Positions 1 to 64,000 of a stretch of 64,000 nt of DNA are shown piece after piece. Both the position numbers and the translations under genes were made by a program. The DNA comes from Syncephalis fuscata (Eukaryota; Zoopagomycota; Zoopagomycetes; Zoopagales; Piptocephalidaceae). The notes under the pieces were generated by a model, which was given only the letters and a program-made list of their open reading frames with translations, ran no database searches and was not told the origin of the DNA. How positions within the stretch are numbered: position 1 is the first letter of the stretch; every line of letters begins with the position of its first letter. The stretch spans positions 496,001 to 560,000 of the forward strand of contig JAHLTZ010000003.1 of the NCBI GenBank assembly GCA_025786725.1, given 5' to 3'.

Positions 1-1
1 T

Positions 2-1700
2 CGTCCATGTCCGGTACAGCTAGCCTATATGGGATTTGCCGGTACACTGGCTGCTGGGTGGTGCGACTACTTTATCGTTGATCCAATTGTATGTCCACCC
101 GAAACAGTAGCCTGGGAGAGATGGCGTGCTCGCTTATCCAACGGTCTACCTATTGAACAGCTACACGATAACGGTGACTGTGGACAAGATATTGATCCCG
201 AAGACGAAACAGAACCCGACTGGGTCTACAGTGAACGTCTTATCTATATGCCGCACTCCTACTTTGTTAACGATCATCGACAAGGTTTCCGCGAAGAAGA
301 TGAAGACGTTAATGCCGATGCTGAAACGAAATGGTCACACGAAGAAGACCGTCGTTGGCGTATGCGTCGACAAGTATTCCCTGGTCTACGTGACGATGTT
401 GTTGTTTTCGCCAACTTTAATCAGCTTTACAAGATAGATCCATGTATATTCCGAGCCTGGCTACGTATTCTAGCCAGTGTGCCTAATTCAATTTTATGGC
501 TACTCCGATTCCCTGTAGCTGGTGAACAGCACATTCTAAATACGGCCGAAGAATGGGCTGGTAAAGAAATAGCTTCTCGCATTGTATTTACAGGTAAATA
601 GATGTAACCTGCTATTAACCTGCCTATTAACCATAATATTATTATTTAGATGTTGCGGCAAAACAAATCCATATCCATCGTGGCCGAGTAGCTGATTTGT
701 TCCTTGATACACCAGAATGTAATGGACATACAACATCTACGGATATTCTATGGTCTGGTACACCAGTGTTAACATTACCACGACACTATCATAAAATGTG
801 TTCACGAGTAGCGGCTAGCATTGCCTTTGCTACTGGATACGGCGATGATATGGTGGTAGATACTGAAGAAGCCTATATTGCACGGGCTATTGAATATGCA
901 CGCACACTTTATTGGGATTATAGCTCTGATCCAATGCCGCCATCATCATTTGCCTCTACGGTCATAGCAGCCAACAATAGCAATAGTAACACCAGTCTTA
1001 TTGCTAATATGCCATCTTCCAATGCCCGTCTACCGCCTACACTACTCGATCAAGGCCATTCACCATTACCAAGAGCTGGTCTACATCGACGTGGCCATGG
1101 ACCATTAATGGAACTACGTAAAAAGCTATTCCTTACCCGTGATGTTTCACCATTATTCGATACTGGTCGTTGGGTACGCAATTTAGAAAAAGGTTACTGG
1201 GAAGCATGGCGACGATGGGCATCGGGTGATGAATTTACCATCGATGATAATTTTGATAAGAACGAGAATAACGATAGTTCAATAACTATAGAACAATTGA
1301 TGACTAAAACTGGCTGTATCCTTATTATGGACGACACCGATGGTGCAGCCTCAAGTCATTCTAATTATGCTACAAGTCAACCACGAATAGATAGCAACAG
1401 TAATACGATGATGACAACAACAACATCGACTACACCAGCTACTTCTAATTCAATATTGAATCAAGATATCCACCATTCTCATGATAGTCATAGTCATTTT
1501 ATAATGAACCACATTATCATCATGCAAATCATAGTCAATCTACTAGCAATAATAGTAATAGTCATCATAATGAAGTGGATAATATAATGACGATAACAAA
1601 TATGGCTACTTTACCATGTTCTGACACTTCATTATCACAAAAAAGACGCTCAATTCATACGACATCACCCAGACCATCAGCTGCAGCGGCACTTAGTTAA
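2..1700 (+). CDS. O-GlcNAc transferase (OGT/SPINDLY, GT41), C-terminal part
   Basis: The gene runs in from the left edge and the frame is open from base 2. Exons are 2-593 and 650-1700, joined in phase 1 across a 56-base GT-AG intron. The protein matches the catalytic half of GT41 enzymes, which move GlcNAc from UDP-GlcNAc to Ser/Thr of nuclear and cytosolic proteins. Visible motifs are RPCPVQLAYMGFAGTL and DYFIVDPIVCPPE, then after the intron ADLFLDTPECNGHTT and LTLPRHYHKMCSRVAAS. The TPR half lies outside the window. A low-complexity Asn/Ser/His tail follows. At the T4 run 1497-1500 the frame slips: read straight on, the protein ends at 1587 in an odd hydrophobic tail, while one extra T restores a hydrophilic Asn/His/Ser tail to TAA at 1698-1700. 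The family call is firm; the tail rests on that correction. Confidence 0.88.
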
Positions 1701-1959
1701 CTAATCAGTAGATTCTACTTTTGTATTATATACTCTATCCATAATCATTATTATTATTATTATTATTATTCTATTGTTTGTAAAGTGGTTTAATAATATG
1801 AATACTCTTTCTCTTCTTTCTTTTCGCTTTATATAGCATTCTAACTAGCATTTAAAACCTTTATCAATGACTTAAATAAATCCCACTCATCTTTTATTAA
1901 CAACTACTATTTAATAATACTTTTTATTTATATTCTACATACACACATCTATTAGATAT

Positions 1960-4613
1960 TTAATCAAACTCTGCAGGCCATAATCGATCAAATACACTTC
2001 TACTATGGCCATTACTTCTTGGACCCGTGGTGGTTATTGTACTATTATTACCACGTTCATAGGTGGCCATATCAAATGACGAGGATGTCGATAAGAATAG
2101 ATCGTCACTTAACGGGGAACAATGATTCGAGTTGGTTGTACCATGTGAGAAACTAAGAATATCGTCACGATAAGATAGAAAACGAGCATGTCGATAAAGA
2201 GCATGCCATAATGTAAGTAATAAACGATAATTAGGATCAGCGGTTGTACCACGAGTTGGTCTACACCCACAATGTAATACAATGAGTTAGTTATTAGTTA
2301 ACAATCAATAGTAATACCAATGATAGATAGTTACCTTTCTACAAAAGCAATTGGATCCTCTAGACCATCAAGTAATACTTCACGATAGGATCCACTGGCT
2401 GTACGTCGAAGTGGTCGTGTTTTATAATGTTGTCCTGTTGTTGTTGTTGTTGTTGTTGTTTCTGTTGTTGTGTGGTGTGTGGTGTCAATACATACTTTAC
2501 TACTCGTACCTGTATGTTCATCATCCCACATACTCATCGCTTCTTCTTGTCGTTGTGCAGACCACACAGCATCGTTAGATGGTGTAGATGACCGACTATC
2601 TCTATTATTCGATGATCGATGTGTATAATAGATATCTGTAGTATCATCTATATTATGCCATGGTCTTTCTTTAATTGAACTGTATTGTTGTCGCTCTTTT
2701 TCTTCTTTTCTTCTCTTCTTCTTCTGTCAGAGTAGGTGTAAATGAGATACGCATTGGATCTTTGATATAACCAGGTGCAGTGGCCCGTTTCCGAACAGCA
2801 AATGAATGAAATAGTGTCTTGGATCGCATAGGTCGACCCATATCATATCGTATAGAAGATCGCCATCTTTATTGGTGTTGTTACTACGACTATTAGTATG
2901 GGTACTATCTTCATCGTCATAATAGTCATCCGTACTATTATTAATAAGTAGACCCGATGGATCTTCTGTTAAATGATGTCGTTGTTCAAATCGATAAGCG
3001 GCCATTGCATCGGGTGAATTGGAAAAATAGTTACTAGGATGCCACTATCATTTATTATTTAATATAAAGATTAAGATTAAGATTAATATGTTAATGGTTA
3101 AATACTAAACACTTACATTAACCGCATCAGAAAATACCAAGGCAGATTTGACTGATAAATCACCAATAGCATTCATAGATGCATGTACTAATGATTTAAT
3201 AGAAAATAAAGAATTACGTTTTTTGTTATGAATACTATGGTGGTGGTGGTTATGATGGTGTTGTAGTTGTGGTGGTGGTGGTAATTGATGGTGTTGAATA
3301 GTAGTGACTGGAAGGGATTCAGTTGATAATGGATCAATATTTGATTGAATAGGTGTAGTATGGATGGACATGTTATTCGTTACAGTAACTGTATTGGTAG
3401 GTGTTGTTGTTGTTGTTGGTGGTGGTGGTGATAAAGTATCAATATACACTAATTGACTATCTTCTTGGTGTACATTAATCGGTGAAGATGGATTAGATAC
3501 ATATGTAATATCTGTATCAATTAATGGTGTAGTAGCCATTGAATCAGTAATAGGCGATGCATTAGTAACAGGCACACCTGGGGCAATAGGTGTAGATGCC
3601 AATTCACTACGTAATGCTCTTAATTCTTCAGGTCGACCCAATACACGTGATACACTACCGTGAGAGGAACGGACTCGAGAACGGCCTATACTTTTAACAG
3701 CCCCATTACCATTTACCATGTCATGTTGACCATTCTCTTCTGTACAATAACTAGCACTGGATGAACGACGTAGTAGTAATTCCCAGGCCTGTTTTTGTTT
3801 TTGTTGTGTGATATGACTGGGTGGCAATGCTTCAATTGATGACGTAGATGGTGGCGATATAATAGCCGGTAACTTTTTAGTTGACTCTAGTTCTGGCGAT
3901 GATAGCATTTCAAAGTCTGAACTATCTGGACTAATCATTACCGGTGAGGTAATACCGTCACCAACATGGTTATCCTGTGTATTATTATTGGCGGTTATAT
4001 CAATGGGTGTATGAACAAGGTCATTGGTCGTATTTGTGACTGTTTCTACACTAGTAGATTTGGTGGTTGAAGCTAATTTGATACTAGGTGTTGTCAATGA
4101 AGTAGTGGCACTAATAATGGCTGCTGCACTAGCTTTAATAGAAGACCGATGATTTGATTGTGTACCACGTTGTTGTAATGATAAACTAAGTGGTGCAGGA
4201 ATACCGCCTACAGTGCCCGTACTGATACTTTGACCAGCATGGACTGGTGTTGATAATTGTCGACGTTGAGCAATAGTAGGCGGTGTTGTCACCAAGCCAT
4301 TATGTCCTTTTCGTTTTGTATAGCCTTTTCCATATCTGGTGGTTTCTTCGGTTGTTCTGCCCGATGCCGTGAGCAGTGGCGTTGAAGATAACGACGCTGA
4401 CGACGACGACAACGACGACGACGACAGCGGTAAACGATGAGGGCCGCCAGTCATCGTCGGTGTGGTCACCGTTGTCGTTGGCAACTCTACCCAGTCATCT
4501 TCACCACCTAGTGACGATAATGAATCAGAGGAAGAAGTAGAGGTAGAAGGAATGGCGTTGGCGGTAGAGATGTTAAGACGACCATGAGATGACGTCTTTT
4601 GTTTTTGAGACAT
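1960..4613 (-). CDS. Ser/Thr-rich low-complexity protein, unknown function
   Basis: I do not recognise this protein. Exon 1 (4613-3117) starts MSQKQKTSSHGRLN, has an acidic patch GGEDDWVELP near residue 38, and then long Ser/Thr-rich, disordered-looking sequence with Pro and His runs. A 72-base intron (3045-3116) joins it in phase 0 to exon 2 (3044-2335). A 74-base intron (2261-2334) leads to exon 3 (2260-1960), which ends VFDRLWPAEFD. The more ordered parts are a Lys/Arg-rich stretch after DMGRPMRSKTLFHSFAVRK and the helix-like PNYRLLLTLWHALYRHARF. Exon 2 needs two single-base corrections, near 2843 and in the purine run near 2695-2715. The exon chain is well supported by splice signals and matching phases; the function is unknown. 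Confidence 0.62.
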
Positions 4614-5852
4614 TGCTAGTCAGGGTGACGAGCACTAGTTGAGCGGTAGAAGCAATGAGTTGAGTGTAGAGGAAAAGAGGCAGTGGTTCGAATAAAGTCG
4701 CAGTCACACAGAAATAGTCAAATGTGTAGATGTAAGTAAATGATGAGTTGAAATAAGAAAGAAAATAAACTAGAAGGTTGCTAATATAGAGGATATAGAA
4801 GCGAATAGACAAGGCAAAGAAGAGTGTTAAGGGGCAGTAACCAGATATTCAATGTCTCGGTGTTGATGTAGTAAAATTCTCAGAACTGAAGCAAGTATAA
4901 TAAGCGTGTGTGAATGGATGCATACACACGTCTTGTTAATTGGTCGATAGGAATAGATATCGAATAAAAGTAAGGCGATTAAATCAAGACAGCTAGAGGA
5001 GAGAGAGAGAGAGAGAGAAAGAAGCAAGTAACGGAATAGAAAGTGGAAACTATTTGAATTGTTGTCTAGTATTGCGCGATAGAAAATGTAATCTAAGATT
5101 GGCAATTAATGCAACATATGACCACACGGAGTCAAAATAAAAAGTGACTATTTCGACCAATAATATGTCCATATTTAATAGACTACTAATGATTATAGTG
5201 GCGATGAAGATGATGATAGAAAATTAATAAATTAATCATTTATATTGGGAACAGATCATTAAGTTGTATTATTATTATTTATTATAAATATTGGCATTAG
5301 GTGAGAGCGCGTGATCATTGATTACTAAACGTCATTCTTTATCGTTATCACGTCAGATTCTATGGTCTATAGTTATTAACGTCTACTTCAAGCGTGTTAA
5401 TTGATACAATGATTGTGTTGGGATTCTACTTTTGGTATACTGCTCATAAATCTATTATCGCTAATACATCTGATATGTTATCGGATGATTTCGGATCTAT
5501 AGCCATTTATTCATTGGCATATGGCATGCTAAATATGGCCTGAAATGTAAAAGATTGACCGTGTGGTGATAGTGCCATGGAGGTCATTTCAATGAGCTTA
5601 TTATATAATTAGAATGTACTACTTTTATTGTAACATAAATTATTAAACGGATATTTTGTAATACATGGCTATTCTATCCATAATGAAAAGTAGTAAATTC
5701 GTTAGAAACCATTAATATATTAATGATTAAATAGCTCAATAGTAATGGTATATTATTATATGATTTATTACACTTTATTGATTAGTTTATATCAATTATA
5801 AATTGGTTTCCATGAAAAATTGGAAAAAGATGGTTTATTAAGTAAAATTAAA
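4614..5852. other. intergenic region between divergent-use ends
   Basis: No convincing gene. The first few hundred bases upstream of 4613 are the likely 5' UTR and promoter of the Ser/Thr-rich gene and include a GA-dinucleotide run near 4998-5017. The rest is AT-rich and lies downstream of the methyltransferase stop at 5853. Confidence 0.5.
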
Positions 5853-7024
5853 TTATAGTTCATTACCAATGGTGATCCAATAATCACGTAGATTATTTTT
5901 ACGTCCGAATATTTCTAAATATTTACCTATTTATTTAAATGATGATAATGACGGGTAAATATACATGTAGATAAACTATTCTATACTCATCTACTTACCA
6001 TTGGGTACCATATGTTCTATCATTTCATATAATTCTTCGGGTTTTTGACTCTGTCCTCGTCTTTCGCTATAAATGACATCAGAACAGCTAGATGGTCGAT
6101 AGCCGGGTGGATCTTTGCCCTATAAATACTACTGTTAAATGAAAACTATTACACCATACTTATTACCGACCTTTTTGCCAATAAGACATGTTTCCTTGGC
6201 ATGTTGCAGATAATAGCCATGTCCCTTGGCCATACGGCGATTTACTGTCTGTTTTACCCAGGCAATTTCATCAACAAATCTACGTAATAACGTTAAATAC
6301 TAAATTACTATTTATACCAACAATTACTTACTCATATCCCCATCGTTCCATCAACTCGAATGCGCGTACATATTTTGCATTAATAACCCAAATAAAATAA
6401 GTCCATCGCTTTGTAACTTTTCAATAGGTAGACTCTCAATACAAATATCCGGCAATTGCTGATAGGCAATAGCCACCTAAATAAACTAGTTAGTAGGGTT
6501 ATTCTTAATATCATTGTGCTATAGCTTACTCCGCGAGTGGGTGCATGAGTAGCGAGTTGCCACGGTGGATCCATCAATATAACATCAAATTGAGTAGATG
6601 CCGCAAGTCGCTAATTAACGTTACTATCATACTAGTTTGGATACCAAAGTGTATGGATGACTTACTGGCCATTCAAATGTCATAACATTGGCTTTTATAG
6701 GCACGCACCATTCAGGAGCACGGAATTCTTCCAAATCTGCCTCTATTAAATGATGCATTAGACTATTGTTTATATTGTTTTATGCTGTCATTGTACTATA
6801 CCAGTAAAGGTTGGCTCATTTGTTGTTCTACTAGCGTCACCGGTATTGTTACCGTTAGAGCCACTTTGCTGAGCTGCTTGAGCCGTGTCTCCGGCTATAT
6901 TCAGCTCTAATCGCGCAATATCTTTTTGTAGCGCGTCAATCTTGAGCCTAAGCTCAGTCTCACGTTCAGTTAGCGCTTGGAGCCGACATTCGTCCGCGTC
7001 GAGTGTGTCGGGAGAAGCGAGCAT
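5853..7024 (-). CDS. MT-A70 family adenine methyltransferase (METTL3/MTA1-like)
   Basis: SAM-dependent N6-adenine methyltransferase fold. Seven exons can be read: 7024-6802, 6742-6666, 6610-6530, 6476-6332, 6279-6171, 6119-5999 and 5926-5853, all with GT-AG borders. Phases agree if one base is restored in exon 4 near 6390-6400, where LIFxWVINAKYVRAF is otherwise lost. The N-terminus is a short coiled coil (TERETELRLKIDALQKDI). The core has the catalytic DPPW (FDVILMDPPWQ), then WGYE, VDEIAWVKQ, GHGYYLQHAKETCLIGKKG and EIFGRKNN. RNA enzymes of the METTL3/IME4 branch keep DPPW in a similar layout. The short length (about 276 residues), absence of CCCH fingers and YYLQHAKE wording look closer to the MTA1/AMT1 branch linked to DNA 6mA in ciliates and early fungi. 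That assignment is inference. Confidence 0.85.
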
Positions 7025-7871
7025 AATGATGGAAATGAATCTGGAAAGAAAACGCGTAAATATTTTTATTTTATTTTATTCTTAATTCATGTAATAAAAT
7101 AATTGCCGCGTCGAGTTACAATCACATCGTAATTATTCTGATTAATGAGTATTTGATGACTGATACCACTCGCTACCCAGTTCTATGTTTAATTGTATGA
7201 ATACTATTGTGTAAAGTTGTTTAGCATCAAAGCATATTAAATGGCTAGTAAAGTTAATATAAAATAAATTGTATGATAATGTTACATAGTATATGGCACA
7301 CATTTATTAATGTAACAAAACTAAAATAAATAAACACAACAATTAACCAAGTGAGCTATTATTGCTAATATTAAAATGGACGGTGTGTTGCAATCTTATA
7401 GAATGTAAATAACCTTAAAGTTAATGCTTGATTGCATCGAGTGGATTGAAAAGTAAAGATACTGGAAATGAAACTGGAAATGAAATGCGCGCTTATTTGT
7501 CCTTTCTTTTCTTCTAACTTTTAACCATTTCAAAGTGTAACAAATGGTTCTTTACACAATTAATTATTACTTTTTTTAGTATTATCACTGATCATTGGCG
7601 TATCTATTTTTATCTTTTATTTTATTTTTTACACTCAATAGTTCCAACTAAGATAGTCGGATCTATAGAATATAAAAGCACACACAGCTGCAAATTAATA
7701 AAAATGTTCATTTTCAATATTCATACTTTAACATAACTTTTATTGTATTATTTTTAAAGTTCCCGTAATAATTTCACTATATTTCTCAACTGCGTATAGT
7801 AGCTTTTATAGTCTACTTGTCATTGGAAATACGTAAAACAGAATACAAACTAGGATTTGATAAAGCTAAAA
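7025..7871. other. intergenic, shared promoter region
   Basis: AT-rich spacer between the divergent methyltransferase genes at 5853-7024 (minus) and 7872-9695 (plus). No coding signal seen. A TATA-like tataaaag lies near 7671. Confidence 0.5.
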
Positions 7872-9695
7872 ATGTATAAACGAGAGACGCAAGCTGAACA
7901 CGCTCAAAAGCCTTTGGCAAGTAAACACGTTTCTCGCCGCACTAAAAGTGTATTATCATCGTTGTCGCCGACTTTTACTTTTGAAGACAAACCAAAGTAT
8001 CTTCATTTAAGCTTTATATGCTTTAACTTTTCTGAAGTAGAATCCGATGAAAACACAATAATCGAAGCTTTAAACCAAAGATATGGAAATGAAACACATT
8101 CAATTAGAAACAGTAAAAAGCCAGGAATCTACGAACTTGAAATAAAGGAAACAGTAGATTTAAATAAAATGTCATTAGACGATTTCATATATAAAGGACA
8201 CCAAATACCGAGGATTTTAGCAACACGTCCCAATGAAAATATTTTTTTAGTAATGCTGAAAAACACACCAGCAATGGAGGAAAGAAAGCTGGCATCAGTA
8301 TTGGAGTTTCAGCTTTTAAAATTTGGCCATTTAATAGATTTGCGTTTGGCATACGACAAAGAAATAGATTGCTTAGATGGTGACGCATACGCTTTCTACG
8401 ATTTGGAAAAATCACCCAACATCAAGGAGAAATTACCGCAAACACTGGAGTTGTCTGAAGCAAAAGATACTGAAACAAGTCTTTTTTGGGACAAATTACC
8501 AACCATCGCTTCACTTGATCTTTACAACGAAATGGACACTATGCTGAATGACACTAAGAGAGTACGCCAAGCGCTTGAAACTTGGTGGGCTTCAACCGCG
8601 TCTAAACGGCTTATGGATGCAAGGACAGAGGAGCAGTTTGAGAAGCAACATTTACAACACGCAATATCTATTCCGTATAATCAGCTGAACATGCGCTGGT
8701 TTGAACTACCAAGCCGACAAGCATCGTTTGCTTTATTATTACCAATGCAGGAAAAGGACTTGGACGAGCGTGAAAGTGTATTGGGACAGTTGCGTGTACG
8801 TGGTTGGGATCCCCTGGTTATTTTATGGGACGAGCCAAGTCTTTGGCAAATAGCCACAGCTATGGGGCTGCTAGCCAAGCCTGCCGGTACTGAGCCCATT
8901 CGTTTTTTGTTTTCGCCTAGCCCGTTTCTTGAAGAACAAATACCAGGCATTGAGATGCTACTAATAGAATCAGCAATGCTTAGATTGGCAGAAAGTGGCA
9001 GTAATAATGACACGTGCACTCCAACACAATTTAAGTTTCGATTATGCGATGTTGGATGCGGCAGCGGGCGAGATGTAGCCTGGATGCTTGCTCGATCTCG
9101 TGATAATTACACTTATATTGGTGATGCAGCAAATGTGCATGCTCCCTTATTTACTCAATTTCATATGCAGAAATATAATTTTTGTTGGAGCGCATGTGCT
9201 ATCGATGCTTGGCAAGGTGCAGTTACGCGTACATGTCAGCTATTGATGTCACGCCAATTTACAACAACACGAGCTCAGGTAGTACGAGCACAATTTCAAC
9301 CCGATGGTTGCATTCGTTATTACAACGCGCCATCTACCAACCAAGATACTAGCAACACTGCTGCTTTAGAATATCGAATAATAGATCAACACGTGGCGCA
9401 AAAAGTAGTGGAAAATACAACTTACGATTTGGTTGTAGCAGTGCGCTTTTTGGAGCGAGCTGCATTTTCTCATTTAAATAATTGCGTGGCCCCGGGTGGC
9501 TTTTTACTTTACAGTACATTTGTCGATGGCATTAGTGAGTATGAACAACCGGCCGGCCAAGCCCATCGATTAACAATAGGTGAGTTGGCCGGTTATTTCA
9601 ACGTATCACGAGGCTATACAATTCTCGAGGATCGTATAGACTGGACAGAAGATGGGAGACCATTAAACTCGTTTTTAGCACGTCAATTGAGCTAA
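7872..9695 (+). CDS. rhodanese-like plus SAM methyltransferase fusion protein
   Basis: Single open exon of about 607 residues with no frameshift. The start is the first in-frame ATG (MYKRETQAEHAQ). Residues about 45-200 form a domain I cannot place; its RKLASVLEFQLLKFGHLIDL and GDAYAFYDLEKSP wording recalls the RRM-like N-terminal parts of fungal retroelement ORFs. Residues about 235-345 look rhodanese-like: LMDARTEEQFEKQHLQHA, then IPYNQLNMRWFELP. I see no catalytic Cys loop, so sulfurtransferase activity is doubtful. Residues about 385-600 hold a Rossmann methyltransferase with motif I LCDVGCGSGRDVAWMLA and a later CVAPGGFLLYSTF. Such fusions could modify tRNA or small molecules, but the substrate is unknown. 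Confidence 0.7.
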   Translation: MYKRETQAEHAQKPLASKHVSRRTKSVLSSLSPTFTFEDKPKYLHLSFICFNFSEVESDENTIIEALNQRYGNETHSIRNSKKPGIYELEIKETVDLNKMSLDDFIYKGHQIPRILATRPNENIFLVMLKNTPAMEERKLASVLEFQLLKFGHLIDLRLAYDKEIDCLDGDAYAFYDLEKSPNIKEKLPQTLELSEAKDTETSLFWDKLPTIASLDLYNEMDTMLNDTKRVRQALETWWASTASKRLMDARTEEQFEKQHLQHAISIPYNQLNMRWFELPSRQASFALLLPMQEKDLDERESVLGQLRVRGWDPLVILWDEPSLWQIATAMGLLAKPAGTEPIRFLFSPSPFLEEQIPGIEMLLIESAMLRLAESGSNNDTCTPTQFKFRLCDVGCGSGRDVAWMLARSRDNYTYIGDAANVHAPLFTQFHMQKYNFCWSACAIDAWQGAVTRTCQLLMSRQFTTTRAQVVRAQFQPDGCIRYYNAPSTNQDTSNTAALEYRIIDQHVAQKVVENTTYDLVVAVRFLERAAFSHLNNCVAPGGFLLYSTFVDGISEYEQPAGQAHRLTIGELAGYFNVSRGYTILEDRIDWTEDGRPLNSFLARQLS

Positions 9696-10066
9696 TCCTC
9701 ATTTATTTATTTATTAAATTCATTGTTACTATTATTAGTATTGGTGTTATTATTATTATAAAAATAGAACTACCGAGTAAGGGGTAATATTTAGTAAACA
9801 ATTATAAAATACAGAATCATTTTGAGAATAAATACCAACAAATTTATAATAATGACTATGTTAAATTACATTTAATTTATTATTTCAACATAAATTTCGT
9901 TAGTGTGGCATTGTTTTCTTGTTTTTATTGTAATATTAAATTACATCAGGTAATGACTTTAACTAAATCATACCATAATAGCTTAATAATGCTTACACAA
10001 ACATAATTAACCACTAGACATCAGTGAATTTTTACACTAAGGAATTGCTATAAAATATAATTAAAA
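9696..10066. other. intergenic spacer
   Basis: AT-rich spacer between two plus-strand genes with several ATT/TTA runs. Nothing else seen. Confidence 0.45.
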
Positions 10067-11823
10067 ATGGCCAATGCTATGCATAAATTCCAAGATATGG
10101 TGACGAGGATAGCAGCCCTGGATAATAAATTTGAAGAACTGGTGCAACTAGACAAAGAGGCAGCAATTATTGAAGCAAAACACAAGCAAACAGATAAATT
10201 AGATCAACTAATGAAAAACATCAAAGATAGTGGGACAAGACTTGAAAAGCATCTAGAAGAAAATGATATACATATTAAAAATGCACATAAAAGAATAACG
10301 CAGATAATGGAGAAGATTGCTGATATTGGTAATGGAAAGATACAAGTAAGAACAAAAGTAAAGAAAAGACTGCTAAAACCTAAAATTAATTGTAAAAATC
10401 TAATGAAACTATTAAGGAAGCGAATAGTGAGGATGAAGCAGAAGAAATAGAAGTAAAAGCTAAACAAATATTGGCCGATTTAAAGATGACAAGGAGGAGA
10501 CAATAATGGTACACCCAAAAACCTGAGACTGAAGCTAAAGAGAAAAAAGCCATGCAACTAAAGGCTATAGTAAAGATAAATGACGACGAGAAAATATTGA
10601 AGACGTTTCTACAATATGTGATAACAAATATTGATGAAAAAATGAATAAGAAAAAGGCAATCATACAAGTTAATATGGCAAAGATTGAAGAGGAACAAGA
10701 AGATATAAAGATGCGTATACAAATTAAGATGGTAGAGACTGAAGAGGAGAGGGAAAAAGAAAAGATGCGTAAGCAGGATATGCTAATAGAGCTTGAGGAG
10801 AGAAATGAAGAAAGAAAAATACAAATACACAATCTAATAGCAAGCCTTGAAGATGACTATGAAGAAAATAAGATGGATATACAACGTATGATGGCAATGG
10901 TTCACGAAGGAAATAAGAATGCAAAAATGTATCTGCACATTAAAATGGCAGAACTTGAAGAAAAAATCGAAGAAAAAAGAATGCAGCTACAGATTATGAT
11001 GGTAGAAGTCGAAGAGAATGCGGAACAGATACAGATGCAACGACAGATTATGATGATACAGGCTGAATCGGACATGGAAGAAAGAAAGATACGACTGCAG
11101 AGTATGATTCTAGAGGCTGAAGAAGCGATAGAAGAAAAAAAATTGCCATTACAAATCAAAATGATGAAGCTTGAAGAAAAAACGGAAAGAAGGAAGAAAC
11201 AGATACAAGATGTTGTAAAAGAAGTTGAAAAAAAAGCGAGAGACATAAGGATACGACTAAAGAAGAATATTGTGCAGGATAAAGTTGAAGATAAAAAAAC
11301 AATAGAACTACAGAAGGCGAGGAATAAAGATAAAGGCAACGAAATGATGCAACTAAAGAATAGACTAACAGAGCTTGAGAATGGACTGAAAAGTGCTCGA
11401 GATCAAGTAAAAGCCAGTAAAAAAGCTGCTTTGTTTAAAACACTAGCAAGTAATATTCAATCTGCTAATGCTTGTCATACGTGCTTTTGCTCGAATGCAT
11501 CAAATCAACTACATCCAAAAGAAGCTAAAACCAATTGCGATAGCAATCAACACCTATTAAATTATATGGAAAGAAGAAACAAAACAGTCCAACATGACAG
11601 GCATTCTAACTTAAACGAGCTTAAAGAACATATGACATATATGAAAAAACTTTTACAAAAACTTAATGTGGATATTTCAACAAGCAACAGCTACAATAGT
11701 CAATATCGAGAATATGTTAGAAATTTTCTTGATAATATTGATGCAGAAACAAAAGGCCCCTTTATAGGACAGTTTACTACGATGGAATCAACCAAATCGC
11801 TGCTAAAAGCAAAGTTAATATAA
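10067..11823 (+). CDS. long coiled-coil protein with 18-residue repeats
   Basis: No family recognised. The protein starts MANAMHKFQDMVTRIAAL and is almost wholly helical, very rich in Glu, Lys, Met, Ile and Gln. The frame breaks at least twice between 10340 and 10520 but is coding-like on both sides; the second part (10552-11823, 423 codons) is intact. From about 10552 to 11250 it is built of about 13 units of exactly 18 residues, described separately. After the repeats comes ordinary heptad sequence, a Cys pair near TCFCSN, and a C-terminus NFLDNIDAETKGPFIGQF. No signal peptide or membrane span. A structural or scaffold role is only a guess. Confidence 0.72.
10552..11250 (+). repeat. tandem 54-base (18-residue) coding repeat
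   Basis: Units start at 10603, 10657, 10711 and every 54 bases to 11197, with a partial first unit from 10552. Each unit begins with Met/Ile/Leu, has Gln near position 4, Met/Ile at 6-8, an acidic cluster at 9-16 and Lys/Arg at 18; for example MRIQIKMVETEEEREKEK (10711) and MQLQIMMVEVEENAEQIQ (10981). Eighteen residues is five helical turns, or one heptad plus one hendecad. DNA identity between units is low, so the period is kept at protein level. Confidence 0.8.
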
Positions 11824-11948
11824 GCTACAAAATGTTAATAATTTTATTGCAATAATAGAGCAAGCGCTTGAAGTTGGACAACATTGAATAATTTAATAAA
11901 ATCACGCATTGTAAAAACATTGCAATAGATAGTATAATTATCTTAATG

Positions 11949-13734
11949 TTATTTATTTATTATATTATTAAATAATTTTGACTGACATTTTACATTTTCC
12001 AATAAACGTGTTGTGTAGCAAGCAGCATGCGAAGGTGCTTCTCCTTGAGCCATTTGCCAAATGGACGGATATTTCATACTATTTGATTTTTTAGTTAATA
12101 GATTATTTATAGTAGTGGCAGTAGTAGTAGTAGTAGTAGTATAGTAGTAGTAGTAGTAGTAGTGGCGAATTGTGTTTTCGATATATGTTGCAGTGCACCC
12201 TCGTTTAGTAAATAGCTAGCTCGGCAGTGTATTAAATCAAGTGCCTCTTCAACACACAGAATATCTGAGGCCAATCGTTTAAAAGATCGCTGACGCTGTT
12301 TCTTCGCGCGATTCACCTTAGTGGTTGTGGCCATCGAGGCGCTAAGTGCCAGTGCTGTTTGTAATTCATATCGTGTAACAATTCTTTTTTGGTGATTTGT
12401 GCTGTGTTGTTGTTGATGTAAACACTTGCTTGGGGAATAGTCTCCCGATGCGTATGTAGCATAGGTGCAAAATCATTATCATCTGTTGTTATCATAAAAT
12501 TAAATAGATTTGCGCGCTTCGTCGTGCGGACTATCGTCTTGTTAGAGTGCGGTTTTTTGACATCGTTGATGTTAATAACGACTGAATTTTGGCGCTGTTT
12601 ATACTACCATTAGCTATAGTATTAATAGTACTAGTTGTAGCAACACCTGCTGTACTTGGTGCACACACAAGTTTTCAAGTAATTTATCCAAAGAAATACG
12701 GCATTGTTGTGCACATAGTCGTAAATGGTTCATACGACCCGCTGCTGTATGTCTATTTAACGGCCATGCAGCACGACAGCACGGCAACAGGTAAGAGTAA
12801 GTAATTGTGTCAAATGACCTGTATCATTGGTAAATGTTGTTAGTGTTTCCAATTGTGCATTGCTATCTGTTACAGCCAATGTTGGCTTTTCAAATAAATT
12901 AATGGCACATTGATCAGCATGTAATTCACGTTCAGGCAAGCTTAGGTCTGTAAAGTCGATATCACAAATAGGACAGGCACAAATATCATCGGTTTGCTGT
13001 ATAACTGCACCATTAACGGCCCAATCTGAATTCAATGGTGATTTATACAACATGTTATCTGGTGTATCTGCCAATGCAACTGTTGAATTGTTATCATTAA
13101 CATCATTGTTGTTCACTAAATTATCCGTGCAAATTGTATCTTTGATTGGTTGTCTATTTGAATCTTTTAACATTGAATCCGTTAAATGGACTGTTGGCTG
13201 CAAATGATCAATATCCTCATCATTGATCGCGTGCATTGCTATTGACTTAAAATCTAAACAATCGCCATCTGTTATTGCAGTAGTATTATCAATAATATGA
13301 CTAGTTTTAATAACATCTTTTGTTACTGCTTTCACTGGTTCTATTGTTGCTGTAACGTGTTGTTCCGTCGATTGGTTATTAGTTGACGTTTCTTTTTTAC
13401 TTCTCTTTATAGTTGTTTCTAGTGTCAATTGTATCGATACGAGTCAGTAGTTTGTAGATAATTTGCCTGTGCCTGTACCTTGTATACAGTTTGTTCTTTT
13501 TCGTTTTGGACAAAACAAACGACTTTTTTGATTTGTATAATATAATGAACAAGCAGGTTGACTCTATTTTATAAATGTTGGTCATAATGGACGCGTAGTA
13601 CTTGCTATATAACTTACACGTTTTGTCAGGTTAGCTTTAGGCTTTGTCGCCTGCACACCAGTGGGCTGAAATATATCGTCGTCATCTTCAAGATTGTTGA
13701 GTTCTTTTAATTCAGTCGTAGTAAGATTGTACAT
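11949..13734 (-). CDS. SLX4: SLX4-like structure-specific endonuclease scaffold
   Basis: SLX4 proteins bind SLX1 and other nucleases at branched DNA. Exons are 13734-13618, 13563-13479 and 13418-11949. The 60-base second intron removes an in-frame TGA. Two UBZ-like fingers are visible: CPICDIDFTDLSLPERELHADQC, of which CPICDIDF and ERELHADQC are the key parts, and a looser CC(x)16HLRLCAQQCRIS. Then comes LQTALALSAS, the Ala/Leu/Ser helix often found after SLX4 fingers, and a C-terminal block YPSIWQMAQGEAPSHAAC. Several one-base losses must be allowed: near 12800, near 12690, in T6 at 12553-12558, in T6 at 12385-12390, and in the TAG repeat near 12140. Symbol and function rest on motif order, not on a search. 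Confidence 0.58.
12114..12165. repeat. (TAG)n microsatellite inside the SLX4-like CDS
   Basis: Two TAG runs broken by one ATAG interruption; on the minus strand they encode poly-Thr. The interruption shifts the frame and is probably one lost base. Confidence 0.8.
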
Positions 13735-14089
13735 TATGAATGAACAAGTTGGCGGTTTTAGTGGATCTGTTTTATGAATTTTTCTTTTTCATTTCGCTTG
13801 TATTTACCGCATCTTGATATTTACTTGTTTCCAAGCAGCCATATACTTTGTTTACTATTGAAGGTATTAGTGCGGCATATTACGTGTTCAATAGAGCTTG
13901 AACATTCAACGATCAAGAGGATAGCGACGATTGCTGTAACGATACGGGTAAGCATAGTAGGGATTCAAAGTATCATATAAATACGCTTGGACGCGGTAGC
14001 AAGTTATTACGTTTTAACTAGTGAACTTTTATTTTTATTCTATATACTAATTGAATGGTATTATAGGCGTATATATATATATCGAGAAA
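13735..14089. other. divergent promoter region, SLX4-like / pinin
   Basis: A 355-base spacer between divergently transcribed genes. A short (TA)n run lies just upstream of the pinin start codon. No coding signal. Confidence 0.45.
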
Positions 14090-15075
14090 ATGAGTGAGAC
14101 TACATCAGTTGGTCAGGTTGAAATGTCGACGGCAACACAGGATGATACTCATGTAGCAATGGTATGTTAGAATATACTGTCAACTACATAATAATTGTAA
14201 CATATAAATTTCTAGACAAATAAAGAATCGATAGTAGGAACTGATGGCGATTCTACCATGAATACAGAGGATAATAACGGTGATAAGCCAGTGTCATTGA
14301 TCAATAAAGAGGAGGTGAAACGTCGATCAAAACGTATGCTAGGTGTTATGTTGGGCACGTTAAATAGTTTTAAAAAGGCCAACGATAACAAGACTGATGC
14401 AGTAAGTAGCATAAAAGAAAGAACCATAGATAGACAACAGTACATGTACTGATGGAAATTATTGTTAATAGGAGAGAAGACGCGAAGCATTAGAAACAAA
14501 ACTACAGGATCGAATGTCTAAGGAAAAAGAAAGTTGGAAAAACGACGAGAAGAAATTCAAGAAGAGCGTCGACAAAGAATTCTAGAGTCACATCGCATGT
14601 TACAAGAGAAACAACAACGACAAGCAGTACGTAATAATAATAATAATAATAATCAGAAAAGATACAATAATACTAAATGATGTGTGTGTAGAAAACTGTT
14701 TTAATGCGCCGTCGACTTCATTGTTCTAGTTTCTTAAAAACAACCACCGGTCCTAAATTATACTATCTACCGGCCAAATTAACAGATAAACAAGCAGCTC
14801 AGCTTAAAGAGCAAGTGTCTGAAACTAAGCATTATGTCAAGGAACGGATGCCTGAACTACTGGAACGCAATAGATCCGATGAAACCGACGATGTTATCAA
14901 CGTGGCCGATGGTCGAGATCAACGTTTGGGCGAGGAACATGACGAAACAATGCTAGAGATGGAAGCGGAACTTACTTCAAATAATTTGGATACGATGCAG
15001 GATGATTCAGATGAACCTGGTGCAATAAGAGATGGCGCATTAAATGATTATGACATGGAGTTAACGGAAAAGTAA
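14090..15075 (+). CDS. pinin/SDK/memA domain protein
   Basis: Pinin is a nuclear speckle protein of the exon junction complex periphery that acts in splicing. Four exons: 14090-14161, 14216-14401, 14472-14626 and 14692-15075. The family hallmark is clear in exon 2: RRSKRMLGVMLGTLNSFKK (family pattern R..R..G..LGTL..F). A long charged helix follows in exon 3 (RRREALETKLQDRM...RREEIQEERRQRILESH), then PKLYYLPAKLT. The C-terminus is acidic. Exon 3 needs one extra A at 14530-14532, after which the phases of all four exons agree. It is divergent from the SLX4-like gene. Confidence 0.82.
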
Positions 15076-15283
15076 AGCATCCGAGAAGAAGATTACAAAT
15101 GAAAATTGAACTGTTTTTAATTCATTTATCATAATATAATTATTCCATTAATAAATATAGTGTTGTTGTTAAGTGGCACATTAAAGATTTACGTACAATA
15201 TTCGGTTTATTCTTTCTTCATTCAAATGGTATACACAAAGCACTGCAAATTGGGATGTTAACTATACTGCTATGGACAATAGA

Positions 15284-16481
15284 TTAGGATGGTTCTGGAT
15301 TGTCGATAGTCTCTGATTCGGATGATTCAAGTGTATCTATTCGAATGAATTCACGTAACCGATTGTATAGCATCTTCTGTTGTGTTTTTAATCTTTCTTG
15401 AATTCCGTGATGTTTAAATTCTGCTACAAATAGCTCATAATAATCTTCGGGTGTCTTTTGTATATTATATCGCATTAAAATAGCGCCTGTTCTGTTACTA
15501 TAATTATAAAAATAATTGACGAGCTGCTCGATTAGCTGATTCGTGCGTACTAAATGACATCCCAGATATTCAATAATGTCCCGTGCCTCACGCACGGTTA
15601 TTGTGCGATATTCAAGCTTTGTCTTTATATCGTTGGTAGTTTCTTCTTCTTCGTTTCCATTAAATGTTTATATTTTAAGAGTTCTGTTTTGTTATCAGCT
15701 AGCTCGTAAGTTTGTTCCCTATAATTTTCCTCTTTCCGCCATTGCTGTCGCAGCTTTACAAGTGCTTCTTTTTCTTTTTCGCGGGCTTGAGTCTCGCTAT
15801 GATGTGCCTTTTCTTCAGCTAGCCATACGTCGCGCTGTTGCTGGTGTTTTCTATCTTCATTAGCCCACATTAATCGCTTTAACGAGTGTTGCACTTCTTC
15901 TTTGGTCCATTGTATCTTCTTTTTCTTGTGCTTCTTATCCTCTTCCATCCACTGCGTCTGCTTCTGCTGATGTTCCTTCTCTTTTCTAGCATACGCTTCA
16001 AACTCTTGTTCCATTTTTCGTTTCGTTTCTTCCCATTCGAGTACCTCATGTTTATGTTTTTCTTTTTCTTTCTCCCATTGAGCCTGTTGTACTTTCTGTG
16101 CCTCTCTAGCACAGTCCCATAAAAACAAATCCTTTTGGTGGTCCTTTTCATCAAGCTGGTGCTGTCGAGTTCTTTCCTCAAGATCGGATGTGGATGTTGC
16201 CATTACTGCTAACCAATTGCGCATGCTTGTTTCCATTTTAGCCTTGTCTTCATTCCACAATAATCGCTTTCGTGCGTATTTCTTTTCCTCTGCACGCCAT
16301 TGCTGCCGTAGTTTCTCTTGCGCGCTACTTCTGCTTGAAATTGATGTCGTAAAATGCCAAGCAAATCTTCTACATTGGCCTGAAGTTATATTAGCAAAGG
16401 TCTAAAGCAACCATAAAACATTACATTAAACTCACAGTCTTTTAATGACTTATCCTCGTCACAACCAATTTTCAAAACCAT
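15284..16481 (-). CDS. coiled-coil protein with Trp/His 14-residue repeats
   Basis: Family not recognised. From about 16300 down to 15740 the protein is one long helix with Trp every 14 residues and His seven residues after many of them, for example QWMEEDKKHKKKKI, QWTKEEVQHSLKRL, MWANEDRKHQQQRD and VWLAEEKAHHSETQ. The C-terminal part (ARDIIEYLGCHLVRTNQLIE, ILMRYNIQKTPEDYYELF) is a different, mixed helical region. One base is missing in the A3 run at 15663-15665 (plus strand); restoring it joins the two parts. The likely start is ATG at 16481-16479 with an intron 16402-16435, but exon phases there do not match cleanly, so the first about 60 codons are uncertain. No signal peptide. Confidence 0.66.
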
Positions 16482-17256
16482 GTTAAAACAGAGAGAAATA
16501 GAGGGAGAGGAGAGAAAAAAACAGAGAGAGAAAGCAACTAGCAAGAAAGAAGATGGTCAAAACGGATCTGTGATGTCAATTACCGCCTTTGGTCATGTGT
16601 ATCCTTATGACCATTTCTGTTTTCGTACAACCCGCCATCTATAAATGGCGGTTTTTGAAAACAAAGCAACCTCGTGACATTTGAATTTGAACGTTCTCAA
16701 CACTATTTATTATTATTAATATTAATAGATGGAACTATTGTACTTTGACTCTCATTTTTTATTCACTCATTTCACTTCCTTTTTTAATACTTTTAGACAT
16801 AAACATCTACTCATCACTATTCCATGTGCACTATTCCATGTATAATATTGTATCCAACATTAATTAATTCATGTTTAATTATTGATACAATAATGTAATT
16901 AATTAGTTGTTTTTATTATTGCTTTAATATATACACATGTACTGTCATTTATTTAGTCAAATTGGCTATAGGGGAAGTGACTGTCTAATAAACGACTTTT
17001 TTAATAATTATATTAATATTAATCTTACATCACAAATATGCCCAAAATATGATAGTAGAACATTAGAAAATAGAAGAGACTGTTTAGATGCAAGAATCCA
17101 TGCTGTACATAGATGCAACAACAATCAATGTGGAATGACATGGAATTGCAATTATATGACTTTTATTAGTATTCAATCAACATTTTTACACATGGCCAAC
17201 AACAATAATGATCAACCTCAAATGTTTTAAAAAAATCAAATAGTATGCTATATTTT
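16482..17256. other. AT-rich intergenic region
   Basis: It holds a GA-rich tract near 16492-16556, the probable 5' flank of the Trp/His gene. A 97-codon open frame at 16937-17230 has no recognisable content, and I do not call it a gene. Confidence 0.45.
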
Positions 17257-18165
17257 TCATTTAAATCGATTTATTAATATAACTTTAAAATATTTGGTTG
17301 CGCATGGTGCCAGAAGCGTGCTGATATAAAAAATAATACGTACTGCTGTGCTTTTCATCTTGTCTTCAATAAAAGTTTTATAAAGATTAACGTAGTTGCT
17401 ATCTAATATTACTTCCTTGTTGCTGCTAAGTGGATATTTAAGTGCTATATCTAAAATACTCTGTGCTTCTTTGTTACTCTCGTTTATCCATCTTCAACAC
17501 AATCGGAAAGTTGTTTGTTTGGTGCCGACGCACATCCCCACTTAGCGAGTGCAGCTGATAGCTCATTTTTTTTAGGTCGGAGACAATTTTTTAGCAAATG
17601 TTTCGGGATCGTTATTCATAACCGTTTTTGGAAGAAAAGAATCCCACACGGCATGAAGATTGGTGCTGGTCTTGCCATACCAAAGAGCCAGCACACCGTT
17701 AGCTCCTCCTAAATAACTGGTAACATGCAGTGGCTGACTTGCATCACTTAGATAGTGCAATAAGAACTAATGCCATCTTTCCTCCTGCCTGTGGAGCGTT
17801 GCATGCTGAAGCAAGTGCGGCTCTAATTATGCCACTGGTAAGACATCTATTTCTAACGCAATGGGCTGGAGCGTATGGAGTGAGAGTTGGTGGTGTGTGT
17901 GGGATACTGACATAATGCTCAAATTGGGTACCTGCATATGCTGGTATATTTCGAATGGTATCTGCCCAATTAGCGGCTATTCCCCATTCGACGTTTGTAT
18001 TTTTAGCATTAAGCATATTTTGACCTCATTACGAACACCGTCTGATAATAAATCTTTCACCATGAATGCTATTGCGTCGTGTGCAACTGGGCCCCAGGCA
18101 TCAGCAAAGGATGTGGCGGCAACGCACATAGTGATGGCTAAAATAATACTTTTTGATAGCAACAT
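17257..18165 (-). CDS. S1/P1-type secreted nuclease, proximal copy, frameshifted
   Basis: Paralogue of the gene at 19287-20164. Signal peptide MLLSKSIILAITMCVAATSF, then mature W1 in DAWGPVAHD. All zinc ligands of the family are present: Trp1, His in VAHD, Asp in ANWAD, His in EHYVSIP, His/Asp in HYLSD, His in QPLH, and His/Asp in LHAVWD. At least five single-base losses interrupt the frame: near 18022, two near 17762-17785, near 17570 and near 17490. Downstream sequence still aligns to the copy (CASAPNKQLSDCV, WINESNKEA, LLAPCATK). It could be a young pseudogene or a gene damaged only by consensus errors. The stop at 17257 lies beyond the paralogue's end. Confidence 0.7.
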
Positions 18166-19286
18166 TTTAATGATTGTTAACGTAATGGCAAGTGGGTGAG
18201 CGTAAAAGAATATAGTTGTTTGTAAAAAATATGCTTTAGTCAATAAAGCTGATATCTAACGTTTAAATGATGGAGAAACTAATGAGAAGCTTTGCTTAGA
18301 TTGCTTGTTGACTGATGGTATAGAGGTATAAATTACCAATTATCTGACGCGTTTAAATAGCCTGGCTTACTGTAGCATTTATTAAATATTTGTACATTTG
18401 AAATAGCACCACAGTTTGAATCCTGAAACATATTAACCGGTTAGCTCCTTTCTGTTACAAAACAACATGTACTTATCTGCCAATAATTATATAGTTATAT
18501 GACTATAACATTCGCAATAGTGGCTGTATAACTGTAATTAGTCAGTATTACGATCTTAGGTATAATAATTATACATTTGCTATTACGGCTAATGATTTAA
18601 ATTAACTAATTGAATTTTGGTGTTTACCATGGCGATAAAGTGCAATATTCTGTGGTGGAACTGTTGTATCATCCACGTATGATAACGAGTGCAGTGTTAA
18701 TGGAAAGGGGCGCCTTACCTTTACACGTTTTCTTGTTTTGCAAAAAACTGTTTTAACTAGATTCTATAGAGACTCTGATGTGTACCGACTATGTGGCTGG
18801 ATTTGTTTCGTATCATAGTTTTCAATGATTATAAAAGTGCTATAATTACCAGATTTTAACACATGGTACCGAAAAAACCAGATTTAGACACATGCTACCT
18901 TGCTATCACTTGCCCGTGTTTTCCATACATGCCAACAGCCAACAACATGCGCGTCATTTATTAAGAAATAATTTATCAAACATCATTACAGCTGCGTCTA
19001 TGTGTACTAAATATAGAACGAAAATGGCAGTATTATTGTACATGATACATGGTGATGTTGTTTCATCCGATTCCAATGATGTACTTATTTTTTGGTATTC
19101 AAAGAAAGTGCTAACCAGGTTTTTTATTTTGGTAAATGACAGTATTTGTAATTTATGGCAATTCTGTACAATAATGAAATTATATTTTAATTTGGTAAAA
19201 GTATAACAGTTAGATTTAATTCATTAATAGCAGTTACTATTGCTCTGCATTCTATAACTGTTTATTTAATGTATAAAACTGTAATA
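18166..19286. repeat. spacer with duplicated 5' flank of the S1/P1 genes
   Basis: Bases about 18166-18640 align to 20165-20580, so the duplication that made the two nuclease genes carried at least 400 bases of promoter. The remainder (about 18640-19286) is AT-rich without a recognisable gene. Confidence 0.65.
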
Positions 19287-20164
19287 TTATTTGGTTGCGC
19301 ATGGTGCCAAAAGTTTGTTAATATACCCAGCAGTGCGTACAGCCGTGGCTAACATTTTGTTTTGAACTAGCGTGCTATACTTAGCAACGTATTTGCTATC
19401 TAAAATTAGACCATTGGGGTCGGTTGAAGCTGGTAGTGCCTTTAGAATAGCATGTGCGTCTTTGCTACCCTCGTTTATCCATTCAATAACACAATCGTCA
19501 AGCTGTTTGTTTTTTGCCGACGTACATCCACCCCATTTGGTAACTTGAGCCGCATAGGCTGGAGTTTTCAAAAGAATGGACCATTTTTCAGCAAATTCTT
19601 TGGGATCGTCATCCATAACTTCTTTTGGAATTAAAGTGTCCCATACGGCATGAAGATTGGTGCTGGCCTTGCCATTCCAACGAACTAGCACACCGTTAGC
19701 TCCTCCTAAATAACTGATAACATGCAATGGCTGGTTCACATCGTTTAGATAGTGCAATAAGAATCTAATGGCATCTTTTTTCCTGCCGGTGGAGCATTGC
19801 ATGCTGAGGCAAGTGCGGCTCTAGTTATGCCACTGGTAAGACATCTATTTCTAACGCAATGGGCTGGAGCGTATGGAGCGGGGGTTGGCGGCGTGTATGG
19901 GATACTGACATAATGCTCAGAGGCGGTGTTTGAATACTCTGATACATATCGAACAGTATCAGCCCAATTAGCGGCTTCTCCCCAATTTTCGGGTGTTTTT
20001 GCCCCACCAATTATTTTATTGACTTCTGCTTGGACCTTTGGCGGCAATAGCTCTTTCGCCAAATATGTTATTGCATTGTGTCCATCGCGGCCCCAGGCAT
20101 CAGCGAAGGATGTGGCGGCAACACACATAATGATGGCTGAAATAAGGCTTTTTGACAGCAACAT
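19287..20164 (-). CDS. S1/P1-type secreted nuclease, distal copy
   Basis: Zinc-dependent single-strand nuclease / 3'-nucleotidase, secreted. Signal peptide MLLSKSLISAIIMCVAAT, mature Trp in DAWGRDGHNA. The trinuclear zinc ligands can all be found: Trp1, His6 (RDGH), Asp in ANWAD, His in EHYVSIP, His and Asp in HYLND, His in QPLH, and His and Asp in LHAVWD. The mature chain is about 270 residues, usual for the family. One frameshift occurs in T6 at 19776-19781 (A6 on the coding strand): an extra A joins NAPPAG to KKDAIRFLLHYLND. No introns. It ends KLLAPCATK. Confidence 0.85.
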
Positions 20165-21046
20165 TTTAATGATCGTTAACGTAATGGAAAGCGAGTGAGC
20201 GTAAAAGGGTATAGTTGCTGGTTAGATTGCTTGTTGGCTGATGATATAGAGGTGTAAATTGCCAATTGTCTGACGCGTTTAAATAGCTTGGTTTGCTGTA
20301 GCATTTGTTAAATATTTGTGCATTTGAAATAAAATTTTAAGACATGAAACACATTAACCGGTTAACTCCTTTTTGTTACAGAGCAACACGTACTTATCTG
20401 CCTATAATCATATAACCATACGCCTACAGCATTAGCAATAATGGCTATATAATCGTAATTAATTAGCATTATTACTTTGGAAATAAAGATTACATACTTA
20501 CTATTACAGTTAATAATTTACACAAACTGCTTGATTTTTCAATATTTGCCATAGTATTAAAGTGCGATATTCTATAGAAACATCGACGTGTATAAAGAAC
20601 GTGGTTACGCATGTTTCGTATCCTTAATTTTATTAATTAAAAGCTCTGTCATTTGTCAAATTATAATGAACAATCATAAAATAACCGGACTAATTACGCA
20701 TTGTTTTGATATAGTTACCCGTGTTTCTTATCCGTGTTAACGGTTAACAATATGACACACCACACATCAGACAATATTGTATTACATACTATTATATTTG
20801 CGTATTCACGTTCGCATTGAAATAGCAAAAATTACTTTGTACCATTGTACTATTTAATATTTTATTTCATAGTGTCTATTTAATCATAACACGCTGAGTT
20901 TTTTCATTGAATATAAAATGAGTTCGTATATAAATACGACGATTATAGCATTATGAAACCACTATTGTATGTTACAGATTTTCCGTATCCTAGTTTGACT
21001 CCGTTTTATTATTGGAAACCTTGAAATTATGCCAAGACGTCTATCA
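20165..21046. other. 5' flank of distal nuclease and AT-rich spacer
   Basis: The first about 415 bases match the flank of the proximal nuclease (see 18166-19286). The rest shows no coding or RNA gene signal that I can see. Confidence 0.5.
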
Positions 21047-22363
21047 TTAAATTGACGTACTTAGCAATCCCTTAGCGATTTCCTGTGGTATAGCACGATA
21101 TTTTGGATCTACAGTCAACATTTTAAAAACATACGACCTATATGATTCATGCATAGCCATATTGTTTCATGCATCTTCAACGCCACGTTTTTCCCTTTAT
21201 ATTCATAGTAAATACCGCCCAGTTGCTTTTCATACTCGCTAGGTGATTGCATTTGCAATTCACGACCATTATGCACAAATCCATGGGGTGGCAAGCCAGC
21301 ACAGCAAAGTATGCCATCAAGGCAGTCATCCATGAATCGCGTTTTTTGACATTAATTTTTGGAATCACCATGGATTCTGGCGCTTCGTAACCCATAGAAG
21401 TTGTAGGTGGTACTTGTGGAATTGGTACTTTTGTTGCTGTATTCATCTTTATAATGGTAGCTTTTGTATAGTTTGTTAGCATGAGCTGGCTACTTTCTCC
21501 ATTTTTATAAAATCGGATTGCTAAACAATAGCAGTTCAGTCTCATGTATTTATGATAATACCTTTCAGTAACTTACTATCGGGATTGATATTATTATGTG
21601 CAACACCAGCATAATGTAGAAATGCCACGGCTATTCACAGAGTTAATTCTCATTTATCAACCTCCAATAAAATTATTACCTTGCACTAGCATTTTGTAGC
21701 ATTCTGGAAGTACTTTGACTTTTTTTCGTCACTGATGCGGTAAAAAACGTACGGAACGAAAATAAATCTTGACGAGATGTGACCATACAGTAGTAATCTC
21801 CTACCCAGAAATCATGCAAAAGCTGAGACACCCACTTGCTTCCTTGTGCCAAAATATTATTAGAGTTCTTTGCTAATTGTATTTGCTAAATTAAACATGA
21901 ATGTTTAGTTCATGTTACATCGCTATAGAGCAAGCCTACGTACTCGTAAAATACGTTCATCGTGTTCGTTTTGTTTTTTATCCCGTGAACATTTAAGCGT
22001 CGCTCCACCAAAGTAATCATTGGTATAATACGCAGAGGCAATGGCCGTGTTTTCGTCCCGAAATATCCATTTGGAAATGCTGAGTCCCACCTGGCCGTAT
22101 ACATCATAATCTCCCGTATTTGCCAGTTTGAAGCCGTAGAGTCCACTGGTGAATGGCACTTTATCCCACAAGAATTCATTCATCGGCGGAAGAATTTCAT
22201 TGTCTGTATCTTCCGAATCGTAAATCGGGGATTTTCCAGTATCTTCTTCATGTTCTAGAGCCCATCGAACAACAGGATTGTTAATCACTACAACATTATT
22301 AACTGCTTTGGTTGTAGTGGCCAGCAAGCAGCAAATAGCAATAGTTGAAACAACTAAACGCAT
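21047..22363 (-). CDS. secreted protein kinase-like protein, apparent pseudokinase
   Basis: Signal peptide MRLVVSTIAICCLLATTTKA, then a divergent kinase fold read over at least four exons (about 22363-21970, 21896-21680, 21637-21582, 21527-21047). Landmarks in order: a beta-3-like GGATLKCSRD; the catalytic-loop equivalent FLHYAGVAHNNINPDTI, where HRD is HNN; the DFG equivalent MLTNYTKA, with Asp replaced; an intact activation-segment end MGYEAPES; and a subdomain XI-like KMLTVDPKYRAIPQEI. Both Asp residues needed for phosphotransfer are changed, so it is probably inactive. One base is missing in T6 at 21342-21347, another near 21158, and the third exon junction is unclear. Its partner and role are unknown. 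A related gene is at 41125. Confidence 0.68.
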
Positions 22364-23234
22364 TGTGGTCAGCAATTTATTCTAGCAGCCGGTGTTTATA
22401 TAAAATATTATAGCTTTTATGCAATAGCTATATGGACTGTATGGTGACGATAACTTTACGAATATTAAAAGTACAATAATATTGCAAAGTGCTTTAAATA
22501 ATTTTATTTTATTAAACATAAAAAGTAAGGACCATGTGGCTAATAAACATTCTTTTTAACCGCCGAACAATGCCATAAATAACGTAAAAGCACGATGCAA
22601 CTATTTATGGCAATTCTAATTAAACATTAGTCGTTCTTATTCGGTAATTTTCCAACGTTTATCACGACAACTAAAATGTCAGTTGATGGTGTTAACAATA
22701 ACCTGAATTATTAAAAAATACCCAAAAGTATGATTGCATTAGATAGTAATGTTTATCTATGTTCGCATGTATCTACACGTATAGTTGAAACAATAAACGA
22801 AAGATGTAAATGATAAACGTGGAGCATGTTATATTTTGAATTCAATACGCAAATAAATCAGTTAAACTAATGGAGCAAACAAAACAAAATTCATCCATGT
22901 TATCTAGCAAAGTAGCATGTTACTTTGGCAAATAAACGACGGACGAATACACTGGAATGTTAACGCTGAGTATAATGGTTTTACGCATCAATAAAACGTC
23001 AGAGCGAGAAGTCAAATAATATAAATGCTCAGATAACGAGACCAAGCTAATAAGTAGAATCCCGAGTTTAATCAAATGATTAACTCGCTATAATACCATA
23101 TATAACTTGCGGCCATTGTTATCCTTCAAATGGGCGATAGCTTTTCAGTATTACTATGTAATATTATATTTGAAAAGCGGTACGTCCAAATGTGCTTAAA
23201 CACGTCACCATTTTGCAGAAATAGAATGGTTTAG
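22364..23234. other. intergenic region and 3' UTR of the GPx gene
   Basis: No gene seen. The minus-strand 3' UTR of the Sec-GPx lies here and would have to hold a SECIS element. I could not fit a convincing RTGA/AA/GA SECIS by eye. An inverted repeat GAGTTTAATC/GATTAACTC lies at about 23064-23085. Confidence 0.45.
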
Positions 23235-24211
23235 TCAGACAGACTCGTCCAACAACCGCTCAATCTCTGGAATGAAGGAGAAAGGTTCTTCGTTGGGTGC
23301 ATACCGTTTTACGGGTTCACCATTACGATCAATAAGAACTATATGACAATGTTAAGCCATATAGATAGTAGGTAACAAATCATGCTTACCTTGGAAAAGT
23401 TCCACTTGATTGCATTAAACATAAAGCCTTTCTGCTTCTGCTTCAGGTAGACATAAAGCGGATGTGCATTAGAGCCGTTGACATCGATCTTGTCGAACAT
23501 ATCGAATTCCACGCCAAAGCCGGCGGCAAATTCTTTAATCTCTTCGTTGGTGCCCGGTTCTGTAATAAAAATTAGTCGTTTGTTTGCACATTGTTACAGT
23601 TTTTGATTTAAAAACTTACCTTGACTGCCGAACTGGTTGCAGGGAAAGCCGAGGATGCGCAAACCACGCTCGCGGTAGCGCTGATCGAGCTGAACTAGCT
23701 GGGTGTAGTTCAGCTAATATGCAATGATATTAAGCTGGTTAGCAATCGTAGCACATGCATATCTGCCTATAAACAACGTTACCTTTGTAAAACCTCACTT
23801 GGAGGCTACATTGACGACAAGGACAACCTGGCCACGGTATTGCTCCATGGACACCTCATTGCCATCAATGTCAAGGGCGGTAAAGTCGTAGAAATTCTAG
23901 TTGGTCAAAATAATTCAGTTAGAGTGGTTTTAAAAAAGATGTAACTGTTCTACCTTCGACGAATCCGCCATTGTTTCGTTGTTGTCGTCAGTCTCTTCTG
24001 GACTGATATCGGGTGTGTTCTGTTGCTGTGAAGTAAAAGATACAGTTTTGTCAGTTGCAGACAAACAAATACTTGAGGTAGATGGGTCGGGAGAAAGAAG
24101 TGTTCTACCGAGGGGTGCTAACGAATAACGATGGTAGTTGAGCTCGGAATAATGTAGGCCGATAAGAAAGGAAGGCCCAACAAGGCGAGCCAACCTCCAA
24201 GTTGGTTTCAT
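23235..24211 (-). CDS. glutathione peroxidase with in-frame TGA (selenocysteine)
   Basis: GPx reduces hydroperoxides, usually with glutathione or thioredoxin. Five exons: 24211-23954, 23896-23783, 23713-23620, 23559-23390 and 23338-23235. Family motifs are unmistakable: [10 protein letters not shown], then TGA, then [37 protein letters not shown]; and [15 protein letters not shown]. The only in-frame stop sits exactly at the catalytic Cys/Sec position (23797-23795), and the other catalytic residues Gln (CNQFG) and Trp (KWNF) are kept. The last exon needs one base at its start (23338). An N-terminal extension [14 protein letters not shown] looks like a mitochondrial presequence; an internal ATG (MADSSK) could give a cytosolic form, as in GPX4. 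Confidence 0.88.
23795..23797 (-). other. putative selenocysteine codon TGA
   Basis: TGA between GCC TCC AAG and GGT TTT ACA in exon 2. A single-base loss, the usual error in this window, cannot turn TGT or TGC into TGA while keeping both flanks in frame. Confidence 0.82.
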
Positions 24212-26150
24212 ACTCGACCTACACAACAACTGTATTAGTAATCTAGAACAAAAGCTATAGCAGTGTTGCAGTTGTCAAGCAAGCAGTAGCGAGCGAGACA
24301 GAGTGTCAGTTTGCATAAACAATGGATATGCTAGTGCACTACAACAAGCCATGACGTACCTCGAATAATGGGGAAAAGATATGACACCAATGTCTGGTGA
24401 ATCGAACAGTTTGTTATTGGAGTAAATAATAGAGTAGCCAACCATAATGCGATTATTAGCTATATTCGTTACAACTACACACATATTATCCATTTTAGCA
24501 ATAATATATAATTTATTTAGTTAATTGCCATTTCTGTTCTTTACTAACATATTTTAATAAATATGTGTCGTGTGCTGTTTAACATTACTATACAATTAAC
24601 TTTTATATTAATAATTTATTATTGGTTAATGTGCTCTGAAGTCTAAATAACTAGATTAAACACTACACATTTGTTCTAATAAACATGATGACGGATGGTG
24701 AGTGACATCAGCCATTAAAATGCTCATCATTGTAGATTCATTATCCAGTATGCATATACCCTTTATCCATCTATACCATTAAACATCATATACTCATACT
24801 ATACTATATATCGTCCTATGATGGATATCGAGCAGAAATGTAGTTTATATTGTTTAATGCAAAATAATCAAAGCCTTTATAGCTATTTGAACATAAGAAC
24901 AAGTATAAATACATTAACGATAAAATCATCGATAATACTGATTGTCCTGCAATGTAGCATCAGTGTTTATAGCACAGTAGTAATCAACTAATTGCCATAT
25001 CTACAATGTAATAAATATCATAGATTTATTGAATTTGTATGTATAATACCGTGCTTGTAACACTGTATATTAATATTTATCTCTTTGGTATTGGCGTATC
25101 AGTTATGATATGTATAGCACGCCTTCGACGTTTCTGTCGAAATTATAAGTAAATAGTTATCTTTAAATATATTGATTAGTTTTTGTTGATATTTCAAACG
25201 TTTATTTTTTAATTGATCCAGATGATGGCTAGCCAATAATTTTTGTAGCTTAGTAATGTGCAATGGCTATTGAAGGCTACGCCTATGTACAATTTGTTAT
25301 GTACACTTGAGCTTTTAAAAAGATTATAGCTACATTAACTACTGTAACAAGACAGTAGATAACCATCAGATTATAATAGTAAAGTGTTGCGCTATATACT
25401 GCACATTAATTATAGGCATACAACTAACAGCCAATAGTAAAATAAATAATGAAATTGTGTACAAATGACTTTGGCTTTGTTCATCTGGAAGCATCATTCT
25501 TACGCAACAGTATAAACGTCATAGTAGGCCGTAACGATAGCTTGTCAGTTACCAAGTAAATATTGTTGATACTACAAATCGCCGATCGAGTAAATAACCC
25601 ACCCATCAGTGTTCATTCTATTAGTCATACCATGCTTTAATGCATTGCAGGATATGACGTAACAGCTGCTAAATCTAAATTTGAACTTGATCATATTGAC
25701 CCAATCCGGTTTCAGCCGAAGACATCGTTAGTGATACGCACTGCAGAGCCGTTGTTTAAATTGCTTTGCAGAATGGCGTGCTGTATCATATAAGAACCGT
25801 GGAAACCGCAGTCTCACGCTTACTTGACACCCACACGTCTATCCAAAACCTTATACGTATACACGCCTAGTAGTTAGTTAGTACACGGCCAAGCAAAAGG
25901 CACCTATTGACACGGTCATCTACTTGCAGTATTGTCGCTTACTTTACTAAGTATCACGTGGATGCCTTGACACACTTGTCCGACAGCTTATTTCGCGTGA
26001 TTAGTACCTCTTGAATCGCAAGACCGACCACAAGCTTTATATTTCAACTCTCAGGCTCACTACTCTTATCGCTCTCTTTACAACATACATATACATTTCG
26101 TTTTTACCTTTGCATCGGCGATTACTTTAACACAACCTCTTTATTTCAAC
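24212..26150. other. 1.9-kb non-coding stretch between GPx and trehalase
   Basis: No gene recognised. It contains one copy of the dispersed GATGGTGAGTG repeat (about 24640-24780) and the trehalase promoter. Sequence from about 25640 is less AT-rich, with a CT-rich leader just before the trehalase ATG. Confidence 0.45.
24640..24780 (+). repeat. dispersed repeat, copy 1 of 3
   Basis: Shares with 28790-28930 and 58420-58560 the core aaACATG-(6 bases)-GGATGGTGAGTG. An upstream actacacattt is shared with the 58-kb copy, and a downstream gtagattcattattcagta-like segment with the 28-kb copy. The core reads as a start codon plus a few codons followed by a 5' splice site. Confidence 0.6.
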
Positions 26151-28638
26151 ATGGACACAACATCTGTAGATTCTGCAATTGTTCACGCTCATGCGAGTGA
26201 ATATTACTCGCGAGCGGATGTGCACCGTGTCCGAACTGTTCATGCCGTACGTAGACCAACCTAACCTATATTGCGGCAGTTAACGTTTATACATTTTCTA
26301 TGTTTACAGACACAGAGTCAAATTGGTATTAGTGCGGAATATCCAAGTAATACCTCTAGTTCGAATGCTAATCGTAAAAACTACCAGCGTCGTCGCCGTA
26401 CTTCTCATGGTAAGTGTCGAGACACGATTATCAGTGGCGCAATCGAGATGGTAGATAATGATAGGCGCATTACTAATGCAGCTATCGTTATCGGTGGTGG
26501 CACGAGTATGTACTTGTGTTACCGCTGATGCAGACAATTTGCTAATAGCAATCAATGTATCGTATTTAGATGAAAAATCGAATAAACCACGAAAGTTTCT
26601 TATCGATGTTGAAGAAACTAAGCGGCTTATTTTGGAACAAGAAGATACCGATGGTGATTTGCAAATTACCGTCAACGATGCCGGACCTAAAGTAATTAAT
26701 GTGGGCACAGCCGATTCTGCCGGCTATCGTAAATTTGATATTCGTGGCACTTACATGCTGTCAAATCTTTTACAAGAATTGGCACTGGCCAGTGGATATG
26801 GTCGAAGACATATTGTTATCGACGAGGCCCGTTTGAATGAAAATCCCGTCAATCGACTATCCCGTATGATTCGACATCATTTCTGGGACGGATTAACGCG
26901 GCGAATCGATGCGGATGGTTTAGAATTGATTTGTAAAGATCCAAAGAATCGAGGCAATGATCAACGGCCACGTATTTACGTACCACACGGTGATCCCGAT
27001 GCTTGGGAGTACTACACAGCAATTTCTGAGGCACGGCCACATCTTAACCTACAGGTGGAGAAGTTGCCGGAGGATATTACACCACAATGGGTCAAGAGCA
27101 TTAATGGCCATCCAGGTATTCTTGCGCTGGCCACACATCGCTGTATCGATATTAAAGGTGAATCTACGCTGGCTGCCGTGCCATTTGTCGTACCGGGTGG
27201 CCGATTTAATGAGATGTACGGATGGGACTCGTATTTTGTAGCACTTGGTCTATTGGCCGATGGACGTGTCGAATTGGCACGCGGTATGGTTGATAACTTT
27301 GCCTATCAGATTAAACATTATGGAAAAATACTCAATGCCAATCGTAGTTATTATTTGACCCGATCTCAGCCGCCTTTCCTGACTGATATGGCACTTAAAG
27401 TGTACGAACGACTGTCAGTCGATACGCCCGAAGAGAATCTTGCCTGGCTAACGGCCGCTTTGCACGCCGCCTTTAAGGAATACTACACTGTATGGATGGC
27501 TGAGCCACGACTCGACACTGTCTCTGGACTTTCGTGCTACCATCCAACGGGTATTGGTATGCCACCCGAGACAGAGGCCAGTCATTTTGATCATCTACTA
27601 GAACCGTATGCACGTAAGCTTGGCATAACACTTGCTGAGTATGTGATCGGTTATAATAATGGCAGCATTAAAGAGCCAGCACTTGATGCGTACTTTGTCC
27701 ACGATCGAGCAGTACGAGAAAGCGGTCATGACACGACCTATCGTCTTGAGAAACGCTGTGCAAATCTAGCTACAGTAGATTTGAATGCACTACTGTATAA
27801 ATTTGAAATAGATTTTGCTACAACTATACGCGATCTATACGACGATCAATTTGAAATGGCCGATGGTACTATTGCTCTAGTGCAGAATATTTTGATTTAG
27901 CTCAACACGACGTACACTTATCGATCGTTACTGCTGGGATGAAGCAACGGGACTTTATTACGACTACGACATTAAATTAAAGACAAAATCGACTTATGAA
28001 AGTGTCACCGCTTTTGGATGCTTTGGGCTGGTGCTGCAAGTACGGAACAAGCCGAGCGACTCGTCAAGAGTGCACTAGCGCGCTTTGAAGTCACCGGTGG
28101 ATTGGTCAGTGGCACAGAGTCATCCCGCGGTGCCATTTCACTTGATCGGCCCAACCGACAATGGGATTATCCGTATGGATGGGCTCCACATCAAATAATG
28201 GCATGGCGTGGTCTAGAAGAGTATGGATATGGTGAAGCAGCTAGTCGATTGGCCTACCGCTGGCTCTACACTATTACCCAGGCATTTGTTGATTTTAATG
28301 GTGTTGTGCCAGAAAAGTTTGACATTGTCAGTATGACCCATTTGGTCAAAGTTGAATATGGCAACGTAGGTGTCGATTTTAAACTAGTACCGCGCGAAGG
28401 ATTTGGCTGGATGAATGCCAGCTACCAAGTTGGTCTTACCTATCTTACATCGCATATGCGTCGTGCGCTTGGCACGTTAACAGCACCTGATCAATTCGGT
28501 AAATTCAGTCAAGTGAATGCTCATCAGCCTAGTCACTTGATGGTCGATTCACAAGCACCTGCCTCCGGTATGAACAGTGATGCGACCATTACCGCCAATA
28601 ACACAGCCACTGAAAGTGAAGGCGCAGTATCCGATTAA
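26151..28638 (+). CDS. NTH1: neutral trehalase
   Basis: Cytosolic GH37 enzyme that hydrolyses trehalose to glucose. Exons 26151-26246, 26310-26409 and 26570-28638. Exon 2 carries RRRRTSH, where the fungal PKA/14-3-3 site region lies. Next come [15 protein letters not shown] and the Ca-binding loop [17 protein letters not shown] of the regulatory domain. Catalytic-domain signatures are [17 protein letters not shown] and, near the end, [20 protein letters not shown]. Three one-base losses must be corrected: two between 27875 and 27912, where the frame otherwise stops at 27900, and one in T3 at 28022-28024. The restored order then continues [18 protein letters not shown] and GCFWAGAAS. Regulation by PKA and Ca is inferred from the family. 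Confidence 0.92.
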
Positions 28639-29496
28639 TGATAATTGTCTTTATTTTTGTTTATTAATGTTTAATGAACTGTAGTTGATTTGCTTTTTAA
28701 CTGTATAGCTGTAACTGTGCATTATTTGATTATAACCAAAACAATTCAATTGTAGTGTAATTGGGTGTTAAATGACTATATTTACTAATATTTGCGTAAT
28801 TAAACTAGACTTCCAATCTATTGAACATGATGATGGATGGTGAGTGGAATCAATGATCAAATACTCAGCATAGTAGATTTATTATTCAGTATAATGTATA
28901 TCATTGTATATTCACTTAAAATGGCTGTATTCAAAATTATTTCTAATTTGTTGTTGACTTTATTGTAATAAATCTGCATTACATGATAAACAATGCAATG
29001 ATATAGTTAAATAAAGAATATATGTATACCGTATAATAAATCTATAATAAGCATTTCAATTCCTGATATCATTCTAGATGGTGAGTAATTTAATTATTAT
29101 TTAATTATTTAATTATTTAATTATTATTGGATCCTGATTGCTCCTTTTTCATCTTGTGTCTATAGCAAGTTGAATACGATTTTTTCTATATTGCTGTCAA
29201 AAAAAAATTCATTGATAGCCTGTTATTCTACCATTCACGCACATACTACTGTTCTAGTCTGTCTAGTGCGCAGAAACAAGCCTTTATAACGTTACTATTA
29301 CTAATAGCTTAATAGTAACAATAGTAATCGTGCTCTTTTACTGTATACGCGTAAAGAATCCACGCGTCGTTACTATTATTATTATTATTATTGTATAAGC
29401 GCACCCATAGTCAAAGTCTGCTTAATACACGTCGACTGCGTTGTATATCAAGATCTAGACAACGACCGTCTACTTTCGTAGATATCTATTTAAATT
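28639..29496. other. intergenic region, trehalase to ISWI
   Basis: AT-rich. Holds the second dispersed-repeat copy, an (AATT/TTATT)n-like run near 29090-29125 and a (TTA)n run near 29374-29392. No gene seen. Confidence 0.45.
28790..28930 (+). repeat. dispersed repeat, copy 2 of 3
   Basis: Core aacATGATGATGGATGGTGAGTGG at about 28824, closest to copy 1 at 24683. A shorter GATGGTGAGTAA occurs again near 29080. Confidence 0.6.
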
Positions 29497-33703
<4,207 letters not shown>

Positions 33704-33704
33704 T

Positions 33705-33760
33705 ACACACACACACAGAGAGAGAAAGAGAAAGAAGAAAGAAAGAGAAAGAGAGAGATC
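33705..33760 (+). repeat. (CA)n/(GA)n tract after the ISWI stop
   Basis: A short CA repeat followed by a purine tract in the ISWI 3' UTR, between the convergent ISWI and PDI genes. Confidence 0.8.
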
Positions 33761-33872
33761 TATTTGAGATAAAGCGAATAAAAACTAGCTATTATTTTAC
33801 TCATGATTTAGTTATAGATTAATTCATTTGAATTTATTCAATTTAAACGATAGTATTGTCGTTCTATACCTA

Positions 33873-36530
33873 TCATATGGATGTATAGCTATAATCCAAT
33901 TTAATCGGCTTTAGGTCCACACGTGAATAGGTGCTTTCACCAGTACTACGCTTAACCATATAGGCCAATACACCGAATACACCCACAATGCCGATAAAGG
34001 CAAGGAATGGATTATTAATAGCGGCCGACTAGTTAAATAGTTATAGTAGTTATAAGTTATAAAGGTAGTTAGAAATAAAGGATTACTTACACCAGCACGT
34101 GTTAACTTCTTAACACCGCCCTTAAGTGTCCAACAAATGCGCCCAACATACTCTTTGCCTAATAAATAGTTATTTATCAATTAGATCGTCTATATTACTC
34201 TTAGTAATGCTATACTTACTTGTAATTTATGTGATTGGGCTGCTTCAAGATAACTGGCTATCTTATCCTTTTAATAGTAAACTTAACATTATCGGCATCT
34301 TTGTCAAAGTATTCTTCCTCCTAATAATAACAATACATTTTGTATCAATATAACAAATATTAAATGGTATCAATCAATTCAATTACCTTATGGTTAATAA
34401 TGACCATACTTGGTAAATTACCATCATTAATATTAAATGTGGTAGACACGTAAGATTCGTATTCTGTAGCATCAATCCAGCCAAATAATACAAGTGGTTT
34501 TGAGGAATCAGTTATTTACCGGAGGCTTTCTTATCGCTATCGGAATACATATGACTGATGGCGGCCGTTTTCAATTCATTTTTAACTCGCTCAAATCCCG
34601 TACGTTTTGGAGCAAATAGGCCCAGAACAACCCATGAATTCTCGTTAAAACCACTACCAAGAATACGTTTAGCATTGCCGGCATTAATAGGGATCAAGGC
34701 TGGATAGCGATGCTCTTCAATGAATTCTCTTATTGCCAACTTATCCGTAAGTGATCCGGTATAAGGAATGGCTCGTTCGTCTTTGTAAACAACTAGACCA
34801 GAGGTTGTTTTCACGTTCAATTGCTTAGCCAACGCAGTGTCGGTAGTGTGATAGTAGGATGCAACAGCGAAAAGACTACGAGCTACATTGCTATAGGTCT
34901 AGATGGGTCATTTCCTTTTTAGTATTTGATTTCATTTAGCTAGTTCTCTACCAATTAATACTTACATCCATGGCAGCGCTCTTGGTCTCTGGATCAACCA
35001 TAATGATCATAACTTCGTTTTGTTTGCTGACCTCGGGCCATTCCTTTGCTTCAATCTTGGTGATTTGGGCACTACGTTACATTAATAATGGTTAGATGAT
35101 GGTTTCAATAACCAATATGGATCATTTCACCATTAATACTGACCCTGCGGCCTTCATGGCAAATGCTTTCAATGCATCCAGTGTACGGGCACCAATATAC
35201 TCGCTTGAAACGCCATCTACAACACTATAGTTGCATTTGTGCATTAAGCAAATAACACAAAGCATGATAACTCTATTGTATAGACATAATAAAAGGATAC
35301 AGCTTAAGTGTTGGATATCCCTTGATATCGAATTGAGCACATATATCTATAGTATAATTAATATTAGCATTGGTGATTCTATTGCGGCTATATTAAAATA
35401 CTCGCCTTTCTCTACTGTACAATCCACACTACCAACGTTAACCTTTCCTTTAAGAACTTGGCCCAATTCAACCCATGTTGGTGCCAATTGTTGACAGTAG
35501 CCACACCAAGGTGCATAGAACTTGAGGAACCATGCACCGTTATTGCCATTGACCATCTAATAGATTCCCATGATCCATTAGATAATATTCAAAGTGAAAA
35601 AAATACTATGCTTACCTCTTCGAATGAGGCACTACTTAATGCTATGGCATGTCCATTTGGATTGGCCAAAACACCATCTGTAGACTGGTCTTGATGATCC
35701 TTTTGTTTAGTAGATTTATCTGTTTTAGGAGTAGTTTCTTTGGGTGGCAACTTGTCTTCCTTTGGCTATACCACAGTTAGTTGTGGATGCAAATTGTGTA
35801 AGTGATTAAAATAGTGGCACTTACTTTAGGTGCAGTTTCCTTGGTAGCTGGTGGTTTGCTTTCTGTTTCCTTTTTAATATGCTTCAATAGTTGATCTTCA
35901 ACAAAAGTGCTCATTAGCTCGAGTGTGGGCTCTTGAACGTATTCTTCTTCCCGATCGCCGTTGTTGTACCTATTGTTAATATTGTTAATATACCGCATCT
36001 TTATCAGATAAATAATACTAACATCACCATTGTAGGAAAGCCAGTAATGTCATGGCGTTCACACAAATCTATTATTGATATGTTAAATAGATATAATCAA
36101 CAGGTCAATTAACTCACCAGCCTCTGCTATACAATTGATTTCAGCTAGATGGAAATTCTTTGTTTCCGAGTATTTATGTGATAGCTCGACCCAGATTGGA
36201 GCTATTACACACAATAATAAACTTTTATTAATAAAAATACATTTAACGGAAATTAAGAAATAAATACTTGCCCATTTTTTTACAGTGCTTGCATTTTGGC
36301 GAGTAATGTTTAACAAACCTATTTATTGAATAGAGATGGTCAAGTTAGATTGGCGCTACACGTAGTGATAGTATTTACCATAAGCCTGCTGATACTGTTT
36401 CTGTAAAATTCTTTTCGCCTAAAGGAACACTAAGACTATCCTCGGCTCCAGAAAGCGGAAGAGCCACAGTTAGGCCAGTAAGGCAAAAGGCTAACAACGA
36501 AAACAACATAGTGGTTGCTGATCGCCTCAT
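33873..36530 (-). CDS. ER transmembrane protein disulfide isomerase (TMX3/Eps1-like)
   Basis: Multi-exon thioredoxin-fold protein on the secretory route. Start MRRSATTMLFSLLAFCLTG (signal peptide). The first domain has a CKHC site (FVKHYSPKCKHCKKM) followed by APIWVELSHKYS; the second has CGYC (WFLKFYAPWCGYCQQLAP, then WVELGQVLKGKVNVGSVDC). Between them is a Lys/Pro/Glu linker. Redox-inactive thioredoxin-like segments follow (TSGLVVYKDERAIPYTG, ALIPINAGNAKRILGSGF), and the C-terminal exon has one membrane span, FLAFIGIVGVFGVLAYMV, with a short polar tail. Two CxxC domains plus a C-terminal anchor fit TMX3/Eps1-like PDIs better than soluble Pdi1; I see no KDEL. One intron (donor near 36270) starts with GC. 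Middle exon borders are approximate. Confidence 0.8.
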
Positions 36531-36905
36531 CAGAAACAATAATAAACTTATATACTAATAATAGTAAAAGTAATGATAGTAGCAGCAATGAGTGTTGACA
36601 AAACTAACTACAAAGTAGAAAATAGTAGAAAGGGAAGAGAAAGCAACAATCGTGTCGGAGTAAAGTTAACTACGCAACAATGGTTAAGGCCCGAGTGTTT
36701 GAGAACTAGCCATTTTTGTAAATGATGTTGGGACCATTTACAATAAAAATAGAGTCGACATCCAATAAAGCTAATTTGTATTACAGTTTATTCTTTGTTT
36801 TTTGATATTTAATCAATAAAGTGTGGCGATTAACACCAACTTAAGTAAAGAAAGCTAGCTTATATCATAATACGTTATTTATTCAGAGCAAACAGTAAAA
36901 ACCAT
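36531..36905. other. intergenic spacer PDI / LPMO
   Basis: Promoter side of the PDI gene and 3' side of the LPMO gene, both on the minus strand. A purine-rich run lies near 36605-36640. No gene. Confidence 0.45.
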
Positions 36906-38075
36906 TTAATTTTCATCCTTCTTGCTCTTGGATTTACCCTTCTTATTCTTCTTGTGAGACTTTTTGTCAGTCTTGGACTTGGACTTGGGCTCGGGCTCGG
37001 CTTCATTGTTGGTCGTGTCGTCTGAAGTGTCGGTCTCATTTTCAGCCTTCTTGTCAGACCTGGTTGGCGTCTTTTCTGGTTGGGTATCAGAATCCACATC
37101 ACCACCAGTTGTGGTATCATTGTCTGCACCAGCATCAGGCTTGGTCGGCTCAAATGTGTCCTTGCCATCAGCGGTAGTAGGGGTCAGTTTTTTATCGTTG
37201 TATTTACCGCCAGTGCCACCACGGGGATCGGCACTTGTAGCGATGAAAAAGCCTGGCATATCTTTGCCAGTTGGGCCCAAATCGGTACGCTTTTTCTTTC
37301 TGGCTCCATTGTTATCGGCGAATTTACTAGCAACAAATTTTGACCATGGAATTTTGGTCGGTGGCTTAACTGCGCCTGGCTTACCGCCACCAGCCTCACC
37401 TACAACGGTACCCTCGGTAGTTGCTGTGGAGCCAGCAGGAATAGTAACAATTTTACGCTTGTTAAAGTTCTCCTTGCCATCCTGCGATGCATCCTTGTTG
37501 GCCCATCGAGGGAATTCGGGTGCACCAGAGGTACGAGCAAGCATGAGTTCCGGTCCAGTTAAACTACCAGTGGGTGAGCCGCCAGTAATTTCAATATCGG
37601 CACAATTCATATAGTATTCTGAGTTACCACCGGCGTTGATAAATGTCCAGGTAAACAGCGCTTTACCGTTACGTGCTCCCTTTGGAATTGGAACTGTGTA
37701 GCGGTAAGGAGCAATGCCCATAAAGCACATATCGATGATGGTTCGAGTAACAACCCACGTCTTTCCGTTATCGTAAGAAAAAGCGAATTGGCAATGTCCA
37801 CCCATGTGTGGACTACCTTGCATGAATTCAACGATAAAGTCTTGTCCCGCAGTGTAGCGCGCAGTAACAGGCCCTTCTTTTTGGAATCGGCAAGGATATT
37901 TACCGGGGGCGCCACCGCCAAATAAAGCACCATCAGGATGCGGTGCAACTTGGCCATATCCTTTATTACGTGGATCACCGCGAGGAATTGGAGAGAAAAG
38001 CTGCATATGGCCAGAGACGCATTGCAAAGCGCTCAATGCCAGAAGAGTGGCGCCGCTGAGTTTGTTCCAAAACAT
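36906..38075 (-). CDS. secreted lytic polysaccharide monooxygenase, AA11-like (chitin)
   Basis: Copper enzyme that oxidatively cleaves chitin. One intact exon of 389 residues. The signal peptide ends at ...LQCVSG, so the mature protein begins with His (HMQLFSPIPRGDPRN), as copper His-brace enzymes need; the second ligand is probably in SPHMGGHCQFAFSYDNGK. Cysteines in YPCRF, GGHCQF, DMCFMG and MNCADIEITGG fit the AA11 disulfide frame. The catalytic domain (about 200 residues) is followed by a Gly/Ala/Pro linker and a strongly charged tail of Asp/Glu/Thr then Lys/Ser repeats, which could bind an acidic wall polymer. The LPMO class is firm; the AA11 subfamily is by motif only. Confidence 0.87.
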   Translation of the reverse strand: MFWNKLSGATLLALSALQCVSGHMQLFSPIPRGDPRNKGYGQVAPHPDGALFGGGAPGKYPCRFQKEGPVTARYTAGQDFIVEFMQGSPHMGGHCQFAFSYDNGKTWVVTRTIIDMCFMGIAPYRYTVPIPKGARNGKALFTWTFINAGGNSEYYMNCADIEITGGSPTGSLTGPELMLARTSGAPEFPRWANKDASQDGKENFNKRKIVTIPAGSTATTEGTVVGEAGGGKPGAVKPPTKIPWSKFVASKFADNNGARKKKRTDLGPTGKDMPGFFIATSADPRGGTGGKYNDKKLTPTTADGKDTFEPTKPDAGADNDTTTGGDVDSDTQPEKTPTRSDKKAENETDTSDDTTNNEAEPEPKSKSKTDKKSHKKNKKGKSKSKKDEN

Positions 38076-39552
38076 AGTGGATAGTAGACGTAAAAGTTAA
38101 TAGAGTTATCGTTCGGCAGTCCAGCTGCAAGTGAATGGTTAGTGCGTATGGGTGATATTGGTGTTGTGTTGGTGGGTGCGTTTAAGCTCGTATTTATATA
38201 TTGTCTTTCTCCATGGCTATGCTTTCTAAATAATAAACAACAATTACGTTAGTAGAGGGCCGTATCGGATAGTTAATTGGTCAAATTTCTATAATTGGAC
38301 CTGAAAATTGGTGTATTGTGGTATTTAATATTTCCTAAACATTAAGGCTACACACGTAATACGTTTACAGTTACACTCTGGCTCGGTTATCCTTTTGTAT
38401 AGACCCTCGCTTTTAAAGAGAATTTTATTACAACCGATCAGTTTACTCGCCCAAAACCATGAAACAAAATCACGCTGGGGTTATTACACTATGTTACCGG
38501 CAATGAAACAATTTGTACACCAAATAATCCACATACCAAAAACGGCAAATTTTGAAATAAGGACTTGTGGAAAGGGGCGACAAGGTTAAAAAAATCATCA
38601 TACTATTGCCGTTTATGCCAATAAGAAACTGTATATCTGTGGCCTTGAGTATCGTTTAAAAGACAACGAATGGCTATTGTTAAGATCTTGTCTATGAGAA
38701 TAGACAGTGTAGCACGTTTACTCATACATTGTGTCATACATACTTGTCACAACTAAACCATTCTATAGCAGCAATTATACTGGGTAGCGTGTTTAATGTG
38801 AATCACAATTTGAATCATTTGTTATTTTGATTGTTATAAAATCTATATAAAAGCAATATTATAAGTAAATATGAGTATCTATTACAGAAGAAATGATATT
38901 TTAATGTGTTGCAATTGCTGGAAACCGTTATAATTGCTTTTAAGCTCATCACCTTTGCTAGAGCTTTATTTAGTGTGCTGGCCCATACCAACAAAGCACT
39001 GATATAATCTATACCATTTGAAATAAACATTTATGTAGACTTGTATTTTATTTTAAAATTGAACAATCAATGACATCAATGACTGGATAAAATGTTTCTA
39101 TTAGCAGAAGGATTATTAACCATTGTATTACAAGTAGTACATATTGTACGACCAACTTTGATAATTACAACTCGGATTTTAACAATGTATGGTTCTGCAG
39201 TGGTATACGCGAATGCAGCACCTATGTAAACTCAGTGCGTTATCTTTTCTATACGAATAACCGGCTACAATATTTGATAGTATAGTTATATGGACCAAAT
39301 GTTATGGGCTGTTTGGAATACATATAGGCATTGGGAATTGATTTTGTCGGTAAAAGTGACGGTAGAAGCATAATGGCGCATTGTCACTGTTTCTTTAAAA
39401 CCAATAGATTTAGTTTGCGACGTGTAGTTGAGCTGTGTAATGGTGCTGTATAGACTTGTATGCGGATCCCTACCACCTATGTATCGGATTATTTATAATA
39501 AACACATACCATCTTCCATTCTATTTATTTCTTTTAACAATCCAGTATTAAC
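38076..39552. other. non-coding stretch between LPMO and short microexon gene
   Basis: Promoter of the LPMO gene (TATA-like tatttatata near 38192) and further AT-rich sequence. Short open frames near 38395 and 38815 carry no recognisable content. Confidence 0.45.
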
Positions 39553-40215
39553 ATGAGTATTTCTATTGCCGTCGTCTGTACCATTGTCGTGGCTCTTGTG
39601 GCCACTATGACCGTGGTGGACACTAAGCCAGTTCTAACTCGTCGTGGTATGTTGCAATTACAATAAATATGTAAATTAGTATACTTATTAACATTATGTT
39701 TACCTAATGCATCATTAGAACATAAGTTGTGATTATTGATCATTATTCCAACACTTATCGACACTATTATACACATGATGGCCATTATAACACATAACAG
39801 CTGCCAGTAAGTGGAATTGTATATTGTTTGGTTACATACTAATTATATTTCATATATTATGCATATCTAATAATGATACTAATAGTTGGTAAGTGATATT
39901 TTGTATCAAATAAATATAAACTAATTACATGCTATGCGCTGTGTGTGTTTAACAATCTAATATCAATAGTTGGTAAGTGGCATTTTATATTAAATAGCTA
40001 TATACTAATTAAATAATATACGTTGTGTATATTTAATAACTATATTAATAGCTGGTAAGTAGTATGCTATATTAACCAATTTTATATTTGTTACATGTCA
40101 TTCAATGTGTGCACTTGATAACTTGTATTAATAGAATGTAAGTGACATCGTATAGCATTAATTTATATGCTGCTTATATGGCACATTCTACATATATACT
40201 ATCGATACAGTTTAA
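39553..40215 (+). CDS. short microexon gene, secreted peptide, paralogue of 53433-56452
   Basis: Exon 1 (39553-39646) encodes a signal peptide MSISIAVVCTIVVALVATMT and ends at a dibasic LTRR plus one base (phase 1), like the gene at 53433. Tiny exons follow: 39801-39806 (six bases), 39886-39888, 39970-39972, 40052-40054 and 40135-40137, each between a ...TAG or CAG acceptor and GTAAGT. A possible further triplet at 39719-39721 has ATAAGT after it, a lost donor. Joined in phase 1 they stay open, and the last exon (from 40211) gives a stop after two bases, as in the large paralogue. Product about 38 residues, without cysteines after the signal. The 3' region after 40220 still aligns to that of the large gene. 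It may be a decayed or ancestral short form. Confidence 0.6.
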
Positions 40216-41124
40216 CCGGTATATTCAATAGATTAGCATTGGTGGTGTAAATGGAGGTGCTAGAGCAATATATTTAGGTATATCTTTGGCAAAATCAAGA
40301 CCATTCAATGACAATTGTCTACTTCACTTACATATCAAGTTACAGCCAATGCACTCATTTTATTCAACTATTAATCAATGGCATCATTATATTGTCAACA
40401 AGTCTGAGTTTAGTCAAGCCTTTTTATCTATGCAAACTTGTAGCAATAAATACATGAGTTTATCAGTATTATACTTGATTAATTTTTTACAGTTTTATCC
40501 ATGCTTTGTTTGCATTTGGCAATTAGCAATATTGTTTAAGTAAAAATAATAGTATTACAGTAATAAAATTACAATTTGATCAACAGAATACATGTCACTG
40601 GGTTACTGCTCATGCACAGGTGATATAGATTGTATATAATGTGATTAGACTAACGTGTCATTATTGGTTTATTATTTAATTTGGTTTTACGCATATTGAT
40701 GGGACAAGCATTATAGTATTAAATATGTTGTCGTTTATTTAAAATATTACACTTGTTACGTTTATGCTGTTGATTACAGCGATATTAGGGTAGAATAATT
40801 GATAAATGATATTCCGAATAGACTGAGTATGCGCACTACTCAATATTGGAGTCAGACACGAGCAAAAGTGGCATGAAACTATGAAGAACGATTAGACAAC
40901 AAAATGGAATGAACAAAGTGAAGGCGGCCAATCTTCGCTAATCAATGCGTTGCTATGTCTTAATATAATTATTTGCTGAAATTCGATTTAATGTAAGTTA
41001 CGCACTCAATTTGACATTTTTCAGCTATACATTTATATTAAAACATATCACTGTAAACTAGTGTTTTAAATATTTATAAACGCTACTGATTCACTTTTTT
41101 ATTAACTATTATTTGTAGGCTGGT
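40216..41124. other. 3' region of microexon gene and spacer
   Basis: Bases about 40220-40440 resemble 56460-56680 downstream of the large microexon gene. The rest is AT-rich without a gene. Confidence 0.5.
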
Positions 41125-42416
41125 TTAACTAGTTGATAAAATCTTAATTGGAATTAAACAACCTGGATTATCGTTATGGTTTAGTGCTACCATAAACTCA
41201 AGAAGATTGAGTAGTTTTTTTGCTGCCACTGTGTCGAATTTAGTTGGAATATTTGGTGGTTTATCGTAAGGATCTTGACAGCTTTTAATAAAGTCTGATT
41301 TTAATTCTTCCAACTTTTTAAATTGACTTGGCTTCATCTGAACCGACATTTGTGCCGTTAATTGGAAAATCTCCAACAACTTATTGTATGAATGTACAAT
41401 ACCACCCACAAAATGAAACGGAAAGACGCCCGTAATAGATCTGAATATTTTCATTGACAAGCGTTTGTTGTCATCGCTGCACAAAGAATAAGCAATTTTA
41501 CCATCCAAATTTTCTAACGGCACCAGCTTCTTGGTAGATAGAAAACTACGTTTAACCAGTAGTTTGGCGAAATCAAAATCAATCACTGTTACTTTTACGC
41601 TTTGTAAATTTGGTGATTCTTCGACTATGATATCTGTTTAAAATAATTAGATAAAATATAAACGCATAATTTCAGCATACTTTCGTGTATAAAATCATAA
41701 TGAACCAAGTTGGCATAGCGGAAATACATGGCAGCTAGTTATTGTTAGTGACTATATACAATCCATAGTCTTGTTATGTACCTTGTGCCACTTGATAAAA
41801 CACTTGTGGAAGCAAAAGAGCCTTTTCTGCCCATGATTTTTCATCACTAAAGCTGTCCAACTCTTTGCCCTCAGCAAATGAATAAATATAACATATTTGA
41901 TAATCAAATTAGCAGAAAGTTCTGGTATTTCAAATCTATGCACTGGCTGTTGGATATAAGCTCTGCCTTTTGCCATGTCGCCTTGGATTAAATCGTCGTC
42001 TTCTACTTCTTTTAATATCTATTTTTGTAATCAGTTAATTCTACTAACAAGCCAAGTCCTTACTTTGAATGTCTCATCTTCGCGTAATGCTAGATTGTGC
42101 CGTATACATTTTAAAAATCTATGATGGTTGTTCCATACAACATCGCCGAGACTTATTTTTCCATATAGTCCACCAACCCATTTAATTGATTCAAAGCCAT
42201 GTTCCTTGAGTGCATTGCCGTTTTGAAGATAGCTATATCCAGGATTGTCATCGCTGACTTTAACTATAATAATATAATTTCAATAAAAATGCGCGTTTAA
42301 CACAGGTATGTGTGCTTACCACCAACTTTTGCATTGACAGCATTTACTAGTGATACACTGCAAAGTGCTGACAAAGCGTAAATAGGAATAACGTGAAAAA
42401 AGAAAATTTTAACCAT
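41125..42416 (-). CDS. secreted protein kinase-like protein
   Basis: Signal peptide MVKIFFFHVIPIYALSALCS. Exons about 42416-42320, 42263-42064, 42022-41781, 41735-41681 and 41633-41125. Kinase landmarks: GGLYGK near the glycine-loop position, FLKCIRHNLAL with a beta-3-like Lys, a hinge and helix region FAEGKELDSF...LLLPQVFYQVAQ, catalytic loop YANLVHYDFIHENII, and metal-binding VTVIDFDFAKLL. Unlike the gene at 21047, the catalytic Asp (HYD), the Asn and the DFG Asp (DFD) are all present, so activity is possible. The C-terminal lobe is divergent (SITGVFPFHFVGGIVHSY). One missing base near 41886-41896 breaks the third exon. No transmembrane segment, so probably extracellular. Confidence 0.68.
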
Positions 42417-43322
42417 ATTGAAATAGCTATTACATAGATTGAGACTTCAAGAAATGTGTAGCTGTGTGTTTGCAGAAAATAAGATAATAGTTACTATATT
42501 GGAAAATGAGAACTCGATACTTTTATCATATATATATATATTTATAAATCAGTAAAGTTTAGAATATACAAATTACCGCAAAAACTAAATCATTAGATTT
42601 ATAGAAATAAAATACTAGTTTGAGATATGCTATTGCCATTTACAAAACTGTAGAACGTGGACTGACTAAACAAATAAAGCATCAATACTTAGTACAAAAT
42701 GCCACTCTGATAACACATGCCATGCTAAATTAAAACATATCTATCAAGTAGCTCAACATCCACTGTCAAGTGTAGATATAGTGCGTTATTTTCACTGAAT
42801 AGTGCCAATTGTCAGATAAACAAATAAAATTAATTGTAACACTCCTTATTGTACATCTAGTTATTATGTCATGTGATATGGCGAAAGAAATCCAGAATGG
42901 CGACAAAGTGACACAAAAGGCTATATTAGCCGTATACATGTCTGCGTTCTAATCTCTAAATTCAATCAATTCTCGCATTTTTATTAGTTAATAAAACAAT
43001 TGTTTATTTAGCAGCGAAATTAAAGCAATGTAATTTTATAGACAACTTGTTGCATCAATTATTAGCAATCGTACAAGTTATTTAAATTGATTATAATAGC
43101 TATATCCTAATAACATTAAAATATGTCAAGTTGTTTATAATAATGGTTTGAACGAAACAAAGTAGTAGCAATATGCTGATTTCCGTCAGTCTTGAACGGA
43201 TTTTGGGGACCGGTAGCAGTCGCTATTTACCTAACAAGCTAATCCATTCTAACATTGCTTTAACATTTGCATTATTAAGTATCAATGATCTGCTAACAAC
43301 TTAAAATGTCAATTTGCCTTAC

Positions 43323-43354
<32 letters not shown>

Positions 43355-43481
43355 TGATGATGATGATGATGCAACAATTGGCATCATCCAAGCCTTATTC
43401 CGTCATCCTTATCGACCCCACCTATTGCGTTTTCAATCCTTTTGCTATTATCACCTCTCAACTATCATAGTGTCGAGCAAC
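42417..43481. other. divergent spacer, kinase-like gene / uricase
   Basis: AT-rich promoter DNA with a (TA)n run at about 42528-42541 and an (AAT)n(GAT)n microsatellite at 43323-43370. No gene; the Asn/Asp-rich open frame over the microsatellite is an artefact. Confidence 0.5.
43323..43370 (+). repeat. (AAT)n(GAT)n compound microsatellite
   Basis: About ten AAT units then six GAT units, about 110 bases before the uricase start codon. Confidence 0.9.
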
Positions 43482-44556
43482 ATGACTATCAAAGCACAAC
43501 AGTATGGCAAGGACCGTATTCGTTTGGTTAAAGTAGTTCGTGGAGCCAACGCTTGGCAAGATTTACATGAATTGACGGTAAGATTATGATGGCGAGCTAG
43601 TTTAGCATAACTAACACTGTAGTATACGTGTAGGTACGTGTACTGCTCGAGGGCGACTTTGAAGCCTCGTATACACACGCCGATAATACACTCGTTATTG
43701 CAACTGACTCAATGAAGAACACGGTCTATGCATTGGCCAAACAAAGCGAGCTTGTAGGACAGCCAGAACTATTTGCTCAAGTCGTGGCCCGCCATTTCCT
43801 CGATACTTACCCACATGTTAGTGGCGCGAATGTACGCGTCCATAAGCATCGATGGGCTCGACTAACAGTCGATGACCAGCTGCATCCACACTCATTCCGA
43901 CGCGACTCAAGTGAGCTTCGAGTTGCTGAAGCGCATGTCCGTCGCACGGCTAGCAAGAGCCACTACGAGCTAAGCTTGACCTCAGGCATTACTGGCCTAC
44001 TTGTTCTAAAGACGACAGGTTCAGCTTTTACCAACTTCTTACGCGACCAATTTACAACACTACCTGAGGCAGAGGATCGTATTCTTTCGACTGTTGTCGA
44101 TGCTAATTGGGTGTACCGCACGCAACAGCTGCCTGCTGCTAAGCTTACCGGCGATGCGTGGAAGGCGGCAGCAGCCAATCCTGGCAATAGAATTGCTAGT
44201 GATATTGACTACGAAGGCATCTACCAAGCGGTGCGTGATATTACCCTGACTGTATTCTCAAACGACCAGAGTGCATCAGTTCAAGCGACGCTTTACCGTA
44301 TGGCCCAGCAGATTCTTGACCGAGCACCAGAGGTCAACCTAGTGAGCTATGCCTTGCCTAACAAGCATGTATTTACGGTCAATTTGGAGCCATTTGGGCA
44401 ATCAAACGTTGGCAAAGATGCAACTATTTTTATGCCCTTTGACGATCCTGCTGGTAAGCAATTACTACTATCATTTCACATCTTTAACTGACACGTTTAT
44501 TTATTATAGGTCTTATTACAGCTACAATTACCCGCCACGCTGGAGCGAAACTCTAA
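43482..44556 (+). CDS. urate oxidase (uricase), peroxisomal
   Basis: Oxidises urate to 5-hydroxyisourate in purine breakdown. Exons 43482-43577, 43634-44453 and 44510-44556, no frameshifts, about 320 residues. Motifs: QYGKDRIRLVKVVR at the N-terminus; the Thr-Asp pair in IATDSMKNTVYALAK; ELSLTSGITGLLVLKTTGSAF; FTTLPEAEDRILST; and NKHVFTVNLEPFG near the end. The last exon adds ITRHAGAKL, and AKL is a type-1 peroxisomal signal. That exon would be missed without splicing, since exon 2 runs on to a stop at 44491. Confidence 0.95.
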
Positions 44557-44788
44557 GTAGCATGCTTTGCAAACCAATTGCATTGTTGAGTTTAATAAAC
44601 GAGTCTGCCATTAATTTATATTGTTCATTAATTTTATAATTGGTATATCCACTCGATTACAAAACTCAAAATCGGCAATGATTAAAACTAATCCTAATGA
44701 TTGATCCATTTCTATTATTTGTATTTAAGCCATGTCTACTTGCTTCTAATAGTAGCCAAGTTTATTTATTATTATTTTCAACTGTAGA

Positions 44789-45347
44789 TTAAATGACGTG
44801 TGGCTTAGCATTGAATGGTGACCAAATACCACGAACCGAAGGTGTATCAGAAATAACAGGCTTCTTAAATACTTTTACTTTCATGCCACTCGTGTCGCGT
44901 AGTAATTGTACGGTTTCTGCAATACGTTTTGGTTCTGTGTTGCGGACACATACAATCTTCTCTCGTCCATTTACTATTGCATGCAAATTAATAAAAGTCA
45001 CGTTGATATACAGACTTGTATAGCTATACAGCTAACTACACTTACGATAGTATCCACGAATAATCGGATGTTTAGCAGGACGTGGAGTAACTAGAATCTC
45101 AATCTGAGGATTCTCCTTGGCAAATGGAATCAGATGCGTCTTCAAATACTCACTATTAAAAAGATTGCATTATATAGATTAGTTGGTCGAGGATCTAGAA
45201 TGATTAAGAAGTTGTAACAGCTTACTTGATTCCTCGGCTACTGCCACTTTTTTCGCAGTATTGGAAAACAAGCTTGCGGCATTGCAGCACAAATGCACCG
45301 ACGCCATTCTTGTTGATGGATAGCTGTCGTGCAGCTGTCGACGCCAT
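44789..45347 (-). CDS. MRPL43: mitochondrial ribosomal protein mL43 (L51/S25/CI-B8 fold)
   Basis: Exons 45347-45226, 45152-45046 and 44973-44789 with consistent phases. The protein starts MASTAARQLSINKNGVGAF, then FQYCEKSGSSRGI, EYLKTHLIPFAKENPQIEI, RPAKHPIIRGYYLNGREKI and VCVRNTEPKRIAETVQLL. This is the standard order of the thioredoxin-like L51/S25 domain of mitoribosomal large-subunit mL43. It ends SVRGIWSPFNAKPHVI. About 138 residues, the expected size. Confidence 0.88.
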
Positions 45348-45703
45348 GTCGTAAGGATTTGCGTAATGGCCGTACGAAAACGGAACAAACAAAGTGGTGA
45401 AAAAATATTGTTAGCCAATTCGATTACCATCACCACCACTTTGCCTTACCCATTAATGACTCACTCTGTATATTTCATTAATAGTGACTCAAACTATAGA
45501 TAACTAAATACACGTCCAGTAGATTAGTAAGCTTACTATATGTTTATCTGGAATATAGCGCTATGGTAATAAATAAATATAAATATTTATGTATAAATAG
45601 TGCCATGTTTGCGCATGGTTTAGTGTGTACAATAACCATTAGTCTATTTGTTGAAGTGTATTCTACATCAATCTATCGTCGGTCTTTTATTTCATTTAGT
45701 ACC

Positions 45704-46908
45704 ATGTCGGATACATCATTGCCTATCATTGATTTTGCACCGTTCTTAAGCCCGGATGCTACGAATGAGGATCGGCTTACTATTGCTAAGCAAATCGATG
45801 CAGCGTGCCGTGATTATGGGTAAGTGGCTGTTAATTGGCTATATTAGCCATATTAATACCATTATGCAACAGATTCTTTTATTTGATTAATCATGGTGTG
45901 CCACAAGAGCAATACGATGGCATCCACAAGCTAGCAAGACAGTTTTTGCCCAGTCCAGCGAGGAGAAAAAAAATATAGCGTGGATGGCCTGTTTCGTGGC
46001 TATCGACACTTTGCAAGGCAAATCAACGGAAACGAGCATACGCATCACGAGACAATTGCATTAGCACAATCTGTACGATATCTGTCAAATGGCCGTATTC
46101 CTGGTGACGCCGATGCTCAAGAGGACACCAATGCACCCGATATAATAGGTCTTCAAAATACTTACCCCATCCAGATTTGCATAAGATTACTCAAGCTTAT
46201 ATTGAACAGCTTACGCAGCTTAGTGCACAGCTTGTGACGGCAATGTCGATAGGAATTGGTTCAAAAGACACAGAGTTTGATTGGATGCGTGATGCTTTCC
46301 GCGTACTTCGCATGGCATCTTATCCTAAGCTAGACGATGCCAGCATAGAATCAGGTGGTTATAGCTTAGAGGCCCACGCCGATTCAAGGTAAATCGCTAG
46401 ATGGCGTTAGCACTGTATTCACTAACCGGTCGTTGTTTTGTTTAGCTTTTTGACACTGTTAAATCAGGTAGATAGATTGCAATTGTTTAAAAAAACTGCT
46501 TTATTAATGCATTAATATAGGACTCTACAGTGACATCACTGCAGGCTATGAATAAACAAGGAGAATGGTACTATGTTAAGCCTGTGCCAAATAGTTTTGT
46601 GGTCAATGTGGGCGACATGGCAGTGGTATGGTGTTGGAATGATAGCAGATTAACGAAAAGATAACAAAAAATTATTATTATAGGTTTGGTCGAATAAAAA
46701 ATATACAGCCGCTGTGCATCGTGTAATTCACCAAGGAGCGACAACTCGCTATTCTGTTCCCTTTTTCTATGAGCCACGTTTTGATTCAACTGTTTATCCA
46801 GTTGTTGATAAAGATCCCGAGTCTGAATCTAATGCAATACCTACTTGCTTTGGCAATTTCCTTATAGAAAAGATTGGCAATTTCTATCAGTATGATATTA
46901 AAAAATAA
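45704..46908 (+). CDS. 2-oxoglutarate/Fe(II) oxygenase, isopenicillin-N-synthase-like
   Basis: Non-haem iron oxygenase. Exons 45704-45819, 45873-46388, 46446-46467, 46521-46625 and 46684-46908. N-terminal domain: MSDTSLPIIDFAPFLS, then GFFYLINHGVP. The iron triad is visible as His-x-Asp in EAHADSSFLTLL and the distal His in AAVHRVIH; the 2-oxoglutarate Arg is in TRYSVPFFYEP. One-base losses occur at T5 45943-45947, A8 45966-45973 and C4 46165-46168; all three are in homopolymers, and restoring each gives SSEEKKKYSVDGLFRGYRHF and NTYPHPDLHKIT. An upstream in-frame ATG at 45563 would add a poorly conserved extension, so I prefer 45704. Substrate unknown. Confidence 0.86.
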
Positions 46909-47664
46909 ATTGATTTATTTTGCATTCAGTAGCTGTGTAGCTAGAAATTAAACTATTTGGCGTTGATTTGTATAAAGTGTAGCCTAATAAAGCCTGGATG
47001 TTTTTAATATTTTCGTTAACGCAGCGTATCAGCTTATATAGTTGTTGGTATGTTTACAATGAACAAGTAGCTACTCGTCATATTGTCGTAATAAACGTAT
47101 GTCGCTAGTAATTAGTACTGATATCTAATAGATATATTGTTCTTGTAACCGTTTATGTGTAAGATGTTTTTCAATTATATAATATTTTTTAAACGCACTT
47201 TTACAAAACTTTGTCCATAATACTATGATGGTAACATTATAATAAATATGAAAGTGTATTAAAATACAAGCATTTTTGCGCAACACCGAGTAACTGGTAG
47301 ATTGGGGCCTATGGTAAACCTGCTAAGCAACGTACTTGCCTTTTCTCGAATTATTTTTTCAGAACTATAAACAGTACCTGTTCATGGCATATTTTAATGA
47401 TTGGCCAACTGTTTGGAGAAGTTTTTAAAACGAGGCAGAAGCTAATGAATAAATATAAAGTATAAGACTTGTACACTCTGTGGCTATTTACACAATCGTC
47501 CTTATCGCATATTATAGTTACTCTTTATTGCTCCACTTACGGTTCGTGAACCAATTTACTATACTCTGCGAGTATTATTATTACAAGCTTATACACAGTG
47601 TAAAGCAGTGCAATATTGGTATTTATTATAGCCATTAAATGCATAAATTTTAAATTGGCCAATC
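46909..47664. other. intergenic spacer
   Basis: AT-rich, no coding or structural RNA signal seen. Confidence 0.45.
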
Positions 47665-50600
47665 ATGCAACCAATGATCGATTCCCGCCCGCTTTTACTA
47701 GCAATTATTGCAGGTGTAATTACAAATACATGGCAGACTATAGACGCTAAACGTCATCATCATCATCGCCAACAATATTATCCACAGAATTACAATCATA
47801 ATTATTATCAACAACAAAACTATCAACAAAATTATTACCGACATCAACAACAAAATCATTATCAGCAGCAGCAGACTAGCATCGATAGCCCACCAATTCG
47901 GACCCCACAACATGATTCAAGCTACAACAACCAAACTGTGAAACAGGAACCGTCCAAACCTGACAATTCATCGTTGGAACAGCAGCCTGTACCACAGAGT
48001 ACACGAGGCCTGGTGCCCACAGCGTATGTTGTTGAGTTAACTGCTCAGCCTGGGACTAATGAGGTAGTCGCACAGCAACAAGAGTTTTTTCGGCAAGCTG
48101 AAAAAGTCTTATCCCTGGTCCTCGCGCAACCTACAATCGGTTAATGAACGCTGTTGCCTTTAACATTCTAAAAGGTGGTGAATGGTATCTGCAGCGTCTG
48201 GCGACACTACCTATGGTAAAAGCAATTGAGCCACTGGAAAAAGGACTTAAGCACTCTAATATTTTAAATGCATCCGGCAACGAAGCAATACAGCTTCGCC
48301 GACGCCAGTCAGTGGATACCAATAAAGATTTTGAGGCTGGTCGAGGAGTTAAGATTGGTATTATCGACACAGGCATCGATTATCTTCATTCTGCTTTGGG
48401 GGGCTGCTTTGGCAAAGGCTGCAAGGTGACCTATGGCTACGATTTTGTTGGTGATAATTACAATGGTGCTAATATGCCGCATCCCGATGCTGATCCCATG
48501 GACAGTTGTAATGGCCATGGTACGCATGTGGCTGGCATTATTGCGGCCCAGTCATCCTATGTAATCGGTGTGGCACCTGCTGCTACACTTGGCGCATACC
48601 GTGTTTTTGGCTGTGAAGGCACAGTAACTACAGATGTGCTAATGAGCGCAATGGAACGTGCTTTTGTCGATGGCATGGACATTGTTAATATATCTATTGG
48701 CAGTCGACGTTATTTTGTCAATGTATTTGATGCTCGTATGGCACAGGCACTAGTCAATTTGGGCGTTGTCGTCGTGGCGTCGGCCGGTAACAGTGGCGAC
48801 CTTGATATGTTTTCCGTCACTAGTCCGGGAACTGCACCAGGCGTCATTTCCGTTGGTTCTATTAACCCAGAAAAAAGTAACGTGTTCTTTTTTACCGAAC
48901 TTCAAACAAAAGAGCAGTTTACATATATTACTGCCAAGGTTATGAGTATACCACCATCTACTACAAGCAATATAACGACTACTGGATTCGATAACGCAGA
49001 AGCATGTCGACCGTTATCGCAATCTTATAAACACAAGTTTTTATTGGTCGATCGTGGGCAATGTACATTTGAAATTAAGGCACAGCATGCTAGCAAAGCA
49101 GGTGCCATTGGTCTTATTATAGCAAATAACGGTGAATCGCTTCAAGAGCCAGATATTAGCACTGGTATAAAAATCCCCGTGTTGATGGTTTTGCAAAGCA
49201 CGGGGAAACGACTTAAAAGTCTACTAACAAAGCCAGGAAATAACCAAACGCTTAAAGTCAAATGGAACCTATCGCCAACCAATGAACATGTTGCACGCGA
49301 GTGGGGATGGTCATCGTTTTCATCCTATGGGCCATCCGCGTCTATGAAAGGTTTTAAGCCAGAAGTGGTTGCCTATGGCGTTAAAATATTTAGCACTTAT
49401 CCGACACAACTTGGTTCGTATGCCATTCGAACGGGAACCAGTATGTCGGCACCTTACGTAGCAGGTACAGCAGCATTAATTTTACAACGTTCAGTAGCTG
49501 GCGTTCCGTTCAAACAGCGACCAACAGCCGTTCGTCGTATCTTGACCCAAACAGCAGATCCACAAGTATGGCAACAACATTTAACCTCCAATGAATTATC
49601 AGATCGTGTCTTGCCGCCATTACATTGTGGCTCGGGTCTAGCAAGAGCTGATGCTACGTCAGAGGCTACATGGGGATTTGATGTTGAAGGCATTACAATT
49701 TATCCCGATCAATACAATCGACCGACCATGTTCAATGCCACCAATGTCGCCTTTACCGGACATGTTCCTCAAGGAACAATAAAATTTCGACTTGAACTGG
49801 CGCCCTCTATTTCAAACTGGGTCATGGGCCATCCTCAGAATGGACTGGCCACCAGCACAATCAATATCTGGGACATGTATTCAATCACTCCAAGCACATT
49901 AAATATTGGGCCAGGTACATCTAATATAAGCGTAAATACGCCAACAAAGTATATATTTAATTTAATACTTGGGTCACAATCGATTAGTCCAAACATTGAC
50001 ACACTTTGGATTCACTCTGGTTTTATTGTAGCGGAGCACATTGCAGCATCCAATGGTAGAAAGACTGTACGAAGAATTCCGTTTCAATCAATTCTCGGTG
50101 CAAAATACAACATTAATCCTATACAAAAAACAAATAACTATCCAAAACTTGATAAATTCAATGGAGCAGCTCTTTTGCCAGAGACAGCACCTGCCATCAT
50201 CAACGGTAAACCGTTAAGTGTGGCGCTACGTTTCCGTCTTCTAACTCCTACTCAACAATTGTTTGCTCTTGTGGAGGATGCGGCAAGCAATCGCACACTT
50301 GGCATGGTACCTGGCTCAAAATCATTCAATGTGGATGCACAAGACAATATTAAGGACTCAGATTTCCTACTAACGTGGAACGGTGCAATTCAGATTTCCA
50401 ATCCATCGAATCCAAAACAAAGTAAGATAGCACCTGTACCCGATGGAAAATACCGTGTACGTCTATTTGTGCTTCGTCCAGGTCTTAATGCCACTAATCA
50501 ATTAAATTACGACACATGGCTAACACCGATTATTACCGTTTCAGGTATTGTCGCTAAAGCACAGACTCAAAATACCGCTGCTATAGTTAATGAAAATGCT

Positions 50601-50669
50601 GGTACTATTAACTCAGTAGTGCCTAAAATCCAAACTATGAGCGTATTTCTGCACAATAATTTGAATTAA
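47665..50669 (+). CDS. secreted subtilisin-like serine protease (S8) with PA insert
   Basis: Starts MQPMIDSRPLLLAIIAGVI (signal peptide), then about 70 residues extremely rich in Gln, Tyr, His and Asn, then an inhibitor-I9-like propeptide (VPTAYVVELTA...FNILKGGEWYLQRLATLP). One base is missing between about 48105 and 48128, joining the two parts of the propeptide. The catalytic triad is clear: Asp in KIGIIDTGIDYLHS, His in NGHGTHVAGIIAA and Ser in TGTSMSAPYVAG, with the oxyanion Asn in VVASAGNSGD. A PA domain (FLLVDRGQCTFEIKA) is inserted between His and Ser. The long C-terminal part resembles the Fn3-like region of minor extracellular subtilases. Total about 1000 residues. Confidence 0.9.
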
Positions 50670-51010
50670 AACAGCCATTATATTACTAGTCTGCAGTTAA
50701 CTTTTAATAAACAAATATATTATTTATTTACATAGTTATAGCAGGGGTAGTGACTTAAACTGGGAGCAGCAAATCATTTTACACAATCAATTGTAGTAAT
50801 TTAAATAATCGACAAGTTGATTGGATTAATTTGTGTTTAAATGATCATTTACAATAAATATTAACGTAATATAATATCATTATCATTTTCATAAAATAGA
50901 ATATAATTAATGTAATAGAACATTGTATCAGTAATAATATTAAACATTTAAATAAATAATGTAACATACTATTTGATTTCATTGAAACATTTGAGACATA
51001 TCATTATTGA

Positions 51011-51190
51011 TGTTGGCCATGCGTAGAAATATTGATTAAATATCAATAAAAGCGATTGATCGTGATTCCATATCGTTTCGCATTGATTGTTGTTGCATCT
51101 ATATACAGCGTGGATTATTGCACCTGAATGGTCTCTATTTTTCAATTTTTACTGTTGATTTTGGGCATATTGCAATGTAAGATACTCGTT
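51011..51190 (+). repeat. direct repeat, left copy
   Basis: Aligns in the same orientation to 58088-58265. Shared blocks include gattccatatc / aattccatatc, ttcgcatt, tggattattgca and cctgaatg / tctgaatg. The two copies bracket the whole microexon locus. Confidence 0.6.
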
Positions 51191-51225
51191 TATGTGACAA
51201 AAAGGTAGGACGACTAGCATTTCTG

Positions 51226-51324
51226 ATGTTCACCATTGTCTTGAGCATTCTTGGTATCAACTTCGTAGGTGCTGATGCTTTGCCGACCATTGATCAAGCA
51301 AATGGCCTCCACCATATGCAATAA
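51226..51324 (+). CDS. orphan 32-residue frame with signal-peptide character
   Basis: ATG at 51226 followed by MFTIVLSILGINFVGADA, a good signal sequence, then a short polar end and TAA. It could be the first exon of a lost secreted-peptide gene. No downstream triplet exons are evident. Weakly supported. Confidence 0.22.
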   Translation: MFTIVLSILGINFVGADALPTIDQANGLHHMQ

Positions 51325-52660
51325 TGCTAAATTGAGTGTCTTCACCAGGAAAATCTTGTAGCACAATTGTAACTAGAATATACGACATGCCGTTGAGGTT
51401 ACTTGAACAGGTGTTGATGTAAAAAAGAGAAATAAAGACTAGTAATTAAATAATGTTTTTATTGATGTTCAAATATACATGCTATTTATATTGTTATATT
51501 TGGTATTATCACGTAATATATTACTGAAGAGAACGATAAGATAAAAATAAGAAAAAGAAAGTGAAATGAGTAAATGAAAATGTGAAAGTCAAAGTAAAAA
51601 TATTTAATTATGCAAATATTACATACTCAATCCGATGGTTTATTTCATATATAGCTATACAATTTTATTAATGGTCAATAAATAAAAATAATCTACCTTT
51701 CTATCATTGCAATTATGTATACTATTAGCTGCTTACTTTGATAACTAGTTAGATTAAGCTTTATAATAGTTGATTTGGTTGGTGGTCGTATAAATGTAGA
51801 TATATAAAAAGTTACAATGTGATTGTAAATATTTATCCGTACAAACAACCAAAATTATAAATTATAGTGACAATAATAAGTTATTTAATTACTAAAACTT
51901 ATTGCTTTAATTCTATCTACAGCTCTCTGTTTTCCGTGCGTTATTTTGGTTTAATATGCTGCTGTTCTAATTGCATCAGCAACGGTCAACTTTTTGATAA
52001 ATATAGTCCAGCTTAGCATGGCTATAATAATTTGCTATAGGTTAAACGAGTAAGCCTTTAAGCTGATAATTGTTTTTCCATTGGCTTCTGTCTTGGCCTA
52101 TTCTTCTATATTTCATCTTGCTTGACTTGTCAGAAGTGGTTTCAGAAATGTGGAGAGAACTTAGGCCTTGGATGGTTACCAATTGATATGCAATCCACGG
52201 TCACTATGCACTCGAAATTGTCGATATTTGAGCAAAAATTTTTATTGTATCTAGTTCAGTGTCCGCATATTGTAATGTGTATAATTTAGCCAATGAAATT
52301 TAGTCTACAGCTGAAAAACTGATAAAAATAACTTGTTAAAATATCTCATTGCTTAAAATGTTGTGGTGAATCATACCATAAACAGTACTTATTGTATAAT
52401 TGATTTCAGGTAATTTGGATTAGCCGTCATTTGAATGATATCAGTTGCACATGTGGCATGATATGCCTGGATGTGCTGCATTGTGAATTCAAAGCAATGA
52501 TTACCCGATAACAATGGGCATAGTGTCGAATGAAATACATACATGTACCAATCAGCACACTTTATAATTAAGGAGTTATGAGTGGCTTATGTATGGGAGT
52601 AAAAACCTGTATAAAATACCATTCTGATACATTAAACTTGTTTTTGCGTCAGTGTTGTAC

Positions 52661-53140
52661 GCTATTTGTATGTATGCAGATATTGGGACCCGAGTCATTC
52701 AGTGGAAGTGACAGCAAAAACAGCATTATCGCTTTTATAAAACCAAACAATATACTTGTTTTCACCAAGTAGTTAGACCTTGTAATAAAAAATACGACTA
52801 ATGTGTCTATCTCTATCATATGTGTACTGAATTATTATCATTATTGTGTTATTACTGTAAATGACTAGCAGATTGAAGTAAAGGCCGGGCAGATTATGTG
52901 CTATTTTGTATGCATGCAGATATCGGGGCCCAAGTCATTCGGTGGAAGTGACAGCAAAGGCATCATTATCGTTTTTACAAAACCAAACAATATACTTGTT
53001 TTTATTAAATAGTTAGATCGTGTAACAGAAAATACAGAATAATATACCTATCTCTATCGCATATGCACCGGATTATTACCATTATTGTTTCATTCCTGTA
53101 AATGATGGCAGCTTAAAGTAAAGACCAGGCAGGTTAAAAT
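52661..53140 (+). repeat. tandem duplication, two units of about 240 bases
   Basis: Unit 1 (about 52661-52900) and unit 2 (about 52901-53140) share gcagatat(t/c)gggnccc, agtcattc(a/g)gtggaagtgac, aaaccaaacaatatacttg and cctatctctatc-like blocks at a constant offset of 240. Confidence 0.8.
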
Positions 53141-53432
53141 TAAGACTGGGAACATTCTATCATACCACGAATCTATTGGTACCCGCACGTTTCAAACCAT
53201 TATTTAGATTGCTTCATTGGTTCATATTACACATCAATGGTATGCCTCGTATGCTACAGCATACCAGTACCTCAGCATAACCATAGATTTAAATAGCCCA
53301 CAAAATATACACAACCAACTAAAATATCATCACCACACTCTACTTCTTACTAAACACACACTACTCTTCACTTTACACTTACCACACTCTACTATCTCTT
53401 TTATTTGTTTGTCTTAACAAATCAATATCACC

Positions 53433-56400
53433 ATGAAGCTTTCCATTGCCGTCGTTTGCACCATTGCCATTGCGCTTGTGGCCGTCACAACCATGGTGGA
53501 TGCTAATCCAGCGTTAGTTCGTCGTGGTGGTATGTTGCAATAACAATAAATATGCCATATCATTATATTTACTAACAGTATTGCTAACTAATGATTATAA
53601 TAGCCAGTAGGTTGTATTATATACTACTTGACTATAAATTAACTATATTATTGATTAATTGTACCGTTTATTTAATATTAATAGAGGGTAAGTTGTACTA
53701 TATATTGCTTAACTATACATTAACTATGTGCCATATACTGTATTTATCAACAACTTAATATTAATAGAATGTAAGTTGTATTGTATATCAATTGATTACT
53801 TAATAATTATATACTTTGTACTGTGTGCATCAATGTTTAATACTAATAGGCAGTAAGTGATATTGTATACTAGTGACCTATAAATTAATTCTATACCATG
53901 TATTATTTGTATCAACAACTTAATGTCATAGAGGGTAAGGTGTATTGTGTATTAACTGGCTATGAACTAATTTTATATTATCCCCGTGTATATCAACAAT
54001 TTAATATTAATAGAATGTAAGTTATATTGCATATTAATTAATTATTCACTAATCATATATTATGTACTGTGTGTACCAACGGCTTAATAATAATAGGCGG
54101 TAAGCAGCATTATCTGTTGCTGACTTATAAATTAATTATATACCATACACTATGTGTATCAATAACTTGATGGAATAGTTAGTAAGTAACATTACATATT
54201 AACTGACTATGCACTAATTATACATAATGTACTATGTGTATCAACAATTTAATTCAATAGAAAGTAAGCTATATTATATATTAACTAATTACTCACTAAT
54301 TATATCTATGCACTGTATGCATCAACAAATATTAATAGACTGTAAGTAGCATTGTATATTGGTGATTTATACATTGATTATATACCACTTATTGTGTATA
54401 TCAATAACGTAATATTAATAGGCTGTAAGTACCATTATATATTGATGGTTTATAAATTAATTATGTGCCATGCACTGTGTATCAACGAATTAATATATTA
54501 GTGAGTAAGTAACATTGCATATTAACTGACTATACATTAATAATGCTATTTACTAATTGTACCGATTATTTAATATTAATAGATGGTAAGTATTATTGTA
54601 TATTAATTAACTATACATTAACTATACTATTTACTGATTGTACCAATTATTTAATATTAATAGCCAGTAAGTGATATTGTATATTAACTGAATATACATT
54701 AATCATGTTACTTACTGATTGTACTAATTATTTAATATTAATAGATTGTAAGTGATATTGTATATTAAATGAATATACATTAATCATGTTACTTACTAAT
54801 GGTATTAATTATTTAATATTAATAGCCAGTAAGTGATATTGTATATTAACTGACTATACATTAACCATGTCACTTACTGATTGTACCAATTATTTAATAT
54901 TAATAGCTGGTATGTTATATTGTATATTAACTGAATATACATTAATCATGCTATTTACTAATTATACCGATTACTTAATATTAATAGATTGTAAGTGATA
55001 TTTTATATTAGCTGACTATACATTAATTATAATATTTACTGATTGTACCAATTATTTAATATTAATAGCTAGTAAGTGATATTGTATATTAACTGAATAT
55101 ACATTAATCATGTTACTTACTGATTGTACTAATTATTTAATATTAATAGAACGTAAGTGATATTGTATATTAAATGAATATACATTAGTCATTCTATTTA
55201 CTAATTGTACCGATTATTTAATATTAATAGCCAGTAAGTGATATTTTATATTAACTGACTATACATTAACCATGTCACTTACTGATTGTACCAATTATTT
55301 AATATTAATAGCTGGTATGTTATATCGCATATTAACTGACTACATTAATAATGCTATTTACTAATTGTACCAATTATTTAATATTAATAGCTGGTATGTT
55401 ATATTGTATATTAACTGACTATACATTAATCATGCTATTTACTAATTGTACCGATTATTTAATATTAATAGATTGTAAGTGATATTTTATATTAGCTGAC
55501 TATACACTAATAATGCTATTTACTAATTGTACCGATTACTTAATATTAATAGATTGTAAGTGATATTGTATATTAACTGACTATACACTAATAATGCTAT
55601 TTACTAATTGTACCGATTGTTTAATATGAATAGGCTGTAAGTGATATTGCATATTAACTGACTATACATTCACTATGCTATTTACTGATTGTATCAATTG
55701 TTTAATATGAATAGGGGGTAGGTAATATTGCATATTAACCGAATATACATTAACCATGCTATTTACTGATTGTATCAATTGTTTAATATTAATAGATAGT
55801 AAGTGATATTGTATATTAATTGGCTATAAATTAATTATGCTATTTGCTGATGATACCGATTATTTAATGTTAATAGAATGTATGTGAAATTTTGGATCAA
55901 TTGAATATTCACTAATCACATGCTATTTATTGTATCCATTAACAAATTAATATTAATAGGCAGTAAGTAGAATTATATATTAACTAAATATGCACTAATT
56001 CTATACCATGTATTGTATATATAAATAACTTAATATAAAAGGACGTAAGTTGTATTATGTGTCAATTAACTACTTGCTAATTATATATTATGTATTATGC
56101 TTATCAATGGCTTAATATTAATAGAATGTAAGTCATATTGTATATTAATTGAACATTGGCTAATTATATACCATGCACCATGTATATTAATAACTTAATA
56201 TTAGCTAAATGTAATTTGTATTGTATATTAATTGAGCATTGGTTAATTATATATCACATATTGTGTACATTAATAATTTAATATTAATAGGCTGTAAGTA
56301 GTATTGTATATTGACGGCTTATACATTAATTATATACCGCTTATTGTGTATATCAACAACTTAATATTAATAGACTGTAAGTAGCATTGTATATTGCTGC

Positions 56401-56452
56401 CTTATAAATTAATTTATGACATATAACATCTTTATTTGTAAATACAGCATAA
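53433..56452 (+). CDS. microexon gene: secreted Cys-rich peptide encoded by triplet exons
   Basis: Exon 1 (53433-53529) encodes a signal peptide MKLSIAVVCTIAIALVAVTT, then ...ALVRR and one base of the next codon (phase 1). About 34 three-base exons follow, each bounded by ...TAG and GTAAGT-like sites: starts at 53604, 53685, 53768, 53850, 53932, 54014, 54097, 54179, 54261, 54339, 54422, 54502, 54583, 54664, 54745, 54826, 54907, 54988, 55069, 55150, 55231, 55312, 55391, 55472, 55553, 55634, 55715, 55796, 55877, 55960, 56042, 56125, 56291 and 56374, plus a six-base candidate at 56205-56210. The last exon starts at 56448. In phase 1 no stop occurs (phases 0 and 2 stop early), the product is 69 residues, and TAA comes after two bases of the last exon. 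The mature part has six Cys spaced x2, x3, x14, x3, x4. RR suggests Kex2 cleavage. Function unknown. Confidence 0.75.
53607..56447 (+). repeat. tandem array of about 36 intron units (72-90 bases each)
   Basis: Each unit runs GTAAGTGATATTGTATATTA..., then CTGACTATACATTAA, an AT-rich middle, and ends TTAATATTAATAG before the next exon triplet. Central units (54664-55560) are nearly identical; outer ones have drifted. A block of about five units appears twice (from 54664 and from 55069). Confidence 0.88.
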
Positions 56453-58419
56453 TCGATGGTTTCAAGACATCAGCATTGGTAGTGCAATCAAGCCACTAGT
56501 CCAATACACTTTAGGTATATATTCGGTGAAAAGCAAGACCATTTGACAACTACGCCGTCCAGTCTATCTGTATATCAAGTTTTTGCCAATGCTTCGGTTT
56601 ATCCAATCTTTAACCAATGGAATCATTATGTTACCAACATGTTTGCATCTAGTTGTTTCTATTCAACTGTGCAAGCTTATAGTAATAAATCTATGGTTTC
56701 ATCTTAGCTATATACAATCAACTTACTATATTTTTAATCATGTTTTATTTACATTTAATAATTAACAATTATTAATCAAATAGTTAAATTAATAACAAAC
56801 TGTGTATGATTATATCGTGTAAGCTATAGACATAGATTGTTATGGATGGTAGTAAAGCTATCATTATCATATAGCCAAATAATAGTATGCTGAATTAAAA
56901 TAAATACGCTTTTTAATAAAACACGACAATAAAGCATACAGTATTATAAAACAAAATAAATAGACAAAACAAATACGTGAATAGTAATAACAAAACTATA
57001 CTGTATGCAATTAGCCAATAGTAATGAACGAAATGGATCAAGATCTGCTAAAAGAATACAGTTAGCAATAAACTTTTAGCTTTTATTAATATAATTTCTA
57101 CAATTTACAATATTAATGATATAGACAGACATATAGTATATGTATACAGGGTAGATATGTACAGCACAATAATAATGATAAATAAATAGTTTAATAACCA
57201 ATGACACTCATCACTCAGTTTCATCTTTAATAAAGCGGATACTTCGTTTAAATGTGTGGCTATTATAGTTATTTAACTGCCAAATCACATTAAACAGTCA
57301 ATAGTGTGTTCAATATTGTGGAAAAAGTTATCTTTATTTAGTTGATAAAAATATCATAAGATTCAATACAAATCAAATGGTTTAAATGATTCGCTACAGC
57401 TCCCTTTTAAGCTTTTTTGCCATATTCCATAACTTTTCTAAATTATGACATTGGAGCGACTACTGCGATGTTTAAGAATGAATGTTACAAGTAGATTGTT
57501 CTAGTTTGCCAATGATAAATGTCATGTTGACGGTTTTATTTTGCATATCTCCCCTCTTGCTTGATACACCAACTAATTAACTTGATTTAATCAAAACAGT
57601 AATGCTTTCATGTAATTCGGAATTGTTTAATTACTAAATCTGATACCTGAAATGCTCTAAATAAGCCACTCTAATTTTATTTGTTGGTTAAATTTTATAT
57701 TTTAAAAAATATTTATTAATTGAATCGCTTTTGTTTGCATTAAACTTTATTTATTTTGCTAGTTGTTTCGTTAGTAGTTTGTATTTGTTCAATAAAAACG
57801 TTTATTTCAATATTAACTACTGTTTTAATACAATTAATGCTAATCTTTACATAGCATGTTTTTGTATTGTATTTTTGAGTTGCATTTGTCACAAATATAT
57901 TGTTGAAAGTCTTTTAACAAATAAAACATGATTAGCATTGCTGTTGATATTGCTAAAATTAACTAAACTATGTAAATAAGCAAAATTGGTTTCAATTGAA
58001 AACATGCTGTTATGTAAAAAAAAACATAGTTATAGTGTTCTCATTTGATTAATTTGAAATTCACGAGGCTAATTATTGTTTTTGTTGGTCATGTATAGAA
58101 AAATTGATCAAATATCGATAGAAGCTATATGATTGTAATTCCATATCATTTCGCATTTGTTGTTGCTATGTCTACGTACAGTGTGGATTATTGCATCTGA
58201 ATGATTTTTTCTATTTTCTAATATTCTACTATTGTATTTTAAGCATATTTGTGCTGTAAGATCAATATTAATATAGCTATTATAAGTATTGTTTATTAAA
58301 CAGCCACTTTCCCTATAGCTAATCTAACTAAATAAGAAGTCAAAGTAAAATAGCTCACTAATGTAAATAATTTATTAGTAGATTCATGTGATTTAGTGTC
58401 AAAAAATCAAAACTAACAT
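56453..58419. other. 3' region of the microexon gene and AT-rich spacer
   Basis: About 56460-56680 aligns to the 3' region of the short paralogue. The right copy of the direct repeat is at 58088-58265. No gene seen. Confidence 0.5.
58088..58265 (+). repeat. direct repeat, right copy
   Basis: Partner of 51011-51190, same orientation, with scattered substitutions and small indels. Confidence 0.6.
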
Positions 58420-58560
58420 TTTTTACTTAATTGAACTACACATTTGCTATTCTACTAAACATGGAACTGGATGGTGAGTGCTATTAAATATCAAATTACA
58501 ATGCTTTCAATACTTTACAGCAGCAATAATATGGATCAACATTTATTAACATATACACTA
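58420..58560 (+). repeat. dispersed repeat, copy 3 of 3, next to a Fanzor remnant
   Basis: Core aaacATGGAACTGGATGGTGAGTG at about 58458. Here the repeat stands just upstream of the Fanzor-like remnant in the same orientation, so the repeat may be the 5' end of that element. Confidence 0.6.
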
Positions 58561-58598
58561 ACATATAGCCTCTACCTATTCATCCACTTGATGATAAA

Positions 58599-58999
58599 AT
58601 TCCACTTATTACTTTTGGAGCTACTTGATTTGCTACTTTTATGAAAGATAAGGTTGCTGGACTATCCAATCGTTGCAAAAAGGTGCTCAAACTGCTGAGT
58701 AACAAGGACTTTTGGTTATTGTAGATATTAACGAGTACAATACATCAAAAGTCTGTTCCAAATGCAAGAAAAAGGAAATGACAGGTTTACATCTGGAAGA
58801 ACGCAAAAGCACAATGCATAGCGTATTTGTTTGGCAAAACAATGATTGTCGTACGGTATAGCAGCGTGATGTTAATGCCAGCAGAAACATGCACAGTATA
58901 TTCAGTACAATGGCCAGTGGTGAACCAAGGCCTTCTGATTTCTTACCACCTATTATTATAAAAGTCAAACTGACACTGTTGCATAAACATTATAATTAA
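58599..58999 (+). pseudogene. Fanzor/TnpB-like nuclease remnant (C-terminal RuvC and zinc ribbon)
   Basis: Decayed 3' part of an RNA-guided-nuclease family gene carried by eukaryotic transposons. In one frame IPLITFGAT-stop-FATFMKDKVAG, then after a shift LVIVDINEYNTSKVCSKC, the first half of the OrfB zinc ribbon. This is followed by NNDCRTV-stop-QRDVNASRNM, the RuvC-III block RDVNA.RN. The stop in CRTV-TAG-QRD stands where the family has Trp (TGG to TAG), and one ribbon Cys is gone. The first half of the gene is not recognisable. The domain assignment comes from the order TSK.CS.C...C...RDVNA.RN. Confidence 0.7.
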
Positions 59000-59677
59000 A
59001 TTATAACATTTTATTGTAAGTAGTATAAAATACTATTTAACATTTATTAACATTGATATCAAATATTGGAAATAGTGCTGATTAATTAAGACACTGATTA
59101 ATTCAATCGAAGTTGATATAATACTACTTCAACAGATACTACTTCTTAGTAGTAAAAACTAATCGATGATTTATTATTCAAGTTATTGATTTTTGTCCCC
59201 AGTTTAAGGATGGAGAGTCAAAGTACAGTAGCTTCATCAACCTAGTATAAACATGACTATTAAATTTAGTAAAAACTTTATTAATAAATGCGTAAAAATG
59301 TGCTAACTAGTGGGAAAAAGATCATTCACGTTACCTAAAATGGGCATAACAATGTGTCTTATCAGCAAATCAGCCACCAGACCATGTGAGTGAGTAATGG
59401 TTGATCCAAGTGACCATTGTCACAGTTACACAAATTCTTGGCAATTTTGTTCGATTAAAAAATGAACACGTTGCTAATTTCACATTCCTAATGGGATTGA
59501 AAAGAGGCCGAATTTCGCCCTTTTCCTTTTTAACTTTACTACTATTCACCACATTATCAACACACACACACACACGCACATACTTATATTTACACCTGGT
59601 TCAATTTGTCTGTTTATTTGTCATTATCTAGCATTATTAACTAGATTATTGCTCAGTTCACTTTTGTTTGCTAAGGT
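59000..59677. other. spacer and 5' leader of the HAC1-like gene
   Basis: AT-rich spacer. A (CA)n run lies at about 59561-59578, about 100 bases before the start codon. A short upstream ATG frame (from 59401) could act as a uORF. No other gene. Confidence 0.45.
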
Positions 59678-61177
59678 ATGGCTCACGTTTACTATCCCGT
59701 CTCGCCCAGCGCCTCGGATTTGGATGACGCACAGGCTATCAATCCTATAGCTGTTGACGCTGAATTGTTTTTTGACGATAATAGCAGCGACAGTTGCACA
59801 ACAGTCCCGCAGTATAACGGTCGTATTCTTCGTAAACTGCTTTCTAGCGACCTGCCCATGTTTGCGCCCAGCTCTTCTGGCAGCCTTGCCAGCTCTCCGT
59901 CCATTGATGCATTGAAGATTAAGCCTATTAACGTTGCGCTTCCTATGTTTGCAGCGATCAGCCCGGTCAGCGATCTGGCCGACATGAGCGACGAAGGGAG
60001 CACAGGTGGTGCCTGTGAAGATAGTCAGTCGGACGATGCAGCAAGCACCGCCGACTACTCTTCGTATTCTCGCCAAAAGCCTGGCCGTAAGCGCAAAGGA
60101 GAGGAGCGGAAACCGGAAGACCAAGCGCGTATCCGTATGTTGCGCAACCGAGCTGCGGCACAAGCATCGCGTGAACGTAAACGACAACATGCTGCAGAAA
60201 TGGAGGAAACAAACAAACGATTACGCATCGATAACGATGAATTGAAGGAGCGGGCCGAAGCAGCTGAGAAAGCACAAATGCTACTTAGCAATCAAGTAGA
60301 GCTGCTGTCTAAACAAGTAAACGATCTTTTAATGATGTTTACACCGTCCAATTCTTCCATTTCTAATGAGCAAACTTTACCTTATGACAATCTATCTCTT
60401 GTTTCTAATGAATCTAATGACAAACTGACAGCCATTCAACCTAGTGTCGATTTATTATCCGACAACAATTCCTCTTCTCTTCTTTCCGTCTTCAACCATC
60501 TTCTTTCGAATCCCCCCACAAATGATGTAATGGCATCGGTAGACGGTCTTGGCGGATCAGAAGTATCCCCAATGTTAGTGCAGGACACTAGCATCTCCCG
60601 GCAGCGGAGACCGTTCTGCTCGATGATCCACTACAGTCCATTTGTATTCCATCGCTATCCGAATCACTTCACACAGACGAGACGGTGTCCGGCCACGGTC
60701 ACACCGAACAACAGCTATTTGAACTATTATTTGGCGAGAATACCGAGTCTTCTAATGACACCACTGTTTCTTTCTAACGTTGCATCATTGTCATCCGCTC
60801 TAACCACCTCAGCAGTGTCTGTAGCGTCGATGTGGGTGCAATGGGTTAGAACAGTTTGTACATTAGTGCTACGGCTATGTTTGTCATTTGGGTTCTATAG
60901 TGATACGATACGTCGTGTTTGGCCATCAATGTTACCGTTGAACGGCTCCTTTACACGAAATAATCGATGTCATTACAGTTGTTCCAAATATACTTTACCG
61001 TTAAGGTCAGGTAGATTTGGTTGTTTATTCTCCAGTGAAGTGATCTTGCCACTTACAGTACCTCGTTTATCAGCGAATGGTCATTTTGTTGATTTAGCGG
61101 CTGTTTGTGCAAAAGATATGCATTATGCAAACGAACCTGCTCCATTGATGCCGGGTAAACAACGTCTATCTGTTTAA
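59678..61177 (+). CDS. HAC1: HAC1/XBP1-type bZIP factor of the unfolded protein response
   Basis: The start codon gives MAHVYYPVSPSASDLDDAQA. A Ser/Asp-rich N-terminus leads to a nuclear signal RQKPGRKRKGEERKPEDQ and the bZIP: basic region RMLRNRAAAQASRERKRQH at about residues 149-167, then a leucine-zipper-like helix (LRIDNDELKERAEAAEKAQ, LSNQVELLSKQVNDLL). The message carries an IRE1-type intron (60561-60601, 41 bases), listed separately. Unspliced, the frame runs to 61177 (499 residues). Spliced, it shifts to an acidic C-terminus (TVLLDDPLQSICIPSLSESL, then QQLFELLFGENTESS) ending at TAA 60775-60777. The spliced form is probably the active UPR factor controlling secretory capacity. Confidence 0.87.
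   Translation: MAHVYYPVSPSASDLDDAQAINPIAVDAELFFDDNSSDSCTTVPQYNGRILRKLLSSDLPMFAPSSSGSLASSPSIDALKIKPINVALPMFAAISPVSDLADMSDEGSTGGACEDSQSDDAASTADYSSYSRQKPGRKRKGEERKPEDQARIRMLRNRAAAQASRERKRQHAAEMEETNKRLRIDNDELKERAEAAEKAQMLLSNQVELLSKQVNDLLMMFTPSNSSISNEQTLPYDNLSLVSNESNDKLTAIQPSVDLLSDNNSSSLLSVFNHLLSNPPTNDVMASVDGLGGSEVSPMLVQDTSISRQRRPFCSMIHYSPFVFHRYPNHFTQTRRCPATVTPNNSYLNYYLARIPSLLMTPLFLSNVASLSSALTTSAVSVASMWVQWVRTVCTLVLRLCLSFGFYSDTIRRVWPSMLPLNGSFTRNNRCHYSCSKYTLPLRSGRFGCLFSSEVILPLTVPRLSANGHFVDLAAVCAKDMHYANEPAPLMPGKQRLSV
60551..60610 (+). promoter_or_regulatory. IRE1 non-conventional intron with paired stem-loops
   Basis: 5' site: stem GGAT/ATCC (60554-60557 with 60565-60568) around the seven-base loop CAGAAGT, cut expected after CAG (60560). 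3' site: five-pair stem TCTCC/GGAGA (60594-60598 with 60606-60610) around the loop CGGCAGC, cut expected after CGG (60601). Both loops fit the CNG-cut-NNGN rule of IRE1 sites, and the second equals the XBP1 pattern CNGCAGC. Removing 60561-60601 shifts the frame exactly into the acidic C-terminal frame. Confidence 0.88.
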
Positions 61178-62280
61178 GATATGTTACTGTTGTCACCGTT
61201 GCACTTGGACAGTAGAAAACAATGCTCATCTTAAGACACAAAGCAGTCACTTGGATCGCTAGATGATATCAAAGATAACAGCACTTTAAGTGGTAATTCG
61301 GTTTGCGCTTCGTTTAATCCCGTTTACTTTTTTTGAAGCTTGGCTTTAACTGTGTATGTTATTTCGAAACTTTTCGATCTTTTTATTGAATAGTCGTTGA
61401 TTATCTCTTGATATTTTCTTTGTTTGCACATCGTTTATACCAGTAACATCTGTAACCAATCTTCTACTGATGAGTGATATAAACAATAAATAAGTTATTA
61501 CTTAATTTCTATGGCAATGGAACAGTAAAATACAAATGAATTATGTAAACTAAAGTATATGATCATCAAAGTTGTAACACATCATTGGCTATTTGAGTCG
61601 TATTAAATTATTAGCATCTCACAATTAACTGCATTCATTAAATTGCGCATGCTATAACTTTAACATCATAATTCGTATGCTTCTCGTTGTATGTTCATCC
61701 TACAATATATCTTTTTATGATTTATGAAAAACATATTATTAATAAAAGTAAAACTAATCCCAACTTACAAATTTATCATTATAACAATAAAATATTTATG
61801 TTTATTGCTGTTGCGGTAACTTCATAAACTATATTGTTGGTTACGGTGTCAATTAATTAATCGGCTTAGTAGTGACAAACCTTATATAAATAACAATTTG
61901 TTCTATAATTTTTTGTCAACAACTCATCAAATTCTTAACTAATTCTTAAACCATATTTACTTGTAAATAAAATAATAGTATCTACACTGTACTTCAATAG
62001 ACATACATAACTGTGTAACCATTATACTGTAAATAGAATAAAACAGCTCACAACCATGCATTGCCTTTGTTTTTCACTTACATCTATTGCTGTCTATTCT
62101 TTTTATGTCGTATCAATTTTAGTACAGTCATTTCTGGTCAGCTATGCCTTTAAACGTTCATAGTAAACGTTTGTGGCAAAATTGTGATACTTTACCGTAT
62201 TTGTGTTAGTTTATGGAAGGACAAGAACTGATACTCTTTGCCAGTAGCTGCCGAATTATTTATTGAACAATAGTTGATTG
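61178..62280. other. AT-rich intergenic region
   Basis: Downstream of HAC1. No coding, repeat or RNA gene signal that I can support. Confidence 0.45.
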
Positions 62281-63904
62281 TCCTGTTTATTAGGAACGAC
62301 AATATAGACAAACATTTTGCTTAGGCAATCAACGTGAACAAGAATGGCTTACATGGTATAAGTGGTACATCAGTACTACAACAAAATCAAAAGAATCTAC
62401 ACCTAGGTAAATCAAACAAAACAAGAACATTTATCATCTACTATTGCAATCATTGATAATAGCGACAATGAATTTATACTATTTGCCAATGATTTATCAC
62501 CAAACCTTAATTTAATAGTACTCAATGGTTTTATGCTTATTATCAGCGTCGACAGACTAATCTTGGCTTTATGTCGGGTCAATTTAAAAAAAACAAATGT
62601 GCCGACTGCCAGTTAATGACAACGCTCAGTTAAGGCTAATTGACGTGAATCCGTGGTATGCTTTAGTATGGAACAAACGAAATTCAAAATTTTGATCAAT
62701 TCATTAAAAATGAAAACGAAACTTTTGATATTGTGGATGACTATCCTATTTTTTCTTGAAGCGGTAAAGCTTCAAGTAAGCAGGAAAATCATAATAAGAA
62801 AGCTATTGTAGTTTGGGCTAATGCTGGCTATTCATCTTCTTGTTTTATTTTTCTCAAATGCAAAAAGAAAGGCGAGCAAGAGCCTGTAAAGCCTAGATTA
62901 GTTGCTATTCATAATCATTTTATGCTTTTACGAACTATATTTAGTCAAAAGCCATACTGGAAATACGATTTATTTGATTTGGAGCAGCATCGATGGATAG
63001 AAGGCCTAAAATTACACCAGTATAATTCTTGCTCTAATATCCAGCTTGCTTCTTATAGCCAGTGTCAATTGGTGGCATGAACAATAATACGAAACTTTGT
63101 AAAAGATGTCAATAATTCTACTGCTACTGCTACTCAAGATTCGCAAGATTTTGATAGTGGCAATCAATTAAAGCAAATACAATGGGAGCTATTTGATGTT
63201 AAAAAAATTAATCACAATGCAAAAATATATTATCTAACCAGGTCAGCATTCCATATCACGCAGGCACTATCATCAAATCCGATATGTACACAAGCAAAGT
63301 GTGCCTAGTCACTGTATTTGATGCAGATGATTTGTCAAATTACTGCTACTATGAAGAATTTAGCGCCTCATTGTTTCTATTTGCGTGGAGTGATTTTTCA
63401 TCAAAAGATTCACTAAAATTGCTATTTGACGCTAGTGATTCTGTTCAACCGCTTCCAATCAGTAGATCTGATCAAGGACGTATATTATGGAGCCGAAATA
63501 TACGTAGTGATGTTATTACAAAAATATACAGTGAAAAGCTAACTGTTGTTCAAAACATTGGAATATTTGACGTGCTTGATGCACGAAATGAAAGTTTATT
63601 ATGTTCAATTGCTTTTCCATTTTACAAAAGATTTATACCTTTTATTGGACCTTTATGCTCAATGATTGATGGAGAAAAAGGGCAGAGCTGGTTTGTTGAT
63701 ATGCGTACTGGCTGTACCTACAATCCGCCAGTTTGTCTTACTACCCACCAAACTGGAGGTTATAATAAAACTCAATCTTTAGGCGTTGTCCGAACAACAC
63801 ATTTACCACCACCAGGTCAATATATGAAAGGTAAACTGTCCAGTTATCTGGTATCAAGTCCCTTTATTGGTCGGATTGACGCGAGCAGCAATGGTATTTA
63901 TTAA
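62281..63904 (+). CDS. broken or frameshifted gene of unknown family
   Basis: Coding-like fragments follow each other in one direction but in changing frames: QREQEWLTWYKWYIS near 62330, TIAIIDNSDNEFILFANDLS near 62450, LRLIDVNPWYALVWNKRNS near 62640, LFDLEQHRWIEGLKLHQYN near 62970, and an intact 206-codon end from 63284 (SKVCLVTVFDADDLSNYC...). One probable intron starts near 62404. Aromatic-rich strands such as WVNPWYALVWN-like and PYWKYDLFDLEQHRW recall beta-propeller or F-box-associated proteins, but I cannot name a family. The number of breaks is higher than elsewhere, so real decay is possible. Confidence 0.4.
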
Positions 63905-64000
63905 GCATATATGTTTTAAATAAAGGTTTTAGTTAAAAACTTTTGAAATAAATAGCTTAAATACTAACTACTTGAATGCTTAGTTTTTTGTAATAAATTA

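Follow-up and report, generated by a model that had tools for sequence, protein, structure and literature searches.

Can the mature part of a secreted protein be written in exons of three bases, one after another, for almost its whole length? This is the question raised by a locus in a 64,000-nucleotide stretch of the genome of Syncephalis fuscata, a member of the Zoopagales; the whole stretch is called the window below. An earlier note on this DNA had read there a signal-peptide exon followed by about 34 triplets, each set between an acceptor TAG and a donor GTAAGT, and had proposed a gene whose codons are spliced together one by one. We parsed the array by splice scores, with exon lengths limited to 3 or 6 nt and blind to reading frame (Table 1). 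The parse recovered the 34 three-base exons and the single six-base unit that had been described, an exon 1 ending in phase 1, a TAA two bases into the final exon, and TGA as one of the triplets. Once spliced, the gene at 53433-56452 has the foretold 210 coding nt and a conceptual product of 69 aa, MKLSIAVVCTIAIALVAVTTMVDANPALVRR-GAKECKECVKNCLNANSTDSKPTADYCWDKCRQSKCYS, and its longest intron is at most 120 nt. When only three-base exons are joined, the exon-1 phase has 0 internal stops, as against 1 in phase 0 and 5 in phase 2, in agreement with the claim that this phase alone reads through. The TAG/GTAAGT pattern holds in general but less strictly than stated: one acceptor is AAG, and the donors include GTAGGT, GTATGT, GTAAGC and GTAAGG. 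The six-base unit has the weakest-looking donor in the array, and an earlier parse that omitted it gave a product ending in ...CRQCYS. The predicted peptide is probably processed at its dibasic site. A structure model of the product was poor (mean pLDDT 54.6), and a search of the window against Rfam gave no match.

Table 1. Positions of the family's features in the window (numbered from its first letter)
Feature	Position	Strand	Details and basis
Upstream region of the window gene	52661..53432	+	Two 240-bp direct repeats (52661-53136; 82% matches) immediately 5' of the gene; region alike over ~490-600 bp in most family loci compared
Exon 1, signal peptide and short pro-region ending RR-G	53433..53529	+	97 nt; phase 1 end, G before GTATGT; sequence
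Array: 35 microexons (34 three-base, one six-base) separated and flanked by 36 introns	53530..56447	+	Splice-score parse; tandem-repeat detection, period ~81
Microexon TGA	54502..54504	+	Read across in exon-1 phase, not as a stop; parse and phase test
Six-base microexon CTAAAT	56205..56210	+	Shifted acceptor TTAATATTAG, weak donor GTAATT; inclusion uncertain; parse
Coding end in last exon, CA then stop TAA	56448..56452	+	Parse; post-stop sequence starts TCGATGGTTT, as in the intronless copy L054/L074
Family-conserved 3' UTR	56453..56700	+	AATAAA at 56684-56689; 3' end approximate; sequence and similar 3' regions elsewhere
Second, short diverged family member	39553..40215	+	Exon 1 and four triplets (39886, 39970, 40052 and 40135); possibly a six-base unit as well; last exon begins at 40211; phase-1 reading ends at an in-phase TAA; long branch in upstream tree

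The spacing of acceptor and donor in the array is beyond chance. Genome-wide, TAG-NNN-GTAAGT occurs at 4287 sites (1874 + 2413), against 302 for a reversed-pattern control. At a spacing of 4 nt the corresponding counts are 431 and 531, with no excess, and at 6 nt they are 494 and 297, a weak excess; among the three spacings compared, the excess is thus strong at 3 nt only. The 3985 excess sites, divided by the 23.8 strict units of a full gene, suggest an estimate of roughly 170 arrayed genes. Full genes carry a median of 30 microexons, separated by mutually similar introns of ~78 nt (median 78 nt, 19 arrays). Homologous loci were found with three queries: with exon 1 plus donor as a DNA query, the best 40 of 211 candidates, the window gene included, were scored at 86-100% identity; with a full-length family protein, the best 150 of 309 candidate matches were scored; and with the 3' region, the best 40 places out of 250 candidates, one of them being the query. 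Both the spacing counts and these loci bear out the view of the earlier note that the window gene belongs to a fungal gene family, and place a large family in the same genome.

An array of period ~81 whose units are locally similar could nevertheless be a satellite or a decayed tandem intron repeat, removed whole or never expressed, with triplets that carry no information and that occur in no matching database protein. To weigh this we parsed 32 arrays, every one of them located through the family's exon 1, which it follows. They comprised the window gene, 7 short loci and 24 of ~4.1 kb; the short member at 39553 was left out. L041 and L053, in which exon 1 is broken, and 11 near copies by shared 18-mers, the broken L060 among them, were then dropped, leaving 19 non-redundant arrays (16 full and 3 partial) with 545 microexons. 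Mature coding sequence in these arrays lies in frame-preserving exons far below 51 nt, each of the 545 being 3 or 6 nt long under a frame-blind parse restricted to those two lengths; the genome-wide spacing counts agree with this. In the exon-1 phase they contain 0 internal stops in 569 codons, against a mean of 33.3 and a minimum of 16 in 5000 shuffles of exon order; an earlier parse without GC donors or shifted acceptors likewise found none in 511 codons. Stops number 49 in phase 2, spread over 18 of the 19 arrays; phase 0 has few stops too, 4 in 4 of the 19. Cysteines in the exon-1 phase are about doubled (96, against a mean of 47.2 and a maximum of 64 in order shuffles), and the spacing C-x2-C-x3-C appears in 6 of the 19 arrays (mean 0.22, maximum 3 in order shuffles). 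Furthermore, every one of the 19 full-length arrays that have a sound exon 1 (a count that takes in near copies) is open to a stop no more than 25 nt from the last acceptor. When exon lengths that are not a multiple of three were admitted, 15 of these 19 still ended at the last-exon stop, and the frame was lost in four, through exons of 7 nt in L044, 2 nt in L049, 4 nt in L059 and 2 nt in L062. Near-consensus units with 1 or 2 nt between acceptor and donor are present in L042, L049, L053 and L062; if not skipped they would put the frame out, or they may mark genes that are dying. Three of the 32 copies look dead: L041 and L053 have a 1-nt deletion in exon 1, and L060 is without ATG and without the last acceptor.

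The intron ends are of U2 type, GT-AG or GC-AG, with the acceptor consensus TTAATATTAATAG and 7 GC donors among the 545 units. Such ends follow by construction, since GT or GC paired with AG was all that the parser accepted; their conservation across paralogues does not. In 10 paralogue pairs, some loci being used in two pairs, AG and GT are retained in 189 of 190 aligned units, as against 153.5 expected from the divergence of the introns. An earlier count over 12 pairs found both retained in 203 of 206 units, and the three losses all came from L055 compared with the dead-looking L060. The offsets adjoining the triplet show almost no change, a figure conditioned on kept AG and GT. Before most six-base exons the acceptor is shifted upstream by exactly three bases, TTAATATTAG in place of TTAATATTAATAG, and 18 of the 19 listed have an acceptor ending in ATATTAG; the shifted acceptor is a further frame-keeping route to an added codon.

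The reading of the triplets can also be compared with relatives that need no splicing. Ten loci (L054/L074 and L075-L083, some of them near copies of one another) encode a whole peptide without introns, with the same kind of signal peptide, the same RR and a cysteine-rich mature domain, and in most of them family-like sequence follows the stop. The end of L074, ...TGT GAA TAA TCGATGG, is what would be expected if the carried G were joined to a last exon of the AATAATCGATGG type, as in arrays such as L049. A profile was built from nine intronless mature domains, L080 being left out as a near copy. Of the 19 spliced peptides, 16 scored above 5 bits, with the window gene highest at 26.5 bits. That threshold was passed by 96 of 950 order-shuffles (p=2e-10), by none of 38 readings in the other phases and, often, by residue-shuffles (404 of 950; p=7e-7); in three arrays (L039, L044 and L057) the profile scores were not distinct from those of their own order-shuffles. 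Against a satellite or decayed repeat there stand, therefore, the missing stops (0 against 33 expected), the doubled cysteines, the match to intronless relatives and the preserved AG and GT, and we regard that reading as very improbable indeed.

The absence of stops, the cysteine excess, the homology to intronless paralogues and the constraint on splice sites, established by computation along with the array structure and its open phase, uphold the proposal of a secreted-peptide gene with a mature part made from three-base exons. Family products combine a signal peptide, judged by eye, with a pro-site and a conserved cysteine framework. We consider it very likely that the window gene is a coding member of a large Syncephalis fuscata family and specifies a secreted six-cysteine peptide, with the mature part put together from three-base exons by splicing. 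From its transcript the spliceosome would remove about 36 short introns with a TTAATATTAATAG acceptor and a GTAAGT donor and join the three-base exons in the exon-1 phase, so that every codon would straddle a junction, with one base from the end of a triplet and two from the start of its successor. A three-base exon is too small for splicing factors on both sides, and since such factors cannot occupy both sides at once, the introns would be removed one after another, each joined triplet lengthening the upstream exon.

Inclusion of all triplets in the mRNA would be the normal state under this scheme. It is possible instead, though unlikely, that the triplets are used but that most transcripts carry a subset, combinatorial skipping giving many in-frame peptides per gene. 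The frame survives the skipping of any 3-nt or 6-nt unit, weak and frame-shifting units exist that would need to be skipped, and splice isoforms are known for schistosome MEGs according to the abstract of PMC10399815; against this, fuller inclusion improves the cysteine framework, weak six-base and GC-donor units having supplied C-x2-C-x3-C in L040, L051 and L052, and the mature parts of the intronless relatives are similar in length. One codon position for every intron means that gain, loss, exchange or skipping of 3- or 6-nt units keeps the frame, which would help the mature peptide to diversify quickly while the signal peptide stays fixed. The signal peptide, the cysteines, the size of the family and the lifestyle of the fungus suggest that the peptides may act on a host fungus or in mycoparasitism. 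A review describes Piptocephalis and Syncephalis as mycoparasitic and, in a passage on their group, calls these mycoparasites depauperate in secondary-metabolite genes (PMC10386755).

Paralogous arrays differ by units gained, lost or replaced, often blockwise, besides single changes. The earlier note had supposed that the family grows by one codon per intron, and one part of this stood: within 13 arrays, neighbouring introns are more alike (0.757 at distance 1) than distant ones (0.695 at 12 or more), and likeness approaches the between-array value (0.710) by about nine units apart. The other part did not fare as well. Where each intron pair is at least 0.88 alike (24 overlapping runs, most of them from the window gene, L042 and L062), the triplets between the introns match at 1.07 of 3 bases, against a background of 0.86. 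Because highly similar introns split almost unrelated triplets, copying or homogenisation of the introns seems to run separately from the codons. Such a pattern is not what plain duplication and later drift would predict; either the introns spread into codons that already existed, or homogenisation acts on the introns while selection keeps or alters the codons. A seeming hypervariability of the triplets was considered and rejected: a first alignment of two pairs gave 22-34% triplet change against 5-7% in introns, and aligning whole units showed that most of it came from units gained or lost and from shifts of register. Where units were strictly anchored, the ratio of triplet to intron change was 2.4 (5 of 243 triplet sites, 63 of 7224 intron sites; p=0.07). 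As the hypervariability is largely an effect of alignment and the anchored ratio has this p value, we claim no positive selection. In a single case, L061 compared with L062, the last two adjacent triplets differ at two bases each and the introns before them are identical. A shared insert of ~410 bp lies within array introns of L047 (606-1099) and, among the matches listed, of L042, L044, L048, L050, L053, L059 and L060. By eye it has a short repeat on both sides in L047 and a tRNA-like end; ARAGORN and Rfam searches of L047 found nothing, so that SINE identity is a guess.

Two histories could have produced arrayed and intronless genes. In the first, introns invaded or were copied into a formerly intronless gene, about one per codon, in the manner of introners. 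Intronless paralogues exist that share promoters with the arrays: upstream homology with arrayed genes extends over ~490-600 bp in seven of the nine intronless genes compared, L078 and L080 sharing 111 bp only and L083 lying outside the comparison because its upstream sequence is too short. Given these shared promoters the seven are unlikely to be plain retrocopies, an origin that we rejected for them. In a tree built from the upstream region together with exon 1 (30 arrayed and 9 intronless rows), a single change between the intronless and arrayed states suffices, and near-identical introns flanking almost unrelated triplets would be expected if introns entered existing codons. Against invasion, the branch on which that change falls is weakly supported (60/92), and the triplets flanking an intron mostly differ, so that a three-base target-site duplication, the only length sought, is mostly absent around the introns. 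To our knowledge, moreover, no introner inserts at every codon in one phase. We hold invasion to be a tentative possibility, somewhat short of probable.

In the second history, tandem duplication of a unit of intron plus codon built the arrays, and the intronless members lost their introns through cDNA. The greater likeness of neighbouring units speaks for this, as do the identical triplets, which make up 14% in the high-identity runs against 4.3% in the background. In four of the ten intronless genes (L074, L075, L079 and L082), moreover, 3' homology ends mostly 16-32 nt past AATAAA, near-copy pairs apart; against this, homology in the other six continues further beyond the poly(A) signal. 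The promoter common to seven of nine intronless genes and the arrayed ones also tells against loss through cDNA, and plain duplication with drift predicts a triplet match near the intron level (about 90%), when only 36% of bases match. This history too may be the true one, although we would not call it probable. A wider proposal, to which we give a little less than an even chance, is that this is a one-codon-per-exon system in which introns copy or homogenise independently, the ~170 genes gain, lose and swap single amino acids by intron recombination, and exon skipping may yield in-frame peptide libraries. If this were true, the spliceosome would have to work in order through about 20-40 introns set around exons of 3 nt, a task close to the limit of splicing.

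The public gene models that match the family seem to lack the spliced peptides. A protein search with alignment (A1), which needs shared short words and so could miss distant kin, returned 13 database proteins at E up to 1, all from S. fuscata, and no 8-residue piece of the 32 spliced mature peptides is present in any of these 13. Four of them were traced to loci. P0014 is the intronless gene L083; P0018 joins exon 1 of L042 to a stretch inside a long intron; and P0019 and P0021 have tails that match array introns in translation (271 introns for the former, best identity 76%; 90 for the latter, best 74%), so that these two gene models read into an intron. Pfam gave only weak matches, each to one member (best E 0.0094 for Toxin_2, then TIL at 0.018), and a PDB search gave nothing convincing. 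Elsewhere in the window, at 36906-38075 on the minus strand, lies a secreted protein, which we take to be LPMO-like, with relatives in Syncephalis and Basidiobolus. The family also suggests that standard gene prediction can miss a large set of secreted peptides. Exons here are as short as they can be without losing the frame, about 30 times in each gene and across a whole family, which offers a natural test of splicing where exon definition seems impossible, of the spread of new introns, and of whether intron-separated codons speed peptide evolution.

Among the best-ranked open-licence matches listed, we found no account of genes of this kind, whether for Syncephalis or for fungi at large, and the nearest known systems resemble this one in part. 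Schistosome MEGs likewise have secreted products and short, mostly frame-preserving exons that are difficult for gene finders; here, in contrast, exons are of 3 nt, with a median of 30 per full gene, and the introns of ~78 nt are alike. The same protein search, with its dependence on shared short words and its risk of missing distant kin, found no sequence relation to them. The earlier note had held that exons of known microexon genes are longer. This is true of the passages of two papers: MEG exons measure 15 bp for the most part, and their introns 100-5000 bp (PMC10526429), and aphid bicycle genes have about 17 exons, the internal ones almost all in phase 2 (PMC9168663). It is less certain at the lower limit, which the abstract of PMC10526429 puts at 3 bp (3-81 bp) and its text at 6 bp (6-81 bp). 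The bicycle genes resemble the present family as fast-changing secreted proteins with many small internal exons in one phase; they differ in belonging to insects and in having exons that are not single codons. Introners insert across many genes of a genome, some families with TSD or TIR, as a passage of PMC9860276 has it; fungal introners and introner-like elements share with our arrays the many similar introns within one genome, whereas here the introns stand in tandem, one per codon, within one gene family. Finally, the fungal small secreted cysteine-rich proteins are alike in signal peptide, dibasic site, cysteine-rich mature part and large family, and it is in the architecture of the gene that the present family differs from them.
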